Assembly: GCF_001280205.1 (NCBI RefSeq) | Contig: NZ_CP012573.1 | Coordinates: 1,612,001 to 1,676,000, forward strand | Source of the DNA: Clavibacter capsici | GTDB taxonomy: Bacteria > Actinomycetota > Actinomycetes > Actinomycetales > Microbacteriaceae | Length of the DNA: 64,000 nt | Reading direction: 5' to 3' | Part shown: positions 1 to 64,000 of the stretch, piece after piece | Layout: each line of letters begins with the position of its first letter | How positions within the stretch are numbered: position 1 is the first letter of the stretch | The notes under the pieces: generated by a model | Database searches by the model: none | What the model saw: only the letters and a program-made list of their open reading frames with translations | Told to the model about the DNA's origin: nothing | Made by a program: the position numbers and the translations under genes

Positions 1-813
1 TGGCTCTCCATCCGCCGCGCCGCGGAGCTGACCGACACCCTCGCCGCCAACCCGCAGGTGCAGTGGGTGCAGCTGCCCTTCGCGGGCGTCGATGCCTTCG
101 CCGACACGCTGCGGGAGTGCGACCGGCCCGACCTCGTCTGGACGAGCGCGAAGGGCGCCTACTCCCAGCCCGTGGCCGAGCACGCCCTCGCGCTGACCCT
201 CGCGGCGCTACGGCAGCTGCCCGAGCGCGCCCGCGCCACCTCCTGGGGATCCTCGGCGGGCCTCTCGCTCTACGGGTCCGAGGTCGTGGTGGTCGGGGCC
301 GGCGGCATCGCGCTGGAGTACATCCGGCTGCTCGCCCCGTTCGACTGCACCGTCACGGTCGTGCGCCGCAGCGGCGACCCCGTCGAGGGCGCCGACCGCA
401 CGGTCACCGCCGACCGGCTCGACGAGGTCCTGCCGGGCGCCGACGTGGTCATGCTCGCCGCGGCCAGCACGGACGACACCGCCGGCCTCATCGGCGCGCC
501 GCAGCTCCGGGCGATGAAGGACACGGCCGTCCTCGTCAACATCGCGCGCGGCGCCCTCGTCGACCCGGACGCGCTGCTCGAGGCGCTGCGCACGGGCGCG
601 ATCCACGGGGCCGGCCTCGACGTGACGTCTCCCGAGCCGCTCCCGGACGACCACCCGCTGTTCTCCGAGCCGCGCTGCCTCGTCACGCCGCACACGGCCG
701 ACACCCCGGACATGGTGCGGCCGCTGCTGGCCGAGCGGATCCGCCTCAACACGGAGGCGTTCACGCGCACGGGCGACTTCGTCGGCATCGTCGAGCCGTC
801 GTCGGGCTACTGA
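1..813 (+). CDS. D-isomer-specific 2-hydroxyacid dehydrogenase (5' end outside window)
   Basis: The frame is open from base 1, so the gene begins left of the window; only about 270 residues are visible. The protein should reduce or oxidise a 2-hydroxy/2-keto acid with NAD(P)H in the cytosol. Visible family features are the nucleotide-binding glycine motif VVVVGAGGIALEY, the NIARGALVD segment that carries the catalytic Arg, and the late TPHTADTP segment with the catalytic His. The substrate cannot be told from sequence. The next gene starts 39 nt downstream and may be co-transcribed. Confidence 0.85.
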   Translation, partial: WLSIRRAAELTDTLAANPQVQWVQLPFAGVDAFADTLRECDRPDLVWTSAKGAYSQPVAEHALALTLAALRQLPERARATSWGSSAGLSLYGSEVVVVGAGGIALEYIRLLAPFDCTVTVVRRSGDPVEGADRTVTADRLDEVLPGADVVMLAAASTDDTAGLIGAPQLRAMKDTAVLVNIARGALVDPDALLEALRTGAIHGAGLDVTSPEPLPDDHPLFSEPRCLVTPHTADTPDMVRPLLAERIRLNTEAFTRTGDFVGIVEPSSGY

Positions 814-852
814 TCCCGAGGGGCGGCCGGCGCGTCGTCCGTTCCCCGTAGG

Positions 853-1893
853 GTGATCGACGTGATGACGCCCGAGGAAGCCGCCGTGCCCGAGGTCTCG
901 ATGTGGGCGGGCGGCTACACGGCCGACGGCGGGGGATCCGGCATCGGCATCACGGGCCTGGTTGTCGATCCCCTCACGGGCGACCTCGCGGTCGTCGGCA
1001 CGGCGGTCGAGACGCCGTCGCCCTCGTTCCTCCTCGCGCGCGGCGACATGCTCTACGCGGTGGGCGAGGCCTCCGGTCGCGTCGAGGCGTTCCGCCGCGG
1101 CCCCGGCGGCTCGCTGCAGTGGGCAGGCGGGCAGCCGAGCGGCGGATCCGGCCCCTGCCACCTGCACGTCGTCGACGACCTGCTCCTCACCTCGCACTAC
1201 GGCGACGGCACCGTCGCTGTGCACCCGCTCGCCGCCGACGGCACGATCGCCGAGGCGACGCAGCTCCTCCCCGCGACGGGTTCCGGTCCCCGCCCGCAGC
1301 AGGACGGGCCGCACGCGCACAGCACGCTGCACGTCGGCGGCGGCACGGTGCTCAGCGCCGACCTCGGCACCGACACGGTCCACGTGCACGCCCTCCGCGA
1401 CGGGCGCCTCGACCGCGTCGCGGGCGTCGCGCTGCCCGCCGGCACGGGCCCGCGGCACCTCGCGCTCCTCGCCTCCGGCCGCGTGCTGGTGGTCGGCGAG
1501 CTCGACGGCACGCTGCACGCGCTCGAGGGGGCGGGCTCCTCGTGGCGCGTCGCCGCCTCCGCGCCGTGCGCCGCGGTGCCCGACCCGCGCGACTCGGCGG
1601 CCGAGGTGCAGGTCTCCGCGGACGGGCGCCTCGCGTACGTCGGGCTGCGCGGGTCCGAGCGGATCGCCGTCGTCGGCATCGGGGAGGACGGCGCGCTCGC
1701 GCCCGTGACCGCGTTCGACTGCGGCGGCGCCGTGCCCCGCCACCACGCGCTCCTGGACGACCGCCTGCACGTGGCGAACCAGGGATCCGGCACGGTCGCG
1801 TCGTTCCGGCTGGACCCGGCCACCGGGCTGCCCGCGGGCGCGCCCACGATCATCGCCGTGCCGAGCCCCACGTACCTGCTGCCCGTCGGCTGA
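853..1893 (+). CDS. Lactonase-family beta-propeller protein (6-phosphogluconolactonase-like)
   Basis: This 346-residue protein resembles the YbhE/Pgl-type seven-bladed propeller lactonases: repeated blades with GTG/GSGPRH-like turns (for example SGPCHLHV, GTGPRHLALL and PRHHALL) and a C-terminal NQGSGTVASFRLDP segment. Family members hydrolyse 6-phosphogluconolactone or related sugar lactones. No signal peptide is visible, so it is probably cytosolic. The GTG start was chosen because it opens the frame 39 nt after the preceding dehydrogenase; an ATG four codons on is also possible. The actual substrate is uncertain. Confidence 0.8.
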   Translation: MIDVMTPEEAAVPEVSMWAGGYTADGGGSGIGITGLVVDPLTGDLAVVGTAVETPSPSFLLARGDMLYAVGEASGRVEAFRRGPGGSLQWAGGQPSGGSGPCHLHVVDDLLLTSHYGDGTVAVHPLAADGTIAEATQLLPATGSGPRPQQDGPHAHSTLHVGGGTVLSADLGTDTVHVHALRDGRLDRVAGVALPAGTGPRHLALLASGRVLVVGELDGTLHALEGAGSSWRVAASAPCAAVPDPRDSAAEVQVSADGRLAYVGLRGSERIAVVGIGEDGALAPVTAFDCGGAVPRHHALLDDRLHVANQGSGTVASFRLDPATGLPAGAPTIIAVPSPTYLLPVG

Positions 1894-1911
1894 CGCCCGT
1901 CCGCGCGCGCC

Positions 1912-2289
1912 TCAGCGCAGCAGCAGGGGAGCCGCCGCCCGGATCTCCTCCTCGACGCCGAGCCCCCGCCACCCCGCCGCGGTGAACGCCCTCCCGCCCA
2001 CGCCGTTCCGGTCCATCAGCGCGAAGCCGACGGCGCGGATGCCCGAGTAGGCGATGAGCACGGGCCGCGCGGGGTCCGTGACCAAGGCGACGACGCGATC
2101 CCGGCGCGCCTCGAGCACCGGCAGCGCATCGGCGGGGGTGTCGTCGGGGCGCGGGGCCACGGCCGCGTCGACGGGATCCGCGTGGGGATCGCCGGCCGCC
2201 GCGCCCCGCTCCCGGTGGTCCTCCTCGAGCAGCGCCCACAGCCGGTCGACGTCGTTCGGCCGCGCCTGCACGACCTCGAACATGCCCAT
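1912..2289 (-). CDS. Small hypothetical protein, possibly GNAT-like
   Basis: A 125-residue protein of unknown function. Its start (MFEVVQARPNDVDRLWALLEEDH) resembles the beta1-alpha1 opening of GNAT acetyltransferases, and the middle (VLIAYSGIRAVGFALMDRNG) resembles a GNAT strand pair, but it is too short for a complete acetyltransferase and I see no clear acetyl-CoA-binding Q/RxxGxG/A motif. It is divergent from the peptide cluster, with its start 62 bp from the palindrome at 2352, so the same operator might affect it. The ATG at 2283 is an alternative start. Confidence 0.5.
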   Translation of the reverse strand: MGMFEVVQARPNDVDRLWALLEEDHRERGAAAGDPHADPVDAAVAPRPDDTPADALPVLEARRDRVVALVTDPARPVLIAYSGIRAVGFALMDRNGVGGRAFTAAGWRGLGVEEEIRAAAPLLLR

Positions 2290-2351
2290 GCGCCGACGCT
2301 ACCTGTGGACAGCGCGCGGCGTCCTCGCTCCCGCGGCCCTACCGTGCTCGC

Positions 2352-2370
2352 GTTGAGAACCGTTCTCAAC
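2352..2370. promoter_or_regulatory. Perfect 9-1-9 palindrome, putative Zur/Fur-family operator
   Basis: The site reads GTTGAGAAC-C-GTTCTCAAC, a perfect 9-bp inverted repeat around one base, lying 22 nt upstream of the peptide gene's ATG. The inner TGAGAAC-n-GTTCTCA has the layout of actinobacterial Zur boxes (TGANAAT-n-ATTNTCA type). From position it should control the peptide cluster, perhaps also the divergent small gene. That it is a Zur site is inference from motif shape and from the metallophore-type importer in the cluster. Confidence 0.6.
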
Positions 2371-2392
2371 AGCAGAGAGAGAGGATGCCGAG

Positions 2393-2581
2393 ATGATCGA
2401 CGTCTCCATCACCAGGATCGCCGGCGACGACGTGCTGAGCGCGCCGCAGGGACCGGGCACGAACGCCCTCGTCCACAACCCCTTCGCCGTCGAGGCGATC
2501 GCCGGCGACGACGTGCTCAGCGCGCCGCAGGGACCGGGCACGAACGCCCTCGTCCACAACCCCTTCGCTCTCCAGGACTAG
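2393..2581 (+). CDS. RiPP precursor-like peptide with two tandem repeats
   Basis: A 62-residue peptide made of two copies of a 24-residue unit (residues 9-32 and 36-59, period 27), each starting IAGDDVLSAPQG and ending NALVHNPFA. Only eight residues precede the first copy and three follow the last. There is no cysteine; Ser16/43 and Thr23/50 are the only repeat residues a cyclodehydratase could heterocyclise, and His28/55 is a possible metal ligand. A purine-rich SD (GAGAGAGAGG) ends 8 nt before the ATG. It sits first in a cluster with an E1-like/RRE protein and two YcaO proteins, so it is most likely the precursor of a modified peptide. The leader/core boundary is unclear, and the match to any known peptide class is not evident to me. 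Confidence 0.8.
   Translation: MIDVSITRIAGDDVLSAPQGPGTNALVHNPFAVEAIAGDDVLSAPQGPGTNALVHNPFALQD
2416..2568 (+). repeat. 72-bp direct repeat inside the peptide gene
   Basis: Two 72-bp copies (2416-2487 and 2497-2568) start 81 bp apart and differ at one base (a synonymous G/C in a Leu codon). Such identity, including third positions, points to recent duplication or continuing gene conversion. Confidence 0.95.
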
Positions 2582-2591
2582 GAGAGGGAAG

Positions 2592-2621
2592 CCGGCCGGC
2601 GCGCGACGGCGCGCCGGCCGG
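2592..2621 (+). terminator. Strong hairpin between peptide gene and modification genes (attenuator-like)
   Basis: A perfect 13-bp stem (2592-2604 with 2609-2621, all G/C) closes on a 4-nt loop just after the peptide stop codon. There is no T-tract, so it may act as a partial terminator or as an RNA-stabilising 3' end that lets the peptide be made in excess over its enzymes, as is common in RiPP operons. Function is inferred. Confidence 0.6.
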
Positions 2622-2680
2622 GACGACGCCCGTCCGCATCCGCCGCCCGGCCCGCCGCCGCACACCGAACGTGAGACCCG

Positions 2681-3544
2681 ATGCTCCGCCTCGCCCCGCA
2701 CCACCGCCTCTACCGCGTCGACGCCGACGAGTGGCGGCACGTCACCCCCGCCCTCGACTTCCACCGCGTGAGCGGACCCGACGCCCTCGTGGCGGACGTG
2801 GCCGCGCGCCTCTCGGGCGACGGCGTCCCGGATCCCGACGACGTCGGGGCGCCTGCTGCGGAGGATCCCGGCGCGCCCCTCGTGCGCCTGCTCCGGGACG
2901 GCGGCGCCCTCTCGGCCTCCCTCGACGACGTGCCGCGGCCGCTGCCCGGCACCGGCGACGTGGCGATCCAGGGCACCGGACCCGTCGCCGACGCGCTCGT
3001 CGCGCTGCTCGGCGACCGCGCCGCCCGCATCTCCCCGGACGACGACGTCCCGGCGACCGCATGCGCCCTCGTCTCCCTCGCCCCCGAGCAGCCCGACGCC
3101 GCCTGGTCCGCGCTCGGCCCCGAGCTCGCGCGCACGGGGCTGCCCTGGCACCGCGTGCACCAGGAGGGCGAGCTCCTCGTCGTCGGGCCGCTCCAGGCCC
3201 CGGGCGGCCCGGGCGCCGTGACCTACGCCGACTACCGCGGCCGCCGCCGCGCCGCCCACCGCGTGGTCGAGGAGCTCGACCGGCTCTGGGCCGAGGCGGA
3301 CGCGCGCGCCGCCGCGGGCGTCGCGCCGCCGTGGGCCTGGCACGGGGTGGGCACGGGCGCCGCGGCCATCGCCGCGGGCGTCGTGCTCGACGAGCTCGCC
3401 GCGCACCTGTCGTCCGACGGCGCGGCCGGGCCCGGCATCCGGTACGAGCACACCATCGCGCTCGCGACCGGGCTGCTGGAGCGCCACCCCGTGCTGCCGC
3501 TGCCCGTGGACCTCGCCGACCTGCCCGTCGCAGGCGACCGGTGA
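2681..3544 (+). CDS. TOMM-type E1-like partner protein with predicted RRE (leader-peptide binding)
   Basis: This 287-residue protein resembles the ThiF/E1-like partner of azoline-forming YcaO enzymes. The N-terminus (LAPHHRLYRVDADEWRHVTP) looks like the winged RiPP recognition element that binds the precursor leader. The middle (residues about 90-190) is a reduced E1-like fold with GPVADALVALL, and the segment HRVHQEGELLVVGPL is typical of this family. Cysteines that bind structural zinc in many relatives are missing after GPL (the text reads PGGPGAVTYADYRGRRR). Its expected job is to present the peptide to YcaO. The last 4 nt overlap the GTG of the next gene. Confidence 0.72.
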   Translation: MLRLAPHHRLYRVDADEWRHVTPALDFHRVSGPDALVADVAARLSGDGVPDPDDVGAPAAEDPGAPLVRLLRDGGALSASLDDVPRPLPGTGDVAIQGTGPVADALVALLGDRAARISPDDDVPATACALVSLAPEQPDAAWSALGPELARTGLPWHRVHQEGELLVVGPLQAPGGPGAVTYADYRGRRRAAHRVVEELDRLWAEADARAAAGVAPPWAWHGVGTGAAAIAAGVVLDELAAHLSSDGAAGPGIRYEHTIALATGLLERHPVLPLPVDLADLPVAGDR

Positions 3545-5190
3545 TCGGCGCTCCGGACTTCGCGGTGCCGCTCCGCGCGTCCGACGGGACCGTGCTCGTG
3601 CACGACGCGCACGTGCCCGCCGACGCCGGGACGGACGGCGTCCCGCGCGTGCCGTGCGTCGTCACGCGCACGCCGTACGGCCGCTCGCGCCACCTCGAGG
3701 AGGGGCGCGCCTGGCGCGCGCGCGGCCTCGCGTACGTGGTGCAGGACGTCCGCGGCCGCCACGACTCCGGCGGGACGTGGACGCCGTACGTCGGGGAGCG
3801 CGCCGACGGCGCCGCGCTCGTCGACTGGATCACGGACCAGCCGTGGAGCGACGGCCGCGTGGTGGCGTACGGCGGCTCCTACTCCGGCTTCACCGCGTGG
3901 GCGATGGCGGTCGAGCGCCCCGCCGCGGTCCGCGCCGTCGTCTCGCTCGGGCCGTCCATGTCGCTCGCGCGCACCAAGTTCGGCGGGGGCGGGATCCTCC
4001 GGCTCGCCGAGCACGCGTCCTGGTGGCTCGAGCGCGGCGACGCCCGCACGAGCCGCGACGGCCTCGCCGCGCTCGTCTTCCGGGAGCGGCCGGGGATCCT
4101 CCGCCACCTCCCCGTCGTGGACCTGCCCCGCGCGCTCGGCGCGCACCTGCCGTCGTGGCGCCGGATCGTGGAGGACGGGCCGGACGCGGTGACGGGGGAG
4201 GAGATCACCGCCGACGACCTCGCCGCCCTCCCCGCCGCGACGCTGCACGTGGGCGGCTGGCACGACCTGCTGCTGCCCGAGACGCTCGAGCAGCACCGGG
4301 CGGCGGGATCCGGCGCGCCCGGCACGCCCGCGCACCTCCTGGTCGGCCCGTGGGAGCACGACCTCGCGGGCAGCGCCTCCGGCCGGATCGGCGACCTCGA
4401 CCACGGCGACGACGCCGTGATCCCGTGGGGGCGGATGCTCGTCGACTGGATCCGCGACGCGCTCGACGGGTCCCTCCCGCCCCGGCGCGCCGAGGTGCAC
4501 GTCCGCGGATCCGGCTGGGAGCGGCACGACGACTGGCCTCCGCCGCACGTGCCCACGCGCGTGGAGTGGACCGCGGGCGGCGAGGTCGCCTTCGTCCACG
4601 ATCCCCGGGATCCGCGCCCGTCGCGCCACCCGGGCGTCGACCGACGCGCGCTCGCGTCGCGGCCGGACGCCGTGCGGGCCACCTCCGTGCCGCTCGCCGC
4701 GCCGCTCCGGCTGACGGGCGACGTCGCCGTCGAGCTGACGAGCGCATCCGCCGCCCCGGGCGTCGACTGGGTCGCGAGGCTCCTCGCCCGGGACGCCGAC
4801 GGCTCCGAGCAGGAGCTCGCCGTGGGCGAGACGACCGTCGCCGGCCCGCACGACGCGCTCCGGGTCGCCGTGCCGCTCGGGCCCGTCGCGGCCGTCCTCC
4901 CCGCGGGCACGACGCTCGTGCTGGAGCTCGCGGGCGCCGACGTGCCGCGCCTCGCGCGGAACCTCGGCGGGCCGCCCGCGGAGCGGTGCACCTCGACGCG
5001 CCAGGAGCCCGTGCGGCAGGGAGTGCGCGTGGACGCGGCCACGCCGCTCGCGCTCGTGCTGCCGATCGCCGACGGCGCGGTGCCGACGCCCGACGCGGTC
5101 CGGATCGCCGGCGCGTCCGAGGCCCCCGTGCCGCACGCTCCGACGACGCCGGGCGTCGCGTCGGACCCGTCGACGGAGGCGGCATCGTGA
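3541..5190 (+). CDS. CocE/NonD-family hydrolase (X-Pro dipeptidyl-peptidase-like)
   Basis: A 549-residue serine hydrolase of the cocaine esterase/X-Pro dipeptidyl-peptidase family. Visible are RTPYGR (Tyr about 46, oxyanion side), QDVRGRHDSGG (68-78), the nucleophile motif GGSYSG with Ser113, GGWHD (catalytic Asp region), GPWEHD (catalytic His) and a C-terminal jelly-roll domain. No signal peptide is seen. Start GTG overlaps the upstream stop (GTGA). In this operon it may remove the leader or trim the Pro-containing repeats (APQGPG, HNPFA), or act on the finished product; that role is inference. Confidence 0.82.
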   Translation: MIGAPDFAVPLRASDGTVLVHDAHVPADAGTDGVPRVPCVVTRTPYGRSRHLEEGRAWRARGLAYVVQDVRGRHDSGGTWTPYVGERADGAALVDWITDQPWSDGRVVAYGGSYSGFTAWAMAVERPAAVRAVVSLGPSMSLARTKFGGGGILRLAEHASWWLERGDARTSRDGLAALVFRERPGILRHLPVVDLPRALGAHLPSWRRIVEDGPDAVTGEEITADDLAALPAATLHVGGWHDLLLPETLEQHRAAGSGAPGTPAHLLVGPWEHDLAGSASGRIGDLDHGDDAVIPWGRMLVDWIRDALDGSLPPRRAEVHVRGSGWERHDDWPPPHVPTRVEWTAGGEVAFVHDPRDPRPSRHPGVDRRALASRPDAVRATSVPLAAPLRLTGDVAVELTSASAAPGVDWVARLLARDADGSEQELAVGETTVAGPHDALRVAVPLGPVAAVLPAGTTLVLELAGADVPRLARNLGGPPAERCTSTRQEPVRQGVRVDAATPLALVLPIADGAVPTPDAVRIAGASEAPVPHAPTTPGVASDPSTEAAS

Positions 5191-6562
5191 GCGCCTCCGA
5201 CCTCGTCGACGCGCGCACCGGCCTCATCACCGCGCTCGCGCGCCAGCCCGCCGATCCCCGGCTGCCCTTCGCGTGGGTCGGCCACGGCGCCACGGTCTCC
5301 CGCGCCGACCGCTTCGCGCCCTGGCGCGCGGACGGCTTCGGCTTCGGCGCGTCGTCGGGCGATCCCGTGCCCGCGCGCCTGGCCGCGTGCGGGGAGGCCG
5401 TCGAGCGGTACTGCGGCAACGCGGTGCCGGAGCGCCTCGTCCGCGGATCCCACGCCTCGCTCACCGCGGGCGGCGCACGCGCGGTGGATCCCGAGGACCT
5501 CGCCCTGTACTCCGCCGCCCAGCACGCCGCGCCGGGCTTCCCCTTCCGCCCCTTCACGCGGCGCGACGAGGTGCTCTGGGCGCCCGGCGTCGACCTGCAC
5601 GACGGCGGCCCGTGCTCGTCCCCGCCTCCCTCGCGTGGCTCGACTTCGTGCACGGATCCCGCGCCGGCGAGGTGCCGCGCCACTCGCTCGCCTACTCGGG
5701 CATCGCGGCGGGATCCGACCGGCGCATGGCCGTCGGCAACGCGCTCGAGGAGCTGCGGGAGCGCGACGCCGCGGCGATCTGGTGGGCGAGCGGCGCCTCC
5801 ACGCGCGCGCTCGACGACGGCGGCCGGATCACCGGCGCGCTGGGCTGGGCGGAGGACGACGCGACGCCGGACGTCCGCGTGCGCCTCCTGGAGATCCCGT
5901 CGGAGTCGCCCGCGCCGGTGGTCGCCGCCTTCCTCGAGGAGGAGCACGAGGACGGATCCCGCATGGTCGCGTTCGGCAGCGCCTGCCGGTCGACGCCCGA
6001 GCGCGCCGCGACCAAGGCCCTCGTGGAGGCGCTCGGCCTGCTGCAGCTCACCCGGCAGCTCGTGGATCCGGCGAGCGAGGTGTGGCGGGCCGTCCGCGCC
6101 GGCGGGATCGAGGAGCACGTCTTCCTGCCGTACCGCGCCGACCGGCGCTACCTCGACGACGTCGGCCCCGGCTACGCGCGCCTCACCGACCTGCCGCCCG
6201 TGGCGCAGCTGCACCTCGACCCGCGGATGAACGGCGCGCACCTCGACCGGCTGCGGCCCGCGGCGTCCGTGCCGCTCGACGCGCTCCCGCGGATCGACGC
6301 CGCCGACCCGCTCGACGCGCACCTGGAGGCGCTCGCCCGCGAGGGGCTCCGCGCGGTCGCCGTCGACCTCACGACGCCCGACGTGCGGCTCGCCGGCCTC
6401 GAGGTGGTCCGCGTCGTCGTGCCGGGGCTCGTGGGCAACGGGCCGCCGGCGTACCCGCTCCGCGGATCCGACCGCTACCGGGAGGTGCCGCGCCGCCTCG
6501 GCCTGGACCGGATCCCCGCGAGCGCCGTCGACCTCGTCCCCGACCCGATCCCGCTCGCATGA
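5187..6562 (+). pseudogene. YcaO-domain protein, frameshifted (putative cyclodehydratase 1)
   Basis: Two reading frames together encode a complete YcaO protein of about 458 residues. Residues up to about 141 (GTG at 5187, SD GGAGG at 5175) are in one frame and contain GEAVERYCGN with Mg/ATP-binding glutamates; from 5612 the next frame continues with VLVPASLAWLDF and the segment ALEELRERDAAAIWW. Aligned with the paralogue downstream, one base is missing at 5607-5611. The C-terminus (PDPIP) keeps the PxPxP signature of azoline-forming YcaOs. Unshifted translation would run in the wrong frame to 6230. It could be a true mutation, a sequencing error or, less likely, programmed frameshifting. Confidence 0.75.
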
Positions 6563-6570
6563 GAGGCCCG

Positions 6571-7887
6571 ATGAGTCCCGCCCCCACCCCCGCCGACCTG
6601 GTGGACGCGCGCACCGGCGTCGTCCGCCGCATCGAGCCGCGCGCGACGCCCGCGCACTTCCCGCCCGCCTTCGCGCTCGCGCACGCCGTGCTCGCCGACT
6701 CGTCCGCGCACTGCCCGTGGGCGTCCGACGCGTCCGGCGCGGGCCACGCCTTCGCGGATCCGGACGCCGTGCTCGGCGCCGCCGTCGGCGAGGCGGTCGA
6801 GCGGTACTGCGGCAACCTCGTGCCCGCGGGCCTCGTGCGCGCCTCGGCCCGCGAGCTGCGCGCCGTCGGGCGGGCCGTGCTGGATCCGGCCGACCTCGCG
6901 CTCTACTCCGCCGCCCAGCACGCGACCGGACGCCTGCCCGTCGCGCCCCTCGACCAGGACGCCGTCGTGGACTGGACGGAGGCCGCGCGCGTCGGCGCCG
7001 ACGGGCACCTGCTCGTCCCCGCGTCGCTCGTCTGGGTGTCGCACGCGCTCCTCGTGCCGCCCGCGGTGCACCCGATCATGCAGGCCGGGCTCGCCACCGG
7101 GAGGTCCCGGGAGGAGGCGCTCTGGGGCGGCCTCGGCGAGGTGCTCGAGCGCGAGGCGATGACCCGCGCGTGGACGGACGGCGAGGGGTTCGTCGAGCTG
7201 GACGTCCCGCGGGCTCTGCACGACCTCGCCCGCGGGCCCGCCGACGCGCTCACCTGCCGCTGGCTGCTGCTCCCGAGCGAGGTCCCGATGCCCGTCGTCG
7301 GCGCGCTCGTGTCCGACGCCCGCACCGGGTACCTCACCCTCGGCATGGCGAGCGGCGGCCGGCCGATGCGCGCCGCCCGCAAGGCGCTGGGGGAGGCGCT
7401 GCAGCTGCAGCTCTTCCAGGCGGACCTCGACGATCCGGCCGGCCCCTACATGGCCGCGGCCCGCCGCCCCGGGAGCCCGCTGCGGCCCTGGCGCGCCGAC
7501 CGCGCCTACGGCCGGTCGTATAGGCCCGACCTCTCCGACGTCGTCGACTACGGCTGCCACCTGCAGCTGCACCTCGACCCCGCCGTGCAGCGCGCCTTCC
7601 TCGACGAGCTGGAGCGGTCGATCACCGGCCGCCGGGCGCTGGCCGACGTCGACGACCGCTGGGACGGGCCGGCGCGCCTGCCGGGGCTCGTCGACGCGCT
7701 GCGGTCCCGGGGCCGGGAGGTGCTCGCGGTCGACGTGACCCTGCCGGAGGTCCGACGCGCCGGGCTGCACGTGACGCGCGTGATCGTGCCCGGCCTCCGC
7801 TCGAACGCGCCGCACGCGCTGCCCTTCCTCGGGGGGCCGGATCCCGCGCCTCCCCGGCCCGCGCGGCCGGTGCCGCTCCCGCACTGA
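6571..7887 (+). CDS. YcaO-domain cyclodehydratase-like protein 2
   Basis: An intact 438-residue YcaO protein, expected to use ATP to phosphorylate a peptide backbone amide and close a heterocycle on Ser/Thr/Cys. Visible: GEAVERYCGN (73-82), a QAGLATG nucleotide-binding turn (171-177), GLGEVLEREAM (187-197) and a C-terminal PVPLP, the proline-rich tail typical of azoline-forming members. It is a clear paralogue of the preceding gene (shared DLVDARTG, GEAVERYCGN and DLALYSAAQHA). ATG 6571 has an SD-like GAGAGG just upstream; ATG 6559, overlapping the previous stop, is the alternative. With the neighbouring copy broken, this may be the only active YcaO here. Confidence 0.82.
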   Translation: MSPAPTPADLVDARTGVVRRIEPRATPAHFPPAFALAHAVLADSSAHCPWASDASGAGHAFADPDAVLGAAVGEAVERYCGNLVPAGLVRASARELRAVGRAVLDPADLALYSAAQHATGRLPVAPLDQDAVVDWTEAARVGADGHLLVPASLVWVSHALLVPPAVHPIMQAGLATGRSREEALWGGLGEVLEREAMTRAWTDGEGFVELDVPRALHDLARGPADALTCRWLLLPSEVPMPVVGALVSDARTGYLTLGMASGGRPMRAARKALGEALQLQLFQADLDDPAGPYMAAARRPGSPLRPWRADRAYGRSYRPDLSDVVDYGCHLQLHLDPAVQRAFLDELERSITGRRALADVDDRWDGPARLPGLVDALRSRGREVLAVDVTLPEVRRAGLHVTRVIVPGLRSNAPHALPFLGGPDPAPPRPARPVPLPH

Positions 7888-8107
7888 CCGCCGCCCGCGT
7901 CGCCGGGCACCGCCGACCGTTCCGCCACCCGACCGAGAGCCGCATGGAACCCACCGCCACGACCCCGTCCCCGCCCGCTGCGCCGACGCCCGCGCCCGCG
8001 TCGCCGCTCCTGCCCGACCGGGGCCCGCACGCCCGGACCGCCGCCCCGTCCCACGCGCGCACGTCCCGTCCGCGCCGGGCCGCGCGCGCCTCGCCCGGCG
8101 GATCCTC

Positions 8108-9124
8108 GTGCCGGCCCTCGTCCTCGGCGCCCCGCTCGTCCTGGCGATCGCGATGGGCGTCGGCGCGGTGTCCGTGTCGCCGCTGCACGTCGCGCAGGTC
8201 GTGCTGCACCACGCGCTCGGCACGGACGCGCTGGGCGTCGGCGCCGACGCGATCGACGACCAGATCGTGTGGGAGTACCGCGCGCCGCGCGTGCTCCTCG
8301 CGCTCGTCACGGGGGCGGCGCTCGCCCTCGCGGGCACCGTGCTCCAGACCCTCATCCGCAACCCGCTCGCGGATCCGTTCGTGCTCGGCATCGCCTCGGG
8401 GGCCTCGCTCGGCGCGGTGGCGGCGCTCGTCGTCGGCGCGTCCGCGGCGGGGATCCTCGCGACCCTCGGCGTGACCGGGGCCGCGTTCGCGGGCGCCATC
8501 GGCACCCTCGCGCTCGTGCTGGCGCTCGGGCGGCGCCGCGGGCGCGTGGATCCGGCCCGGCTCGTCCTCGTCGGCGTCTCGATCTCCTCGCTGCTGCAGG
8601 CGCTCACCAGCTGGCTGCAGCTGCAGGCCTCGCCCGACCAGATCGCGGGCGTGCTGTTCTGGCTCCTCGGCAGCGTGTCGGGCGCAACGTGGGGCTCGCT
8701 CGCGCTGCCCGCCACGGCGCTCGCGATCGGCCTCGTGGGGCTCCTCGCGGGCGGCCGGACGCTCGACGCGCTCCTCCTCGGCGACGACCGCGCGGCATCC
8801 CTCGGCGTCGACCTCTCCCGCTCGCGCACGATCCTGTTCGCCGTCTCGGCGCTCCTGACGGCCGCGGCGGTGTCCGTCGCGGGCGGCGTCGGCTTCGTCG
8901 GGCTCATCGCGCCGCATCTGGTGCGGCTGGTGGTCGGCCCCGCGCACCGGCGGCTCCTGCCGCTCGCCGCGCTCGTCGGCGGGCTGTTCCTCGTCCTCGC
9001 CGACCTCGCCGGCCGCACGCTGACGGCGCCGCGCGAGCTGCCGCTCTCGATCGTGACCGCCCTCGTGGGCGTCCCCGTGTTCCTCGCGGTCCTGCTCCGC
9101 GCCGACGGCGGGCGGACCCGGTGA
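8108..9124 (+). CDS. FecCD/BtuC-family ABC importer permease
   Basis: A 338-residue integral membrane protein with about ten hydrophobic segments. Family signatures are YRAPRVLLALVTGAALALAG, RNPLADPFVLGIASGASLGA and GFVGLIAPHLVR. Members import metal-siderophore, haem or cobalamin complexes. The GTG start leaves only two residues before the first membrane span; just upstream, in frame, the codons read GRARLARRIL without a start codon, while a coding-like stretch from ATG 7944 lies in another frame, so the true N-terminus may be longer with a 1-nt frameshift near 8060-8100. It overlaps the ATPase gene by 4 nt. Confidence 0.88.
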   Translation: MPALVLGAPLVLAIAMGVGAVSVSPLHVAQVVLHHALGTDALGVGADAIDDQIVWEYRAPRVLLALVTGAALALAGTVLQTLIRNPLADPFVLGIASGASLGAVAALVVGASAAGILATLGVTGAAFAGAIGTLALVLALGRRRGRVDPARLVLVGVSISSLLQALTSWLQLQASPDQIAGVLFWLLGSVSGATWGSLALPATALAIGLVGLLAGGRTLDALLLGDDRAASLGVDLSRSRTILFAVSALLTAAAVSVAGGVGFVGLIAPHLVRLVVGPAHRRLLPLAALVGGLFLVLADLAGRTLTAPRELPLSIVTALVGVPVFLAVLLRADGGRTR

Positions 9125-9939
9125 GGCTCTCCATCGAGGACGTCGCCGTCCGCATCGGCCGCGCGACCCCCGTGTCCGGGGCCACGCTCGAGGCGCGCGA
9201 CGGCGAGCTCGTCGGGCTCGTCGGTCCGAACGGCAGCGGCAAGTCCACGCTCCTCAAGGCCCTCTACCGCGCCCTCCCCGTCGCGCGCGGCACGGTCCTC
9301 CTCGGCGACCGGGAGCTCCGCGGCATGCGCCCGCGCGACTCGGCCCGCATCGTCGCCGCGCTCACGCAGGACCACGGCGACGACGGCGCCCTCGACGTGC
9401 GCGCCGTCGTCGCGACGGGCCTCACGCCGCACAAGGGCGCGCTCGACCGCGACACCGACGACGACCGCGCGCTCGTCGACGCGTGCCTCGCGCGCGCCGG
9501 GGCGACGGCCCTCGCCGACCGCTCCGTCCGCTCCCTGTCCGGCGGCGAGCGCCAGCGGGTGATGCTCGCGGCGGCCCTCGCGCAGCGCCCGCGGATCCTC
9601 GTGCTCGACGAGCCCACGAACCACCTCGACGTGGCCACGCAGCTGGAGCTCCTCGACCTCGTGCGCGGGCTCGGCATCACGGTGGTCGTGGCCCTGCACG
9701 ACCTCAACCTCGCCGCCGCGTACTGCGACCGGATCCACGTCGTGCACGGCGGCCGCATCGTCGCGGGCGGCACCCCGGACGAGGTGCTGCGGCCCGGGAT
9801 CCTGCGCGACGTCTTCGGCGTCGACGTGCACCTGGGCGAGCACCCCGCCACGGGCCGTCGCCACCTGTTCTTCAGCACGCCCACCGCGCGCCCCGCACCC
9901 ACGCCCACCACGATCCCCACCCCGGACGGACACCCATGA
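9121..9939 (+). CDS. ABC importer ATPase, FecE/BtuD-like
   Basis: A 272-residue ATPase that should power the adjacent FecCD-type permease from the cytosolic side. Walker A GPNGSGKST (35-43), signature LSGGERQ (139-145), Walker B ILVLDEP (159-165) and H-loop ALHD (191-194) are all intact. GTG start overlaps the permease stop; its own stop overlaps the ATG of the binding protein, indicating tight translational coupling. Confidence 0.92.
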   Translation: MRLSIEDVAVRIGRATPVSGATLEARDGELVGLVGPNGSGKSTLLKALYRALPVARGTVLLGDRELRGMRPRDSARIVAALTQDHGDDGALDVRAVVATGLTPHKGALDRDTDDDRALVDACLARAGATALADRSVRSLSGGERQRVMLAAALAQRPRILVLDEPTNHLDVATQLELLDLVRGLGITVVVALHDLNLAAAYCDRIHVVHGGRIVAGGTPDEVLRPGILRDVFGVDVHLGEHPATGRRHLFFSTPTARPAPTPTTIPTPDGHP

Positions 9940-10949
9940 CCTCCCGCACCCGCACCTCCTCCCGCCGCGCGACCCGCCGCCTCCTCGGCCTTTCCGCGGG
10001 AGCGACCGCCGCCGCCCTCCTCCTCGCGGGCTGCGCCGCCGGATCCGCCGAGGACGCCGCCGCACCGGCCGCGGCCGCCGCGTCGGGCCCCGTGTCCGTC
10101 GACTCGTGCGACCGGACGCTGTCCTTCCCGACCGGACCGCAGCGCATCGTCTCGCTCTGGCCCGCCGTCACGGAGATGCTGCTGGAGCTGGGCGCGGGCG
10201 ACCGGCTCGTCGGCCAGGCCTTCACCGACCAGTCGCCGCCGCTCGACCGCTACCGCGACGCCTACGACCGCGTGCCCGTGCTCGCGACCGGGGCCGTCGA
10301 CCGCGAGACGCTCCTCGCGGCGCACCCCGACCTCATCGTCGCCGACGGCGAGTACCACTTCGACGGCACCGAGCTGCCGACGATCGACGACCTGGCCGCC
10401 CTCGGGATCCGCGTCTACGTCATCAGCTCGTTCTGCCACGGCCAGGTCACGACCGGGCACGTCGACGACGCAGCGACCGACCTCGCCTCGCTCGGCACGC
10501 TCCTCGGCGCCGGAGACGCGGCCGACCGCGCGATCGCCGACCAGCGGTCCCGGCTCGCCGCCGTGGACGCGCACGTCGCGGGCGCGGATCCGGTCGACCT
10601 CGCGGTGCTCCAGATCTTCGACGGCTCCGTCTACGCCGACGCCCGCGGCCTCTACAGCGACGTGGTCGCCCGGGCCGGCGGCCGGAACGCGTACGAGGAC
10701 GCCCTGCCCGCCGACCAGTACTACGCCGAGGTCAGCGTGGAGGACGTCGCCCGACGGGATCCCGCCACGATCGTGTACCTGTACTCGACGGACGCCGAGC
10801 GCGACAGCGTGCGCGCGGACCTCGAGGCGCGGCTCCCGGGCGTGCGGGCGGTCCGCGACGGCCGTCTGCTCGCCCTGCCGTCCACGGACTTCATCGGATC
10901 CCGGGCCGTCGACGGCGTCGTCGCCCTCGACGCGCTCCTCCATGGCTGA
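9936..10949 (+). CDS. ABC importer substrate-binding lipoprotein (BtuF/FhuD-like)
   Basis: A 337-residue surface lipoprotein: positively charged N-terminus, hydrophobic stretch and lipobox LLAGC with Cys33 as the lipid anchor, then a low-complexity Ala linker and a TroA/BtuF-type domain beginning PQRIVSLWPAVTEMLLELGAGDRLVG. It should capture the substrate and deliver it to the permease. His/Cys-rich stretches EYHFDG and SSFCHGQVTTGHVDD could contact a metal or its complex, but this is a guess. As part of the peptide operon the likely cargo is the metal-loaded peptide product or a related metal complex. Confidence 0.88.
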   Translation: MTSRTRTSSRRATRRLLGLSAGATAAALLLAGCAAGSAEDAAAPAAAAASGPVSVDSCDRTLSFPTGPQRIVSLWPAVTEMLLELGAGDRLVGQAFTDQSPPLDRYRDAYDRVPVLATGAVDRETLLAAHPDLIVADGEYHFDGTELPTIDDLAALGIRVYVISSFCHGQVTTGHVDDAATDLASLGTLLGAGDAADRAIADQRSRLAAVDAHVAGADPVDLAVLQIFDGSVYADARGLYSDVVARAGGRNAYEDALPADQYYAEVSVEDVARRDPATIVYLYSTDAERDSVRADLEARLPGVRAVRDGRLLALPSTDFIGSRAVDGVVALDALLHG

Positions 10950-12219
10950 CGCGACCGACGCGACGACCACGCCCGGGGCGGCGCGCGCCTTCGACCTGTA
11001 CGTCGTCTCCCGCGGCGTCTCCTGGGCGGGCAACGCGCTCACCGCGGTCGCGCTCCCGGTGCTCGTCTTCACGACCACCGGGGACGCCGCCCTGCTCGGC
11101 CTCGTCGCGATGATGGAGGCGCTGCCGTACCTGCTGCTCGCGCTCCCGGTCGGCGCGCTCGTCGACGGGTGGGACGCCCGGCGGACGATGCTCGTCACGA
11201 CCTGGCTGAGCGCCGCGGCGACCGCCTCGGTCCCCGTCGCCGCGCTGGCCGGCACCCCGCCTCCGGCGCTCCTCGTCGGCGTCGCCGCGGCGGTGTCGTC
11301 GCTCTTCGTCTTCTTCGACGCCGCGAGCTTCTCCGCCGTGCCCGCCCTGGTGGGCCGCGAGCGAGTGGGCGCGGCGACCACGCGCATGACGACCGTCTAC
11401 ACCGTGATCGGCATCGCCGGGCCGCTCGCGGGCGCCGCCGCGGTCTCGGGCCTCGGGGCGCCGGCGGTGCTCGCCCTCGACGCGGCGAGCTACGCGGTCG
11501 CGGCCCTGCTCCTCGTGCGCGTGCGCTGGACGCCCGTGCCCCGGCCGGTCGCACCGACCCGGCGGCGCATCGGCCGCGAGGTCGTCGACGGGCTGGCGCA
11601 CATCCGCCGCACCCCGCTCGTCCGCGACCTCACGCTCGTCGGCGCGGGCAGCAGCCTGACCGGGGGAGCGGTGACGGGCACGCTCGTCGTGATGGTCGCG
11701 CGCGGCCTCGGGGAGCCGGCCGACGGACCCGCCCTCGGGATCCTCGCCGCGGCCGCGGCCTGCGGCACCCTCGTCGCGTCCCGGGCGCTCGGTCCCGTGC
11801 AGCGGCGCGTGGGCGTCGGGGCCATCGCGATCGGCGGCCTGGCCCTGCAGGCGGCGCTCACGGCCGCGTGGGCGGCCGTCGGGTCGCTCGTCGTGGCGGT
11901 CGTGGTGCTCGCGGCGTGGCAGGCGGCCGCATCCACCGTGTCGATCTCCGGCATCGTCGTCCGGCAGACCGTGACGCCGGCCCACCTCCAGGGCCGCGTC
12001 AACACGACGGCGCGCATGATCGCGTGGGGCGGGCAGCCCGTCGGGGCGGGTCTCGGCGGCCTCCTCGCCGCCTCGCTCGGGATCCGGGCGGCGATCCTCG
12101 TCGCGGGCGTCGGCGTGCTCGCGAGCCTCGTCGGCGCGGCCGCGTCGGGCCTCCGCCGGGCGCCGCGCCTGGCGGAGCTGACCGTCCCGGACGCGGAGGA
12201 CGCGCCCGTCGCGGGGTAG
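10942..12219 (+). CDS. MFS exporter
   Basis: A 425-residue major facilitator with about twelve hydrophobic segments. VGALVDGWDARRTMLV matches the loop 2-3 consensus of MFS drug and siderophore exporters (enterobactin-exporter-like). It overlaps the lipoprotein gene by 8 nt and is the last gene of the cluster, so it is the best candidate for exporting the modified peptide or giving self-protection. The substrate is inferred from context only. Confidence 0.85.
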   Translation: MADATDATTTPGAARAFDLYVVSRGVSWAGNALTAVALPVLVFTTTGDAALLGLVAMMEALPYLLLALPVGALVDGWDARRTMLVTTWLSAAATASVPVAALAGTPPPALLVGVAAAVSSLFVFFDAASFSAVPALVGRERVGAATTRMTTVYTVIGIAGPLAGAAAVSGLGAPAVLALDAASYAVAALLLVRVRWTPVPRPVAPTRRRIGREVVDGLAHIRRTPLVRDLTLVGAGSSLTGGAVTGTLVVMVARGLGEPADGPALGILAAAAACGTLVASRALGPVQRRVGVGAIAIGGLALQAALTAAWAAVGSLVVAVVVLAAWQAAASTVSISGIVVRQTVTPAHLQGRVNTTARMIAWGGQPVGAGLGGLLAASLGIRAAILVAGVGVLASLVGAAASGLRRAPRLAELTVPDAEDAPVAG

Positions 12220-12272
12220 GTGATCGGAGGCGCCCGGATTCTTTGCTACGCTTTCCAGGTTGCTCCACGTGA

Positions 12273-12345
12273 TCCTCGATAGCTCAATTGGCAGAGCAGC
12301 CGGCTGTTAACCGGCAGGTTGTTGGTTCGAGTCCAACTCGGGGAG
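12273..12345 (+). tRNA. tRNA-Asn (GTT)
   Basis: Folds into a standard cloverleaf: acceptor TCCTCGA with TCGGGGA, D-arm with AGCTCAATTGGCAGAGC, anticodon stem GCCGG/CCGGC around loop CTGTTAA (anticodon GTT), T-loop TTCGAGT. CCA is not encoded. Confidence 0.95.
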
Positions 12346-12348
12346 CGA

Positions 12349-12380
12349 AGGCCTCGCGGCTCCACCCGCGGGGCCTTTTC
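12349..12380 (+). terminator. Rho-independent terminator after tRNA-Asn
   Basis: Stem GGCCTCGCGG with CCGCGGGGCC (one G-U pair) followed by TTTT. Confidence 0.85.
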
Positions 12381-12455
12381 CTTTGGCCCGTGCGCCCGTC
12401 ACGGGCGCACGACGGCGGCAGGTCGGCGCACGTCGCCCGCCCGCCGCCGACACGC

Positions 12456-13022
12456 CTAGTCCTCCAGGTGGTCGCGCCCCGGCAGCCACGAGCTGCCCGG
12501 CACGCCCCACCCGCTCTTGCGGATGACCTTGGCGACCGGCTTCCGGTGCTCGTGCGCGAGCCGGTCCGTGTAGAGGCACCCCTCGAGGTGGTCGTACTCG
12601 TGCTGCAGGATGCGGGCGAACCACCCGGACGCCTCGATCTCGAAGGGCGTCCCGTCGAGATCCCGGGCCCGGAGGATCGCCCGCTCCGCGCGCACCAGCG
12701 GGAACCGCTCGCCGGGGAACGACAGGCAGCCCTCCTCCTCGGTGTCCTCGTCGGCCTCGCGCACGGGCACGGGCGTGATGAAGAGCTCCGGGTTCACGGC
12801 CACCCCGCGCAGCGGCTCGCCCTCGTCGGTCTCGTACGAGTAGACGAACACGCGCAGCGGCAGGCCCACCTGCGGGGCAGCGAGTCCGACGCCCGGCGCC
12901 TCGTCCATGGTGTCGTACATGTCGGCGACGAGGGCGCGCAGGTCGTCGTCGAACGCCTCCACCTCGCGGGCCGGGGCGTGCAGGACGGGGTCTCCGGTGA
13001 TCCGGATGGGGAGGACGGCCAT
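12456..13022 (-). CDS. def: Peptide deformylase
   Basis: A 188-residue metalloenzyme that removes the formyl group from nascent proteins. All three family motifs are present: GVGLAAPQ (44-51), EGCLSFPG with metal ligand Cys99, and HEYDH (141-145) with both His ligands and the catalytic Glu. The ATG start is followed by the usual PIRITGDPVL opening. Divergent from the DMT membrane gene with only 39 bp between the starts, so both promoters must lie in or overlap the coding ends. Confidence 0.96.
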   Translation of the reverse strand: MAVLPIRITGDPVLHAPAREVEAFDDDLRALVADMYDTMDEAPGVGLAAPQVGLPLRVFVYSYETDEGEPLRGVAVNPELFITPVPVREADEDTEEEGCLSFPGERFPLVRAERAILRARDLDGTPFEIEASGWFARILQHEYDHLEGCLYTDRLAHEHRKPVAKVIRKSGWGVPGSSWLPGRDHLED

Positions 13023-13061
13023 GCTGCCGATGATAGGCGGGCCGCCGGGTAGGGTCGGGTC

Positions 13062-13973
13062 GTGCCCCTCGATGCCAGCCCCGTCCTCCAGGCCGCTTCG
13101 CTGACCCCGTACCAGGCGCTGGGCATCCCGATCGCGCTCGTGGGCGCCGTGTTCCTGTCCCTCGGCGCGCAGCTGCAGTCGCAGGGCGTCGCGAAGATGG
13201 AGGCGCGCGGGAAGAAGAGCACGTCGGGCCTCAGCCTCCGCCAGCTCGGCGCGCTCCTCGGCCGGCCGTCCTGGGTCGCGGGCACCGTCATGCTCGGCCT
13301 CGCCATCGTGTTCCAGCTCGTGAGCCTGCGCCTCGCGCCGCTCATCGTCGTCCAGCCGCTCGGCGCCGTGGCCCTCGTCGTCACGGCGATCCTCAACTCG
13401 CGCGCCACCGGCACACGGCTCGACCTCAAGGCCAAGCGCGCGGTCGCGCTCTGCATCGGCGGCGTCGGCCTCTTCGTGATCTTCGCGGCCGTCTTCGCGA
13501 AGGAGACGCCCATCCGCACGCCCGAGCTCGTCACGATCCTCGTGATCCTGGGGCTCGTCCTCGCCCTCCTCGGCGGCCTCTTCCTCTACTTCCGCCGTCA
13601 CGTGCGCGCGATCTTCTACATCATCAGCGCGGGCGTGCTCTACGGCTTCGTCGCGACGCTCGCCAAGGTGGTCATCAACCGGCTCACCACGGGCGCGTTC
13701 GACGTGCTGACGGCGGTGTGCATCGTCGCCCTCGTCGCCGCCACCCTCCTCGGCGCCTACTTCGTGCAGACCGCGTACTCCTCGGGCCCGCCCGACCTCG
13801 TCATCGCGGGCCTCACGGTCGTCGACCCGCTCGTCGCCGTCTGCATCGGCGTCACCGTGCTGGGAGAGGCGGCCGACGCGCCGTTCTACGCCGGGGTGGC
13901 CTTCCTCGTCGCGGGTGCCGTGGCCGTCGCCGGGGTGTTCCAGCTCGCGAAGCACCACCCGCACGTCGCCTGA
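13062..13973 (+). CDS. DMT-superfamily membrane protein (EamA/NIPA-like)
   Basis: A 303-residue protein with about nine to ten hydrophobic segments. The first (GIPIALVGAVFLSLGAQLQSQG) and the later LIVVQPLGAVALVVTAIL and VIAGLTVVDPLVAVCIGVTVLGE fit drug/metabolite-type transporters, with some likeness to the magnesium-transporter-like NIPA branch. The substrate is unknown. GTG start. Confidence 0.75.
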   Translation: MPLDASPVLQAASLTPYQALGIPIALVGAVFLSLGAQLQSQGVAKMEARGKKSTSGLSLRQLGALLGRPSWVAGTVMLGLAIVFQLVSLRLAPLIVVQPLGAVALVVTAILNSRATGTRLDLKAKRAVALCIGGVGLFVIFAAVFAKETPIRTPELVTILVILGLVLALLGGLFLYFRRHVRAIFYIISAGVLYGFVATLAKVVINRLTTGAFDVLTAVCIVALVAATLLGAYFVQTAYSSGPPDLVIAGLTVVDPLVAVCIGVTVLGEAADAPFYAGVAFLVAGAVAVAGVFQLAKHHPHVA

Positions 13974-13981
13974 CCTCCCCG

Positions 13982-14008
13982 CCGCGAGCCGGTCGGGCGG
14001 GCTCGCGG
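13982..14008 (+). terminator. Possible hairpin terminator after DMT gene
   Basis: 9-bp perfect stem (CCGCGAGCC with GGCTCGCGG) with a 9-nt loop shortly after the stop codon; no T-tract. Confidence 0.4.
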
Positions 14009-14131
14009 CCGGCCGGTGCGCCGTCGGGGCGCGTCCGTGAGCGTGCGATACGTTGCTCTGCGACACCCGGCCCGCGCCACCGGGAACGACGTGACGCGCA
14101 CCGGACGCCGACAGCACTGGAGAGACACTTC

Positions 14132-15391
14132 TTGCCGAACACCTCAGGGCACACCCCGCCCGAGCCCGCGACCACCGGCCGCCCGCTGCGCATCCTCATC
14201 GGCGCGGACACGTTCCCGCCGGACGTGAACGGGGCGGCGCGCTTCGCCGAGCGCCTCGCGGGAGGGCTCGTCCGCCGCGGTCACGAGGTGCACATCGTCG
14301 CCCCGGCGCCGAGCCGCAAGCACGGCACGTGGACCGAGGTCCACGACGGCCAGGAGGTCACGGCCCACCGCCTGCGCAGCTGGCGCTGGTACCCGCACGA
14401 CTGGCTGCGGTTCGCGCTGCCGTGGACGATCAACCAGAACAGCGCCCGGATCCTCGACGCGGTGCAGCCGGACGTCGTCCACTTCCAGTCCCACATCGTC
14501 ACGGGCCGCGGCCTCAGCATCGAGGCCGCGAAGCGCGGGATCCGCATCATCGGCACCAACCACTTCATGCCGGAGAACATGCTCCAGCACACCCTGCTGC
14601 CGGTCGCGTGGCAGGACAAGGCCATCAAGGCCGCCTGGCGGGCCGCGCGCCGCACCTTCGGGCGCGCCGAGGCCGTCACCACGCCCACGCGGCGCGCGGC
14701 GCAGTTCCTCGAGCGCTACACGGGCCTCGAGGGCGTCATCGCGATCTCCTGCGGCATCGACGCCGGCAACTACACGCCCGACTTCTCGCCGCGCACCCGC
14801 AACCGCATCGTGTTCGTCGGCCGGGTGACGGGGGAGAAGCAGATCGACGTGCTGCTCCGCGCGTTCGCGAAGCTGCCGGCGTCGCTCGACGCGGAACTCG
14901 AGATCGTCGGCGGGGGAGATCAGAAGGGCGCGCTCGAGCGGCTCGCCGCCGAGCTCGGCATCGCCGACCGCACCACGTTCACGGGCTACGTCTCCGACGA
15001 GGAGCTGCGCCGCGCGTACACGCGGGCCACGGTCCTCGCGATGCCGAGCATCGCCGAGCTGCAGTCCATCGTCACGATGGAGGCCATGGCGTCGGCGCTG
15101 CCGGTGGTCGCGGCCGACGCCATGGCGCTCCCGCACCTCGTGCACGACGGCGAGAACGGCTACCTCTTCCGTCCGGGCGACGTCGACGACCTCGCCGCGA
15201 AGCTGCAGCGGGTGCTGGAGCTGCCCGAGGAGGAGCTCCAGCTCATGAAGCGGGAGAGCCTCGCGGTCGTCGCCACCCACGACATCCAGCGCACGATCTC
15301 GACGTTCGAGAGCCTGTATCGTGGCGAGTCCGTGACCGCCTCGGTCACGGACGAGGCCCGCGGGCACGCGGACGGCTCCGGCGCCGTCTAG
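14132..15391 (+). CDS. Glycosyltransferase family 4 (PimB/MgtA-like)
   Basis: A 419-residue GT-B glycosyltransferase. The N-terminal acceptor domain starts LRILIGADTFPPDVNGAARFAERLAGGL; the C-terminal donor domain has FVGRVTGEKQIDVLLRAF and a sugar-nucleotide site around MPSIAELQSIVTMEAMASALPVVA. The pattern resembles actinobacterial mannosyl/glucosyltransferases acting on phosphatidylinositol or diacylglycerol, though acceptor and donor cannot be fixed. TTG start was chosen: it has GGAGAG 7 nt upstream and no better start fits the conserved N-terminus. Confidence 0.85.
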   Translation: MPNTSGHTPPEPATTGRPLRILIGADTFPPDVNGAARFAERLAGGLVRRGHEVHIVAPAPSRKHGTWTEVHDGQEVTAHRLRSWRWYPHDWLRFALPWTINQNSARILDAVQPDVVHFQSHIVTGRGLSIEAAKRGIRIIGTNHFMPENMLQHTLLPVAWQDKAIKAAWRAARRTFGRAEAVTTPTRRAAQFLERYTGLEGVIAISCGIDAGNYTPDFSPRTRNRIVFVGRVTGEKQIDVLLRAFAKLPASLDAELEIVGGGDQKGALERLAAELGIADRTTFTGYVSDEELRRAYTRATVLAMPSIAELQSIVTMEAMASALPVVAADAMALPHLVHDGENGYLFRPGDVDDLAAKLQRVLELPEEELQLMKRESLAVVATHDIQRTISTFESLYRGESVTASVTDEARGHADGSGAV

Positions 15392-15402
15392 CCCGTCACC
15401 TC

Positions 15403-15476
15403 GGGGCGGTAGCTCAGCTGGTCAGAGCATCGGACTCATAATCCGCCGGTCACGGGTTCAAGTCCCGTCCGCCCTA
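15403..15476 (+). tRNA. tRNA-Met (CAT), elongator type
   Basis: Acceptor GGGGCGG with CCGCCCT (G1-U72), D-arm AGCTCAGCTGGTCAGAGC, anticodon loop CTCATAA, T-loop TTCAAGT. The acceptor does not have the unpaired C1-A72 of initiator tRNA. An Ile2 (lysidine-modified CAT) identity cannot be ruled out by eye. The anticodon stem has a T-C mismatch at its top pair. Confidence 0.85.
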
Positions 15477-15695
15477 CTCCTCGCGCGTCGCGCCCCCCTC
15501 GGACTGGGGTGCGCCCCGTCTTAGCACGGCCGCGTCCCGACCGCCACGGCGATGTCCGCTCGATTACCATAGGCGGAGAAATATCCCGGTCGCGGGGCCC
15601 TCGGTGCCGCCGACCGCAGCCGGCCAGCCGTCGCCGGCCGCCCGCCGCCGTGCCGAGCGCACGCGCGCGCACCGCCGCCCACCCGCGAGGACACG

Positions 15696-17891
15696 ATGAC
15701 CAGCACCCGCCCCAGCCGCCCGAGCCGATCCACCGCGGTGGCGCCGGAGGGATCCCGTACGAGCTCGTTCCGCGGCGACATCCAGGGCCTGCGCGCGCTC
15801 GCGGTCGTCGCCGTGATCCTCGACCACCTGCTCGCCTGGCCGTCCGGCGGCTTCCTCGGCGTCGACGTCTTCTTCGTGATCTCGGGCTTCATCATCACGT
15901 CGCTGCTGCTGCGCCAGCACGACAGGCGCGGCCGGATCTCGTTCCGCGACTTCTACCGCAAGCGCGTGAAGCGCATCCTCCCGGCCTCGACCGCCGTGCT
16001 CCTCGTCACCGTGCTCGCCAGCTGGATGGTGTTCCTCTCCGGCCGCGCGTCCGCCATCGCGTGGGACAGCGTCGCCGCCTTCCTCTTCGTCGCCAACTGG
16101 CGCTTCGCCGCGACCGACACCGACTACTGGGCCGCGGACAGCGCCGTCTCGCCCGTGCAGCACTACTGGTCGCTCGGCGTCGAGGAGCAGTTCTACGTCG
16201 TCTGGCCGATCCTCCTCGCGCTCGGCCTCGCGCTCTCGCTCCGGTTCCGCGGGCCCGGCCGCTACCGGGGGATGCTCACCGCGATCCTCCTGGTCGTCAC
16301 CGTCGGCTCGTTCGCGTGGGCCATGGCCGACACCGCGGGCGACGCGGCCGTCGCCTACTTCTCCACGTTCTCCCGGGCGTGGGAGCTCGGCATCGGCGCG
16401 CTCCTCGCGGTCGCGACGCCGCTGCTCCGCCGCATCCCGGACGCCGCCCGTCCGGTCATCGCCTACGCGGGCCTCGCGGTCATCGCCTACGGCCTGTTCG
16501 CGCTCAGCAGCGCGTCGCCGATCCCCGCACCCGGCTCCGCGATCCCCGTCCTGGGCGCCGCGCTCGTCATCGCCGGCGGCACGGGCGGCGCCCAGCGCTT
16601 CCTCTGGCCGCTCACCAACCCGGTCTCCCGATACCTCGGCGACATCTCCTACTCGCTGTACCTCTGGCACTTCCCGGTCATCGTGATCCTCGCCGCCGTC
16701 AGCGACACCGCGGGCCTCGGCTACCCGATCATCGTGCTGGTGCTCACCCTCGGCCTCTCCGTGCTCTCGTACCACGGCCTCGAGGACCCGATCCGCCGCT
16801 CGCACTGGCTGGAGCCCGGAGCCGCCGAGCGCCGGAGGAAGCGGCGCGCGCGTCGCCGCCCGGGGTTCGGCGCGTCGACCGGCACGAAGGTCGCGGCGCT
16901 CGGCACGGCGGCGCTCCTGACGGTGACGTTCATCAGCCTCGCGGTCGTGCGGCAGCAGCAGATCCAGGAGGCGTCGCGGATCGCCACGGGCCCCGCCGCG
17001 TCCCCGGGCGCGGAGGATCCCGCGGACACCGCCGTCCTCGCCGACGGCGACCTCGGCGCGCTCCAGGGCCAGATCCGCGACGCCCTCTCCGCGACCAGCT
17101 GGCCGGCGCTCGACCCGGCGATCGACGGCCTGGAGAAGAGCGCCGTCCCCGTCGAGGACGGCCAGGGCTGCGGTCGCACCGACATCGGGAACCCCCGCTC
17201 CTGCTCCTTCGGCGACAGCAGGAAGCCCACGATCATGGTGCTCGGCGACTCGACCGGCATCACCCTGCTGCCGACCGTGCGGGCGCTGTTCGAGGCGACC
17301 CACCACATCCGCGGCCTCACCTACGCCGGCTGCGCCGTGATGGACGTCGACTGGGACTTCCCGGACACGACCACCCGCTCCGGCTGCCTGGCCTTCCGGG
17401 ACGCCGCCGTCGCCGCGATCCAGGAGGAGGAGCCGGAGATGCTGTTCGTCAGCAACAGCTACGGCCAGGTCCTGAAGCTCGCCTCGAAGGCCACGGGCGA
17501 CGACGCCGTGACCGAGTGGTCGGCGGGCGTGCAGAGCACGGTCGGCAAGGTGCGCGACAGCGTGGGCCAGGTCGTCCTCGTCTCCTCGCCGCCCGTGGGC
17601 CAGCCGCTCGAGACCTGCGCCACCAAGGTCTCGACGCCCGCCGACTGCCAGGCGTCCGTCCCGGGTGCCTGGAAGGTGGGGGACCGTGCCCAGCGCGACG
17701 CCGCCACCGCGCTCGGCGTGGCCTACGTGGACACCTCGTCGCTGTTCTGCTGGCAGGAGGAGTGCCCCTCGTTCGTCGGCAGCACGCCCGTGAAGCGCGA
17801 CAGCGTGCACACGACCCCGCAGTACGCGTCGGTCATCACGCCCGCCTTCCGGCAGATGCTCGACGAGGCGCTCGCGTCCGTCGCCGCCTGA
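15696..17891 (+). CDS. OafA/YrhL-type acyltransferase with C-terminal SGNH domain
   Basis: A 731-residue membrane O-acyltransferase. Residues about 25-370 form the Acyltransf_3 domain: FRGDIQGLRALAVVAVILDHL with the conserved His, GGFLGVDVFFVISGFIIT, RKRVKRILPA and HYWSLGVEEQFYVVWP. One further span (about 400-420) leads to an extracytoplasmic SGNH-hydrolase-like domain with MVLGDSTGITLLP (nucleophile Ser) and a late DSVHTTPQYAS block (Asp/His). Such proteins acetylate surface polysaccharide or cell wall. At the edge of the EPS region it may add acyl groups to that polymer. Confidence 0.88.
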   Translation: MTSTRPSRPSRSTAVAPEGSRTSSFRGDIQGLRALAVVAVILDHLLAWPSGGFLGVDVFFVISGFIITSLLLRQHDRRGRISFRDFYRKRVKRILPASTAVLLVTVLASWMVFLSGRASAIAWDSVAAFLFVANWRFAATDTDYWAADSAVSPVQHYWSLGVEEQFYVVWPILLALGLALSLRFRGPGRYRGMLTAILLVVTVGSFAWAMADTAGDAAVAYFSTFSRAWELGIGALLAVATPLLRRIPDAARPVIAYAGLAVIAYGLFALSSASPIPAPGSAIPVLGAALVIAGGTGGAQRFLWPLTNPVSRYLGDISYSLYLWHFPVIVILAAVSDTAGLGYPIIVLVLTLGLSVLSYHGLEDPIRRSHWLEPGAAERRRKRRARRRPGFGASTGTKVAALGTAALLTVTFISLAVVRQQQIQEASRIATGPAASPGAEDPADTAVLADGDLGALQGQIRDALSATSWPALDPAIDGLEKSAVPVEDGQGCGRTDIGNPRSCSFGDSRKPTIMVLGDSTGITLLPTVRALFEATHHIRGLTYAGCAVMDVDWDFPDTTTRSGCLAFRDAAVAAIQEEEPEMLFVSNSYGQVLKLASKATGDDAVTEWSAGVQSTVGKVRDSVGQVVLVSSPPVGQPLETCATKVSTPADCQASVPGAWKVGDRAQRDAATALGVAYVDTSSLFCWQEECPSFVGSTPVKRDSVHTTPQYASVITPAFRQMLDEALASVAA

Positions 17892-17941
17892 TCCGCCCGG
17901 GCCGGCGGTACGCTGGCCTCCCGACGCGAGACGAGGACGTC

Positions 17942-18397
17942 ATGCAGGCCATCACCCCGTTCATCTGGCTCGACGGACGCGTCCGGGAGGCCGCCGCCCT
18001 CTATGCGTCGGCGCTGCCGGACTCCCGCACCATCGACGTCCCCGACGGGGACGGGCCCGTGCGGTCGGCCACCGTGGAGCTCGGCGGCCTGCGCGTGATC
18101 CTCTTCGACGGCGGCCCCGGCTTCCCGCAGACGCCCGCGTTCTCCCTGTCGGTGCCGGTGGCGACGCAGGCGGAGCTCGACCGGATCTGGGACGCGCTCG
18201 TCGCCGACGGCGGCGAGGAGGGCAGGTGCGGCTGGCTGCGGGATCCGTTCGGCGTCTCCTGGCAGGTCGTGCCGACCGTCCTGCCCGCTCTCCTCGGCGA
18301 CCCCGACCCGGAGCGCGCCGCCCGTGCGCAGCAGGCGATGCTCGCGATGGGCCGCCTCGACATCCGGGCGCTCGAGCGCGCCGCCGACGGCGCCTGA
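17942..18397 (+). CDS. VOC-family (PhnB/glyoxalase-like) protein
   Basis: A 151-residue single-domain protein of the PhnB/3-demethylubiquinone methyltransferase-like VOC group: ITPFIWLDGRVREAAALYASALP, FSLSVPVATQAELDRIWDAL and WLRDPFGVSWQVVPTVL are characteristic. Its reaction is not known. It is separate from the polysaccharide genes on either side. Confidence 0.85.
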   Translation: MQAITPFIWLDGRVREAAALYASALPDSRTIDVPDGDGPVRSATVELGGLRVILFDGGPGFPQTPAFSLSVPVATQAELDRIWDALVADGGEEGRCGWLRDPFGVSWQVVPTVLPALLGDPDPERAARAQQAMLAMGRLDIRALERAADGA

Positions 18398-18434
18398 CCC
18401 CGGAGGGCTCGCGGGCCGCGACGCCCGGGACCGA

Positions 18435-18468
18435 CGACGGCCGCCGCGCGGGTGCGCGACGGCCGTCG
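18435..18468. terminator. Terminator hairpin between convergent genes
   Basis: CGACGGCCG pairs with CGGCCGTCG, with an inner partial stem, in the 90-bp gap between the VOC gene and fcl. It can serve both directions. Confidence 0.6.
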
Positions 18469-18487
18469 GATCGATCAGGCGGAGCGA

Positions 18488-19492
18488 CTACTCGCGCAGC
18501 GTCGTGATGTGCTCGCGGTACCACTCGACCGTGGAGCGGAGCCCCTCGTCGAGGCCGATGGAGGCCGTCCACCCCGCGTCGGCGAGCTTCGACACGTCGA
18601 GCAGCTTCTGCGGCGTGCCGTCGGGCTTCGTCGTGTCCCACTCGGTGCGACCCTCGAAGCCCACGACGCGCGCGATGGTCTCCGCGATCTCGCGGATCGT
18701 GACGTCGCTCCCGGTGCCGACGTTGACCTGCTCGGGGCCGTCGTAGTGCTCCATCAGGTGGAGGCACGCGGCCGCCATGTCGTCGACATGGAGGAACTCG
18801 CGCCGGGGCGTGCCCGTGCCCCAGTTCGTGACCGACTCGGCGCCGGACGCGCGCGCCTCGTCGTAGCGGCGGATGAGCGCCGGGAGCACGTGCGAGCCCT
18901 GCGGCGAGAAGTTGTCGCCGGGGCCGTAGAGGTTGGTGGGCATGGCCGAGATCCACGGCAGGCCGTACTGGCGGCGCACCGCCTGGATCTGCATGATGCC
19001 CGCGATCTTCGCGATCGCGTACGCGTCGTTGGTCGGCTCGAGGTGCCCGGTGAGGAGGCTGTCCTCCGTGATGGGCTGCGGCGCGAGCTTCGGGTAGATG
19101 CAGGAGGATCCGAGGAAGAGCAGCCGGTCGACGCCGTGCGCGAGCGCCGCGTCGAGCACGTTGACCTGGATCCGCAGGTTGTCGCTCAGGAAGTCGACCG
19201 GGTACGTGCTGTTCGCGAGGATCCCGCCGACCTTGGCCGCCGCGAGCACGACGTGCACGGGCCGCTCGGACGCGAAGAACGCGAACACGGCGTCGCGGTC
19301 CTTGAGGTCGAGCTCCGCGGAGGTGCGGCTGACGATGTCGGTGAAGCCCTCGGCCTCGAGGCGCCGGACGATGGCCGACCCCACGAGCCCGCGGTGGCCG
19401 GCGACGTAGATGCGCGCGGAGCGGTCGAGCGGCGCCGGCGTGAAGGAGACGGCGTCGCGCTCGTCCCGGCCGGACGCGGCGGGCGCGGTCAC
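18488..19492 (-). CDS. fcl: GDP-L-fucose synthase
   Basis: A 334-residue SDR enzyme that epimerises and reduces GDP-4-keto-6-deoxymannose to GDP-L-fucose. Visible are the Rossmann motif [11 protein letters not shown], the family block [28 protein letters not shown] and the catalytic YAIAKIAG (YxxxK). GTG start overlaps the gmd stop by 4 nt (GTGA), so the two steps of GDP-fucose synthesis are translationally coupled. Confidence 0.96.
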
Positions 19493-20541
19493 GCCTCGTC
19501 CGCGGTCGGCTCGGCCGTGCCCCAGCTCGCGAGGCGCACCGTGTCGATCCACGGGCGCCCCTCGGCCTCGAGCGCGGCGATGTCGGCATCGACCATGATG
19601 CGGGCGAGCATCGTGGTGTCGACCGTGGCCTTCCAGCCGAGCTTCTCGTGCGCCTTCGTCGCGTCGCCGACGAGCGCGTCGACCTCGGTGGGGCGCAGGT
19701 AGCGCGGGTCGAAGCGCACGTGCTCGGACCAGTCGAGCCCGGCGTGCGAGAACGCGGTCTCGAGGAAGTCGCGCACGGTGAAGTTCCCGCCCGTCGCGAG
19801 CACGAAGTCGTCGGGCTCGTCGGCCTGCAGCATGCGCCACATGCCCTCGACGTACTCGGCGGCGTAGCCCCAGTCGCGGATGCTGTCGAGGTTGCCGAGG
19901 TAGACGTGGTCCTGCTTGCCGGCCTTGATGGCGGCGACCGCGCGCGTGATCTTGCGGGTCACGAACGTCTCGCCGCGGCGCGGGGACTCGTGGTTGAAGA
20001 GGATGCCGTTGACCGCGAACATGTCGTACGCCTCGCGGTAGTTCTTCGTGATCCAGAAGCTGTAGAGCTTCGCCGCGCCGTAGGGCGAGCGCGGGTAGAA
20101 CGGCGTGGTCTCGCTCTGCGGCGGGGGAGTGGCCCCGTAGAGCTCGCTCGAGGAGGCCTGGTAGAAGCGCGTCTCGATGCCCGAGAGGCGCACGGCCTCG
20201 AGCAGGCGGATCGTGCCGGTGCCGGTGGTGTCGGCCGTGTGCTCGGGCTCGTCGAACGACACCCGCACGTGCGACTGCGCGGCCAGGTTGTAGACCTCGT
20301 CGGGCTGGATCTGCATCATCAGCGTCGTGAGGCGCGAGCCGTCGCTCAGGTCGCCGTAGTGGAGGAACAGCTGCGCGCCGTCTTCATGCGGGTCCTGGTA
20401 GAGGTGGTCGATGCGCGACGTGTTGAACGTCGACGAGCGGCGGATGAGGCCGTGGACCTCGTAGCCCTTGCCGAGCAGCAGCTCCGCGAGGTACGAGCCG
20501 TCCTGCCCCGTGATGCCGGTGATGAAGGCCTTCTTGACCAT
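19489..20541 (-). CDS. gmd: GDP-mannose 4,6-dehydratase
   Basis: A 350-residue SDR enzyme making GDP-4-keto-6-deoxy-D-mannose, the precursor of GDP-L-fucose. Motifs: [24 protein letters not shown] (NADP-binding; residues 8-31), [10 protein letters not shown] and [14 protein letters not shown] with catalytic Tyr/Lys. Length is normal. The start codon follows a run of six G (TCTGGGGGGATCC), which can pair with the anti-SD only through G-U; the same run precedes two other EPS genes. Confidence 0.97.
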
Positions 20542-20702
20542 GGATCCCCCCAGATTCTCATGCGTGATGACGGCGGCGGGGCACGCGCCCGGCGCAGGCC
20601 GTCGCTCGAATCTAGCCTGCGGAGACCGCGTGGCGGCAATCGGGGTACGCACCCGCGCGGTGCGGGGACGACATCCGGCGGCCGAGGCGTCAGAATGGCC
20701 CC

Positions 20703-21989
20703 ATGGGGGAACTGAGCACGACCGACGGCACGCGCACGCATGCGGCGCCGGACCTGGGGGGCCTGACGGTCTGCCTGGTCGGCATCAACTACTGGCCGGA
20801 GACCACGGGGATCGCGCCGTACACGACCGCGATGGCGGAGGCGCTCACGGACGCCGGGGCGACCGTGCACGTGATCACCGGCATCCCGCACTACCCGCAG
20901 TGGAAGCTGCAGGACCAGGCGTACGCCGAGGGCAGGCGGTGGGAGGAGATGCGCGACGGCGTCCGCATCACGCGCGTCCGGCACACCATCCCGGAGACGC
21001 CCGACCTCGCCGGCCGCGCCAAGCTCGAGGCCAGCTTCCTCCGCGGAGCGCTCCGCGAGGTGCGCCGCGACACGAGCGACATCGTCATCGCGGTGACGCC
21101 GTCCCTGGCCGGCCTCGCGGCGGGCGCGCTCGGCCACGGCCGACGCCCGTTCGGGGTGCTCGTGCAGGACCTCACGGGCAACGCGGCGGGCGAGTCCGGC
21201 ACCACGGGCGGCCGCGCCTCCCGCCTCATCGCCTCGGGGGAGTACGCGCTGCTGCGTCGCGCCGACCGGATCGGCGTCATCACGCCCCGCTTCGGCGACC
21301 TGCTCGCCGGCCAGGGCATCGACGAGCGGTGCATCTCCGGCCTCCCGAACTTCACGCACATCACCCCGGTGGACGTCTCCACCACCGCCGCCCGCGCCCG
21401 GCTCGGCTGGACCCCCGACGCCTTCACGGTCGTGCACACCGGCAACATGGGCATGAAGCAGGGGCTCGAGTCGGTCGTCGAGGCGGCGCGCCTGTCGGAC
21501 ACGCGCGACCTCGGCATCGAGTTCGTGCTCGTCGGCGACGGCAACCAGCGCGCCGCGCTCGAGGAGCAGGGCGCGGGGATCCGCTCCCTCCGCTTCATCC
21601 CGCCGCTCGACGGCGACGACTACCCGTACGCGCTGGCCGCGGCCGACGCGCTCCTGCTCAACGAGAAGCCCGGCGTGCGCGAGATGAGCATGCCGTCGAA
21701 GCTCACCTCGTACACGAGCTCCAAGCGGCCCATCATCGCGGCCGTCGAGGAAGGCGGCATCACCGAGAGCGTCGTGCGCGAGCACGGCGCCGCGGCGATC
21801 ATCCCGCCGGGGGATCCGGAGCGGCTGCTGCAGGCGGCGCAGGACCTGCGCTGCGACGCCGAGCGGGCCGCGCACCTCACCACGGCCGCCCAGCGGATGT
21901 TCCAGAACCGCTACTCGCCCGTGAGCGCCCACGCCCGCTATGTGCGCTTCGCGCAGGCGCTGGCGCTCGGCGCCGGGGTCCCCGCGTGA
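20703..21989 (+). CDS. WcaI-like glycosyltransferase (GT4)
   Basis: A 428-residue glycosyltransferase resembling colanic-acid WcaI (fucosyltransferase-type): [26 protein letters not shown], then [11 protein letters not shown], and the donor-site part [19 protein letters not shown] and [20 protein letters not shown]. It is divergent from gmd across a 161-bp shared promoter region and overlaps the next acetyltransferase gene. It may use GDP-fucose, by analogy only. Confidence 0.85.
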
Positions 21990-22570
21990 CCGCGTCGCCC
22001 GAGGAGGCGACCGACGTCCCGGTCATCGACCTCTCCCGCGCACCCGGCGAGCACCAGGCGTGGGACCGGCCGAAGCGCACCGTGTACCTGTGGGCCGCCG
22101 TCGAGCTGCTGCTCGTGACGAACCCGTGGCAGATCAGCTCGTCGCTGCGCGTCCGTGCGCTGCGCGCGTTCGGCGCCGAGATCGGCGAGGGCGTGGTCTT
22201 CCGGCCGCGCACACGGGTCAAGTTCCCGTGGAAGCTCCGCATCGGCGACCGCTCCTGGATCGGCGAGGGAGTCTGGTTCCACAACCAGGACCTCATCACG
22301 GTCGGCCACGACGTCGTCCTCTCCCAGGAGACGATGCTGACCACGGGCAGCCACGCGCACCGCCGGGACATGGCCCTGCTCACGCGCCCCATCGTCATCG
22401 AGCCGGGAGCGTGGATCACCTCGCGCTGCCTGGTCCTCGGCGGCGCGCACGTGGGCCGCTCGGCGCTCGCCCGCCCGATGACCGTCGTCCAGGGCCGCGT
22501 GCCCGACGGCGCCATCGTCTCGGGTCCCGACGGCGCGGTGGTCGGCTCGCGCTTCGGCGACCGCTCCTGA
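21986..22570 (+). CDS. WcaF/LbH-family acetyltransferase
   Basis: A 194-residue left-handed beta-helix acyltransferase of the colanic-acid WcaF type. After an N-terminal helix region (KRTVYLWAAVELLLVTNPWQISSSLRVRALRAFG; residues about 30-63), hexapeptide repeats carry FPWKLRIGDRSWIGEGVWF and TTGSHAHRRDMAL. It would O-acetylate a sugar of the repeat unit with acetyl-CoA. The GTG start overlaps the WcaI-like stop, as in the wcaI/wcaF-like arrangement elsewhere. Confidence 0.85.
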   Translation: MTASPEEATDVPVIDLSRAPGEHQAWDRPKRTVYLWAAVELLLVTNPWQISSSLRVRALRAFGAEIGEGVVFRPRTRVKFPWKLRIGDRSWIGEGVWFHNQDLITVGHDVVLSQETMLTTGSHAHRRDMALLTRPIVIEPGAWITSRCLVLGGAHVGRSALARPMTVVQGRVPDGAIVSGPDGAVVGSRFGDRS

Positions 22571-22577
22571 CCCCGAG

Positions 22578-24809
22578 TCAGACGGAGGGCGCGTCGTCCG
22601 GGAGCAGCGCCTGACGGAAGGTCGCTGCGAACGCCTCGGGCGTGTGCGCCAGGATCTCGGGCTCGTCGATGCGTGTCGCCGGCACCGCGGCGGAGATCGC
22701 CCGACGGAGCTCCGGGACGGTCACGCCCGTCGTCACGACCCCAGGCATCCCCCGGACGGACGGAGTGACGCCCGCGTGCTCCCCGACCACGACGCTGAGG
22801 CCCGCGGCGAGGGCCTCGTTGACCGTCAGGCCCCACACCTCCTGCAGCGCCGGGTGCACGAGCACGTCGTGGTCGGCGAAGAGCTCCGGGAGGCCGGACG
22901 TCGGCACGTACCCGGTGAAGCGGATCCGCGCACCCAGGCCTAGCCGGGCGACGAGGCCCTCGAGCGGCGCCCGATCCGGGCCCGTGCCGACGATGGTGAG
23001 CGTGCACCCCGCGAGCTCCGGCGCAGCCAGTGCCTCGATCAGGGACGGGACGTTCTTGCGGTGGATCAGCTGGCCGACGCACAGCAGGCGCCGGCCGACA
23101 GGTCCCACGGGGGAGCCGACGCGGGCGAGGACGGCGCGCGTGCGGGCGTGGATCCCCTCGACGTCCACCGCGTTGAACCCCAGGCGGATGCGCCGGGGAT
23201 CGACGCCCTCGGCGACGAGCGCGTCGCGGGCCGCGACGCCCGGGACGACGATCTCGTCCATGCCCGCGAAGAACGCGCGCCGGATGCGGGCGATGGGGCC
23301 GCGCGTGTGCCGCTGCGAGAGCCGGTGCGACTCGTAGAAGCCCACACGCCGCACGCCGGCGATCTTCGCGGACCACGAGGCGACCCAGAAGGCGGGGGAG
23401 TCCCACCCGCCGATGAGGATGGCGTCCGTGCCCCGGAGGGCGGTCGGGCGGATCCACGCCGTCACGTAGTGGCGCGCCTCGCCGCGGCGGATCACCCGGC
23501 TCCGCAGGAACCGCATCGTGTACTCCGCCTGGCGGCCGCCCGCGGTCCAGTCGTCGCCGCGGTTGTTGTCGTCGCGTCGCAGCCGCGCGTCGGTCTCGAG
23601 GAGCCAGACCTCGAGGTCGGCATCCCGGGCGAGCGCGTCCCACACGGGGACGCGGTACGGCGGCGCCACGTTGGTCAGCCACACGATCGACGGGCGGGAT
23701 CCGGCGTCCGTCCCCGCCTGGTACCGACGGAGGAGCGCGTCGGCCGTCGCGCGGATGGAGAAGGCCTCCGCGAGGGCCAGGCGCATGCCGCTGTCGAGCC
23801 GGTCGCGCAGGTCGCCGTCGGACAGGATCGCGCCGACGGCCCGCGCCAGGTCGTCGGGGGAGCCGTCGGTGACGAGGGCGGCCTCGCGGACGCGGAGCTC
23901 GTCGGAGATCCCGCAGTCCTCGGTCAGCACGACGGGCGTGCCGACGGAGAGCGCCTCGAGCACGGTCATCGGGAAGACCTCGCGGAGGCTCGGCAGCACG
24001 TAGACGGCCGCGCTGGCGAGCCGTCCCGTCACCTCGCCCGGGGCGAGGGGGCCGTCGTAGGAGAGCGGCACGTCGGGGTGCTCGGCCATGAACTCCCTCA
24101 GCGCCGGCAGGTCGCCCTCGTCGGGGCCCACGACCACGAAGCGCGCATCCGGATGCGCTCGGCTGACGAGCGCGGCCATCTCGGCGAACGCCATGACCCG
24201 CTTCCGCGGATGCAGGCGCGCCACGAACAGGACCTCCTGGCCGCGGTCGTCGCCGACGACCGGCGGGGCGTCACCCCGCTCCTCGATGCCGTTGCGGATC
24301 CGGGAGACCGCGGCGCCCGGGAACTGCTCCCGCAGCCCGCGCTCCTCCTCGTCGGTCAGCGCCAGCACGGCGGCGGCGCCGGCGATGGCGCGGGCCGTCA
24401 TGGTGCGGTCCACGAGCATGGGCAGGGCCCCGCCCGGCATCACCATGCCGTGCGTCTGCATGACGTAGCGGACGCCGAGGCGACGGGCCGTGAGCGCCAC
24501 CTCGAGGTCGAGCAGGTGGCGGCCGGCGTGCACGTGCAGCACGTCGACGCCGGGCGCGTTCTCAGCCAGCCAGGACAGCGCACCGCGGGAGCGCAGGCCG
24601 CTGAAGCCGAGGCCGGGGAGGCGCTGGACGCGGGCGAGCACGACCCGGACCCCCGGGATCCGGAGCTCGGCGACCCCGTCCCATCCCGCGAGGAGGACGA
24701 CGTCGTGTCCGCGCCGCGCCAGCTCGCGCGCCTGCGCGACCGCCACCGCGACGGGTCCGCCGAACGCGCCGTCCGCGGAGACGTACGAGACGAACTGCAC
24801 GATCCTCAT
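22578..24809 (-). CDS. Double glycosyltransferase (two fused GT4 enzymes)
   Basis: A 743-residue protein with two complete GT-B glycosyltransferases in one chain. Domain 1 (about 1-375) starts MRIVQFVSYVSADGAFGGPVAVA, with FVARLHPRKRVMAF and LPSLREVFPMTVLEALSVGTPVV. Domain 2 (about 380-743) starts PSIVWLTNVAPPYRVPVWDAL, with CVGQLIHRKNVPSLIEAL and VHPALQEVWGLTVNEALAAG. Both donor sites keep the E-x7-E pattern, so both halves may be active and add two successive sugars. The fusion is uninterrupted. The start at MRIVQF is chosen as the domain boundary; a GTG four codons upstream is possible. Confidence 0.85.
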   Translation of the reverse strand: MRIVQFVSYVSADGAFGGPVAVAVAQARELARRGHDVVLLAGWDGVAELRIPGVRVVLARVQRLPGLGFSGLRSRGALSWLAENAPGVDVLHVHAGRHLLDLEVALTARRLGVRYVMQTHGMVMPGGALPMLVDRTMTARAIAGAAAVLALTDEEERGLREQFPGAAVSRIRNGIEERGDAPPVVGDDRGQEVLFVARLHPRKRVMAFAEMAALVSRAHPDARFVVVGPDEGDLPALREFMAEHPDVPLSYDGPLAPGEVTGRLASAAVYVLPSLREVFPMTVLEALSVGTPVVLTEDCGISDELRVREAALVTDGSPDDLARAVGAILSDGDLRDRLDSGMRLALAEAFSIRATADALLRRYQAGTDAGSRPSIVWLTNVAPPYRVPVWDALARDADLEVWLLETDARLRRDDNNRGDDWTAGGRQAEYTMRFLRSRVIRRGEARHYVTAWIRPTALRGTDAILIGGWDSPAFWVASWSAKIAGVRRVGFYESHRLSQRHTRGPIARIRRAFFAGMDEIVVPGVAARDALVAEGVDPRRIRLGFNAVDVEGIHARTRAVLARVGSPVGPVGRRLLCVGQLIHRKNVPSLIEALAAPELAGCTLTIVGTGPDRAPLEGLVARLGLGARIRFTGYVPTSGLPELFADHDVLVHPALQEVWGLTVNEALAAGLSVVVGEHAGVTPSVRGMPGVVTTGVTVPELRRAISAAVPATRIDEPEILAHTPEAFAATFRQALLPDDAPSV

Positions 24810-25022
24810 CGCCCGGACCCCCGGGTCACGCGACGACGTCCGTGGCTGTCCTCGGGTACGACGGTGACCGGTAGGTCCCGCGCACGGGCGTCGTCCTGCT
24901 CCACTGCTCTCCCTCATGACGGACCCGCGGCGGCCCCGTCCTCGGGCGGGACGGCGGGAACCGCGCGGTGACTGAAGTGTAGGTGGGCGGGGCTTCCCCG
25001 CCCTGGCCCTCTCCCGGGTGCG

Positions 25023-26138
25023 CTACCGCTCGTCGAGCGCGTCCAGGATCGTGGCGCTGATGGTGTGGGCCGCCGCCTCGATCGTGGGGTGCTCGGCGGG
25101 CGGCGCCTCCGTGCGCTCGGCGCCGTCCGTCCAGGCGCGGGCGTAGGCCTCCGGCGTCGCGGGCACCTCGACGACGTCGATGCCGGGCCGGAGGTACTCG
25201 ACCTCCGGACCGTGCTCCGCGCCCGACGTCGTGACGATCCCGAGGCCCATCACCAGGGCGTCCACGGCGACGAGCCCGACCCGGCCCGGGTTCACGAGCG
25301 TGCGCGACATGGTGGCGGCCGCCGCGTAGTCCGCGGGTCCCGACTGGCCGAGGAGCACGACGCGCCCCGTGTCGCGGGCCAGCTCCTCCACGAGCGCCCG
25401 CGACTCCCCGTCGCCGGCGACCACGAGCCACTGCGATGGATCCGCGGCGAACACGATCCGCGCGGCGTCCACCAGGAGGTCGACGGCCTTGAAGCGGTTC
25501 AGCGCGCCGAGGTACAGCGAGACGCGCGCATCGTCGGGGATGCCGTGGCGCTCCCGGAACGCGGTCAGGTCCGCGGGCGTGACCTCGTCCATCGCGCGCT
25601 GCAGCCGCGACGTGTCGGTCGAGTTGCGGAACGCCGCCACCTGGTCGTCGCGCAGGCGCGTGGACGCGAGCACGTGGCGTCGCCCCCGCTCGGTGTAGGT
25701 CAGCGCCCGCGTCGCACGGGAGTTCAGGAGGTTCTCCGCTGCATCGGCGAGCGGCGAGCGGGTCGTCGTGTCCGAGACCCCGTGACCGAGCGTGATGTAC
25801 GGCCGCCGCAACCCGGCGCGCAGCCAGGCGTTGAGGTTCGTGCCCTGCATCTCGGTCACCAGCAGCGCGTCGCGTCCTCGCCAGGTGCGCGGGAGCCGAC
25901 GGAACACGAACTTCGGGATGGAGCGCACGGGTCGCAGCGTGCATGCGGCGACGCGGCTCGCCCACCCGGGCTGGATGCCGTCGCCCCGGGCCGCGATGTC
26001 GCGCTCCTGCTCGCGGTCGCCGCCGTAGAACACGCGGCAGTCCACCTCGGCTGCGCGGAGCTCCTCGATGACCAGCGACCACAGCCGCTCGCGGTACCCC
26101 GGGATGTACGGCTGGGTGATCGCCACCCGGCGGTTCAC
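25023..26138 (-). CDS. Glycosyltransferase (GT4-like)
   Basis: A 371-residue GT-B protein. The N-terminus RRVAITQPYIPGYRERLWSLVIEEL and DCRVFYGG form the acceptor domain; LYLGALNRFKAVDLLVDAARIVFA and WLVVAGDGESRALVEELA begin the donor domain. The terminal E-x7-E block is weak (VNPGRVGLVAVDALVMGLGIVTTSG lacks the first Glu), which may alter activity. GTG start with GGGAG 7 nt upstream; an 18-codon ORF ends across this start. Confidence 0.75.
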   Translation of the reverse strand: MNRRVAITQPYIPGYRERLWSLVIEELRAAEVDCRVFYGGDREQERDIAARGDGIQPGWASRVAACTLRPVRSIPKFVFRRLPRTWRGRDALLVTEMQGTNLNAWLRAGLRRPYITLGHGVSDTTTRSPLADAAENLLNSRATRALTYTERGRRHVLASTRLRDDQVAAFRNSTDTSRLQRAMDEVTPADLTAFRERHGIPDDARVSLYLGALNRFKAVDLLVDAARIVFAADPSQWLVVAGDGESRALVEELARDTGRVVLLGQSGPADYAAAATMSRTLVNPGRVGLVAVDALVMGLGIVTTSGAEHGPEVEYLRPGIDVVEVPATPEAYARAWTDGAERTEAPPAEHPTIEAAAHTISATILDALDER

Positions 26139-26191
26139 GGCGCGCTCCCGGTCGTGGCGGCGTCGTTCGTGGATGTGGCGTCTCGCATCAT
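26135..26191 (-). other. Short upstream ORF (18 codons) coupled to the glycosyltransferase start
   Basis: ATG at 26191 follows TCTGGGGGGA directly and encodes 18 residues (MMRDATSTNDAATTGSAP); its TGA overlaps the GTG of the following glycosyltransferase (GTGA). It may be a leader peptide giving translational coupling or a remnant of a longer N-terminus. Confidence 0.4.
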
Positions 26192-26458
26192 TCCCCCCAG
26201 ATGACGATCCGGGGAGCATCTCCTGCGACGACATCCCCCGATGCCGCCCGGCTGACCATGGCCGGTACCTGTACCCGTCCCCTGGCGCAACCGCCCCCTC
26301 ACTCAGGCTAGTACCGGGATCCGCCTCCGTGCAGCCCGCGCCGGAGCACGACGTCGAGCGGACGGGCGTCACGACGCGGTCCGCCATACTGGTCTCGTCG
26401 TGCGGTCGGACCGCGCGGCCGACGTCGGAAGGGGACGGAGTCGCATGGGGGAGTGGGG
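26192..26458. other. Intergenic region between divergent glycosyltransferase genes
   Basis: Together with the short ORF, about 320 bp separate the two divergent genes. It must hold both promoters. CATACT near 26386 could be a -10 element for the plus-strand unit, without a convincing -35. No RNA gene or repeat is evident. Confidence 0.35.
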
Positions 26459-27616
26459 ATGCCCGGCGCTGCCGTCGGGACGCGATCGCGGGCGCACGGC
26501 GACCCCCGCGCGGGGTCGGCGCGCATGAGCGCCGCTCCATCAGGACCCGCCGCCGGTGATGCCCCCGTGGTCGTCCTCGAGGGCAACGGCGACGGCCACC
26601 GCTTCTACTACGTCCGCCTCCTCGCGGAGGCGATCGTCGCCGAGGGCCGGCGTGCCGTCCTCGTGACCAGGGCCGGGGAGAGGGACAGCCCCCAGGCCGC
26701 CGAGTTCCTCGACGGGCTCCCGTCGGGCTTCTCCGTCGTGGAGGTGCCCCGCGCCGACGTGGCATCCGCGACCCGCGTGGCCCGCAGCACGGGAGCGCAC
26801 CGCATCGTGATCCCGGACGGCGACCTCCACCTGGTGCACCTGCTGACGCGGCGCGGGCGTCGCCTCCCGCACGTCACCGCGCTCGTGATGCGCGAGCCGG
26901 TCGTGGGGCGCGGACAGGCCCCCAAGGCGCTCGCGCGTCAGGCGATGAAGCTCGCCACCATGACGCTGGCCGCCCTCCGCCCGTCCACGAGGATCACGGT
27001 CCTCAAGTCGTCCGTGTGGGCCGGTCGCTCCCGCTTCCCCGTCGCCCAGGATCCCGTCACGCTGGCGGCCGGGCCGCAGGACGTCGCCGGCGTCCGGGCG
27101 GGTTGGGATCTCGAGCCCGACCGCCGGTGGTTCGCCGTCGTCGGCGCGATCTCCTCCCGCAAGAACCTGCCGCTGGTCGCCGAGGCGTTCGCGCGCGTCG
27201 CCGGCGACGGCACGGGGCTCCTCGTCGGCGGCCGGATCGTCGAGGACCAGCTCGCCGAGGCGGAGCCCCACCTGGCCGAGGCGCGCCGACGCGGCGCGCA
27301 CGTGGTGGTGGTCGACCGCATGCTCGAGGACGTGGAGCTCGACGCCGCGATCGCCGCCGTGGACTGCGTCGTCCTCGCGCACTCCAACGAGGGCCCGAGC
27401 GGCATCCTCGGCAAGGCCGTCGTGTCGGGCACGCGCCTGATCGTGTCCGGGGCATCGAGCCTCCGTCGTGACGCGCAGGCCATCCCGGACCACGCGACCT
27501 GGACGCCCCTCGAGGTTGGCGCGTTGGCGGACGCCATGGAACACGCCGTCGCGGCGGTCGGTCCGGCCCCCGTCCCCGACATGGGCACCGCCCGCTTCAC
27601 GTCGGCGCTCCTGTGA
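26459..27616 (+). CDS. Putative glycosyltransferase (GT-B)
   Basis: A 385-residue protein with a GT-B look but low similarity to standard families: DAPVVVLEGNGDGHRFYYVRLLAEAIVAEGR at the N-terminus, FAVVGAISSRKNLPLVAEAFARV opening the donor half, and HSNEGPSGILGKAVVSGTRLIVS in the nucleotide-sugar region. ATG 26459 has a purine-rich GGGGGAG upstream; ATG 26525 (MSAAPSGP) is an alternative that trims an Arg-rich tail. It heads a plus-strand unit with the flippase and a GT4. Confidence 0.7.
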   Translation: MPGAAVGTRSRAHGDPRAGSARMSAAPSGPAAGDAPVVVLEGNGDGHRFYYVRLLAEAIVAEGRRAVLVTRAGERDSPQAAEFLDGLPSGFSVVEVPRADVASATRVARSTGAHRIVIPDGDLHLVHLLTRRGRRLPHVTALVMREPVVGRGQAPKALARQAMKLATMTLAALRPSTRITVLKSSVWAGRSRFPVAQDPVTLAAGPQDVAGVRAGWDLEPDRRWFAVVGAISSRKNLPLVAEAFARVAGDGTGLLVGGRIVEDQLAEAEPHLAEARRRGAHVVVVDRMLEDVELDAAIAAVDCVVLAHSNEGPSGILGKAVVSGTRLIVSGASSLRRDAQAIPDHATWTPLEVGALADAMEHAVAAVGPAPVPDMGTARFTSALL

Positions 27617-28851
27617 CGGACGCCACCCCCGCGCCCTCCGGCGGGCTCGGCCGCCAGGCCACGTTCCTCGCGGGCGCCACCGCCGGTGCGCAGGTCCTCA
27701 CCGCGCTCATCTACCTGTTCGCGGCGCGCGTCAGCGGCCCCACCGACTTCGGTCAGGTCGTGACGGCCATCGCCATCGCCACGAGCGCCGTGGGCATCCT
27801 CGACTTCGGTACCAACTCGCTCTGGATCCGGGAGACGGCGAAGGGTGCCCTGCCCACGCGCGACCTCGCACGCCGCGCCCTGGCCAAGGTCCTCATCGCC
27901 ATGGCGGCCTTCGCCGTGGGCGGCGTGCTCCTGTACCTCCTCTCGCCGAACCCCTGGCTGTGGACGGCCGCTCCCATCGCCATGTTCCTGCTGGTCTCGC
28001 AGACGGCGCAGGTCCCGCTCCGCGCCCACTCGCGCATCGGCGTCGTCGCGCTGTCCCTCATCGTCGACCGCGTGGTGGGCCTGCTCGTGCTGTTCGCCGG
28101 CGTCCTCATCGGGGCGGACGGCGCCGCATCCCTGTGGCTGGCGCTCGTCTGCGGCTCGATCGGCGGCACGCTCTTCCTCGTGGGCTTCATCCCGCAGCGC
28201 TCGCGGCTCCTGGTGTCGCCCGATCTCCGCCGCTCACCCTGGCGCGGCTCGGGCTTCTACGGGCTGAGCTCAATGGCCGCCACATCGCAGGTCCTCGACG
28301 TGGCGATCATGTCGGCCGTGGCCGGCCCAGCCGCCGCGGGCATCTACGGCGCGGTCAACAGATGGACGCAGCCGATGGGCCTCGCGGTATCCGCCTTCGC
28401 CTCGGCAGCGGTCCCGGTCGTCGCACGTGCGCAGTCCTGGAGCGCTGCCTGGCCGCACGTGAAGAAGGCGCTTTGGCTCCCCGCCATGGCGTTGGTGGCG
28501 TGCGTGGTCGTCATCATCGGCGCCCCGATCTTCGTTGACGTGCTCGTCGGCGACGCCTACGCCGAGTCGGCAACGGTGCTCCGCGTCCTGGCCTTCGGGA
28601 CCCTGTTCGCGATCGCGAACCAGCCCCTCGCCGTCTTCCTGCAGAGCCTCGGACGGGACCGCGCCGTCTCGTTCGTCACGCTCTCCCTGGTCGCCGTGCA
28701 GCTCGTCCTCGTCGCCGTCCTGGCCTCGATGTACGGCTCGGTGGGCGCCGCCTTCGCGTTCGTCGTCTCGCAGGCCTGCATGCTCGTCCTGCTGCTCATG
28801 CTGACCCGCGGCGGCGCGAAGCGGACCCGCGGTTACGGAGGCCGATCGTGA
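27613..28851 (+). CDS. Wzx-like polysaccharide flippase
   Basis: A 412-residue membrane protein with about twelve hydrophobic segments in the MATE/PST arrangement (ATFLAGATAGAQVLTALIYLFAARVSGPTDFG at the start, VLRVLAFGTLFAIANQPLAVFLQSLGRDRA later). It should move undecaprenyl-linked repeat units across the membrane. It overlaps both neighbours by 4 nt. Codon use contains more A/T-ending codons than the flanking housekeeping genes. Confidence 0.85.
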   Translation: MTDATPAPSGGLGRQATFLAGATAGAQVLTALIYLFAARVSGPTDFGQVVTAIAIATSAVGILDFGTNSLWIRETAKGALPTRDLARRALAKVLIAMAAFAVGGVLLYLLSPNPWLWTAAPIAMFLLVSQTAQVPLRAHSRIGVVALSLIVDRVVGLLVLFAGVLIGADGAASLWLALVCGSIGGTLFLVGFIPQRSRLLVSPDLRRSPWRGSGFYGLSSMAATSQVLDVAIMSAVAGPAAAGIYGAVNRWTQPMGLAVSAFASAAVPVVARAQSWSAAWPHVKKALWLPAMALVACVVVIIGAPIFVDVLVGDAYAESATVLRVLAFGTLFAIANQPLAVFLQSLGRDRAVSFVTLSLVAVQLVLVAVLASMYGSVGAAFAFVVSQACMLVLLLMLTRGGAKRTRGYGGRS

Positions 28852-29867
28852 ACATCTTGCAGCTGCTGCTCCGTCCTCAGATCGGCGGAGCCGAGACCTT
28901 GGCGGCGGCGCTCGCCACCGAGTGGGAGCGTCTCGGCCACACGGGCGAGGTGGTCTACCTCGATCCGCCCGACGCGTCGACAGGCAGGATCGCCCGCATC
29001 GCCAGGCTGCGACGGATGATCCGCGAGATGCGCCCGGACCTCGTGGTCAGCCATTCCGCTCTTCCAAACCTCTACGCGAGCTTCGTCGCTCCGCGGCGCA
29101 CACCTCTGCTGACGGTCCTGCACAGCGCGACGGACGACTTCGCGTCCCGACTGCTGAGGGCCGCGGAGTCGCGGAGCCGGAGCCGTGCACGGACCGTCAT
29201 CGCCGTGAGTCGTAAGCAGGTGGACGAGTACACGGCGCACTTCCCCGGACGCGCGCGGCCGGTCCTCATCCCCAACGGCGTCAGCGACGACCTGCCGCGC
29301 AAGGCCGACAGGCCCGACAGGCCGACCCGGGTGATCACCATGGCCCGTGTGGCGAGCCAGAAGGAGCCCGAGCTGTGGTTGCAGGTCGTGGACGCGTTCG
29401 CGTCGATCGATCCGGACTTGCGCTTCTCGTGGGCGGGGCCGATCCTCGAGTCCGACGCCCGCGTCGCCCGGTTCCTGTCCGACGCACGCTCCCGAGGGCT
29501 GTCCCACCTCCTCCTCGGACCGTCGGCGGACGTCGGGACCGATCTCGCCGCCGCTGATCTCTACTTCCACCCGTCGAGCCGCGAGGCCCACAGCATCGGC
29601 GTGCTCGAGGCGGCGGCGGTCGGACTGCCCGTTGTCTGCAGCACGGACGTGGCCGCGACCCTGCCGAGCTTCATGTCCGTCGAGACGTTCAGCCCGGGAG
29701 ACCATGCCTCCGCGCAGGCTGCGCTCCGGCGTGCGGTCGAGGACTATCCGAAGGCCCTTCGCGAGGCGAGTGCGATCGCCGAGCGTGTCCGTGCCGAGTT
29801 CAGCATCACGGCCACGGCCCGCGCGTACCTGGACGTCTCAGGCTCCGCAGCCTTCCCGGAGCGCTAG
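28848..29867 (+). CDS. Glycosyltransferase family 4
   Basis: A 339-residue GT4 protein: MNILQLLLRPQIGGAETLAAALATEWERLGH with the glycine-rich acceptor loop, ARVASQKEPELWLQVVDAFASI, and FHPSSREAHSIGVLEAAAVGLPVVCS with the E-x7-E sugar-nucleotide motif. Last gene of a coupled three-gene unit with the flippase. Donor and acceptor unknown. Confidence 0.88.
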   Translation: MNILQLLLRPQIGGAETLAAALATEWERLGHTGEVVYLDPPDASTGRIARIARLRRMIREMRPDLVVSHSALPNLYASFVAPRRTPLLTVLHSATDDFASRLLRAAESRSRSRARTVIAVSRKQVDEYTAHFPGRARPVLIPNGVSDDLPRKADRPDRPTRVITMARVASQKEPELWLQVVDAFASIDPDLRFSWAGPILESDARVARFLSDARSRGLSHLLLGPSADVGTDLAAADLYFHPSSREAHSIGVLEAAAVGLPVVCSTDVAATLPSFMSVETFSPGDHASAQAALRRAVEDYPKALREASAIAERVRAEFSITATARAYLDVSGSAAFPER

Positions 29868-30008
29868 GCGGATTGACGGAGCCGTCCGGACCCCCGGATG
29901 ACGCTCACCTCGGCTACTCGAGGCGTCTGACCACGTCTCCGTCGGATCCCGGACCACGACCGCGACGTCGAGAGGCCGCCGCGCTGGTGGTCGGGACCTT
30001 GCTGCCGG

Positions 30009-31334
30009 TCAGCGCATCCGCGCGCGCTGGCTCCCCGGCACAGCCGGCGACGACGGGCTAGGGATCTGGGGCGATCGAATCGTCTGCTCCGTCAGCTCCG
30101 GCGACACGGGATCCGGCGACGTCTCACCTCGCGCGTTCAGCATCATCAACACCAGCGGCAGGAGGGCCGGGATCAGGTAGAGACGGCCGGGAGCGCTCGT
30201 CACCTCCGTGATGCCGCCTGCCAGCCACACGACGGCGAACCCGAGGCCGACGATCTTCGCATCCGGCGTCGCCCGGCGGGCACACAGCACCACCGCCCCG
30301 ATGAGCGCCAGCGCGCCGAGCAGACCCGTCGAGAGGACGACCTCGAGGGCGAGGTTGTGCGTGCTGTAGTTGGCGAGCAGCGCGGTCGTCGGGGGCTGCC
30401 GGACCCAGAACGTCGATCCGACCCCGAGGAGGGGGTTCTCGAGGATGATCTCCTGTGCTCGGATCCAGAGCACCCCGCGGTCGGTGAAGGCGTCCGGGCT
30501 CCAAGGGGCGACGGCGACCCCGGCGACGATCAGTGCGGTCACGCTCGTGACCGCGCTGACGAGGCGGATGCGCACGCGGGTGCGCATCCTCTCGGTCGTG
30601 CGGATGAGGAGGGCGGCGACGGCCGCGAAGATCCAGATGATCAGAGCGGAGCGGCTGCTGCACAGATCCACGAGCAGACCGGAGCAGACCACCGCGATGA
30701 TCGCCCATGCATTCCTCTTGGCGATCAACACGATGGGGAAGACGAGCACCGCGATCGCGACACCGAGCGCGTTGCCGGAGCCCAGCTCCCCGAGCTGCTG
30801 GCCCCAGAGCGAGCACTTGTCCAGCCGGCAGGCGCCGATGATCGCTCCGCTGGCCCCATAGAACGCGGTGAGCAACACGATCCCCTTGAGCGAATGCACC
30901 GCCGCGAGGATGAGCAGGCGCACGTCCATGGGTTCGCGGTCCACCGCCAGTGCGGGCAAGAAGGCGAAGGCGGCCACGAACGGGGTCGGCGAGCTCTCGC
31001 TGGAGGCGAAGGCGATCGGTATGCAGATCGCAAGCAGGAGGAGCAGATGACCCCCGTAGAGCTTCCCCCGCACGAGGCTGCGGATGCCGATCACCGCACC
31101 GAGGACGAGCATGGGGACGTACCTGACGAGCGAGAGCAGCTCGTTCACGGAGCCCGTGCCGTCCTGGGTGAGCTCGGTCACGCGAAGGAGACCCGGTAAG
31201 CCGAAGCCCGCGACGACCCAGAGGTAGTAGGGCGACTTCCAGGCACCGCGCAGGCGTGGCCCGGAGGTGGGGACGAGGAGCAGGAGAAGAGCTGAGGCGA
31301 GGAGGACGAGCTGTGCCATCAGCGGACTCGCCAT
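30009..31334 (-). CDS. O-antigen ligase/polymerase-like membrane protein
   Basis: A 441-residue polytopic protein with about ten to twelve spans and a Wzy_C-like large loop holding GVLWIRAQEIILENPLLGVGSTFWV and NYSTHNLALEVVLSTGLLG (the conserved H of the ligase family). It is the likely polymerase or ligase for the repeat units. It follows the glycosylphosphotransferase gene by 106 nt on the same strand. Base composition is lower in GC than its neighbours. Confidence 0.82.
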   Translation of the reverse strand: MASPLMAQLVLLASALLLLLVPTSGPRLRGAWKSPYYLWVVAGFGLPGLLRVTELTQDGTGSVNELLSLVRYVPMLVLGAVIGIRSLVRGKLYGGHLLLLLAICIPIAFASSESSPTPFVAAFAFLPALAVDREPMDVRLLILAAVHSLKGIVLLTAFYGASGAIIGACRLDKCSLWGQQLGELGSGNALGVAIAVLVFPIVLIAKRNAWAIIAVVCSGLLVDLCSSRSALIIWIFAAVAALLIRTTERMRTRVRIRLVSAVTSVTALIVAGVAVAPWSPDAFTDRGVLWIRAQEIILENPLLGVGSTFWVRQPPTTALLANYSTHNLALEVVLSTGLLGALALIGAVVLCARRATPDAKIVGLGFAVVWLAGGITEVTSAPGRLYLIPALLPLVLMMLNARGETSPDPVSPELTEQTIRSPQIPSPSSPAVPGSQRARMR

Positions 31335-31440
31335 TCAATGCCGGCACCGCGGCCCTGGATCTGGCCACGCGGGCGGGCGGAGATGACGCGAGCTCCCGCC
31401 GCTCGCTCGAGCCATGCCGCGGAGCGGCTCCGGTCGTCCA

Positions 31441-33006
31441 TCAGTACGCCCCCTCGCGTCGCAGCACGGCCCGTGCCGTCTTCCACAGGATGACCAGGTC
31501 GCCCACGATCGACCAGTTCTCCACGTAGTACAGGTCGAGTCGCACGCTGTCCTCCCACGAGAGGTTCGAGCGGCCGCTCACCTGCCAGAGCCCGGTGATG
31601 CCGGGCTTCACGAGGAAGCGCCGGTGCACCTTCGACTCGTACGACTCGACCTCGCGGGCGAGCGGCGGGCGCGGACCCACGAGCGACATGCTGCCGTTGA
31701 GCACGTTCACGAGCTGCATGAGCTCGTCGAGGCTGTAGCGACGCAGGAAGCGCCCGACCGGGGTCACGCGCGGATCGTCCTTCATCTTGAACAGCACGGA
31801 GTTGCCGGCGTCCCGCGCCTCCTCCTGGAGCTCCCGGAGGCGCGACTCGGCGTCCGTCACCATCGTGCGGAACTTGAGCATCTGGAACGGGCGGCCGTTG
31901 ATGCCGACGCGCTCCTGGCGGAACAGCACCGGACCCGACGTGCTGAGGCGGATGGCCAGGGCGATCGCGAGGAGCAGGGGAGAGGCGAGGACGAGGATCA
32001 CCACGCTCGCCAGGAGGTCGAAGGCGCGCTTCGCGAACAGCTTGGTGCCCTCGTAGCGCGGCGTCTCCACGTGGATCAGCGGCAGGCCGGCCACGGGCCG
32101 CGTGTGGATGCGGGGACCGCCGATGTCGGTGAGGCTGGGGGCGACGACGAGGTGCTGACGGCCGGGCTCGAGCGACCAGCTCAGCTCGCGGATCCGCTCG
32201 GCCGAGAGCTCGTCGTTGCTCGCGATGACGATCGTGTCCGCGTCCACGGCGCGCATGGCGGCCTGGAGGTCGTCGAGCTTGCCGAGCACGGGGATCCCGG
32301 TGCCGGGCAGCGTCGCGGCGATGACGCCGGACGGGATGCACGCCCCGACCACGAGGTAGCCGGCGTACGGCTGCCGTGCCAGTTCCCGGGCGAGGAAGCC
32401 GGTGGAGGCCTCGGATCCGATGAGGAGGACCCGGGAGGAGTAGCGGCCCTTGGTGCGCTGCACGTTGAGCCACTGCCGCCACATCCAGCGGCTCAGCACG
32501 AGCGTCACCAGTCCGAGCGGCAGCGCGATGATGATGTAGCCGCGCGCGAACTCGATCCGGCCGAGGAACGCGACGATGGCGACGAGCCCGAACAGGCGTA
32601 CGGTCGCGCTGAGGATGAGGCGGTACTCCTGGGGCCCGGTGCCGAGGACGCGGTAGCTGCGCGTGCCGTGGAGGCCGAGAGCGAGCATCCAGCTGGCGAT
32701 GATGACGAGCGAGATGAGCGAGTAGCTGACGGTGACGCCCTCGACGTCGCCGTTGAAGGCGACGTCCGAGGTGGAGACCCCGAACCAGGCGATCTGCACG
32801 CCGAAGACGACCCAGATGAGGACGAGGAGGTCGGTGATCACGAGGCCGAAGGCGTAGGTGCGGCGCCACTCGTGCGCCCGGGAGTGGGTGCGCTCGGTCT
32901 CCGGCCCCGACATCCTGCCGGATGCGTCTGCGCCGCTGCCGCGCATGCGTCCTCGTGGAGCCGATGCGGCCCGTGCGTCGTCGTGCGTCGCCTGCTGTTC
33001 GATCAT
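31441..33006 (-). CDS. Polyprenyl glycosylphosphotransferase (EPS-initiating sugar transferase)
   Basis: A 521-residue WbaP/ExoY-type enzyme that transfers a sugar-phosphate onto undecaprenyl phosphate to start repeat-unit synthesis. Four to five N-terminal spans (about 45-165) and a CoA-binding-like region (VLLIGSEASTGFLARELARQ) precede the catalytic Bac_transf domain: KRAFDLLASVVILVLASPLLLAIALAIRL, FRQERVGINGRPFQMLKFRTM and KPGITGLWQVSGRS. The ATG is preceded by TTGGGGGGAC, the G-run also seen at gmd and the 26191 ORF. Confidence 0.95.
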   Translation of the reverse strand: MIEQQATHDDARAASAPRGRMRGSGADASGRMSGPETERTHSRAHEWRRTYAFGLVITDLLVLIWVVFGVQIAWFGVSTSDVAFNGDVEGVTVSYSLISLVIIASWMLALGLHGTRSYRVLGTGPQEYRLILSATVRLFGLVAIVAFLGRIEFARGYIIIALPLGLVTLVLSRWMWRQWLNVQRTKGRYSSRVLLIGSEASTGFLARELARQPYAGYLVVGACIPSGVIAATLPGTGIPVLGKLDDLQAAMRAVDADTIVIASNDELSAERIRELSWSLEPGRQHLVVAPSLTDIGGPRIHTRPVAGLPLIHVETPRYEGTKLFAKRAFDLLASVVILVLASPLLLAIALAIRLSTSGPVLFRQERVGINGRPFQMLKFRTMVTDAESRLRELQEEARDAGNSVLFKMKDDPRVTPVGRFLRRYSLDELMQLVNVLNGSMSLVGPRPPLAREVESYESKVHRRFLVKPGITGLWQVSGRSNLSWEDSVRLDLYYVENWSIVGDLVILWKTARAVLRREGAY

Positions 33007-33144
33007 CGTCCCCCCAAGCCGATGGTGCGTCCCCCAGAGTCACCGTCGGCTCTCGGACACGAGACTACAGGCGTTCCTGCCGATCCCCGGCGGCACGGCC
33101 TCCGGGGGACGTCGAGGCACCCGCAGCGGACAGCCGGTGGGGGC

Positions 33145-33432
33145 TCAGACGCGGATCCAGGCGCCGCCGTCCCTCCGGGTGATGGTTGTGCGCTCCACGT
33201 CGAGGAGCTGGGCGGTGCGGGCGCGCACCTGGCCGGCGACGCGTTCGGCAGCCGGGTCGTCCTCCGCCGTGAACCGCACGGTGAGCCGGGGCTCCCCGCG
33301 GACCACCTGGAGGTCGTTCGCCTCGAGCGTCGCGACCCGGGACGCCTCGGCGGCGGCAGCGGGGAGGACCTCGGTGGGATCGACGCCGGGTCGGAGGCGA
33401 CCGACGGTCATCGTGATGCGGTAGGAGGGCAC
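33145..33432 (-). CDS. Small conserved-looking hypothetical protein
   Basis: A 95-residue protein with no recognised domain: SYRITMTVGRLRPGVDPTEVLPAAAAE, later RLTVRFTAEDDPAAERVAGQVRARTAQLLDV. The alternation of short beta-like strands and an amphipathic helix could form a small alpha/beta fold. GC-ending codons support it as coding. Confidence 0.55.
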   Translation of the reverse strand: MPSYRITMTVGRLRPGVDPTEVLPAAAAEASRVATLEANDLQVVRGEPRLTVRFTAEDDPAAERVAGQVRARTAQLLDVERTTITRRDGGAWIRV

Positions 33433-33455
33433 GGTCCATGCTCCCGCACGCGGGG

Positions 33456-33488
33456 CGTGGCGTGGCGTGGCGTGGCGTGGCGTGGCGT
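33456..33488 (+). repeat. CGTGG pentanucleotide repeat
   Basis: Six perfect CGTGG units plus a partial one in the 141-bp gap between the small gene and cspA. Slippage-prone, non-coding. Confidence 0.95.
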
Positions 33489-33497
33489 TAAATGGAA

Positions 33498-33527
33498 GAC
33501 GGCCCCGACCACATGGTCGGAGCCGTC
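33498..33527 (-). terminator. Terminator of cspA
   Basis: GACGGC-CCGACC / GGTCGG-GCCGTC stem with one internal mismatch and loop ACAT; on the minus strand it is followed by TTCCATTTAA. Confidence 0.8.
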
Positions 33528-33573
33528 CTCGGAAGCTCAGCGTGCGTCGCTCACCAGTGGTGAGCGGGTGGCG

Positions 33574-33777
33574 TTAGAGCGGGCGGATGTTCTCAGCCTG
33601 GGGACCCTTGGGGCCCTGGGCGACCTCGAACTCCACCTTCTGGTTCTCGTCGAGCGACTTGTAGCCGCCCGTCGCGATCGCGGAGTAGTGAGCGAACACA
33701 TCCGCGGTTCCGTTGTCGGGAGCGATGAAGCCGAAGCCCTTTTCAGCGTTGAACCACTTGACGGTGCCTGTTGCCAT
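33574..33777 (-). CDS. cspA: Cold-shock protein CspA family
   Basis: A 67-residue single cold-shock domain: [18 protein letters not shown] (RNP1, KGFGFI) and DVFAHYSAI (RNP2-like). It binds single-stranded nucleic acid and acts as an RNA chaperone. The untranslated leader before the ATG is long, at least 120 nt to the next coding gene, as usual for cold-shock genes. Confidence 0.96.
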
Positions 33778-34034
33778 GACGAAATTTCCTTCAAAAGAGA
33801 TGCATCGATCCCGGGACCCGGGACCGCGGGCCGTCTGCTCCTCGTGATCCCTCCGGCGGACCGGGCGGATCGTCTGGACCTGACGACTTGTGAGCAACCC
33901 TAGCGGGTGAATGACGCGCGATGGGGGATGCGGGGAGATTCGCCCCCGGTGTTTCCCTGCATGACGCCCTGGGGAGGAGCCGCTCCGCGGCCGACCCGCC
34001 CTTCGGCGTCGGACGATGGCGGGATGATGAGGTC

Positions 34035-35705
34035 ATGCACATCCTGGTCGCGAGGACGCCCGCTGGCGTGCGGCTCGTCGACCTCGACGCGGGAGGCGCG
34101 GTCTCCCGCGTGCAGGACGTCGCGTCCAAGGAGTGGCCCGCGGTCGCCGCCGCCCGCGAGCGCGTCACTCCGTCGCCCCGATGGGTGTGGGACGACACCG
34201 CAGTCTGGGCGCGCCCCCTCCTCGCGGCGGGCGTCCGCGTCGCACGGTGCCACGACCTCCGCCTCTGCCACGCGATACTGCGCCTGTCGACCGCGGCGGC
34301 CGACAGCGCCCTCGCCCGCGGGCCGCTCGGCCCGTGGGATCGCCCCGCACCGGTGGAGCGCGACCGGACCGCGGGCGCCACCCTCTTCGACGACCTCGAC
34401 GCGCCGGAGGGACGCTCGCCGGACGAGCTCGTGGCCGAGTTCCGCCTGCAGCTCGAGGCGGTGGCGGGCAGCGCCGCGCCTGGCCGCCTGCGCCTCCTCC
34501 TCGCCGCCGAGTCCGCCGGCGCCCTCGTCGCCGCCGAGATGTCGGCCGACGGCCTGCCCTGGGACACCGCCGTGCACGACGCGCTCCTCGTCGACCTGCT
34601 CGGCGGCCGGCCTGCGCACGGCGGGGCACCGCCGGCCCTCGTCGCGCTCGCGGCGCGCATCCGGGAGATCCTGCGCGCCCCCGAGCTCAACGTCGACAGC
34701 CCGCCGGACGTGCTGCGCGCCCTGCGGCGCGCCGGCATCGACGCCACGAGCACGCGGCAGTGGGAGCTGCAGGAGATCGACCACCCGGTCATCGCGCCGC
34801 TCCTGGAGCACAAGAAGCTGTCGCGGCTCCTCACCGCCAACGGCTGGACCTGGATGGAGTCGTGGATCCGCGACGGCCGCTTCCACCCCGAGTACGTGCC
34901 GGGCGGCGTCGTCACCGGCCGCTGGGCGGCGAGCGGCGGGGGCGCGCTGCAGCTCCCGCGACAGATCCGGTCGGCCGTGCGCGCCGATCCCGGGTGGAGG
35001 CTCGTGGTCGCCGACGCGGCGCAGCTCGAGCCGCGCGTCCTTGCCGCCCTGGCGGAGGACCGCGCCATGGCGGACGCGGGCCGGGGCACCGACCTCTACC
35101 AGGGCCTCGTCGACGCCGGCGTCGTGGACACCCGTGCGCACGCCAAGGTCGCGATGCTCGGCGCCATGTACGGAGCGACCTCGGGGGAGAGCGGGCGGCT
35201 GATGCCGCGCCTCGTCCGCGCGTATCCCCGCGCCACGGGCTACGTCGAGCAGGCGGCGCGCGCGGGAGAGAGCGGCGGCGTGGTCAGCACGCGCCTGGGG
35301 CGGTCGTCCCCGCCTCCCGGTGACGCGTGGCGCGACGTGCAGCAGACCGGCCGCGCGGGCGAGGCCTCGGCCGCCGACGCGGCGCGGGCGCGCACCTCCG
35401 CGCGCGACCAGGGGCGCTTCACCCGCAACTTCGTCGTCCAGGGCAGCGCCGCCGAGTGGGCCCTCTGCTGGCTGGCCGGGCTGCGACGTCGGCTCGCCGC
35501 CATGGAGCGCCCCGGCTCGCGTCCGCACCTCGTGTTCTTCCTGCACGACGAGGTCATGGTCCATGCGCCCGACGACCGCGTCGACGAGGTCCGCGTCGCG
35601 GTCGCCGACGCCGCCGCGGAGGCCGGGCGCCTCCTCTTCGGCGACGCGCCCGTCGACTTCCCCGTCACGATCGCGGTGGTCGACGACTACGCCCAGGCGA
35701 AGTGA
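34035..35705 (+). CDS. PolA-like bifunctional 3'-5' exonuclease/DNA polymerase
   Basis: A 556-residue family-A polymerase-like protein, much shorter than PolA and lacking the 5'-3' nuclease. Polymerase motifs are visible but altered: motif A reads VVADAAQLEPRVLAAL instead of DYSQIELR; motif B region HAKVAMLGAMYG keeps Lys and YG; motif C FFLHDEVMVHAP is intact. The N-terminal exonuclease-like part is degenerate. Its physiological role is unknown to me. Confidence 0.85.
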   Translation: MHILVARTPAGVRLVDLDAGGAVSRVQDVASKEWPAVAAARERVTPSPRWVWDDTAVWARPLLAAGVRVARCHDLRLCHAILRLSTAAADSALARGPLGPWDRPAPVERDRTAGATLFDDLDAPEGRSPDELVAEFRLQLEAVAGSAAPGRLRLLLAAESAGALVAAEMSADGLPWDTAVHDALLVDLLGGRPAHGGAPPALVALAARIREILRAPELNVDSPPDVLRALRRAGIDATSTRQWELQEIDHPVIAPLLEHKKLSRLLTANGWTWMESWIRDGRFHPEYVPGGVVTGRWAASGGGALQLPRQIRSAVRADPGWRLVVADAAQLEPRVLAALAEDRAMADAGRGTDLYQGLVDAGVVDTRAHAKVAMLGAMYGATSGESGRLMPRLVRAYPRATGYVEQAARAGESGGVVSTRLGRSSPPPGDAWRDVQQTGRAGEASAADAARARTSARDQGRFTRNFVVQGSAAEWALCWLAGLRRRLAAMERPGSRPHLVFFLHDEVMVHAPDDRVDEVRVAVADAAAEAGRLLFGDAPVDFPVTIAVVDDYAQAK

Positions 35706-35722
35706 CACGCACCCGGACATGA

Positions 35723-35754
35723 CGACGCCCGGCCCCCTAGGGGGCCGGGCGTCG
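35723..35754. terminator. Perfect 15-bp hairpin between convergent genes
   Basis: 35723-35737 pairs perfectly with 35740-35754 around a 2-nt TA centre, between the polymerase-like gene and the small acidic gene; serves both strands. Confidence 0.75.
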
Positions 35755-35774
35755 CGGTGCGTCGTGGGGGAGGA

Positions 35775-35963
35775 TCAGCCGCCGGAGGCGACGTCGCCGT
35801 CGTGGTCGTCGCCCTCGCCCGTGTTGCTGCCCGAGCCGTCCGGGGTCGACCCGTCCGAGCCGCTCTCCGTCGTGACCGAGGACGAGGACTGCTCGACGTG
35901 CTCCTCGGTGTGCGTCGTCGTGCCGTCGTCGTCGGTCGAGGTGCTCTCGTGATCTGTGCTCAT
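35775..35963 (-). CDS. Small acidic Ser/Thr-rich protein
   Basis: A 62-residue low-complexity protein rich in Ser, Thr, Asp, Glu and Gly (MSTDHESTSTDDDGTTT at the start, GEGDDHDGDVASGG at the end), likely disordered and strongly negative. No family recognised. A clean ATG and a downstream hairpin support it as a gene. Confidence 0.6.
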   Translation of the reverse strand: MSTDHESTSTDDDGTTTHTEEHVEQSSSSVTTESGSDGSTPDGSGSNTGEGDDHDGDVASGG

Positions 35964-36070
35964 GGACCGACCGTACGCCCGCCGTGCTCTGCGGGGAACC
36001 CCGCCCGCCGTCGGGCACGCACCGCTGCCGCCGACTTGGCCGGGGCCGCGCCTCCGGCGAGGATGGGGGC

Positions 36071-36934
36071 ATGACCGATCCCGCCGGCACCGCCGCGTCC
36101 GCCGCACCCGCTCCCACCGATCCCGCGGAGGTGCTCGCGGTCTACCGCTCCCGCCGCGAGCAGATGGTGGTCCTGCCCCAGGGCAACCTGGCGCTCGTCA
36201 ACACGCAGTGGATCTCGCACGACGCCGACCCGCAGCCCGTGTACGGCATCCCGGGCACCTGGTCGCCCCTCGAGCCCGGGGTCTCCGGCCTGCGTGTCCG
36301 CGCGTCCGCCGCGGACGGCCTGCACGTCGACGGCGTCCTGGTCGACGGTGAAGCCGTCGTGCGCGGCCGCGACGACCCGCAGCCGTCGTCGGTCGTCGCC
36401 AGCGACACGGTGTCGGCGTTCGTCATCGCCAGCGAGGAGGGCACGTACGCGCTCCGGGTCTGGGACGCGCAGTCCGAGGCGATCCGCGACTTCGGCGGCA
36501 TCGACGCCTTCCCCTACTCCGAGGAGTGGGTCGTGAAGGCGGACTTCACACCCATCGAGGGCGGGCGCGCGATGGGCTTCGAGCACCTCAAGGACGACGG
36601 CGCCACCAAGGACAAGATCGTGCCCGGCGAGATCACCTTCACGAAGGACGGGGTCGACTACTCGCTCGCCGCCTTCCGCGAGGGCCGCGCGCTCCTGCTG
36701 GTGTTCTCGGACGCGACGAGCGGCGAGTCCACCTACGGGGTCGGGCGGTTCCTCATGGTCGCGCCGTCGCCCGACGGCACCATCACGCTGGACTTCAACC
36801 GCGCCTACCTGCCGCCGTGCGCATTCAGCTACAACTTCAACTGCCCCATGCCGCCCAAGCAGAACCGCTTCGCGGTGCCCATCGAGGCAGGGGAGAAGAA
36901 CGTGCTCGCCAAGGGCGGCGGGCTGCTGCACTAG
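36071..36934 (+). CDS. DUF1684-domain protein
   Basis: A 287-residue protein matching the DUF1684 pattern: DPAEVLAVYRSRREQMVVLPQGNL, then FPYSEEWVVKADF and the C-terminal block FLMVAPSPDGTITLDFNRAYLPPCAFSYNFNCPMPPKQNRF with the conserved NPPC/NCP-like cysteines. No signal peptide. Function of the family is not established. Confidence 0.85.
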   Translation: MTDPAGTAASAAPAPTDPAEVLAVYRSRREQMVVLPQGNLALVNTQWISHDADPQPVYGIPGTWSPLEPGVSGLRVRASAADGLHVDGVLVDGEAVVRGRDDPQPSSVVASDTVSAFVIASEEGTYALRVWDAQSEAIRDFGGIDAFPYSEEWVVKADFTPIEGGRAMGFEHLKDDGATKDKIVPGEITFTKDGVDYSLAAFREGRALLLVFSDATSGESTYGVGRFLMVAPSPDGTITLDFNRAYLPPCAFSYNFNCPMPPKQNRFAVPIEAGEKNVLAKGGGLLH

Positions 36935-36935
36935 G

Positions 36936-37538
36936 TCAGCCGCCGATCCCCTCCGGACGTCTGGACGGCCTCCCGCGCCGTGGTGCCTCCGCCAGCCCCG
37001 CGGGCCGATCTCCCGATGCGCGAGCCGCGCCGATGCGGCTCTCCGCGGCGTCGAGCCAGGCCAGCCGGGCGGCGACCTGCGCCTCCTGCGCCTCGAGGGC
37101 CAGCACCCGCGCCAGGTGCCCGCCGTCCTCGCGCGCCTCGAGGTCCTCGCGGTCCCGGGCGAGCGATCGGGCCTCCGCGCGCGAGCTCGCCCGCTGGATC
37201 CGCACCACCTCGCGCGCGTCGGCCTCGGGCAGCGAGAGCGCGAGCGTCACCTTGACCAGCAGCTCGTCGCGCGCCGCGACGCCGTCGACGCTCTCGGCGA
37301 GCCACGCGTCGACCGCGGACCGCCCCGCAGCCGTGATCGTGTACGGCACGTGCCCGGCATCGTCCGTAACGCCCTTGACCACGAGCCCGTCGCGCTCGAG
37401 CCGGTCGAGCGTGTTGTAGATCTGCCCGACGTTCAACGGCACCGAGGTCCCCGTCCGCCGCGCGAACTCGGTCCGCAGCTGGTAGCCGTAGCAGGTGCCC
37501 TCGGTGAGCACGGCCAGCAGCGCGTTTCGCACCGACAT
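36936..37538 (-). CDS. PadR-family transcriptional regulator
   Basis: A 200-residue regulator with an N-terminal winged helix (SVRNALLAVLTEGTCYGYQLRTEFARRTG, then VGQIYNTLDRLERDGLV) and a C-terminal coiled-coil dimerisation region with a basic Pro/Arg tail. Target genes unknown. It converges on the DUF1684 gene with a 1-nt gap. Confidence 0.9.
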   Translation of the reverse strand: MSVRNALLAVLTEGTCYGYQLRTEFARRTGTSVPLNVGQIYNTLDRLERDGLVVKGVTDDAGHVPYTITAAGRSAVDAWLAESVDGVAARDELLVKVTLALSLPEADAREVVRIQRASSRAEARSLARDREDLEAREDGGHLARVLALEAQEAQVAARLAWLDAAESRIGAARASGDRPAGLAEAPRRGRPSRRPEGIGG

Positions 37539-37802
37539 GCCGCCTTCGTCTCCCGGCCCCGGCGGGCCGACACCTGGAGCCTAGGCATTCCCGGCATGCA
37601 CCCGGTGGGGACCCGCCGCGACCGCCGAAGCGCGGGGGAGCGGGACGCCCGGCGCGTCGTGGCGGCGATGTTGCCGATGCACAGGATCACCCGCCATGAT
37701 GGGACCCGTCGGCGCTCGCGCCGGCCGCACCGGCAGGTGTGGAGCTCGTCCATCGCACGCAGATCGTTGGGGAAGACGCATCTGATCGGATGGAGGAGAC
37801 CC

Positions 37803-38321
37803 ATGGAAGCACCCGTCGCCAACTCAAGACCGGCTCGAGGAGTGCTCTACGTGCACTCCTCTCCTCGCGCGCTCTGCCCCCATGTCGAATGGGCAGCGGG
37901 TCGCGCCCTCGGTCACGCCGTGAACTTCACGTGGGACCCGCAGCCCGTCCTGAAGGGCGCCATGCGCGCGGAGTACTACTGGGAGGGGCCGGAGGGATCC
38001 GGTGCCGCCATCGCCAGCGGCCTGCGCGGCTGGGAGCACCTCCGCTACGAGGTCACCGAGGACGCCGGCCCGGGACGTGACGGCGGCCGGTGGATGCACA
38101 CGCCCGACCTCGGCGTGTTCTTCGCCCAGACCGACACGGCCGGGAACACGGTCATCCCCGAGGACCGCATCCGCTACGCCCTCGACGTCGCGGGATCCAA
38201 CACGCTGGAGCTGCACCGCGAGCTGCGGCTCGCCATGGGCCAGGCGTGGGACGACGAGCTCGAGGCGTTCCGCCACGCGAGCGACTTCAGCCCCGTCGTC
38301 TGGCTGCACAAGGTCGGCTGA
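37803..38321 (+). CDS. DUF3145-domain protein
   Basis: A 172-residue actinobacterial protein; the DUF3145 opening GVLYVHSSPRALCPHVEWAAGRAL and the later SDFSPVVWLHKVG end are characteristic. Function unknown. Start ATG has a strong SD, GGAGGAGA, 5 nt upstream. The 264 bp before it hold no other recognisable feature. Confidence 0.9.
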   Translation: MEAPVANSRPARGVLYVHSSPRALCPHVEWAAGRALGHAVNFTWDPQPVLKGAMRAEYYWEGPEGSGAAIASGLRGWEHLRYEVTEDAGPGRDGGRWMHTPDLGVFFAQTDTAGNTVIPEDRIRYALDVAGSNTLELHRELRLAMGQAWDDELEAFRHASDFSPVVWLHKVG

Positions 38322-38360
38322 CCCGAGCGCTCCGGCGCGCGCCTCCTCCTCCCGCGGCGT

Positions 38361-38406
38361 GCACGACGAGGGGCCCCGACCATCCGGTCGGGGCCCCTCG
38401 TCGTGC
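38361..38406. terminator. Perfect 21-bp hairpin between convergent genes
   Basis: 38361-38381 pairs with 38386-38406 around ATCC, between the DUF3145 gene and fabF. Bidirectional terminator; the stem is unusually long and perfect. Confidence 0.85.
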
Positions 38407-38414
38407 GCCTGCCG

Positions 38415-39656
38415 CTAGACGCTGCGGAACGCGATGACCGCGTTGTGCCCGCCGAACCCGAACGAGTTGCTGATCGCCAGCAGGTCGCCGTCGCCGAGCG
38501 GGCGGGGCGACGTGACGACGTCGAGCGGGATGTCCGGGTCCTGCTCCGTGAGGTTGATCGTCGGGGGAGCGGTGCGCTCCGCCAGCGCCTTCACGGTGAA
38601 GACGGCCTCGATCGCGCCCGCACCACCGAGCAGGTGGCCGGTCGACGCCTTCGTGGCGCTCACGGGGATGCCGTGGACCGCGTCGCCGAACACGCGCTCG
38701 AGCGCCTTGTACTCGGCGATGTCGCCGACCGGGGTGCTCGTCGCGTGGACGTTGATGTGCGAGACGTCGGACCGCGAGTAGCCCGCGCCCTCGATGCTCT
38801 GGATCATGGCGCGCGCGGCGGCCGTGCCCTCGGGGTCCGGGGCGGTGATGTGGAACGCGTCGCTGGTGACCGCACCGCCGACGAGCTCGGCGTAGATGCG
38901 GGCGCCGCGGGCCTTCGCGTGCTCCTCGGTCTCGAGGACCAGGGCCGCGCCGCCCTCGCCGAGGACGAAGCCGTCGCGCGAGATGTCGTAGGGGCGCGAG
39001 GCGCGCTGCGGGTCGTCGTTGCGCTTGGACAGCGCCTGCATCGCCGCGAAGGAGGCGATGGGGAGCGGGTGGATGGACGCCTCGGATCCGCCGGCGACGA
39101 TGATGTCGGCGCGGCCGGCCTGCAGGTGCTCGTAGGCGCTCGCGATGGACTCGGTGCTGGAGGCGCACGCGGAGACGACGGTCTGGATGCCGGCGCGGGC
39201 GCCGAGGTCCATGCCCACCGCGGCCGCGGGACCGTTCGGCATGAGCATGGGCACGGTCATGGGGAGGACGCGACGCGGGCCCTTCTCGCGCAGGGTATCC
39301 CATGCGTCGAGGAGCGTCCAGACGCCGCCGATGCCGGTCGCCCAGTCGACGGCGAAGCGCAGCGGGTCCACCTCGGGGGAGCCCGCGTCGGCCCACGCCT
39401 CACGGGCGGCCGTCAGCGCGAACTGGCTGGACGGGTCGAGGCGCTTGGTCTCGATGCGCTGCATGACCTCGGAGGACGGCACCTTGGCCTGCCCGGCGAA
39501 GGTGACGGGGATCTCCCACTTCGCCACCCACTCCTGCTCGAGGGTGCTGATGCCCGACTCGCCGCGGAGGAGCGCCTGCCAGGTGTCCTCGGCCGTGCCA
39601 CCGAGGGGCGACGTGGCGCCGATGCCGGTGACGACGATCTTCTTGGGGGTGGTCAT
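38415..39656 (-). CDS. fabF: Beta-ketoacyl-ACP synthase II
   Basis: A 413-residue condensing enzyme that elongates acyl-ACP with malonyl-ACP. Nucleophile Cys164 in SACASSTES, the two His in NVHATSTPVGD and KASTGHLLGGAG, and the glycine-rich FGFGGHNA end are intact. Last gene of the fabD-fabH-acpP-fabF operon. Confidence 0.96.
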   Translation of the reverse strand: MTTPKKIVVTGIGATSPLGGTAEDTWQALLRGESGISTLEQEWVAKWEIPVTFAGQAKVPSSEVMQRIETKRLDPSSQFALTAAREAWADAGSPEVDPLRFAVDWATGIGGVWTLLDAWDTLREKGPRRVLPMTVPMLMPNGPAAAVGMDLGARAGIQTVVSACASSTESIASAYEHLQAGRADIIVAGGSEASIHPLPIASFAAMQALSKRNDDPQRASRPYDISRDGFVLGEGGAALVLETEEHAKARGARIYAELVGGAVTSDAFHITAPDPEGTAAARAMIQSIEGAGYSRSDVSHINVHATSTPVGDIAEYKALERVFGDAVHGIPVSATKASTGHLLGGAGAIEAVFTVKALAERTAPPTINLTEQDPDIPLDVVTSPRPLGDGDLLAISNSFGFGGHNAVIAFRSV

Positions 39657-39696
39657 GCGTGGCGTCTCCTCGACGTCAGGGGGAACGGGAAGGGGA

Positions 39697-39728
39697 GACG
39701 GCCGGCCCCGGTTGCGGGACCGGCCGTC
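39697..39728 (-). terminator. Hairpin between acpP and fabF
   Basis: GACGGCCGG-CCCG pairs with CGGG-CCGGCCGTC (one mismatch), loop GTTG. Inside the fab operon it could reduce read-through into fabF and raise acpP mRNA relative to fabF. Confidence 0.6.
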
Positions 39729-39738
39729 GTCCGCGCGA

Positions 39739-39987
39739 TCAGGACTGCGCGTTGGTGATGAAGGTGACGGCGTCGCCGACGGTCTTGAGGTTCTTGACCT
39801 CCTCGTCGGGGATCTTCACGTCGAACTTCTCCTCGGCGTTGACGACGATCGTCATCATCGAGATCGAGTCGATGTCCAGGTCGTCGGTGAACGACTTGTC
39901 CATCTCGACGGTGTCGGTGGCGATCCCGGTCTCGTCGTTGACGAGCTCGGCCAGGCCGGCCAGGACTTCTTCGGTGGACAGTGCCAT
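39739..39987 (-). CDS. acpP: Acyl carrier protein
   Basis: An 82-residue acidic carrier; phosphopantetheine would attach to Ser41 in DLDIDSISMM. Placed between fabH and fabF, so it serves type II fatty-acid synthesis. Confidence 0.95.
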   Translation of the reverse strand: MALSTEEVLAGLAELVNDETGIATDTVEMDKSFTDDLDIDSISMMTIVVNAEEKFDVKIPDEEVKNLKTVGDAVTFITNAQS

Positions 39988-40040
39988 GTGTATCTCCTCG
40001 TGGTTCGTGATGACCGGAACAGCTTATGGGGCGGTGGGGC

Positions 40041-41054
40041 TCAGGGCAGGACGACGACCTGCGCGCCGAAGACGAGTCCGGCGCCGAATCCGATCTGCAG
40101 GGCGAGGCCGCCGGACAGCGACGGGTCCTCCTCGAGCAGGCGGTGGGTGGCGAGCGGGATGGACGCGGCGGAGGTGTTGCCCGTGGTCGCGATGTCCCGT
40201 GCGATGGCCACCGTATCGGGCAGGCCGAGCTGCTTGGCGAACTCGTCCACGATGCGCATGTTCGCCTGGTGGGGGATGAAGGCGGCGAGCTGGTCGGGTG
40301 CGACGCCCGCGCGGTCGAGCGCCTCCTTGGCGACCTTGACCATCTCCCAGACCGCCCAGCGGAAGACCTTCTGGCCGTCCTGGCGGAGCGTGGGCCAGGC
40401 GGATCCGTCGCGCATGCTCTTGAGCGTGCCGGTCATGCCGACCGCGTCCCAGTTGGATCCGTCGGAGCCCCAGACCGTGGGAGAGATGCCGGGCGTCTCG
40501 CTCGGGCCGACGATCGCGGCGCCGGCGCCGTCGCCGAGCAGGAACGAGATCGAGCGGTCCGTCGGGTCGACGATGTCGGACAGCTTCTCGGCCCCCACCA
40601 CGAGGACGTACTCGGCGAGGCCCGAGCGGATGAAGGAGTCGGCCTGCGCGATGCCGTACGTGTACCCGGCGCACGCGGCCGAGATGTCGTAGGCGGGCGC
40701 GGGGTTCGCGCCGATGCGGTCGGCGAGGAGCGCGGCCATCGACGGCGTCTGCACGGTGTTGCTCACCGTGGAGACGAGGACGATGCCGATCTGCTCGGGG
40801 CGGATGCCGGCCTTCGCGATGGCCTCGAGAGACGCGGTGGTCGCGAGGTCGACCGCGTCGACGTCGGCGCCCGCGCGCTTGCGCGTGATGATGCCGGTGC
40901 GCTGGCGGATCCACTCGTCGGACGAGTCGATGGGGCCGACCAGGTCGTCGTTCGGCACGTCGAGCTCGCCGCGGGCGGCGCCGAGGCCCCAGATGCGGGT
41001 GAAGCGCTCGACCACGGGCGCGGTCTGGATGGTGGGGCGGGGCTGGTCGGTCAT
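40041..41054 (-). CDS. fabH: Beta-ketoacyl-ACP synthase III
   Basis: A 337-residue initiating condensing enzyme. Catalytic Cys128 in ISAACAGYTYG, His in IPHQANMRIV and Asn in TGNTSAASIP form the FabH triad. It primes fatty acids from an acyl-CoA, in this group probably branched-chain starters. Lies 30 nt after fabD. Confidence 0.95.
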   Translation of the reverse strand: MTDQPRPTIQTAPVVERFTRIWGLGAARGELDVPNDDLVGPIDSSDEWIRQRTGIITRKRAGADVDAVDLATTASLEAIAKAGIRPEQIGIVLVSTVSNTVQTPSMAALLADRIGANPAPAYDISAACAGYTYGIAQADSFIRSGLAEYVLVVGAEKLSDIVDPTDRSISFLLGDGAGAAIVGPSETPGISPTVWGSDGSNWDAVGMTGTLKSMRDGSAWPTLRQDGQKVFRWAVWEMVKVAKEALDRAGVAPDQLAAFIPHQANMRIVDEFAKQLGLPDTVAIARDIATTGNTSAASIPLATHRLLEEDPSLSGGLALQIGFGAGLVFGAQVVVLP

Positions 41055-41083
41055 GTGTGCCTGTTCGGTGTCGGTGAGGCGGA

Positions 41084-42004
41084 TCAGGCGTGCGCGTCGA
41101 GCATGTCGATGGCCGCCGGGAGGTCGTCGGGCGTGGAGAGCGCGAGCGTGGGCAGCCCCTTAAGGCCGCGCTTGGCGAGGCCCGTGAGCGCGCCGGCCGG
41201 GGCGACCTCGATGAGGCCCGTGACGCCGGCGGCGTCGAACGCCTCCATGCAGAGGTCCCAGCGGACCGGGCTCGCGACCTGGCCCACGACGAGGTCGAGG
41301 AACGCGGCGCCGGACTCGACGCGGCTGCCGTCGCGGTTGGTCCAGATGGGGAAGCGCGGGTCGCGGGGCGCGAGCGGCGCGACGGCCTCCCGCAGCGCGT
41401 CCACGGCGGGCGCCATGTGGTGCGTGTGGAACGCGCCGGCGACCTGGAGCGGGATGACGCGCGTGCCGCGGAGGGGCTCTGCCTGGAGCGCGGCGAGGGC
41501 GTCCGGGTCGCCGGCGACGACGATCTGGCCGCCGCCGTTGTAGTTGGCGGGCTCGAGCCCGAGCTCGGCCAGGCGCGCGAGGACGGCGTCCTGGTCGCCG
41601 CCGACGACGGCGCTCATGCCCGTGCGGGTGATCGCGGCGGCCTCGGCCATGGCGTCCCCGCGGGTGCGCACCACGGACATGGCCTCGGCGTCCGTGAGGA
41701 TGCCCGCGCCGGCCGCCGCGGTGATCTCGCCCACCGAGTGGCCCGCGATGCCGGCGACGTAGGCGTCGCGGCCGTCGGCGAGCAGCGCGTGGAGGGCCAT
41801 GATGCCCGCTGCCACGATGAGCGGCTGGGCGACGGCGGTGTCCCGGATCGTGTCCGCGTCCGACGTGGTGCCGTGCGTGACGAGGTCGAGCCCGGCGGCG
41901 TCGCCGAGCTCGCCCAGCAGCCGCGCGTGCTCGGGGTGCTCGAGCCAGGGGGAGAGGAAGCCGGGCTTCTGGGAGCCCTGACCCGGGCAGACGACGATGA
42001 TCAT
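41084..42004 (-). CDS. fabD: Malonyl-CoA:ACP transacylase
   Basis: A 306-residue transacylase with VVCPGQGSQKPGF at the start, nucleophile Ser90 in GHSVGE, and the AFHTHHMAPA block with the catalytic His. ATG at 42004 begins the family-typical MIIVVCPGQGSQ. Follows the regulator gene by 94 nt. Confidence 0.95.
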   Translation of the reverse strand: MIIVVCPGQGSQKPGFLSPWLEHPEHARLLGELGDAAGLDLVTHGTTSDADTIRDTAVAQPLIVAAGIMALHALLADGRDAYVAGIAGHSVGEITAAAGAGILTDAEAMSVVRTRGDAMAEAAAITRTGMSAVVGGDQDAVLARLAELGLEPANYNGGGQIVVAGDPDALAALQAEPLRGTRVIPLQVAGAFHTHHMAPAVDALREAVAPLAPRDPRFPIWTNRDGSRVESGAAFLDLVVGQVASPVRWDLCMEAFDAAGVTGLIEVAPAGALTGLAKRGLKGLPTLALSTPDDLPAAIDMLDAHA

Positions 42005-42098
42005 CCGTCCATCCTCCCGCCCCGGGCAGGGCACGTCGGAGTCGACGTCCTACAGAGGATCAGCCGCGACATTGTGTCGGCGCCACACCGGGCGGCGC

Positions 42099-43373
42099 TC
42101 ACCGGGCGGCCTGGCGCTTCGGCCGCGCGCGGCCCGATCCCTGCTGCTTGGGGACGGTGGTCCCCGCCTCCGCGATGCTGCCGATGATGAGCGCCGCCTG
42201 CAGGATGAGGGCCTCGCGCGCGCCCGTCGCATCCCAGCCGATGACGTCCGAGACGCGCTTGAGGCGGTAGCGGACGGTGTTCGGGTGCACGAAGAGCTCG
42301 CGGGCCGTGGCCTCGAGCGAGCGTCCCGTGTCGAGGTAGCACCAGAGCGTCGCGAGGAGCTCCGTCGAGTGCGCCTGCAGGGGCTTGTAGATCCGGTTGA
42401 TGAGGGTGGAGCGCGCGAGCGGGTCGCCGGCCAGGGCGCGCTCGGGCAACAGGTCGTCGGCGAGCGTCGGCCGCGGGGCGTTCCGCCACGAGCGCGCGAC
42501 CGCGAAGCCCGCGAGGGCGGCGCGGGCGCTGCGGGACGCCTCCACGAGGCTCGCCACCTCGTGCCCGAGCACCAGGTGGCCGGATCCGAAGCCGGGCTCC
42601 AGCTGGGTGGCGATCTCGAGGAAGGAGACGGGGGCCGTCTCGGGGGCGCCGGCGTCGGGATCCACGACCGCCGGCGATGCGCGCCCGATGACGAGGACCA
42701 GCCGGCTGCCCTGGACCCCGATGAGCACGTCCGCGTCCAGGTGTCGTGCCGTGCGCCGCAGCTGGTCGACGTCGAGGACCGCGGGCGCGGTGCCGACGAG
42801 CACGGACACCTCGCCGTGGCCGTGCCAGCCGAGCGCGGCGATCCGCGACGGCAGCTCGTCGTCGTACTCGCCCGAGAGGATGCTATCGACGACGAGCGCC
42901 TCCAGACGCGCGTCCCACAGGCCGCGCGCCTCGGCCGCGCGCGCGTAGACGTCGGCTGCGGCGAAGGCGATCTCCCGCGAGTACAGGAGGATCGCGTCGC
43001 GGACCGTGCGGTGCCGGTCGCGGACCCGGTCCTCGACGACCTCGACCGTGACCCGGATGAGCTGCAGCGTCTGCTGCAGGCTCACCGAGCGGAGCAGCTC
43101 GCGCGGTGCCGCGCCGAACACGTCCGCGGCGATCCACGGAGTGGAGTCCGGGTCGTCGTACCAGTGGATGAAGGACGTGATGCCGGCCTGCGCCACGAGA
43201 CCGACGGCGGACCGCCGCCCCGGCGGCATCTCGCCGTACCAGGGCAGCGTGTCCTCCAGCCGCTTGAGCGTCGCGCTCGCGAGCTCGCCCGACAGGGACC
43301 GGAGCCACGTCAGCGTCTCCGCCTTCGTCTCCCCGGTCTCCACGTCGGTGTCGTGCCGGTCGCTCGGGGTCAC
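42099..43373 (-). CDS. PucR-family regulator of fatty-acid genes (FasR-like)
   Basis: A 424-residue PucR-type activator: an N-terminal sensory region, a central GGDEF-like part, and a C-terminal helix-turn-helix LATLWCYLDTGRSLEATARELFVHPNTVRYRLKRVSDVIG. Its place directly before fabD-fabH-acpP-fabF matches FasR of Streptomyces, which activates that operon; the role here is by synteny. Confidence 0.88.
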   Translation of the reverse strand: MTPSDRHDTDVETGETKAETLTWLRSLSGELASATLKRLEDTLPWYGEMPPGRRSAVGLVAQAGITSFIHWYDDPDSTPWIAADVFGAAPRELLRSVSLQQTLQLIRVTVEVVEDRVRDRHRTVRDAILLYSREIAFAAADVYARAAEARGLWDARLEALVVDSILSGEYDDELPSRIAALGWHGHGEVSVLVGTAPAVLDVDQLRRTARHLDADVLIGVQGSRLVLVIGRASPAVVDPDAGAPETAPVSFLEIATQLEPGFGSGHLVLGHEVASLVEASRSARAALAGFAVARSWRNAPRPTLADDLLPERALAGDPLARSTLINRIYKPLQAHSTELLATLWCYLDTGRSLEATARELFVHPNTVRYRLKRVSDVIGWDATGAREALILQAALIIGSIAEAGTTVPKQQGSGRARPKRQAAR

Positions 43374-43389
43374 GTCAGGTCGGCGCAGC

Positions 43390-46116
43390 TCACGCCTCGC
43401 CGCCGGCCGACCCGGTGGTGCCGGCGTTCACGTCGAGCAGGCGGTACTTGTCGATCGCCCACTTCGGCGCGTCCTGGTCGACCTTGCCCTGCTTCGCGAG
43501 GCGCTGGAGCGTCTTCACGACCATCGACGGACCGTCGATGGCGAAGAAGCGGCGGGCGGCCGGACGCGTGTCCGAGAAGCCGAAGCCGTCGGCGCCGAGC
43601 GTCGAGTAGTCGCCGGGGACGAACTGGCGGATCTGGTCGGGCACCGCGTGCGAGAAGTCGGTGACCGCGACGAACGGGCCCTCGGCGCCGCGCAGCTTCT
43701 CCTCCAGGTACGGGACCCGGGTCTCGGCGTGCGGGTGCAGGAGGTTGTGCTCCTCCGCAGCGAGGCCGTCGCGCCGCAGCTCGCCCCACGAGGTGACGGA
43801 CCACACGTCGGCGGACACGCCCCAGTCGTCGGCGAGGAGCTGCTGCGCCTCGAGCGCCCACGGCACGGCGACGCCGGAGGCCATCAGCTGCGCCTTGGGG
43901 CCGTCGACCCAGCCGTCCTTGAGCTTGTGGACGCCGCGGACGATCCCGTCCACGTCCACGCCCTCGGGCTCGGCCGGGTGGATGATCGGCTCGTTGTACA
44001 CCGTGAGGTAGTACATGACGTTCGGGTCCTCGTGCTCGCCGCCGTACATCCGCTCGAGGCCGGAGCGCACGATGTGCCCGATCTCGTAGGCGTACGCCGG
44101 GTCGTAGGCGACGACCGCGGGGTTCGTCGCCGACAGGACGAGCGAGTGGCCGTCCGCGTGCTGGAGGCCCTCGCCCGTGAGCGTGGTGCGCCCGGCGGTG
44201 GCGCCGATGAGGAAGCCGCGCGCCATCTGGTCGCCCGCCGCCCAGATCGCGTCGCCCGTGCGCTGGAACCCGAACATCGAGTAGAAGACGTAGATCGGGA
44301 TGAGCGGCTCGCCCTGCGTCGAGTACGTGGTGCCGAGGTTGGTGAACGCCGCGAGGGCGCCCGCCTCGTTGATGCCCACGTGCACGATCTGGCCCTGCGG
44401 GCTCTCCTTGTAGGACAGCAGCAGCTCGCGGTCGACCGACGTGTAGTGCTGGCCGTTCGGGTTGTAGATCTTCGCCGTCGGGAAGAAGGCGTCGATGCCG
44501 AAGGTGCGGGCCTCGTCCGGGATGATCGGGACGACGCGGTTGCCGAAGTCCTTCGCGCGGATCAGGTCCTTCAGCAGCCGGACGAACGCCATGGTCGTGG
44601 CGATCTCCTGCGTGCCGGAGCCCTTCTTCGAGATGCGGTACGCCGAGTCGTCGGGCAGCGAGATGGCCGTGTGGTTCGTGCGGCGCTCGGGGGAGTACCC
44701 GCCGAGGGCGCGGCGACGCTCCTGCATGTACCGGATCGCCTCGTCGTCCTGGCCGGGGTGGTAGTACGGCGGCAGGTACGGGTCCTCCTCGAGCTGGGCG
44801 TCCGTGATCGGCACGCGCATCTCGTCGCGGAACTGCTTGAGGTTGTCGAGCGTGAGCTTCTTCATCTGGTGGGTCGCGTTGCGGCCCTCGAAGCTCGGTC
44901 CGAGGCCGTAGCCCTTCACCGTCTTGGCGAGGATCACCGTGGGCTGGCCCGTGTGCTCGCTCGCCGCCTTGAACGCCGCGTAGACCTTGCGGTAGTCGTG
45001 TCCGCCGCGCTTGAGGTTCCAGATCTGGTCGTCCGAGTAGCCCTCGACGAGCTTCGCGGTGCGCTCGTCGCGCCCGAAGAAGTTCTCGCGGATGTAGGCG
45101 CCGCTCTCGGCCTTGAAGGTCTGGTAGTCGCCGTCGGGCGTGCGGTTCATGAGGTCGAGCAGGGCGCCCTCGGTGTCGCGGGCGAGCAGGTCGTCCCACT
45201 CGCGGCCCCAGACGACCTTGATGACGTTCCAGCCGGCGCCGCGGAAGAAGCTCTCGAGCTCCTGGATGATCTTGCCGTTGCCGCGGACCGGGCCGTCGAG
45301 CCGCTGCAGGTTGCAGTTGATGACGAAGTTGAGGTTGTCGAGCTTCTCGTTCGCCGCCACCTGGAGCTGCCCGCGGCTCTCGACCTCGTCCATCTCGCCG
45401 TCGCCCAGGAACGCCCAGACCTGCTGGTCGGACGCGTCCTTGATGCCGCGGTTGGTGAGGTACTTGTTGGCCTGCGCCTGGTAGATCGCGTTGATCGGGC
45501 CGAGGCCCATCGACACCGTCGGGAACTGCCAGAACTCCGGCATGAGGCGGGGGTGCGGGTACGAGGAGAGGCCGCCGCCCTCGTGGCTCTTCTCCTGGCG
45601 GAAGCCGTCGAGCTGGTGCTCGCTCAGGCGTCCCTCGAGGAAGGCGCGGGCGTAGGTGCCGGGGGAGGCGTGGCCCTGGACGAAGACCTGGTCGCCGCCG
45701 CCGGGGTGGTCCTGGCCGCGGAAGAAGTGGTTGTAGCCGACCTCGTAGAGGGCGGCCGAGGAGGCGTACGTGGCGATGTGCCCGCCGACCGCGATGCCGG
45801 GACGCTGGGCCCGGTGCACCGTGACGGCCGCGTTCCAGCGGATCCACGCGCGGTAGCGGCGCTCGAGGTCCTCGTCACCCGGGAAGTCGGGCTCGTTCTC
45901 CGGCGCGATGGTGTTGATGTAGTCCGTGGTGGGGACCATCGGCACGCCGAGGTGCAGCTCCTTCGAGCGCTTGAGGAGGCTGAGCATGACGTCGCGCGCG
46001 CGACCCCGGCCCTGCGTCTCGACGAGCCCGTCGAGCGACTCGTTCCATTCGGCGGTCTCTTCCGGATCCTGGTCGGTGTGGTTCACCGAGTACGGATCCT
46101 GGTCGTTGACAGTCAC
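43390..46116 (-). CDS. aceE: Pyruvate dehydrogenase E1, homodimeric type
   Basis: A 908-residue thiamine-diphosphate enzyme that decarboxylates pyruvate and passes acetyl to E2. The TPP motif [15 protein letters not shown] with [15 protein letters not shown] is visible, as are [15 protein letters not shown] and [19 protein letters not shown] start gives [24 protein letters not shown], the usual N-terminus; an ATG ten codons upstream is possible. It ends 16 bp before the FasR-like gene. Confidence 0.96.
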
Positions 46117-46356
46117 CCTCGACCTCTTCCTGTGGTGTGCAGACATCGTCTTCGGTGCCACGGGGCTCGAAGGGTGCGAGACCGCGCGTACGCCGAGGGC
46201 CAGCCTACCCATGCCGACCGACGGCGGCGGACGACCGGTCGGCGCGCCCGTCCGGCGGCCTCGCGCCCCCGCCGCTGGACATCGCGGGGGCCCGGCGTAG
46301 GATCGATCCTCGTGCCAGACAGGGGACATCTGCCGGCACGGAAGGAACCGCACCCC

Positions 46357-46830
46357 ATGGCCCTGGCCAACGACACACAGGCTCCCGACTTCGAGCTCGC
46401 CAACCAGTACGGCGAGCGGGTCCGGTTGAGCGAGTACCGCGGCCACCGCGCGGTCGCCCTCGTCTTCTTCCCCCTCGCCTTCTCCGGCACCTGCACGGGG
46501 GAGATGTGCCAGCTCGAGGAGAACCTCGGCATGTTCGCCGACAGCCGCGTGGAGCTCATCGGCATCAGCGTCGACAGCAAGCACACGCTGCGCGCGTGGG
46601 CCCAGCAGCAGGGCATCGACTTCCAGCTCCTGGCCGACTTCTGGCCCCACGGCCAGGTCGCCAAGGAGTACGGCGTGTTCCTGGAGGAGAAGGGCTTCGC
46701 GAACCGCGCGACCTTCCTCATCGACACCCGCGGCATCATCCGCCGCAGCTTCATCACCGCGCCCGGCGAGGCCCGTGAGCTCGAGGCGTACCGCTCGGCG
46801 ATCCGCGACCTGGCGCTCGTCCCGGCGTGA
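46357..46830 (+). CDS. AhpE-like peroxiredoxin
   Basis: A 157-residue thiol peroxidase: [13 protein letters not shown] with peroxidatic Cys46 and a second Cys51, [12 protein letters not shown] and the C-terminal [16 protein letters not shown]. Resembles the one-Cys AhpE group. Divergent from aceE across 240 bp. Confidence 0.92.
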
Positions 46831-46848
46831 TCGGGCTCCCGTCGCGCC

Positions 46849-47538
46849 TCAGCTGAGGATGTTGACGGCGCGGGCGATGACCAGGGCGAGGATCACGAAC
46901 CCCGCGAACGCCTGCAGGGCCATGAGGCCCTTGGCGCGATGCGAGAGCGGCATGACGTCGGTGGGGCTGTAGGCCATCGAGTTCGTCAGCGAGAAGTACG
47001 CGTAGTCGACGAACCCGGGGACCCAGTCCGCGTGCTCGGACGAGCGCCGGGCGACCTCGGACACGGCGCCGGCGTCCTCGTCCTGGGGGAAGCGGAAGTC
47101 GGCGGGGGCGAGCGCGGCCCGGGCGTGGGAGCGGCGCGCCACCGGGCCACCCCGGTCCATCTCCCAGTAGACGAGCGCGAAGGCCAGGACGTTCGTCGTC
47201 CAGACCTGGAGCGCCGTGAGCAGCAGCTCGGGACCCGCCTCCGAGGCGTCGACGAGGGCGACCACCAGCACCACGAGGCTCACCTGGTTCGCGACCAGCA
47301 GCAGGCCGCCGAGCGCGAGCCCGAGACCTCGCGACCACGCCGTCTCGCGGGCCAGGCGCCGCGGGTTGAGGGCGACCAGGGGCACGAGCAGGGCGACGGC
47401 GATCAGCACCACGGCGATCCGAACCGCGGTCGGCACCGCGGTCGGCGCGATCCCGTAGAGGACGACGGCCACGAGGACGCCGACGCCGGCGGGCCAGCGG
47501 GGCTCCGCGACCGTGCGGCGCGAGGGGTGGATGGGCAC
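46849..47538 (-). CDS. Conserved integral membrane protein (DUF1345-like)
   Basis: A 229-residue protein with about five to six spans. The block FVDYAYFSLTNSMAYSPTDVMPLSHRAKGLMALQ and the last span VARAVNIL-like end fit a DUF1345-related family of unknown function. A pore-loop resemblance of YFSLTNSMAYSPTD to ion channels is superficial. Confidence 0.7.
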   Translation of the reverse strand: MPIHPSRRTVAEPRWPAGVGVLVAVVLYGIAPTAVPTAVRIAVVLIAVALLVPLVALNPRRLARETAWSRGLGLALGGLLLVANQVSLVVLVVALVDASEAGPELLLTALQVWTTNVLAFALVYWEMDRGGPVARRSHARAALAPADFRFPQDEDAGAVSEVARRSSEHADWVPGFVDYAYFSLTNSMAYSPTDVMPLSHRAKGLMALQAFAGFVILALVIARAVNILS

Positions 47539-47630
47539 GGGGGAGAGGGTACGGCGATCTCCCGACCCGGGGCCGTGGCGCGCCGACGGCGTCGGCTAGC
47601 ATGGCGGGGCGCCGGATCCCCGGCCGTCAG

Positions 47631-47703
47631 GGGCCTTTAGCTCAGTTGGTAGAGCGCCACGTTTACACCGTGGATGTCGTCGGTTCGAGCCCGGCAGGGC
47701 CCA
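47631..47703 (+). tRNA. tRNA-Val (TAC)
   Basis: Acceptor GGGCCTT with AGGGCCC, D-arm AGCTCAGTTGGTAGAGC, anticodon stem CCACG/CGTGG with loop TTTACAC (anticodon TAC), T-loop TTCGAGC. CCA not encoded. Confidence 0.95.
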
Positions 47704-47745
47704 CCGTCCCCCGTGGCCGCGACCCCTCCCGCGGTCGTCCGCCGC

Positions 47746-48357
47746 CTACCCGTCCGTCCGCAGGTCGGCGAGACCTCGCACGAGCAGGTCCACCCCGAAG
47801 CGGAAGCCGTCGGCGGACTCGCGTCGGGTGCGCGCCGAGGGCTCCGGGTGCACGAGCCCGAGCCGCGCCAGCTGGTCCCGCTGCTGCTCGTGGGCCACGT
47901 GGCCGAGCACGAAGTGCAGGATCGCCGCAGCCGCGCGCGCGGTGTCCGCCTCGCCGGCTCCGCTCGCGGCCACGGCGTCAGCCAGCGCCTGACGGGCCGT
48001 CGAGGAGCCGAGGCCGAGGACCGTCGTGCTCGCGACGACCTCCGCGCCGTCGCGGTGGGCGAGGAGCGCCGCGCGCAACGCGGCGGCCCGGTCGCGCACG
48101 CGCTCGTCCCACGGTCGCTCGCCGGCCGGTCGACGCGGTCGGTGCTCCTCCGCCTCGGCGACGATCCGGTCCGCGACCTCCGCGAGCAGGCCCTGCTTGT
48201 CCGGGAAGTGCCAGTAGAGCGCGCTCGGCTGCACCTCGAGCACGGCGGCCAGGCGCCGCATCGTGAGGTCGGGGAGGCCGTGCTCGTCGAGGATCCGCAG
48301 GGCGGCCCGGGCCACGTCGTCGCGCGTGTGCCCCCTGCCGCCGCGCGCCTCCGCCAT
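47746..48357 (-). CDS. TetR-family regulator, BioQ-like
   Basis: A 203-residue regulator with an N-terminal HTH (TRDDVARAALRILDEHGLPDLTMRRLAAVLEVQPSALYWHFPDKQGLL; residues about 10-58) and a C-terminal ligand domain. It is divergent from bioYMN and the gap holds two TGAAC-N3-GTTCA palindromes, the site type described for BioQ of Corynebacterium. A repressor of biotin uptake is the likely role. Confidence 0.85.
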   Translation of the reverse strand: MAEARGGRGHTRDDVARAALRILDEHGLPDLTMRRLAAVLEVQPSALYWHFPDKQGLLAEVADRIVAEAEEHRPRRPAGERPWDERVRDRAAALRAALLAHRDGAEVVASTTVLGLGSSTARQALADAVAASGAGEADTARAAAAILHFVLGHVAHEQQRDQLARLGLVHPEPSARTRRESADGFRFGVDLLVRGLADLRTDG

Positions 48358-48365
48358 GCCGCCAC

Positions 48366-48398
48366 TATAGTGAACGGCGTTCAGGTGAACGCCGTTCA
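48366..48398. promoter_or_regulatory. bioY promoter -10 with double TetR/BioQ operator
   Basis: TATAGT (48366-48371) is a good -10 element, inside a CACTATAGTG palindrome usable in both directions. It runs into two 13-bp palindromes, TGAACGGCGTTCA (48371-48383) and TGAACGCCGTTCA (48386-48398), which are also inverted copies of each other around GG. Repressor binding would block transcription of bioY and probably of the regulator. Confidence 0.8.
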
Positions 48399-48427
48399 GG
48401 AGATCGACCCCGATCCGGAGGAAGCGC

Positions 48428-49063
48428 ATGACCACGTCCCCGACCGCCCCGCCGGAGCGCGCGTCCCGCGTGGACGCCACCGACCTGGCCCGCGTGGCCG
48501 TCCTGGCCGCGGTGATCGCCGTGCTCGGGCTGCCGGGCGGCATCAGCGTCCTCGGCGGCGTGCCCATCACGGCGCAGACCCTGGGCGTGATGCTCGCCGG
48601 GGCGATCCTCGGTCCGTGGCTGGGCGCCCTCTGCATCCTGGTGCTGCTGGCGCTCGTCGCCGTCGGCCTGCCTCTCCTCTCCGGCGGCACGGGCGGGATC
48701 GGCGTCTTCGCCGGGCCGACCGCGGGCTACCTCGTCGGCTGGGTGCTCGGCGCCCTCGTCGTCGGCGCGCTGGTCCACCTCGGCGGGCGGAAGCCCGCCC
48801 TCGTCCGCACCGCCGTCGCCATGGTGACCGGCGGCATCCTCGCGATCTACGCCGTCGGGATCCCCGTGCAGAGCGCCGTCACGCGCCTCCCGCTCCTCGA
48901 GACCGTCTACACGAGCCTCGTCTTCGTCCCGGGCGACCTGGTCAAGGCCGCCATCGCCACGGGCATCGTGATGACACTCGTGCGCGGCTACCCGCGCGCC
49001 TTCCGCCGTCGGGCCGGGTGGACCCCCGCCGTCCCGCGGGCGTCCGCCACGACGACCGCGTGA
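48428..49063 (+). CDS. bioY: Biotin transporter substrate-binding subunit
   Basis: A 211-residue S-component of the ECF biotin importer with about six spans; VAVLAAVIAVLGLPGGISVLGGVPITAQTLGVMLAG and PLLSGGTGGIGVFAGPTAGYLVGW are typical BioY blocks. First gene of bioYMN; the stop overlaps the next GTG. Confidence 0.94.
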   Translation: MTTSPTAPPERASRVDATDLARVAVLAAVIAVLGLPGGISVLGGVPITAQTLGVMLAGAILGPWLGALCILVLLALVAVGLPLLSGGTGGIGVFAGPTAGYLVGWVLGALVVGALVHLGGRKPALVRTAVAMVTGGILAIYAVGIPVQSAVTRLPLLETVYTSLVFVPGDLVKAAIATGIVMTLVRGYPRAFRRRAGWTPAVPRASATTTA

Positions 49064-49743
49064 CCGCCGCCCTCCGCCTCGACGGCGTCGGCGTGCGCCT
49101 CGGCGACGTCGACGTCCTCGCCGACGTCTCGCTCGACCTCGACGCCCGCACCGTCGCCGTGATCGGCGAGAACGGATCGGGCAAGAGCACGTTCGCGCGG
49201 CTGGTCGGCGGGCTCGTGCCGCGCTCGTCCGGCGAGGTCCGCGTGCTGGGCCTGGATCCCGCGCGCGACGCCCGGGAGCTGCGGCGCCGGGTCGCGCTGG
49301 TCTTCAGCAACCCGGACGCGCAGATCGTCATGCCCACGGTGCGCGAGGACGTCGCGTTCTCGCTGCGGTCGGAACGGCTCGCGCGCGACGAGTCCGCCGC
49401 CCGGGTCGCGGACGCGCTCGCCCGCTTCGGGCTGGCCGACCTGGCCGGCCGGCCGTCGCACGACCTGTCCGGCGGCCAGAAGCAGCTGCTGGCGCTCGCG
49501 GGCGCATTCGTCCGCCAGCCGGAGCTCGTGATCGCCGACGAGCCCACCGCGTACCTCGACGCGCGCAACGCCCGGCGCGTGGCCGACCACCTCTTCGAGG
49601 AGGGCCACCGCCTCGTGCTGGTGACCCACGACCTCGACGTCGCCCGCCGCTGCGACGCGGCCGTGCTGTTCGCGGGCGGCCGCCTGACCCGCGTCGGGAC
49701 GCCCGTCGAGGTCGTCGCCGCGTACGAGGCGCTGCTCGGATGA
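49060..49743 (+). CDS. bioM: ECF transporter ATPase
   Basis: A 227-residue ATPase: Walker A GENGSGKST (35-43), FSNPDAQIVMPTV (typical ECF A-subunit Q-loop), LSGGQKQ, VIADEPTAYLD and H-loop VTHD. Works with BioY and BioN for biotin uptake. GTG start overlaps bioY. Confidence 0.93.
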   Translation: MTAALRLDGVGVRLGDVDVLADVSLDLDARTVAVIGENGSGKSTFARLVGGLVPRSSGEVRVLGLDPARDARELRRRVALVFSNPDAQIVMPTVREDVAFSLRSERLARDESAARVADALARFGLADLAGRPSHDLSGGQKQLLALAGAFVRQPELVIADEPTAYLDARNARRVADHLFEEGHRLVLVTHDLDVARRCDAAVLFAGGRLTRVGTPVEVVAAYEALLG

Positions 49744-50348
49744 CGGCGGCCGGGCGCGCCCCGGGACGTCTCGCCCGCATGCGCACGGGGCCGAAGGCGC
49801 TCCTCCTGGCCGCCGCCGTGCTCGGGGTCTCGCTCCTCCCGTCGACCTGGGCGGGCGCGGGCATCGCGGCGACGGTGGCCGTGGTCGCCTACGCCGCCGC
49901 GGGCCTCGGCGACGGCGCCCTGGGGCTCCGCGCCCTGGCGTCGCAGCTGCGGGCCGTGCGGCTCCTCCTCCTGTTCACGCTCGCCTGCCAGGCGCTGCTG
50001 CTCGGTCCCGAGCCGGCGGTCGCCAACACCGCCCGCGTGGCGACGGCCGTCGCCATCCCCGGGCTCCTCGTGCTCACGACCTCGACCACCGCGCTCCTCG
50101 ACGCCGTCGAGCGCGGCCTCCGTCCGCTGGGACGGCTGGGGGTCGACACCGAGCGGATCGCGCTCCTCCTGACCGTCACGGTGTCGACGGTGCCCGTCCT
50201 CGCCCGGCTGGCCGGGGACGTCCGGGACGCCCAGCGCGCCCGAGGCGGACGCGACGGGCTGCGCACCTTCGTCGTCCCCTTCCTCGTGGTCGCGCTCAAG
50301 CACGCGGACGACCTCGGCGATGCCCTGACGGCGCGCGGCGTCCGCTGA
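49740..50348 (+). CDS. bioN: ECF transporter transmembrane subunit
   Basis: A 202-residue EcfT-like protein with about four to five spans and the coupling motif VRDAQRARGGRDG (ARG-type, contacts the ATPase). Starts over the bioM stop (ATGA). Completes the bioYMN operon. Confidence 0.9.
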   Translation: MTAAGRAPGRLARMRTGPKALLLAAAVLGVSLLPSTWAGAGIAATVAVVAYAAAGLGDGALGLRALASQLRAVRLLLLFTLACQALLLGPEPAVANTARVATAVAIPGLLVLTTSTTALLDAVERGLRPLGRLGVDTERIALLLTVTVSTVPVLARLAGDVRDAQRARGGRDGLRTFVVPFLVVALKHADDLGDALTARGVR

Positions 50349-50438
50349 CACGCCGCCGGACGCGCGGCGGGGACCGCGGGGGAGTCCGTCCACGCATCCG
50401 TTCGCGTACTCACGGTGGGTTGGCGCTACTGTGCACTC

Positions 50439-50612
50439 ATGAGCCCCGAGAAGGTCGAGGACGCGGCCTCCTGGTCCGTGGTCGACGCCGCGACCCACGG
50501 GTCGAGCACCCATCCCGGATCCGCCCAGCGCGCGCTCTGGCCCCTCGACCCGCTCGTCCCGACCCGGGGCGCCGCATCGGACGACGACGAGGCGCGTCGC
50601 GGTCGACGCTGA
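50439..50612 (+). CDS. Small hypothetical ORF
   Basis: A possible 57-residue protein (MSPEKVEDAASWSVVDAAT at the start, acidic then RRGRR end). TACTGT at 50427 could be a -10 element that would make it a leaderless mRNA; no SD is seen. No family recognised. Confidence 0.35.
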   Translation: MSPEKVEDAASWSVVDAATHGSSTHPGSAQRALWPLDPLVPTRGAASDDDEARRGRR

Positions 50613-50649
50613 CCCGCGGGCGCCGGGACGGCGCCACCCCTTCGTTACG

Positions 50650-51486
50650 ATGGGCGACGTGACATCCACCCTCGCCGACGCCGTCCGAGCCGTCGAGGGC
50701 GCGTGGCCCCCCGCCGGCGCATCCGACTGGGATGCCTCCGGCCTCGTCAGCGGCGATCCGCGTCGTCCCGTGCGGCGGATCCACCTGGCCGTCGACGCGG
50801 TGCGCGCGACCGTGGACGAGGCGGTCGAGGCCGACGCCGACCTGCTGCTGGTGCACCACCCGCTGCTCCTGCGCGGCGTGACGACCATCGCCGAGACCGG
50901 CTGCAAGGGCGCGCTCCTCGCCGACCTCGTGCGCGCCGACTGCGCGCTGTACGCCGCGCACACCACCGCCGACGTCGTGGAGGACGGCACGTCCGGCCGG
51001 CTCGCAGCCCTGCTCGGCCTGCTCCCCGAGACGCTCCGCCCCCTCGAGCCCGCGGAGGGCGGCGTCCGCGGCATCGGCCGGGTCGGCGACCTGCCCGCGC
51101 CCACCACCTTGGGCCGACTGGCCGGCGAGCTCGCGCGGATCCTCCCGCCCACGGCCACGGGGATCCGCGCCGCCGGCGCCTACGACGCGCCGATCACCCG
51201 CGTCGCGCTGTGCGGCGGCGCTGGCGACTCGCTCCTCGGCGCCCCCGAGGTGCAGGCGGCCGACGTCTACATCACCTCCGACCTCCGGCACCACCCGGCG
51301 AGCGAGGCCCGCGAGGCCGCCGTGCAGCGCGGGGGCGGACCCTGCCTCATCGACACGTCGCACTGGGCCAGCGAGTGGCTCTGGCTCGACGCCGCCGCGG
51401 ACACGCTGCGCCAGGCGCTGCCGGACGTCGAGGTGACCGTGAGCGACATCCGCACCGACCCCTGGGACTTCGTCGTCACCCAGTGA
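50650..51486 (+). CDS. Nif3-like dinuclear metal-centre protein
   Basis: A 278-residue NIF3/YbgI-family protein, usually a hexameric ring with two metals per subunit. Metal ligands visible: HH69-70 in LLLVHHPLLLRG, the later SDLRHHPASEA and DTSHWASEWLW. The enzymatic role is still unclear. Precedes the coiled-coil gene, a common actinobacterial pairing. Confidence 0.93.
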   Translation: MGDVTSTLADAVRAVEGAWPPAGASDWDASGLVSGDPRRPVRRIHLAVDAVRATVDEAVEADADLLLVHHPLLLRGVTTIAETGCKGALLADLVRADCALYAAHTTADVVEDGTSGRLAALLGLLPETLRPLEPAEGGVRGIGRVGDLPAPTTLGRLAGELARILPPTATGIRAAGAYDAPITRVALCGGAGDSLLGAPEVQAADVYITSDLRHHPASEAREAAVQRGGGPCLIDTSHWASEWLWLDAAADTLRQALPDVEVTVSDIRTDPWDFVVTQ

Positions 51487-51562
51487 CGACCCGCGGCCCG
51501 AGCCGCACCCGCACCACCGGCAGGCGCGCCCGCCGCACCCGCCGCACCACGAGAGGGAGAGC

Positions 51563-52297
51563 ATGAAAGCCGATCCGAGCATCCAGAAGGAGCTCCTCGA
51601 CCTGCAGGAGATCGACACCCGGCTCACGCACCTGAAGCGCCAGCTCGCGCAGCTCCCGCAGCTGGCGCGGATCGACGCCCTCCAGCGCGAGATGGAGCTC
51701 GTCCGCCGTCGGCTCGGCGAGCGGACCGGCGTCGTCGAGGACGCGCAGACGGAGCTCGCGCGCATCGAGTCCGACGTCGCCGTGGTCCAGGCGCGCATGG
51801 ACCGCGACCGCTCCCGCATCGAGGCCGGCGGCAGCCCGAAGGACGTGCAGGCCCTCGAGCGCGAGCTCGAGTCGCTCCTGCGCCGCCGGGACACGCTCGA
51901 GGAGGTCGAGCTCGAGGTGATGCAGCGCCTCGAGGAGGCGCAGGCCGCGCAGGCGGAGGTGGTCGTCGAGCGCGACGCGCTGGCCGACCGACTCGCCGCG
52001 GTCGAGGCCGAGCGCGACGCCGCGGCCGTCGAGCTGCGCGTGCAGGCCGAGCAGGCGCAGAAGGACCGCGACGCGCTCGCGCCCCGGTTCCCCGAGGACC
52101 TCCTCGCGCTCTACGAGAAGCAGCGCGCCCGCTACGGCGTCGGCGCGGCCATGCTGCACCGCGGCATCTCCCTCGGCAGCAACATCGCCCTGCACCAGAG
52201 CGACCTCGACGCGCTCCGCAAGCGCGCCCCCGACGACGTGGTCATCGACCCCGAGAGCAACGCGATCCTCGTGCGCACGGACGAGTCCGGCCTCTGA
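51563..52297 (+). CDS. Coiled-coil CT398/zinc-ribbon-family protein without zinc cysteines
   Basis: A 244-residue protein: an extended coiled coil (residues about 5-165) then the conserved FPEDLLALYEKQRARYG. In relatives a C4 zinc ribbon (CxxC...CxxC) follows; here the same region reads AAMLHRGISLGSNIALHQSDLDALRK...VVIDPESNAILV with no Cys at all, so the zinc site is lost while the fold outline remains. Function unknown. Confidence 0.85.
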   Translation: MKADPSIQKELLDLQEIDTRLTHLKRQLAQLPQLARIDALQREMELVRRRLGERTGVVEDAQTELARIESDVAVVQARMDRDRSRIEAGGSPKDVQALERELESLLRRRDTLEEVELEVMQRLEEAQAAQAEVVVERDALADRLAAVEAERDAAAVELRVQAEQAQKDRDALAPRFPEDLLALYEKQRARYGVGAAMLHRGISLGSNIALHQSDLDALRKRAPDDVVIDPESNAILVRTDESGL

Positions 52298-52323
52298 CGC
52301 GGCGGCCGCCGCCGCGGCTGCCC

Positions 52324-52329
52324 TAGACT
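52324..52329 (+). promoter_or_regulatory. Possible -10 element of rnpB
   Basis: TAGACT lies 7 nt before the predicted 5' end of the RNase P RNA. Confidence 0.5.
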
Positions 52330-52336
52330 CGTCCCC

Positions 52337-52720
52337 GCGGATGGGTCGGCAAGACGGTCGCGCCGCGGTGGATCCTCCGGGAGACGCCGCGTCGAGGAAC
52401 GTCCGGGCTCCGCAGAGCAGGGCGGTGGGTAACACCCACCCGGGGTGACCCGCGAGACAGTGCAACAGAGAGCAGACCGCCCGTCGCGCGAGCGGCGGGT
52501 GAGGGTGAAACGGCGGTGTAAGAGACCACCAGCGGCCCGAGTGATCGGGTCGGCTATGCAAACCTCGCCCGGAGCAAGGTCGAACAGGGGACGCACAGGC
52601 TGCTCGTCCAGTCCCCGGGTAGACCGCTGGAGGGCTGCGGTGACGCAGCTCCGAGATAGATGGCCGTCCATGGTGCCTCGGCACCGGGACAGAACCCGGC
52701 GTATCAGCCGGCCCATCCGC
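52337..52720 (+). ncRNA. rnpB: RNase P RNA, bacterial A type
   Basis: The catalytic RNA that trims the 5' ends of pre-tRNAs. The conserved cores GAGGAACGTCCGGGCTCC, ACAGAGAGCAGACCGCC, GGTGAGGGTGAAACGG and AAGAGACCACCAGCGG are present in order. The ends pair as helix P1: GCGGATGGGTCGGC at 52337 with GCCGGCCCATCCGC ending at 52720 (one G-U). Confidence 0.95.
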
Positions 52721-52736
52721 GCCACGCACCACGGAC

Positions 52737-52774
52737 GGAAGCGGCCGGGTCCCCCAGGGGATCCGGCCGCTTCC
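52737..52774 (+). terminator. Terminator of rnpB
   Basis: GGAAGCGGCCGG (52737-52748) pairs with CCGGCCGCTTCC (52763-52774), with a further partial inner stem. Confidence 0.75.
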
Positions 52775-52797
52775 GCGTGCGAGGCGCGTGACGCGCG

Positions 52798-53619
52798 TCA
52801 GTCCTCGGGCTTCGTCTTGTCGACGAGGTCGGAGGCGGGGGCGTGCGTGCTCGCGCCCACCGCGTGCGCGGCGAGGGCCGCGGCGCCCATGATGCCCGCG
52901 TTGTTGCGCAGCTCCGCCGGCACGATGGGCGTGCGGAGGCGCAGGAGCGGCAGGAAGTGCTTGTGGTTCTTGGAGACGCCGCCGCCGACGATGAACAGCT
53001 CCGGCCACATCAGCTTCTCGAGCTGGCCGTAGTACACCTGCAGCCGCGCGGCCCAGCGCTTCCAGTTGAGGTGCGCGCGCTCCTTGGCGGCGTACGAGGC
53101 GCGGCGCTCGAAGTCACGGCGCCCGGCGACGTCCATGTGGCCGAGCTCGGCGTTCGGGATGAGGACGCCGTCGTGGATGAGGGCGGTGCCGATGCCCGTG
53201 CCGAGCGTCGTCATGATCACGAGGCCGCGCACGTCCTTGGCGGCGCCGTAGCGGGCCTCGGCGTAGCCGGCCGCGTCCGCGTCGTTGACGAACGTGATCT
53301 CGAGGCCGAGCCGCTCCTCGAACAGCTTCTCGGCCTCCAGGCCGATCCACGTGGGGGAGACGTTCGCGGCCGACATGGTCGTGCCGTGCACGATCGCGGC
53401 CGGGAAGCACACGCCGAGCGGCGTGCCCGCGGGCACGTCGCCGAGGGCGTCGATGATCTGCTCGACGGTCGCCACGATGTCCTCGGGCTCGCCGCCCTGC
53501 GGCGTGGGCAGCTTCACGCGCTCGCTCCGCAGCTCGCCGGTCGTCACGTCGACGATGGCGCCCTTGATCCCGGTCCCGCCGATGTCGATGCCGATTGCGG
53601 TCGTCGCGTCGTCGCTCAT
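52798..53619 (-). CDS. ppgK: Polyphosphate glucokinase
   Basis: A 273-residue ROK-family kinase that phosphorylates glucose with polyphosphate (or ATP). IGIDIGGTGIKGAIVD is the phosphate-1 motif; TTLGTGIGTALI and ELGHMDVAGRRDFERRAS carry the sugar-site residues; the insertion NWKRWAARLQVYYGQLEKLMWPELFIVGGGVSK is typical of PPGK. ATG 53619 begins MSDDATTAIGID. Confidence 0.95.
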   Translation of the reverse strand: MSDDATTAIGIDIGGTGIKGAIVDVTTGELRSERVKLPTPQGGEPEDIVATVEQIIDALGDVPAGTPLGVCFPAAIVHGTTMSAANVSPTWIGLEAEKLFEERLGLEITFVNDADAAGYAEARYGAAKDVRGLVIMTTLGTGIGTALIHDGVLIPNAELGHMDVAGRRDFERRASYAAKERAHLNWKRWAARLQVYYGQLEKLMWPELFIVGGGVSKNHKHFLPLLRLRTPIVPAELRNNAGIMGAAALAAHAVGASTHAPASDLVDKTKPED

Positions 53620-53693
53620 GGAAGCGACCCTACCGGCTCGTCCGGCCCGTCCCGGCCCGCGCACGCGGCGCGGACGGGCCTAGCATCGGCTGC

Positions 53694-53876
53694 ATGAGCG
53701 ACACCGACGAGCAGTACTGGTACGACGACCGCACGGGCGAGGTGGAGAAGGGGATGCTGTCCCCGGCGGCCCACCGGATCGGCCCGTTCGCGACCGCGGA
53801 GGAGGCGGCCCGTGCGCCGCAGCGGCTGCGCGAGCGCGCCGAGCAGTGGGCCGCGGAGGAGCGCGGCGACGACTGA
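53694..53876 (+). CDS. Small conserved actinobacterial protein
   Basis: A 60-residue protein (DEQYWYDDRTGEVEKGMLSP at the start, then HRIGPFATAEEAARAPQRLRERAEQW). The YWYDDRTGEVEKG pattern is familiar from short actinobacterial proteins sometimes named SPOR-domain-like. Function unknown. Confidence 0.75.
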   Translation: MSDTDEQYWYDDRTGEVEKGMLSPAAHRIGPFATAEEAARAPQRLRERAEQWAAEERGDD

Positions 53877-53885
53877 CCTCGCGGG

Positions 53886-54755
53886 TCAGTCGGAGTAGCT
53901 CTCCGCCTCGGCCGGGAACGCGCCCGAGACCACGTCGTCCCGGTAGCGGGTCGCGGCGTCCAGGAGCACCTGGCGCATGTCCGCGTAGCGGCGCACGAAT
54001 CGCGGCACGCGTCCCGACGTGAGGCCGGCGAAGTCGGTCCACACGAGGATCTGCCCGTCGGTGCCGTTCCCCGCGCCGATCCCGATCGTCGGGATCCGCA
54101 GCTCCTCGGTCACCCGGCGCGCGACGTCCTGCGGCACCATCTCGAGCACCACGGCGAACGCCCCGGCGTCCTGGACGGCGCGCGCGTCGGCGAGGAGCGC
54201 GTCGGCGGCGTCGCCGCGGCCCTGGATGATGTGGCCGCCCAGTCCGTGCTCGCTCTGCGGCGTGAACCCGATGTGGCCCATCACGGGGATGCCGGAGGAG
54301 ACGACGCGGCGGATCTGCTCGGCGCTGCGGACGCCGCCCTCGAGCTTCACGGCGTGCGCGCGCGACTCCTTCATGAAGCGCACCGCGGTGGCGAGCGCCT
54401 GGTCGGGGCCGGACTCGTAGGACCCGAAGGGCAGGTCCGCGACGACGAGCGCGCGCCGGGCGGACGAGGCGACGGCTCGGGCGAGCGGGATCAGCTCGTC
54501 GACCGTCACGGGCACGGTGGTGTCGTAGCCGAGCACGGTGTTCCCGGCGGAGTCGCCGACGAGGAGGAAGTCGATGCCGGCCTCGTCGAAGATGCCGGCG
54601 GTCAGCATGTCGTAGCTCGTGAGCCCGGTGATCCGGAGCCCCTCGTCCTTGGCCCGGGAGAAGTGGCGGATGCGCACGCGCTTCGGCGGCGCGGCGGGGT
54701 CCGACGGGAGGCGGGCGGGTTCGGGCGGGGTGACGGCAGCGTCGGGGCTCTGCAT
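53886..54755 (-). CDS. panB: 3-methyl-2-oxobutanoate hydroxymethyltransferase
   Basis: A 289-residue ketopantoate hydroxymethyltransferase (pantothenate/CoA pathway, uses methylene-tetrahydrofolate). Blocks: [61 protein letters not shown] and [21 protein letters not shown]. Divergent from glnA2 with an 85-bp gap. Confidence 0.96.
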
Positions 54756-54840
54756 GTGACGGAGTCTACGGCGGGCCCCGCGTCGGCTCGGTCCGGCCCC
54801 TGGTCAGCCGGTAGGTTGGACTCCGACGAGAGGGTGGTGG

Positions 54841-56178
54841 ATGGACAAGCAGCGTGACTTCGTCCTGCGGACGATCGAGGAGCGCGGGATCAAGTTCGTG
54901 CGCCTGTGGTTCACCGACGTGACCGGCACGCTGAAGTCGGTGGCGATCGCCCCGGCCGAGGTCGAGGGGGCGTTCGCCGAGGGGCTCGGGTTCGACGGCT
55001 CGGCCATCGAGGGCCTCACCCGCTCGTACGAGGCCGACATGCTGGCGCACCCGGATCCGACGACGTTCCAGATCCTCCCGTGGCGCGGCGAGATCGACCC
55101 GACCGCGCGCATGTTCTGCGACATCTCCACGCCCGACGGGCAGCCGGCCATCGCGGATCCCCGCAACGTCCTGAAGCGCACGCTGGAGAAGGCGGCCGAC
55201 CGCGGCTTCACCTTCTACACGCACCCCGAGATCGAGTTCTACCTCCTCAAGTCGAGCGAGTTCGGCGTCGACGGACCCGAGCCGGTGGACGCGGCGGGCT
55301 ACTTCGACAACGTCCCCGGCGGCACGGCGCACGACTTCCGCCGCCGCTCGGTGCGCATGCTCGAGGACCTCGGCATCTCCGTCGAGTTCAGCCACCACGA
55401 GGCGGGGCCCGGCCAGAACGAGATCGACCTGCGCTACGCGGACGCCCTCACCACCGCGGACAACATCATGACCTTCCGCACGGTCATCAAGGAGGTGGCC
55501 ATCGAGCAGGGCGTCTACGCGACGTTCATGCCGAAGCCCCTCGCGGCGCAGCCCGGCAGCGGCATGCACACGCACATGTCGCTGTTCGAGGGCGACGTCA
55601 ACGCGTTCTACGCGTCCGGCGCCGAGTACCAGCTCTCCACGATCGGCCGCCAGTTCATCGCGGGCCTGCTCAAGCACGCGCCCGAGATCACGGCCGTCAC
55701 GAACCAGTTCGTGAACAGCTACAAGCGGCTCTGGGGCGGCGGCGAGGCCCCCAGCTTCGTCACGTGGGGGCACAACAACCGGTCCGCCCTCGTGCGCGTG
55801 CCCCTCTACAAGCCCAACAAGGGCAACAGCTCGCGCGTCGAGTACCGCGCCATCGACTCGGCGGCGAACCCGTACCTGTCCTTCTCGCTCATGCTGGCCG
55901 CGGGCCTCAAGGGCATCGAGGAGGGCTACGAGCTCCCGGCCGAGGCCGAGGACAACGTGTGGAGCCTGAGCGACGCCGAGCGACGCGCCCTCGGGTATGC
56001 GCCGCTGCCGTCGAGCCTCGACCACGCCATCCAGCTCATGGAGCGCTCCGAGCTCGTCGCCGAGACGCTGGGGGAGCAGGTGTTCAACTACGTGCTGCTC
56101 AACAAGCGGCAGGAGTGGCGCGACTACCGCGCCCAGGTGACGCCGTACGAGCTGCGCTCCAACCTCGAGATGCTCTGA
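54841..56178 (+). CDS. glnA2: Glutamine synthetase, GSI-alpha type
   Basis: A 445-residue glutamine synthetase: [51 protein letters not shown] and NSYKRLWGGGEAPSFVTWGHNNRSALVRVP. It lacks the GSI-beta insertion, and where adenylylated enzymes have the modifiable Tyr (DLYELPPEE) it reads NVWSLSDAE, so it should escape GlnE control. Directly precedes glnE. Confidence 0.92.
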   Translation: MDKQRDFVLRTIEERGIKFVRLWFTDVTGTLKSVAIAPAEVEGAFAEGLGFDGSAIEGLTRSYEADMLAHPDPTTFQILPWRGEIDPTARMFCDISTPDGQPAIADPRNVLKRTLEKAADRGFTFYTHPEIEFYLLKSSEFGVDGPEPVDAAGYFDNVPGGTAHDFRRRSVRMLEDLGISVEFSHHEAGPGQNEIDLRYADALTTADNIMTFRTVIKEVAIEQGVYATFMPKPLAAQPGSGMHTHMSLFEGDVNAFYASGAEYQLSTIGRQFIAGLLKHAPEITAVTNQFVNSYKRLWGGGEAPSFVTWGHNNRSALVRVPLYKPNKGNSSRVEYRAIDSAANPYLSFSLMLAAGLKGIEEGYELPAEAEDNVWSLSDAERRALGYAPLPSSLDHAIQLMERSELVAETLGEQVFNYVLLNKRQEWRDYRAQVTPYELRSNLEML

Positions 56179-56242
56179 CGCGGATCACCGTCCCGCCCAC
56201 CCGCATCCGCACCGACATCCGACGACGAGGCCGGAGACCCCG

Positions 56243-59200
56243 ATGAGACGCGGTCAGACCCTGATCGGCGCCCTGGCGCGCGCCGGCTTCGCGCGCCTGA
56301 GCGAGGTCGGCGCGACGCTGGCGGAGGCGGCGGAGCTCGCGGGCTGGCCCGAGTCCGACCTCGTGGACGCGCTCACGCCGAGCGCGGACCCCGACGCCGC
56401 GCTCGACGCGCTCGTGCAGCTGCTGCGGATCGACCCCGCGCGGACGCGCGCCGTCCTCGCCGACGACGATGCGCGCCACCGGCTGGCGCGGGTGCTGGGC
56501 TCCTCGCACGGGCTCGCCGACTTCCTGACCCGCCATCCGGCCGAGCTCGACGCGTTCGCCCGAGCGCTCGGTCACGCCCCCGCTCCCGACGACGTGCGGG
56601 AGCAGCTCCTCGACGCCGTCGGCGCGTTGGACGGGGTGGCTGCCCTCACGGGCACGGAGGCCCGCGCGGCGCTCCGGATCCGGTATCGCGCGCTCGTCGC
56701 GCGCGTCGCCGCGTGGGACCTGGTTCACCCCGATCCGCTCGTCGCCGTGCGCCCCGTCACCGCGTCCCTCGCCGACCTCGCGGGGGCGGCGCTCGAGGCG
56801 TCCCTGGCCGTCGCGCGGGCCGAGCTCTCGGCCGCGGGCACCTTCGGCCGCGCGCGACCCGAGGAGATCCGGGCCACCCGGCTCGCCGTCATCGGCATGG
56901 GCAAGGCCGGGGCCCGCGAGCTCAACTACGTCAGCGACGTCGACGTGATCTTCGTCGCGGAGGCCGCGACCGACGCCGCGGGCGAGCCGCTCATCGAGCC
57001 CCACCGCGCCGTCGAGCTCGCCACGCGCCTCGCCGTCCTCACCATGCGCGGAATCGACGAGCACGAGGTCGAGCCGGCGCTGTGGGAGGTCGACGCCAAC
57101 CTCCGGCCCGAGGGCAAGGCGGGCGCGCTGGTCCGCACGCTCGACTCCCACCTCGCGTACTACGACCGCTGGGCGAAGGACTGGGAGTTCCAGGCCCTGC
57201 TCAAGGCCCGTCCGCTCGCCGGCGACGTCGAGCTGGGGGAGCGGTACGCCGAGGCCGTCGCGCCGCTCGTGTGGTCGAGCGCGTCGCGCGAGGGGTTCGT
57301 GGGCCAGGTGCAGCGCATGCGCACGCGCGTCACGGACAACATCCCCGCCGACCAGCTCCACCAGCAGATCAAGCTCGGCCCGGGCGGGATCCGCGACATC
57401 GAGTTCACCGTGCAGCTCCTCCAGCTCGTGCACGGCCAGACCGACGAGGAGGTGCGGCACCGCGGCACGCTGCCCGCGCTGATCGCCCTGGCCGACGGCG
57501 GCTACATCGGCCGCACCGAGGCGGGGGACTTCGCGCGCGACTACCGGTACCTGCGCCTCCTCGAGCACCGCCTCCAGCTCGACCGGCTGCACCGGACGCA
57601 CCTCATGCCCACGGACGAGGAGCGGCTGCGGGTCCTCGCGCGCAGCACGGGCCTCGACGGCAGGGCCGAGGAGCTCACCGCGCGCTGGACGGCGACGAAG
57701 ACGCGCGTGCGCACCCTGCACGAACGGCTCTTCTACCGGCCGCTCCTCGCCGCCGTCGCCTCGCTCCCGGAGGAGACCCTCGCGCTCACGAGCGACCAGG
57801 CCGCCGCCCGCCTGTCCGCCATCGGCTTCGTCGACGCGCGGGGCGCGCTCGCGCACATCCGGGCGCTGACCCAGGGCGTCTCGCGCAGCTCCGCGATCCA
57901 GCGCCACCTGCTCCCGGTCCTCCTGCAGTGGTTCGCGGACGGCCCGGATCCCGACCACGGCCTGCTCGCGTTCCGCCGCCTCAGCGAGGCGCTGGGGGAG
58001 GCGACCTGGTTCCTCCGCATGCTGCGCGACTCGTCCGGCGCGGCGCAGCGGCTGGCGCAGGTGCTGTCGGGATCCCGGTACGTCTCGGAGCTCCTCGATC
58101 GCGTCCCCGAGGCCGCTGCCTGGCTCGCCCGTGACGAGGACCTCCGGCCGCGCACGTGGGCGGCGCTCGAGGAGGAGGCCGTCGCGACGGTCAACCGCCA
58201 TCCCACGGCGGACGCCGCGGCCGCCGCGCTCCGCACGCTCCGCCGGCGCGAGATCCTCCGGCTCGCCATCGGGGCCATCGTCGGCGTCACGCACGTGGAG
58301 ACGCTCGGGCCGTCGCTCGCGGACATCACGACGGCGACGCTGCGGGGCGTGATGCGCGCCATCCGTCGCGAGGACGGGCCCTGGCCCGAGTTCGCCGTCG
58401 TCGCGATGGGCCGCTACGGCGGCGCCGAGCTGGGCTTCGGATCCGACGCCGACGTCATGCACGTGTACCGACCGATCGCCGGAATGGACCCGGAGCTCGC
58501 CCAGCGTCGGGCCCAGCTCATCGTCTCCGAGCTCACGCGGCTCACCGAGGACTCGCGCCTCCCGCTCGACCTCGACACGGGGCTCCGGCCCGAGGGACGG
58601 AACGGTCCCGTCGTCCGCTCGTTCGCCTCCTACCGCGCCTACTACGAGCGCTGGTCGCTCACGTGGGAGGCGCAGGCCCTGCTCCGCGCACGCGGCGTCG
58701 TCGGCGACAGCGGGCTCATCGCCGACTTCACGGAGCTGGCCGACCGCTTCCGGTACCCGGCCGGCATCGGCGAGGCCGACGTGCGCGAGATCAAGCGCAT
58801 CAAGGCGCGCGTCGAGAACGAGCGGCTGCCGCAGGGCGCGGATCCGACCCGGCACCTGAAGCTCGGCCGCGGATCGCTCAGCGACGTCGAGTGGCTCGTG
58901 CAGCTGATCCAGCTGCGGCACGCCCACGCGCATGCCGCCCTGCGCACGCCGACGACCCTGGGCGCCCTGGACGCCGCCGTCGCAGCCGGGCTCGTGGACG
59001 AGGAGGACGCGGCCCGGCTCCGGGACGCCTGGCTGCTGGCGTCCCGCGTGCGCTCGGCCATGACGCTGTGGACCAACCGCACGGCCGACGTGCTGCCCGC
59101 CGACCGCGCCGCGCTCGACGCCATCGCCCGGCTGCTGGAGTACCCGCCCGGCTCGGCATCGGTGCTCGAGGAGGAGTACCTGGGCGTGACGCGGCGGTCG

Positions 59201-59263
59201 CGCGCCGTCTTCGAGCGGCTCTTCTACGGCCTGGACGACCGGCCGGAGCCGCGCGGCGCCTGA
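56243..59263 (+). CDS. glnE: Bifunctional glutamine synthetase adenylyltransferase/deadenylylase
   Basis: A 1006-residue protein with two nucleotidyltransferase halves. The N-terminal half has IGMGKAGARELNYVSDVDVIF, the C-terminal half AMGRYGGAELGFGSDADVMHVY; each keeps the G-x-D-x-D metal site. It adds or removes AMP on GlnA1 according to nitrogen status. It lies 64 nt after glnA2, likely in one operon, and converges with its target glnA1. Confidence 0.96.
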   Translation: MRRGQTLIGALARAGFARLSEVGATLAEAAELAGWPESDLVDALTPSADPDAALDALVQLLRIDPARTRAVLADDDARHRLARVLGSSHGLADFLTRHPAELDAFARALGHAPAPDDVREQLLDAVGALDGVAALTGTEARAALRIRYRALVARVAAWDLVHPDPLVAVRPVTASLADLAGAALEASLAVARAELSAAGTFGRARPEEIRATRLAVIGMGKAGARELNYVSDVDVIFVAEAATDAAGEPLIEPHRAVELATRLAVLTMRGIDEHEVEPALWEVDANLRPEGKAGALVRTLDSHLAYYDRWAKDWEFQALLKARPLAGDVELGERYAEAVAPLVWSSASREGFVGQVQRMRTRVTDNIPADQLHQQIKLGPGGIRDIEFTVQLLQLVHGQTDEEVRHRGTLPALIALADGGYIGRTEAGDFARDYRYLRLLEHRLQLDRLHRTHLMPTDEERLRVLARSTGLDGRAEELTARWTATKTRVRTLHERLFYRPLLAAVASLPEETLALTSDQAAARLSAIGFVDARGALAHIRALTQGVSRSSAIQRHLLPVLLQWFADGPDPDHGLLAFRRLSEALGEATWFLRMLRDSSGAAQRLAQVLSGSRYVSELLDRVPEAAAWLARDEDLRPRTWAALEEEAVATVNRHPTADAAAAALRTLRRREILRLAIGAIVGVTHVETLGPSLADITTATLRGVMRAIRREDGPWPEFAVVAMGRYGGAELGFGSDADVMHVYRPIAGMDPELAQRRAQLIVSELTRLTEDSRLPLDLDTGLRPEGRNGPVVRSFASYRAYYERWSLTWEAQALLRARGVVGDSGLIADFTELADRFRYPAGIGEADVREIKRIKARVENERLPQGADPTRHLKLGRGSLSDVEWLVQLIQLRHAHAHAALRTPTTLGALDAAVAAGLVDEEDAARLRDAWLLASRVRSAMTLWTNRTADVLPADRAALDAIARLLEYPPGSASVLEEEYLGVTRRSRAVFERLFYGLDDRPEPRGA

Positions 59264-59313
59264 TCCGTCCGGAGCACGGGCCCGGGTCACCGCATCCGTC
59301 CCCGCGCACGACG

Positions 59314-59345
59314 ACGGGCCGCCCTCCCGGAGGAGGACGGCCCGT
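59314..59345. terminator. Hairpin between glnE and glnA1
   Basis: ACGGGCCG-CCTCC pairs with GGAGG-CGGCCCGT around CGGA (one mismatch) in the 116-bp gap between these convergent genes. Confidence 0.7.
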
Positions 59346-59379
59346 GCGTCACGCGCCCCGATGAGGAGCGCCGGCGGGA

Positions 59380-60804
59380 TCAGACGCCGTAGTACAGCTC
59401 GAACTCGAACGGGTGCGGGCGCTGCGCGAGGGGCTTGATCTCCATCTCGCGCTTGTACTCGATCCACGTCTCGATGAGGTCGGGCGTGAACACGTTGCCC
59501 GCGGTGAGGAACTCGTGGTCCGCCTCGAGCGCCTCGAGCGCGGCTCCGAGCGACGCGGGCACCTGCGGGATGTTCTTGGCCTCCTCGGGCGGGAGCTCGT
59601 AGAGGTCCTTGTCGACGGGCTCGTGCGGCTCGATGCGGTTCTTGATGCCGTCGATGCCGGCCATGAGCTGCGCGGCGAACGCGAGGTACGGGTTGCTCGA
59701 CGCGTCGGGCGCGCGGAACTCGATGCGCTTCGCCTTCGGGTTCGTGCCCGTGATCGGGATGCGGATCGAGGCCGAGCGGTTGCCCGCCGAGTAGACGAGG
59801 TTCACGGGCGCCTCGAAGCCGGGCACGAGGCGGTGGTAGGAGTTCACCGTCGGGTTCGTGAAGGCGAGGATCGCCGGAGCGTGCTTGAGGATGCCGCCGA
59901 TGTACCAGCGCGCGACGTCCGACAGGCCGCCGTAGCCGGCCTCGTCGTAGAACAGCGGCTTGCCGTCGTTCCAGAGCGACTGGTGCGTGTGCATGCCCGA
60001 GCCGTTGTCGCCGAAGAGCGGCTTCGGCATGAACGTGGCCGTCTTGCCCCACTGCTCCGCCGTGTTCTTGACGATGTACTTGAACTTCAGGATGTCGTCC
60101 GCCGCGTGCACCATCGTGTCGAAGCGGTAGTTGATCTCGGCCTGTCCGCCCGTGCCCACCTCGTGGTGCGCGCGCTCGAGGATGAGGCCGGCGTCGATCA
60201 GCTTGAGGCTGATGTCGTCACGCAGGTCGGCCTGCTTGTCGACCGGGCTGACGGGGAAGTAGCCGCCCTTGTACGGCGTCTTGTTGCCGAGGTTGCCGCC
60301 CTCCTCCTCGCGTCCCGAGTTCCAGGCGCCCTCCTCGGAGTCGACCGAGTAGAAGCTCGTGTGCTGGTTCACCTCGTAGCGGACGTCGTCGAAGATGTAG
60401 AACTCGGCCTCGGGCGCGAAGAACGCGGTGTCGGCGATGCCGGACGCGGCGAGGAACTTCTCGGCCTTCTTGGCCACCTGGCGCGGGTCGCGGGCGTAGA
60501 TCTCGCCGTTGCGGGGGTTGTAGATGTCGAACACCATGATGAGGGTGCGCTCGATGCGGAACGGGTCGATGTACGCCGTCGTCACGTCGGGGATGAGCTG
60601 CATGTCCGACTCGTGGATGCTCGCGAAGCCGCGGATGGACGAGCCGTCGAACAGCTGGCCGACGGAGAAGAACTCCTCGTCGACGGTGGACGCGGGGATG
60701 TTGAAGTGCTGCTGCACCCCGGGCAGGTCGGTGAACCGGATATCGAGGAACTTGACGTCGGTGTCCTTGATGAACGCGAGCACCTCGGATGAGTCTCTGA
60801 ACAT
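59380..60804 (-). CDS. glnA1: Glutamine synthetase, GSI-beta type
   Basis: A 474-residue main ammonia-assimilating enzyme: [57 protein letters not shown] and NRSASIRIP. Tyr402 in [10 protein letters not shown] is the adenylylation site of GlnE. A GlnR-type operator lies 73-110 bp upstream of the start. Confidence 0.97.
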
Positions 60805-60876
60805 GTGGTGTCTCCAAAAGGGGGCCGGAGCGGATGAGACTGACGGTTTCAGCCTCTCCGACCCTAGGGGGAAGGG

Positions 60877-60914
60877 GTTACCTCGCCATAACCGCCGTGT
60901 TTCCGCGATGTTAC
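60877..60914 (-). promoter_or_regulatory. GlnR-type operator of glnA1 (four half-sites)
   Basis: Read on the minus strand the 38 bp are GTAAC-n6-GAAAC-n6-GTTAT-n6-GTAAC, matching the actinobacterial GlnR pattern gTnAC-n6-GaAAC with the regular 11-bp spacing. It predicts nitrogen-dependent control of glnA1 by GlnR. Confidence 0.82.
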
Positions 60915-60996
60915 GCAGCCTCGCCCGGGCGCGTCGGGGACCGCTCCCATGCCCGCGGATCAGGGCTCCCACCGGCCTCGCGCCTAGGATCGGGAG

Positions 60997-61425
60997 GTGC
61001 CCGCGACTCCCACGACCCCCGACCTCGGCGACCCCGGCCGCAACCGATGGCCGGGGGAGCGGCTCGGCCTCCCGGAGCGCGGTCGCGGCTCGGTGGCCCG
61101 GGCCGGCCGGCGCATCGTCGGGATCTGCATCGACTGGGGCCTCGCGGTCCTCGTCTCGTGGGCCTTCTTCGCGTACGACCCGACGGCGACCCTCGTGATC
61201 TTCGCGGTCATGCAGTACGTCCTCGTCGTCACCCTGGGCGGCAGCGTCGGGCACGTCGTGCTCGGCATGCGCGTCCGGCCCCTCGGGGGCGGCTACGTGT
61301 CGCTCTGGCGGCCCGCCCTGCGCACCGTGCTCATCTGCCTCGTCGTGCCCGCGGTCGTGTGGAACGCCGACCAGCGCGGGCTCCACGACGTGTTCTCCGG
61401 CACGGTGCTCGTCCGCACGTCCTGA
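60997..61425 (+). CDS. RDD-family membrane protein
   Basis: A 142-residue protein with three to four hydrophobic segments and a degenerate RDD opening ([21 protein letters not shown]), then [27 protein letters not shown] and [18 protein letters not shown]. Function unknown. Beside glnA1 and the DUF4191 gene, a neighbourhood I recognise from actinobacteria. GTG start. Confidence 0.88.
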
Positions 61426-61451
61426 CGGCCGACGCGTGCCCGCGGAGCGGG

Positions 61452-62168
61452 TCAGCCGGGCTCGCACCCCAGGTAGACGAGCTCCGGGTCCACGCCGCCG
61501 AGCACCACGCGAGCGGGCGAGCCGGCACGGACCGCGCCGAGCTCGCGGCTCTCGGTCTCCCGGCCGTCATCCGACCTCCCCGTCGTCACCTCGAAGCGGG
61601 CGAGGGCAGCGCTGCAGTCCTCCGGGGCCGTCATGTCCAGCAGCGTGCAGTTGCTCGCGTCCACGCACTCGCTCGCGCGCGACGCGGGATCCCGCACCTG
61701 GACGATGCTCGCCCCCTGCGTCAGGTCCGCGCCGATGGTGGTGAACTGCGCGCGGGTCGAGTCCTGGAAGGTGACCAGCACCACTAGGACCCCCGCGAGC
61801 GCGCACACCGCGGCGATGGACGGGCCCAGGCCGCGGCGGGCGAGCTCACGTCGGGATCGGCCGTAGGGGTGGCGGCGCTCGGTCGGGGCTGCGGGTCGCG
61901 CGGGCGGCGTCGACGAGGGGGCAGGCCGTCCCTCCCGGGTGTCCCCGCCGACGCGCTCGGCCCCGACGCGCTGACGGAGGTGCAGCGCGTCGCGAGCGAG
62001 CGTCAGCTGGACGAACCGCTCGTGCGCGACGCGGAGCTGCTGCGGCGTCGCGCCGGGGAGGCGATCCGGGTGCGTGTCCCGTGCGTGCCGCGCATACGCC
62101 CGGTTGACGGCCGTGCGATCGGCGTCCACGTCGACGCCCAGCAGCGCCGCGGCGAGGACCCGATCCAT
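61452..62168 (-). CDS. J-domain membrane protein
   Basis: A 238-residue protein: an N-terminal J domain with the HPD motif ([13 protein letters not shown]; residues about 27-39), a Pro/Ala-rich linker, one span (about 117-134) and an extracytoplasmic tail with four cysteines (ECVDASNC...EDCSAAL...LGCEPG). The J domain would stimulate DnaK on the cytosolic side; the rest is unknown. Confidence 0.78.
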
Positions 62169-62222
62169 GCGCTCAGTCTGCGCCGGGGACCGGGCCCGCG
62201 CAAACGCCCGTCGGCCGGGGGA

Positions 62223-62933
62223 TCAGCGTGCGCGCGACGGACGCACCTTGAAGGGGTCGACGCCCTTCGGGATCGGCATGCTGTTCTGGCCGAGCGAGGT
62301 GAGCCGGTTGTTGACGGCAAGGACCTCGGCCTTGGTGATGGTGCGGGGGAAGCGCTGCAGGCGGCCCGCGAGCTTGTGCAGCTCGACGGAGTCCGCGTCC
62401 GGTCCGACGAACACGAAGTGGACCGGGACGTTGGGGAGGACGCGGGCGATCTTGCGGCGCTCGTCCTCGAGCATGCGCGTGGTCCGGCTCTTCGGTCCCT
62501 CGCCGATGAGCGCGACGCCCGGACGCCCCACCGCCCGGTAGACGGCGTCCTGCGACTTGCCGTTGACGGCGACGGGCATCTCGCTGCCCACCCATCCGCG
62601 CTTCAGGGAGCTGCGTAGCACGACGCCGACGGCTCCCGGCTGGCCCTTGATCTGGAGGTACGCCGCACGCTCGGCCTTGCGCCCGAGGACGATGAGGAAG
62701 GCGAGCACGCCCGCGAACAGGCCGGCGATCACGAAGAGGATGCCGGTGAGCCAGTTGCCGCCCGTGGCGAACACCGCCAGCAGGACGCCGACGACGAGGG
62801 GGCCGAGCAGCGCCAGGAGCATCCACCAGACGGAGCTCTTGTCGTACCGCCGGGTCATCTGGAAGACCTGCCACATCTGCTTGATGCGGCCGGGTTCCTT
62901 GGGCGCCTTCGGAGAGGCTGTCTTGCGGGCCAT
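62223..62933 (-). CDS. DUF4191-domain membrane protein
   Basis: A 236-residue protein: basic N-terminus, GRIKQMWQVFQMTRRYDKS, two spans (about 37-60 and 64-84), then a cytosolic domain with LKRGWVGSEMPVAVNGKSQDAVYRAVGRPGVALIGEG and VNNRLTSLGQNSMPIPKGVDP. This matches DUF4191 of actinobacteria, usually near glnA and lipoate genes. Function unknown. Confidence 0.88.
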   Translation of the reverse strand: MARKTASPKAPKEPGRIKQMWQVFQMTRRYDKSSVWWMLLALLGPLVVGVLLAVFATGGNWLTGILFVIAGLFAGVLAFLIVLGRKAERAAYLQIKGQPGAVGVVLRSSLKRGWVGSEMPVAVNGKSQDAVYRAVGRPGVALIGEGPKSRTTRMLEDERRKIARVLPNVPVHFVFVGPDADSVELHKLAGRLQRFPRTITKAEVLAVNNRLTSLGQNSMPIPKGVDPFKVRPSRAR

Positions 62934-63172
62934 GGTGCTCAGGATACCGGTGCGCGACGCGCTCCCGGAACGGCGCCGAGCGGGACGGGCCCGGATGGCT
63001 GCCCGCAGCCACCCCTCGTCCCTCACAGGAGCGCTCATCCGCGTCGATGCCACGCATGCGCGCCCGGTGGGCCCCGTCCAGCCACCCGCACGGCACCCTC
63101 GCCCGCGGGACCGCACCTCCCCTGCGTGGTGGTGGCGAGTGCGGCGGTCCACGGAGGAGAGGGCGAGAGGCG

Positions 63173-64000
63173 ATGCGCGACGGACGGGCTCGGAGGGGTG
63201 GCGGAGGGTCGTCCTCCGGGCGGCGGCGGGGCGAACCCGCTGCCGTGGACGACGGGGGCGGGGTCGCCGAGCGGGGGTCGCGTGGCCCCGTGCGACGGCG
63301 GAGCAGGGGTGCCCCGTCGGAGGGCGCTCCGCTCGTCGCGGGCTACCGCCTCATCCGGCTGGTGGGGACCGGCAGGTCCTGCGCGGTGCACCTCGGCCGG
63401 CCGGAGCGCGCCGCGGATCCCGGGCCGGCGGCGAACGTGGCCGTCAAGATCGTGCCGGCGACCGACCTCAGTCGCGGGGAGGCGGAGGTGGCGGCGCTGC
63501 AGTCCGTCGTGTCGGAGCACGTGGTCGCCCTGCTGGACGTGGCGACGCTCGCGGACGGGAGCCTGTGCGTCGTCCAGTCGCTGGGTGCCCGCGGCACCGC
63601 CGCGGCCTTCGTCGCACGGCGGGGGAGCCTGACGCCCGGCGAGACCGTGACCCTCGTCGTGTCCGTGCTCCGCGGTCTGGGCGACCTGCACGAGGCCGGG
63701 CTCGCCCACGGCGCCCTCGACCTGACCCACGTGGTCATCGACGCGTCGGGACGCCCGTTGCTCGGGGGCCTCGGATCCTCGCGCCCGCTCTCCGTCGGCG
63801 CCGCGGGTGCGGACCCGGGCCACGGCGATCCCCTGCAGCAGGACCTGACGAGGGTGTCGAGGATCGTCGACGCCCTCCGCGACCCCCTCGACGCCCGCGG
63901 CGCGGTGTCGCACGCCAGGTGGGACGCGTGGCTCGAGCTGCTCGACTCCGTCATCCACGGCGAGTCCGACCTCACAGCGCACGACCTGGCGGATCGGCTC
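63173..64000 (+). CDS. Degenerate protein-kinase-like protein (3' end outside window)
   Basis: An open frame from ATG 63173 to the right edge (276 codons, no stop), with a purine-rich SD (GGAGGAGAGGG) upstream. After an Arg/Gly-rich N-terminus (about 55 residues) come kinase-like blocks: GYRLIRLVGTGRSCAVHLGR (P-loop), VAVKIV with the ATP-binding Lys, and LHEAGLAHGALDLTHVVID at the catalytic loop, where HRD is replaced by HGA; the DFG site reads LGGLG. It is therefore probably a pseudokinase. Confidence 0.75.
   Translation, partial: MRDGRARRGGGGSSSGRRRGEPAAVDDGGGVAERGSRGPVRRRSRGAPSEGAPLVAGYRLIRLVGTGRSCAVHLGRPERAADPGPAANVAVKIVPATDLSRGEAEVAALQSVVSEHVVALLDVATLADGSLCVVQSLGARGTAAAFVARRGSLTPGETVTLVVSVLRGLGDLHEAGLAHGALDLTHVVIDASGRPLLGGLGSSRPLSVGAAGADPGHGDPLQQDLTRVSRIVDALRDPLDARGAVSHARWDAWLELLDSVIHGESDLTAHDLADRL

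What the first reader, a model, noticed from the sequence alone, without database searches (positions are those of the whole stretch)
2352..12219. YcaO RiPP cluster with metallophore-type importer under a Zur-like operator
Seen: a duplicated short peptide, an E1-like/RRE protein, a CocE/NonD hydrolase, two azoline-type YcaOs, FecCD-type permease, ATPase and binding lipoprotein, and an MFS exporter, nearly all overlapping by 4-8 nt, behind a perfect palindrome of Zur-box shape. Known: YcaO plus E1-like partner make azoline peptides; FecCD-type systems import metal chelates. Inference: a ribosomally made, cysteine-free, oxazoline-type peptide that acts as a zinc (or other metal) chelator, exported by the MFS protein and recovered by the ABC importer. 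No flavin dehydrogenase is present, so rings would stay at azoline level. I do not recognise this combination as a characterised system.
Basis: partly seen in the sequence, partly recalled or inferred. Interest (0 to 1): 0.92.

Follow-up and report, generated by a model that had tools for sequence, protein, structure and literature searches.

The report
Zinc-regulated streptamidine-type peptide gene cluster
This is a gene cluster of an already described family that makes small modified peptides of unknown purpose, and it lies under a zinc-starvation switch that turns out to be shared by most of the relatives examined, which suggests that these peptides serve bacteria short of zinc.

Summary
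Window 2352-12219 carries a perfect 9-1-9 palindrome, a two-repeat precursor and E1-like, CocE, YcaO, YcaO, FecCD, ATPase, binding-protein and MFS genes. The first YcaO frame is broken in this assembly and in one frame in 6 of 6 relatives. It is not an unknown combination: the precursor matches NCBIfam NF040715 (streptamidine-related), and Russell et al. 2021 already list two-YcaO clusters of this family in Clavibacter. This genome is Clavibacter capsici-like.

New here is the switch. The same palindrome precedes ZnuA, ABC-3 permease, L36 and CobW-type genes of this genome. A matrix trained without any ami site scores 17 or more just upstream of the precursor in 20 of 25 genomes outside the genus (6 of 7 families), and at the precursor or in the importer region in 74 of 74 named loci (73 Streptomyces). 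Unrelated background: 0 of 592 windows. Zinc-type genes adjoin several clusters, and the gene I take for amiX is predicted to fold most like the zinc protein AztD.

Most likely: a Zur-repressed peptide system for zinc scarcity. That the peptide carries zinc is inferred; published tests of streptamidine found no metal binding. My literature searches found no Zur link.

The parts
2352..2370 (.). Zur-type palindrome GTTGAGAAC-C-GTTCTCAAC, 22 bp before the precursor start codon
   Evidence: same core at zinc-type genes of this genome; a box scoring 22.7-27.9 at this place in 7 of 7 congeneric clusters
2393..2581 (+). precursor peptide (AmiA-like, motif B), 62 aa, two repeats
   Evidence: NF040715 121.5 bits, cut-off 45; 97-100% identical in six congeners while long aligned DNA stretches of the cluster are 82-87% alike
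2416..2576 (+). two 80-nt repeats (2416-2495 and 2497-2576), each with one core followed by NALVHNPFA
2592..2621 (.). 13-bp perfect hairpin between precursor and AmiB genes (possible attenuator)
   Evidence: inverted repeat I6; function inferred, relatives not checked
2681..3544 (+). AmiB-like E1-like/leader-binding protein
   Evidence: TIGR03882 E 1.5e-6, below cut-off; hhalign 99.5% to ORFs in the AmiB position of named clusters
3541..5190 (+). AmiC-like CocE/NonD hydrolase
   Evidence: TIGR00976 226.7 bits; Peptidase_S15 E 2.7e-40
5187..6562 (+). first YcaO (AmiD-like), frame broken between about 5590 and 5630
   Evidence: pieces hit PF02624/TIGR03604 apart; one frame in 6 of 6 relatives
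6559..7887 (+). second YcaO (AmiD-like), Pro-rich C terminus
   Evidence: PF02624 148.8 bits; TIGR03604 204.2 bits, cut-off 219.25
8108..9124 (+). FecCD-type permease (AmiF-like); the true start may lie upstream
   Evidence: PF01032 311 bits; L034 has an in-frame start 43 codons upstream
9121..9939 (+). ABC ATPase (AmiF-like)
9936..10949 (+). FecB-type binding lipoprotein (AmiF-like)
   Evidence: PF01497 86.3 bits; 10 PDB relatives at E <= 0.001, those with telling names are hydroxamate-, iron-, haem- and B12-binding proteins
10942..12219 (+). MFS exporter
   Evidence: PF07690, TIGR00900; 49% identical to an MFS gene after the YcaO in L080 and L088
12273..12346 (+). tRNA-Asn bordering the inserted block
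   Evidence: in 11 of 11 genus genomes without the cluster the flanks meet here

Best explanation
A motif-B, two-YcaO member of the streptamidine (ami) RiPP family that belongs to the Zur regulon. With zinc plentiful, Zur sits on the palindrome just before the precursor gene and keeps the operon off. In zinc scarcity the two-core precursor is made, modified by the E1-like protein with the YcaO pair (by analogy to streptamidine, an N-terminal amidine after leader removal by the CocE hydrolase) and exported by the MFS protein. Its metal-loaded or free form is recovered by the FecBCD-type importer. Shown by computation: family, operator, its sharing with zinc-type genes, its conservation in relatives. 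Inferred: repression by Zur, the chemistry in this genus, export and re-import, and that the peptide carries zinc (I give that last step about 0.5; the confidence below is for membership, Zur control and a role in zinc scarcity).
Against: Published tests: streptamidine bound none of seven metal ions by LC-MS, a CAS iron test was negative, and a delta-amiD strain had no phenotype in metal starvation (PMC8442711). The motif-B core, about APQGPGT, offers no histidine or cysteine ligand. One YcaO frame is broken in this assembly, so this strain may make nothing. Precursor-upstream scores fell below 17 in 5 of 25 genomes (G247 16.5, G398 16.2, G144 13.2, G112 11.1, G311 10.8), though G398 and G144 have a box at or near the importer start; the third G137 copy, L087, has none. 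In the ami loci themselves the background is not zero: other 210-bp windows reach 17 in 20 of 2404 (27 non-genus loci) and 41 of 5735 (74 named loci, importer region excluded); some precede importer or CobW genes, others are unexplained. The L096 ZnuA-family protein could be a manganese protein.
Confidence: 0.78

Rival explanations
1. The peptide is made under zinc starvation by way of Zur but is not a zinc carrier: it is a signal or a competition compound, and the FecBCD-type importer is its receptor or a self-uptake route.
For: No metal binding and no starvation phenotype were found for streptamidine (PMC8442711); motif-B cores seen here lack histidine and cysteine at the equivalent place except the APQDPTTH type of L090-L092, which ends in histidine; deletion of amiF1-F4 abolished production, which fits a feedback role.
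Against: No antibacterial or antifungal activity was found either; importer homologues were seen in 26 of 27 non-genus loci (the 27th, L098, is cut off by its contig end), and several neighbours are zinc-type genes.
Confidence: 0.3
2. In this strain the cluster is decaying: the broken first YcaO leaves it without product.
For: Frame change inside YcaO1, one frame in 6 of 6 relatives; the permease beginning also looks out of frame compared with L034; 11 of 18 genus genomes lack the cluster.
Against: The precursor, operator and the other genes are open and conserved; a one-off assembly error would look the same; the second YcaO is whole.
Confidence: 0.35
3. The importer carries an unrelated cofactor (best NCBIfam names are F420-0 transporter parts) and only happens to share the operon.
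For: Best matches of the three importer proteins are TIGR03869/03873/03868.
Against: All three lie far below their cut-offs (291.1 of 437.35, 279.5 of 372.4, 104.5 of 392.4 bits); FecBCDE genes belong to the major subset of the family and were needed for production in the S. albidoflavus cluster.
Confidence: 0.08
4. The palindrome is the site of another Fur-family regulator (iron or peroxide) rather than Zur.
For: Fur-family boxes resemble one another (recalled); a second FUR-domain gene exists in this genome.
Against: Four of the nine genome-wide places precede zinc-type genes; sites at ZnuA and zinc-free L36 predict the box in other families; L36 genes with zinc cysteines have it in 0 of 25.
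Confidence: 0.05

Closest known systems
Streptamidine (ami) RiPP family, motif-B two-YcaO subset (Russell et al. 2021, PMC8442711)
   Same: Precursor family (NF040715), AmiB, AmiC, YcaO, FecBCD-type importer; the paper names Clavibacter among the two-YcaO clusters
   Different: Compared with the S. albidoflavus cluster: no AmiE dehydrogenase, two YcaOs, MFS instead of two ABC exporters, core without His/Ser; Zur control is not mentioned in that paper (term 'Zur' 0 times)
Zur-controlled small-molecule systems such as coelibactin of Streptomyces coelicolor (listed in PMC6103462)
   Same: Biosynthetic genes in the Zur regulon together with zinc uptake genes
   Different: Ribosomal peptide route, not nonribosomal (recalled); no zinc binding shown
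AztD, Zur-regulated zinc-binding beta-propeller (PMC6689063)
   Different: No sequence match; 12-14% identity; no signal peptide seen by eye in the AmiX candidate; no such gene in the Clavibacter cluster itself, though a homologue lies elsewhere in that genome (L013)
Klebsazolicin and bottromycin (amidine RiPPs, named in PMC8442711)
   Same: YcaO-made amidines
   Different: Other precursors and clusters; no zinc link known to me (recalled)

Membership tests
Streptamidine (ami) family | precursor of the family with conserved ALV | tested here: met
   NF040715 121.5 bits, cut-off 45; NALVHNPF in both repeats
Streptamidine (ami) family | YcaO, hydrolase and FecBCDE-type importer in the cluster; two YcaOs in the motif-B subset | tested here: met
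   one YcaO frame is broken
Streptamidine (ami) family | AmiB (RRE plus E1-like) | tested here: met
   hhalign 99.5%, E 8.2e-23, to ORFs picked by rule in the AmiB position of 74 named loci; TIGR03882 below cut-off; RRE itself not tested
Streptamidine (ami) family | N-terminal amidine product | not testable with these tools
   needs mass spectrometry or NMR
Zur regulon | operator of the Zur consensus before the first gene | tested here: met
Zur regulon | the same operator at zinc genes of the same genome, and a Zur gene | tested here: met
   (the name Zur for L260:1342-1788 rests on PF01475 and its place after znuB)
Zur regulon | zinc-dependent repression | not testable with these tools
   needs transcripts, EMSA
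Metallophore (zincophore) system | product binds the metal | not testable with these tools
   published negative for streptamidine
Metallophore (zincophore) system | metal-responsive control plus chelate-type importer | tested here: met
   operator and importer family only
AztD (for the AmiX candidate) | beta-propeller fold | tested here: met
   AlphaFold pLDDT 92.8; AztD first in both searches
AztD (for the AmiX candidate) | sequence kinship and zinc ligands of sites 1 and 2 | tested here: inconclusive
   no sequence match; ligand geometry not examined

The most novel reading that the evidence does not exclude
The streptamidine family is a widespread, ribosomally made zinc-acquisition system of actinobacteria under Zur: peptide, importer and an AztD-like protein (AmiX) hand zinc on. 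The streptamidine so far isolated, from a pathway whose dehydrogenase is needed yet leaves no trace in it, would then be a shunt or breakdown product rather than the working zinc carrier, which would explain the negative binding tests.
Probability: 0.35. Interest if true: 0.88.

Novelty: new member of a known kind. Interest (0 to 1): 0.66.

Why it matters
More than 230 such clusters were described in 2021 with no known role. A widely conserved Zur-type box, zinc-type neighbours and an AztD-like fold point to zinc starvation and give a cheap, decisive test in a laboratory Streptomyces. If the product proves to carry zinc, it would be a ribosomal route to a zincophore.

Tried and rejected

Literature on a Zur link of this family: 'streptamidine' 12 papers, of which I read only PMC8442711 (parts 1-3 of 5 of its main section, plus a term search); Zur+YcaO 4, Zur+RiPP+zinc 12, zincophore+RiPP 10, YcaO and five zinc terms with at least two present 354 papers, 25 listed, none of those 25 holding YcaO, AztD+Streptomyces 1. 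For all of these except PMC8442711 only listings with abstract starts were seen. Of PMC5472717, PMC6103462, PMC6689063 and PMC2770081 I saw passages. Open-licence library only.

Caveats on counts: the matrix sites were picked by the pattern TGANAANNNTTNTCA with up to 1 mismatch at ZnuA-family genes (13 of 30 loci had one) and zinc-free L36 (3 of 5), plus 5 own-genome sites; near-duplicates were left out by hand, 20 used. One training site (L36 of G250) lies 3.6 kb from an ami precursor, and one (L013) precedes a homologue of the AmiX candidate, not a proven zinc gene. Of 80 loci, 6 were dropped because no precursor lay in the held stretch. Those loci are nearly all Streptomyces and not independent. 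The 0-of-592 background comes from the rest of the window and from L36 loci; inside the ami loci other windows reach the threshold in 20 of 2404 and 41 of 5735.
Full report
WHAT IS THERE. The window lies at C1:1612001-1676000 of a 3.24-Mb, three-contig genome. A 3015-base piece of its third contig is 99.9-100% identical to plasmids of three Clavibacter capsici records. The block 2352-12219 reads: palindrome GTTGAGAAC-C-GTTCTCAAC, a 62-aa precursor with two near-identical repeats, an E1-like protein, a CocE/NonD hydrolase, two YcaOs, a FecCD permease, ATPase, FecB-type lipoprotein and an MFS exporter, all on one strand, with 4-8-nt overlaps except after the precursor and before the permease. 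The first YcaO changes frame between about 5590 and 5630. In all six congeneric clusters (L031-L036) its two halves share one frame, so the break is peculiar to this genome or to its assembly. Two relatives have other breaks (AmiC in L034; AmiC and YcaO2 in L035).

WHAT KIND IT IS. The precursor matches NF040715, 'streptamidine-related RiPP repeat protein', at 121.5 bits against a cut-off of 45. Russell et al. 2021 (PMC8442711; I read parts 1-3 of 5 of the main section) describe this family of more than 230 clusters. The major subset has a precursor, AmiB, hydrolase AmiC, YcaO AmiD, dehydrogenase AmiE, a FecBCDE-type importer amiF1-F4 and two ABC transporters. [quoted passage not shown] So the cluster is a known kind. 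The one characterised product, streptamidine (HLSATH minus water), has a six-membered amidine. Aligned on NALV, the core here is about APQGPGT, without histidine and without the serine thought to help ring formation. By profile comparison the window's AmiB is homologous to the ORFs in the AmiB position of 74 named loci (hhalign 99.5%).

THE OPERATOR LOOKS LIKE A ZUR BOX. I searched the whole genome for TGANAACNNTTNTCA with up to one mismatch: 8 forward matches against 1 for the reversed-letter control, 9 places on either strand. Four of the other places precede zinc-type genes: a zinc-free L36 back to back with a CobW_C gene (L007), an ABC-3 permease back to back with an ABC ATPase (L008), ZnuA (L011) and a second CobW_C gene (L012). 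The ZnuA gene is followed by an ATPase, an ABC-3-type permease and a Fur-family gene, with L28- and L33-like ORFs beyond (the permease, L28 and L33 names there are mine from the ORF sequences). The rest: a secreted propeller gene (L013); one identical core between a TetR gene and a protease-like gene (L009); and two weaker matches not followed (L014, L015). The published actinobacterial consensus is taaTGaNAANNNTTNtCANta (PMC5472717, passages only). Within the genus all 7 clusters keep a box scoring 22.7-27.9 at the same place; in four it is a perfect palindrome over 17 bp whose outer letters differ between species but match on both arms, in three (L033, L035, L036) one or two positions do not match.

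IT IS SHARED ACROSS THE FAMILY. NF040714 (streptamidine) was found in 18 of 394 genomes of the class (9 of 138 genera). NF040715 was found in 8 of 394, this genome included, in 7 of the 18 genus genomes and in 0 of 42 other relatives. I took 27 loci from the 25 non-genus genomes. A matrix trained on 20 sites at ZnuA-family genes, zinc-free L36 and own-genome places, none of them ami sites, was scored on them. The 210-bp stretch ending just inside the precursor hit was the best of its locus in 24 of 34 loci, the 7 genus loci included. At a threshold of 17 it was positive in 20 of 25 genomes, in 6 of 7 families; unrelated background windows reached it in 0 of 592. The five below are G247 (16.5), G398 (16.2, but 25.7 in the importer region), G144 (13.2, but 19.2 at the importer start), G112 (11.1) and G311 (10.8); locus L087 has none. 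Zinc-binding L36 genes of the same genomes served as a negative control: 0 of 25 have the pattern within 300 bp upstream. In 80 loci from genome contigs (79 named Streptomyces, 1 Microtetraspora), 74 hold the precursor. There the score is >=17 at amiA in 59, in the 3-kb importer region in 68, and at either in 74 of 74, among them S. albidoflavus NRRL B-1271 (23.2 and 25.0). Elsewhere in these loci the threshold is also reached, though rarely: 20 of 2404 windows in the 27 non-genus loci (several at importer starts or by CobW-type genes), 41 of 5735 in the 74 named loci outside the importer region, and 0 of 516 in the 7 genus loci. I did not explain all of these.

MOBILITY. In the 11 genus genomes without the cluster the two flanks lie next to each other and have no box (scores under 14). 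The tRNA-Asn was found in the window; the 169-base piece that holds it is inverted in 10 of those 11 genomes and not in G003. Operator and genes come and go as one block.

HOW IT MOST LIKELY WORKS. Zur represses the operon in zinc sufficiency. In scarcity a small modified peptide is made, exported and recovered by a chelate-type importer. The last step, that it carries zinc, is inferred. Against it stand the published lack of metal binding and of a starvation phenotype. For it stand the switch, the importer and the neighbours. A fair alternative is a peptide made in response to zinc starvation for signalling or competition. No source in my literature searches reports the Zur link (and 0 occurrences of 'Zur' in PMC8442711).

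SCORES. The cluster itself is a known kind; the likely zinc control of the family is the new part and makes its open question testable. Interest 0.66.

Noticed in passing
window 5590-5630: Frame break inside the first YcaO gene; intact copies exist in 6 of 6 congeneric clusters. Error or real mutation not settled.
   Followed up: partly
window 7944-8108: A start with a Pro/Ala-rich beginning like that of the L034 permease lies in another frame than the permease, so the permease N terminus may be affected by a second frame change.
   Followed up: partly
window 2592-2621: Perfect 13-bp hairpin between the precursor and the AmiB gene, possibly setting the precursor-to-enzyme ratio.
   Followed up: no
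G000:C1:2422914-2423951, 2433094-2434098, 2862555-2863532 (L001-L003): Three further YcaO genes elsewhere in this genome, without Zur-type boxes in the stretches held.
   Followed up: partly
L009 about 1501-1515 (G000:C1:397201): The identical operator core lies between a TetR gene and a protease-like gene (name by eye), which would be an unexpected Zur target.
   Followed up: partly
L087, L097, L098 (G137): One genome holds three copies of a motif-A cluster; one copy has no box.
   Followed up: no
L089 (G433): A precursor with a stop codon in its core that still keeps a strong box (27.6).
   Followed up: no
L032 (G007): Precursor with three instead of two repeats.
   Followed up: no
window 12220-12388: Piece with tRNA-Asn is inverted between the window and 10 of 11 genus genomes without the cluster.
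   Followed up: partly
named loci L159-L238, about -7 to -6 kb and +11 to +13 kb of the precursor: Further box-like sites recur at similar distances in several Streptomyces loci (41 windows in 36 loci), genes behind them not identified.
   Followed up: no
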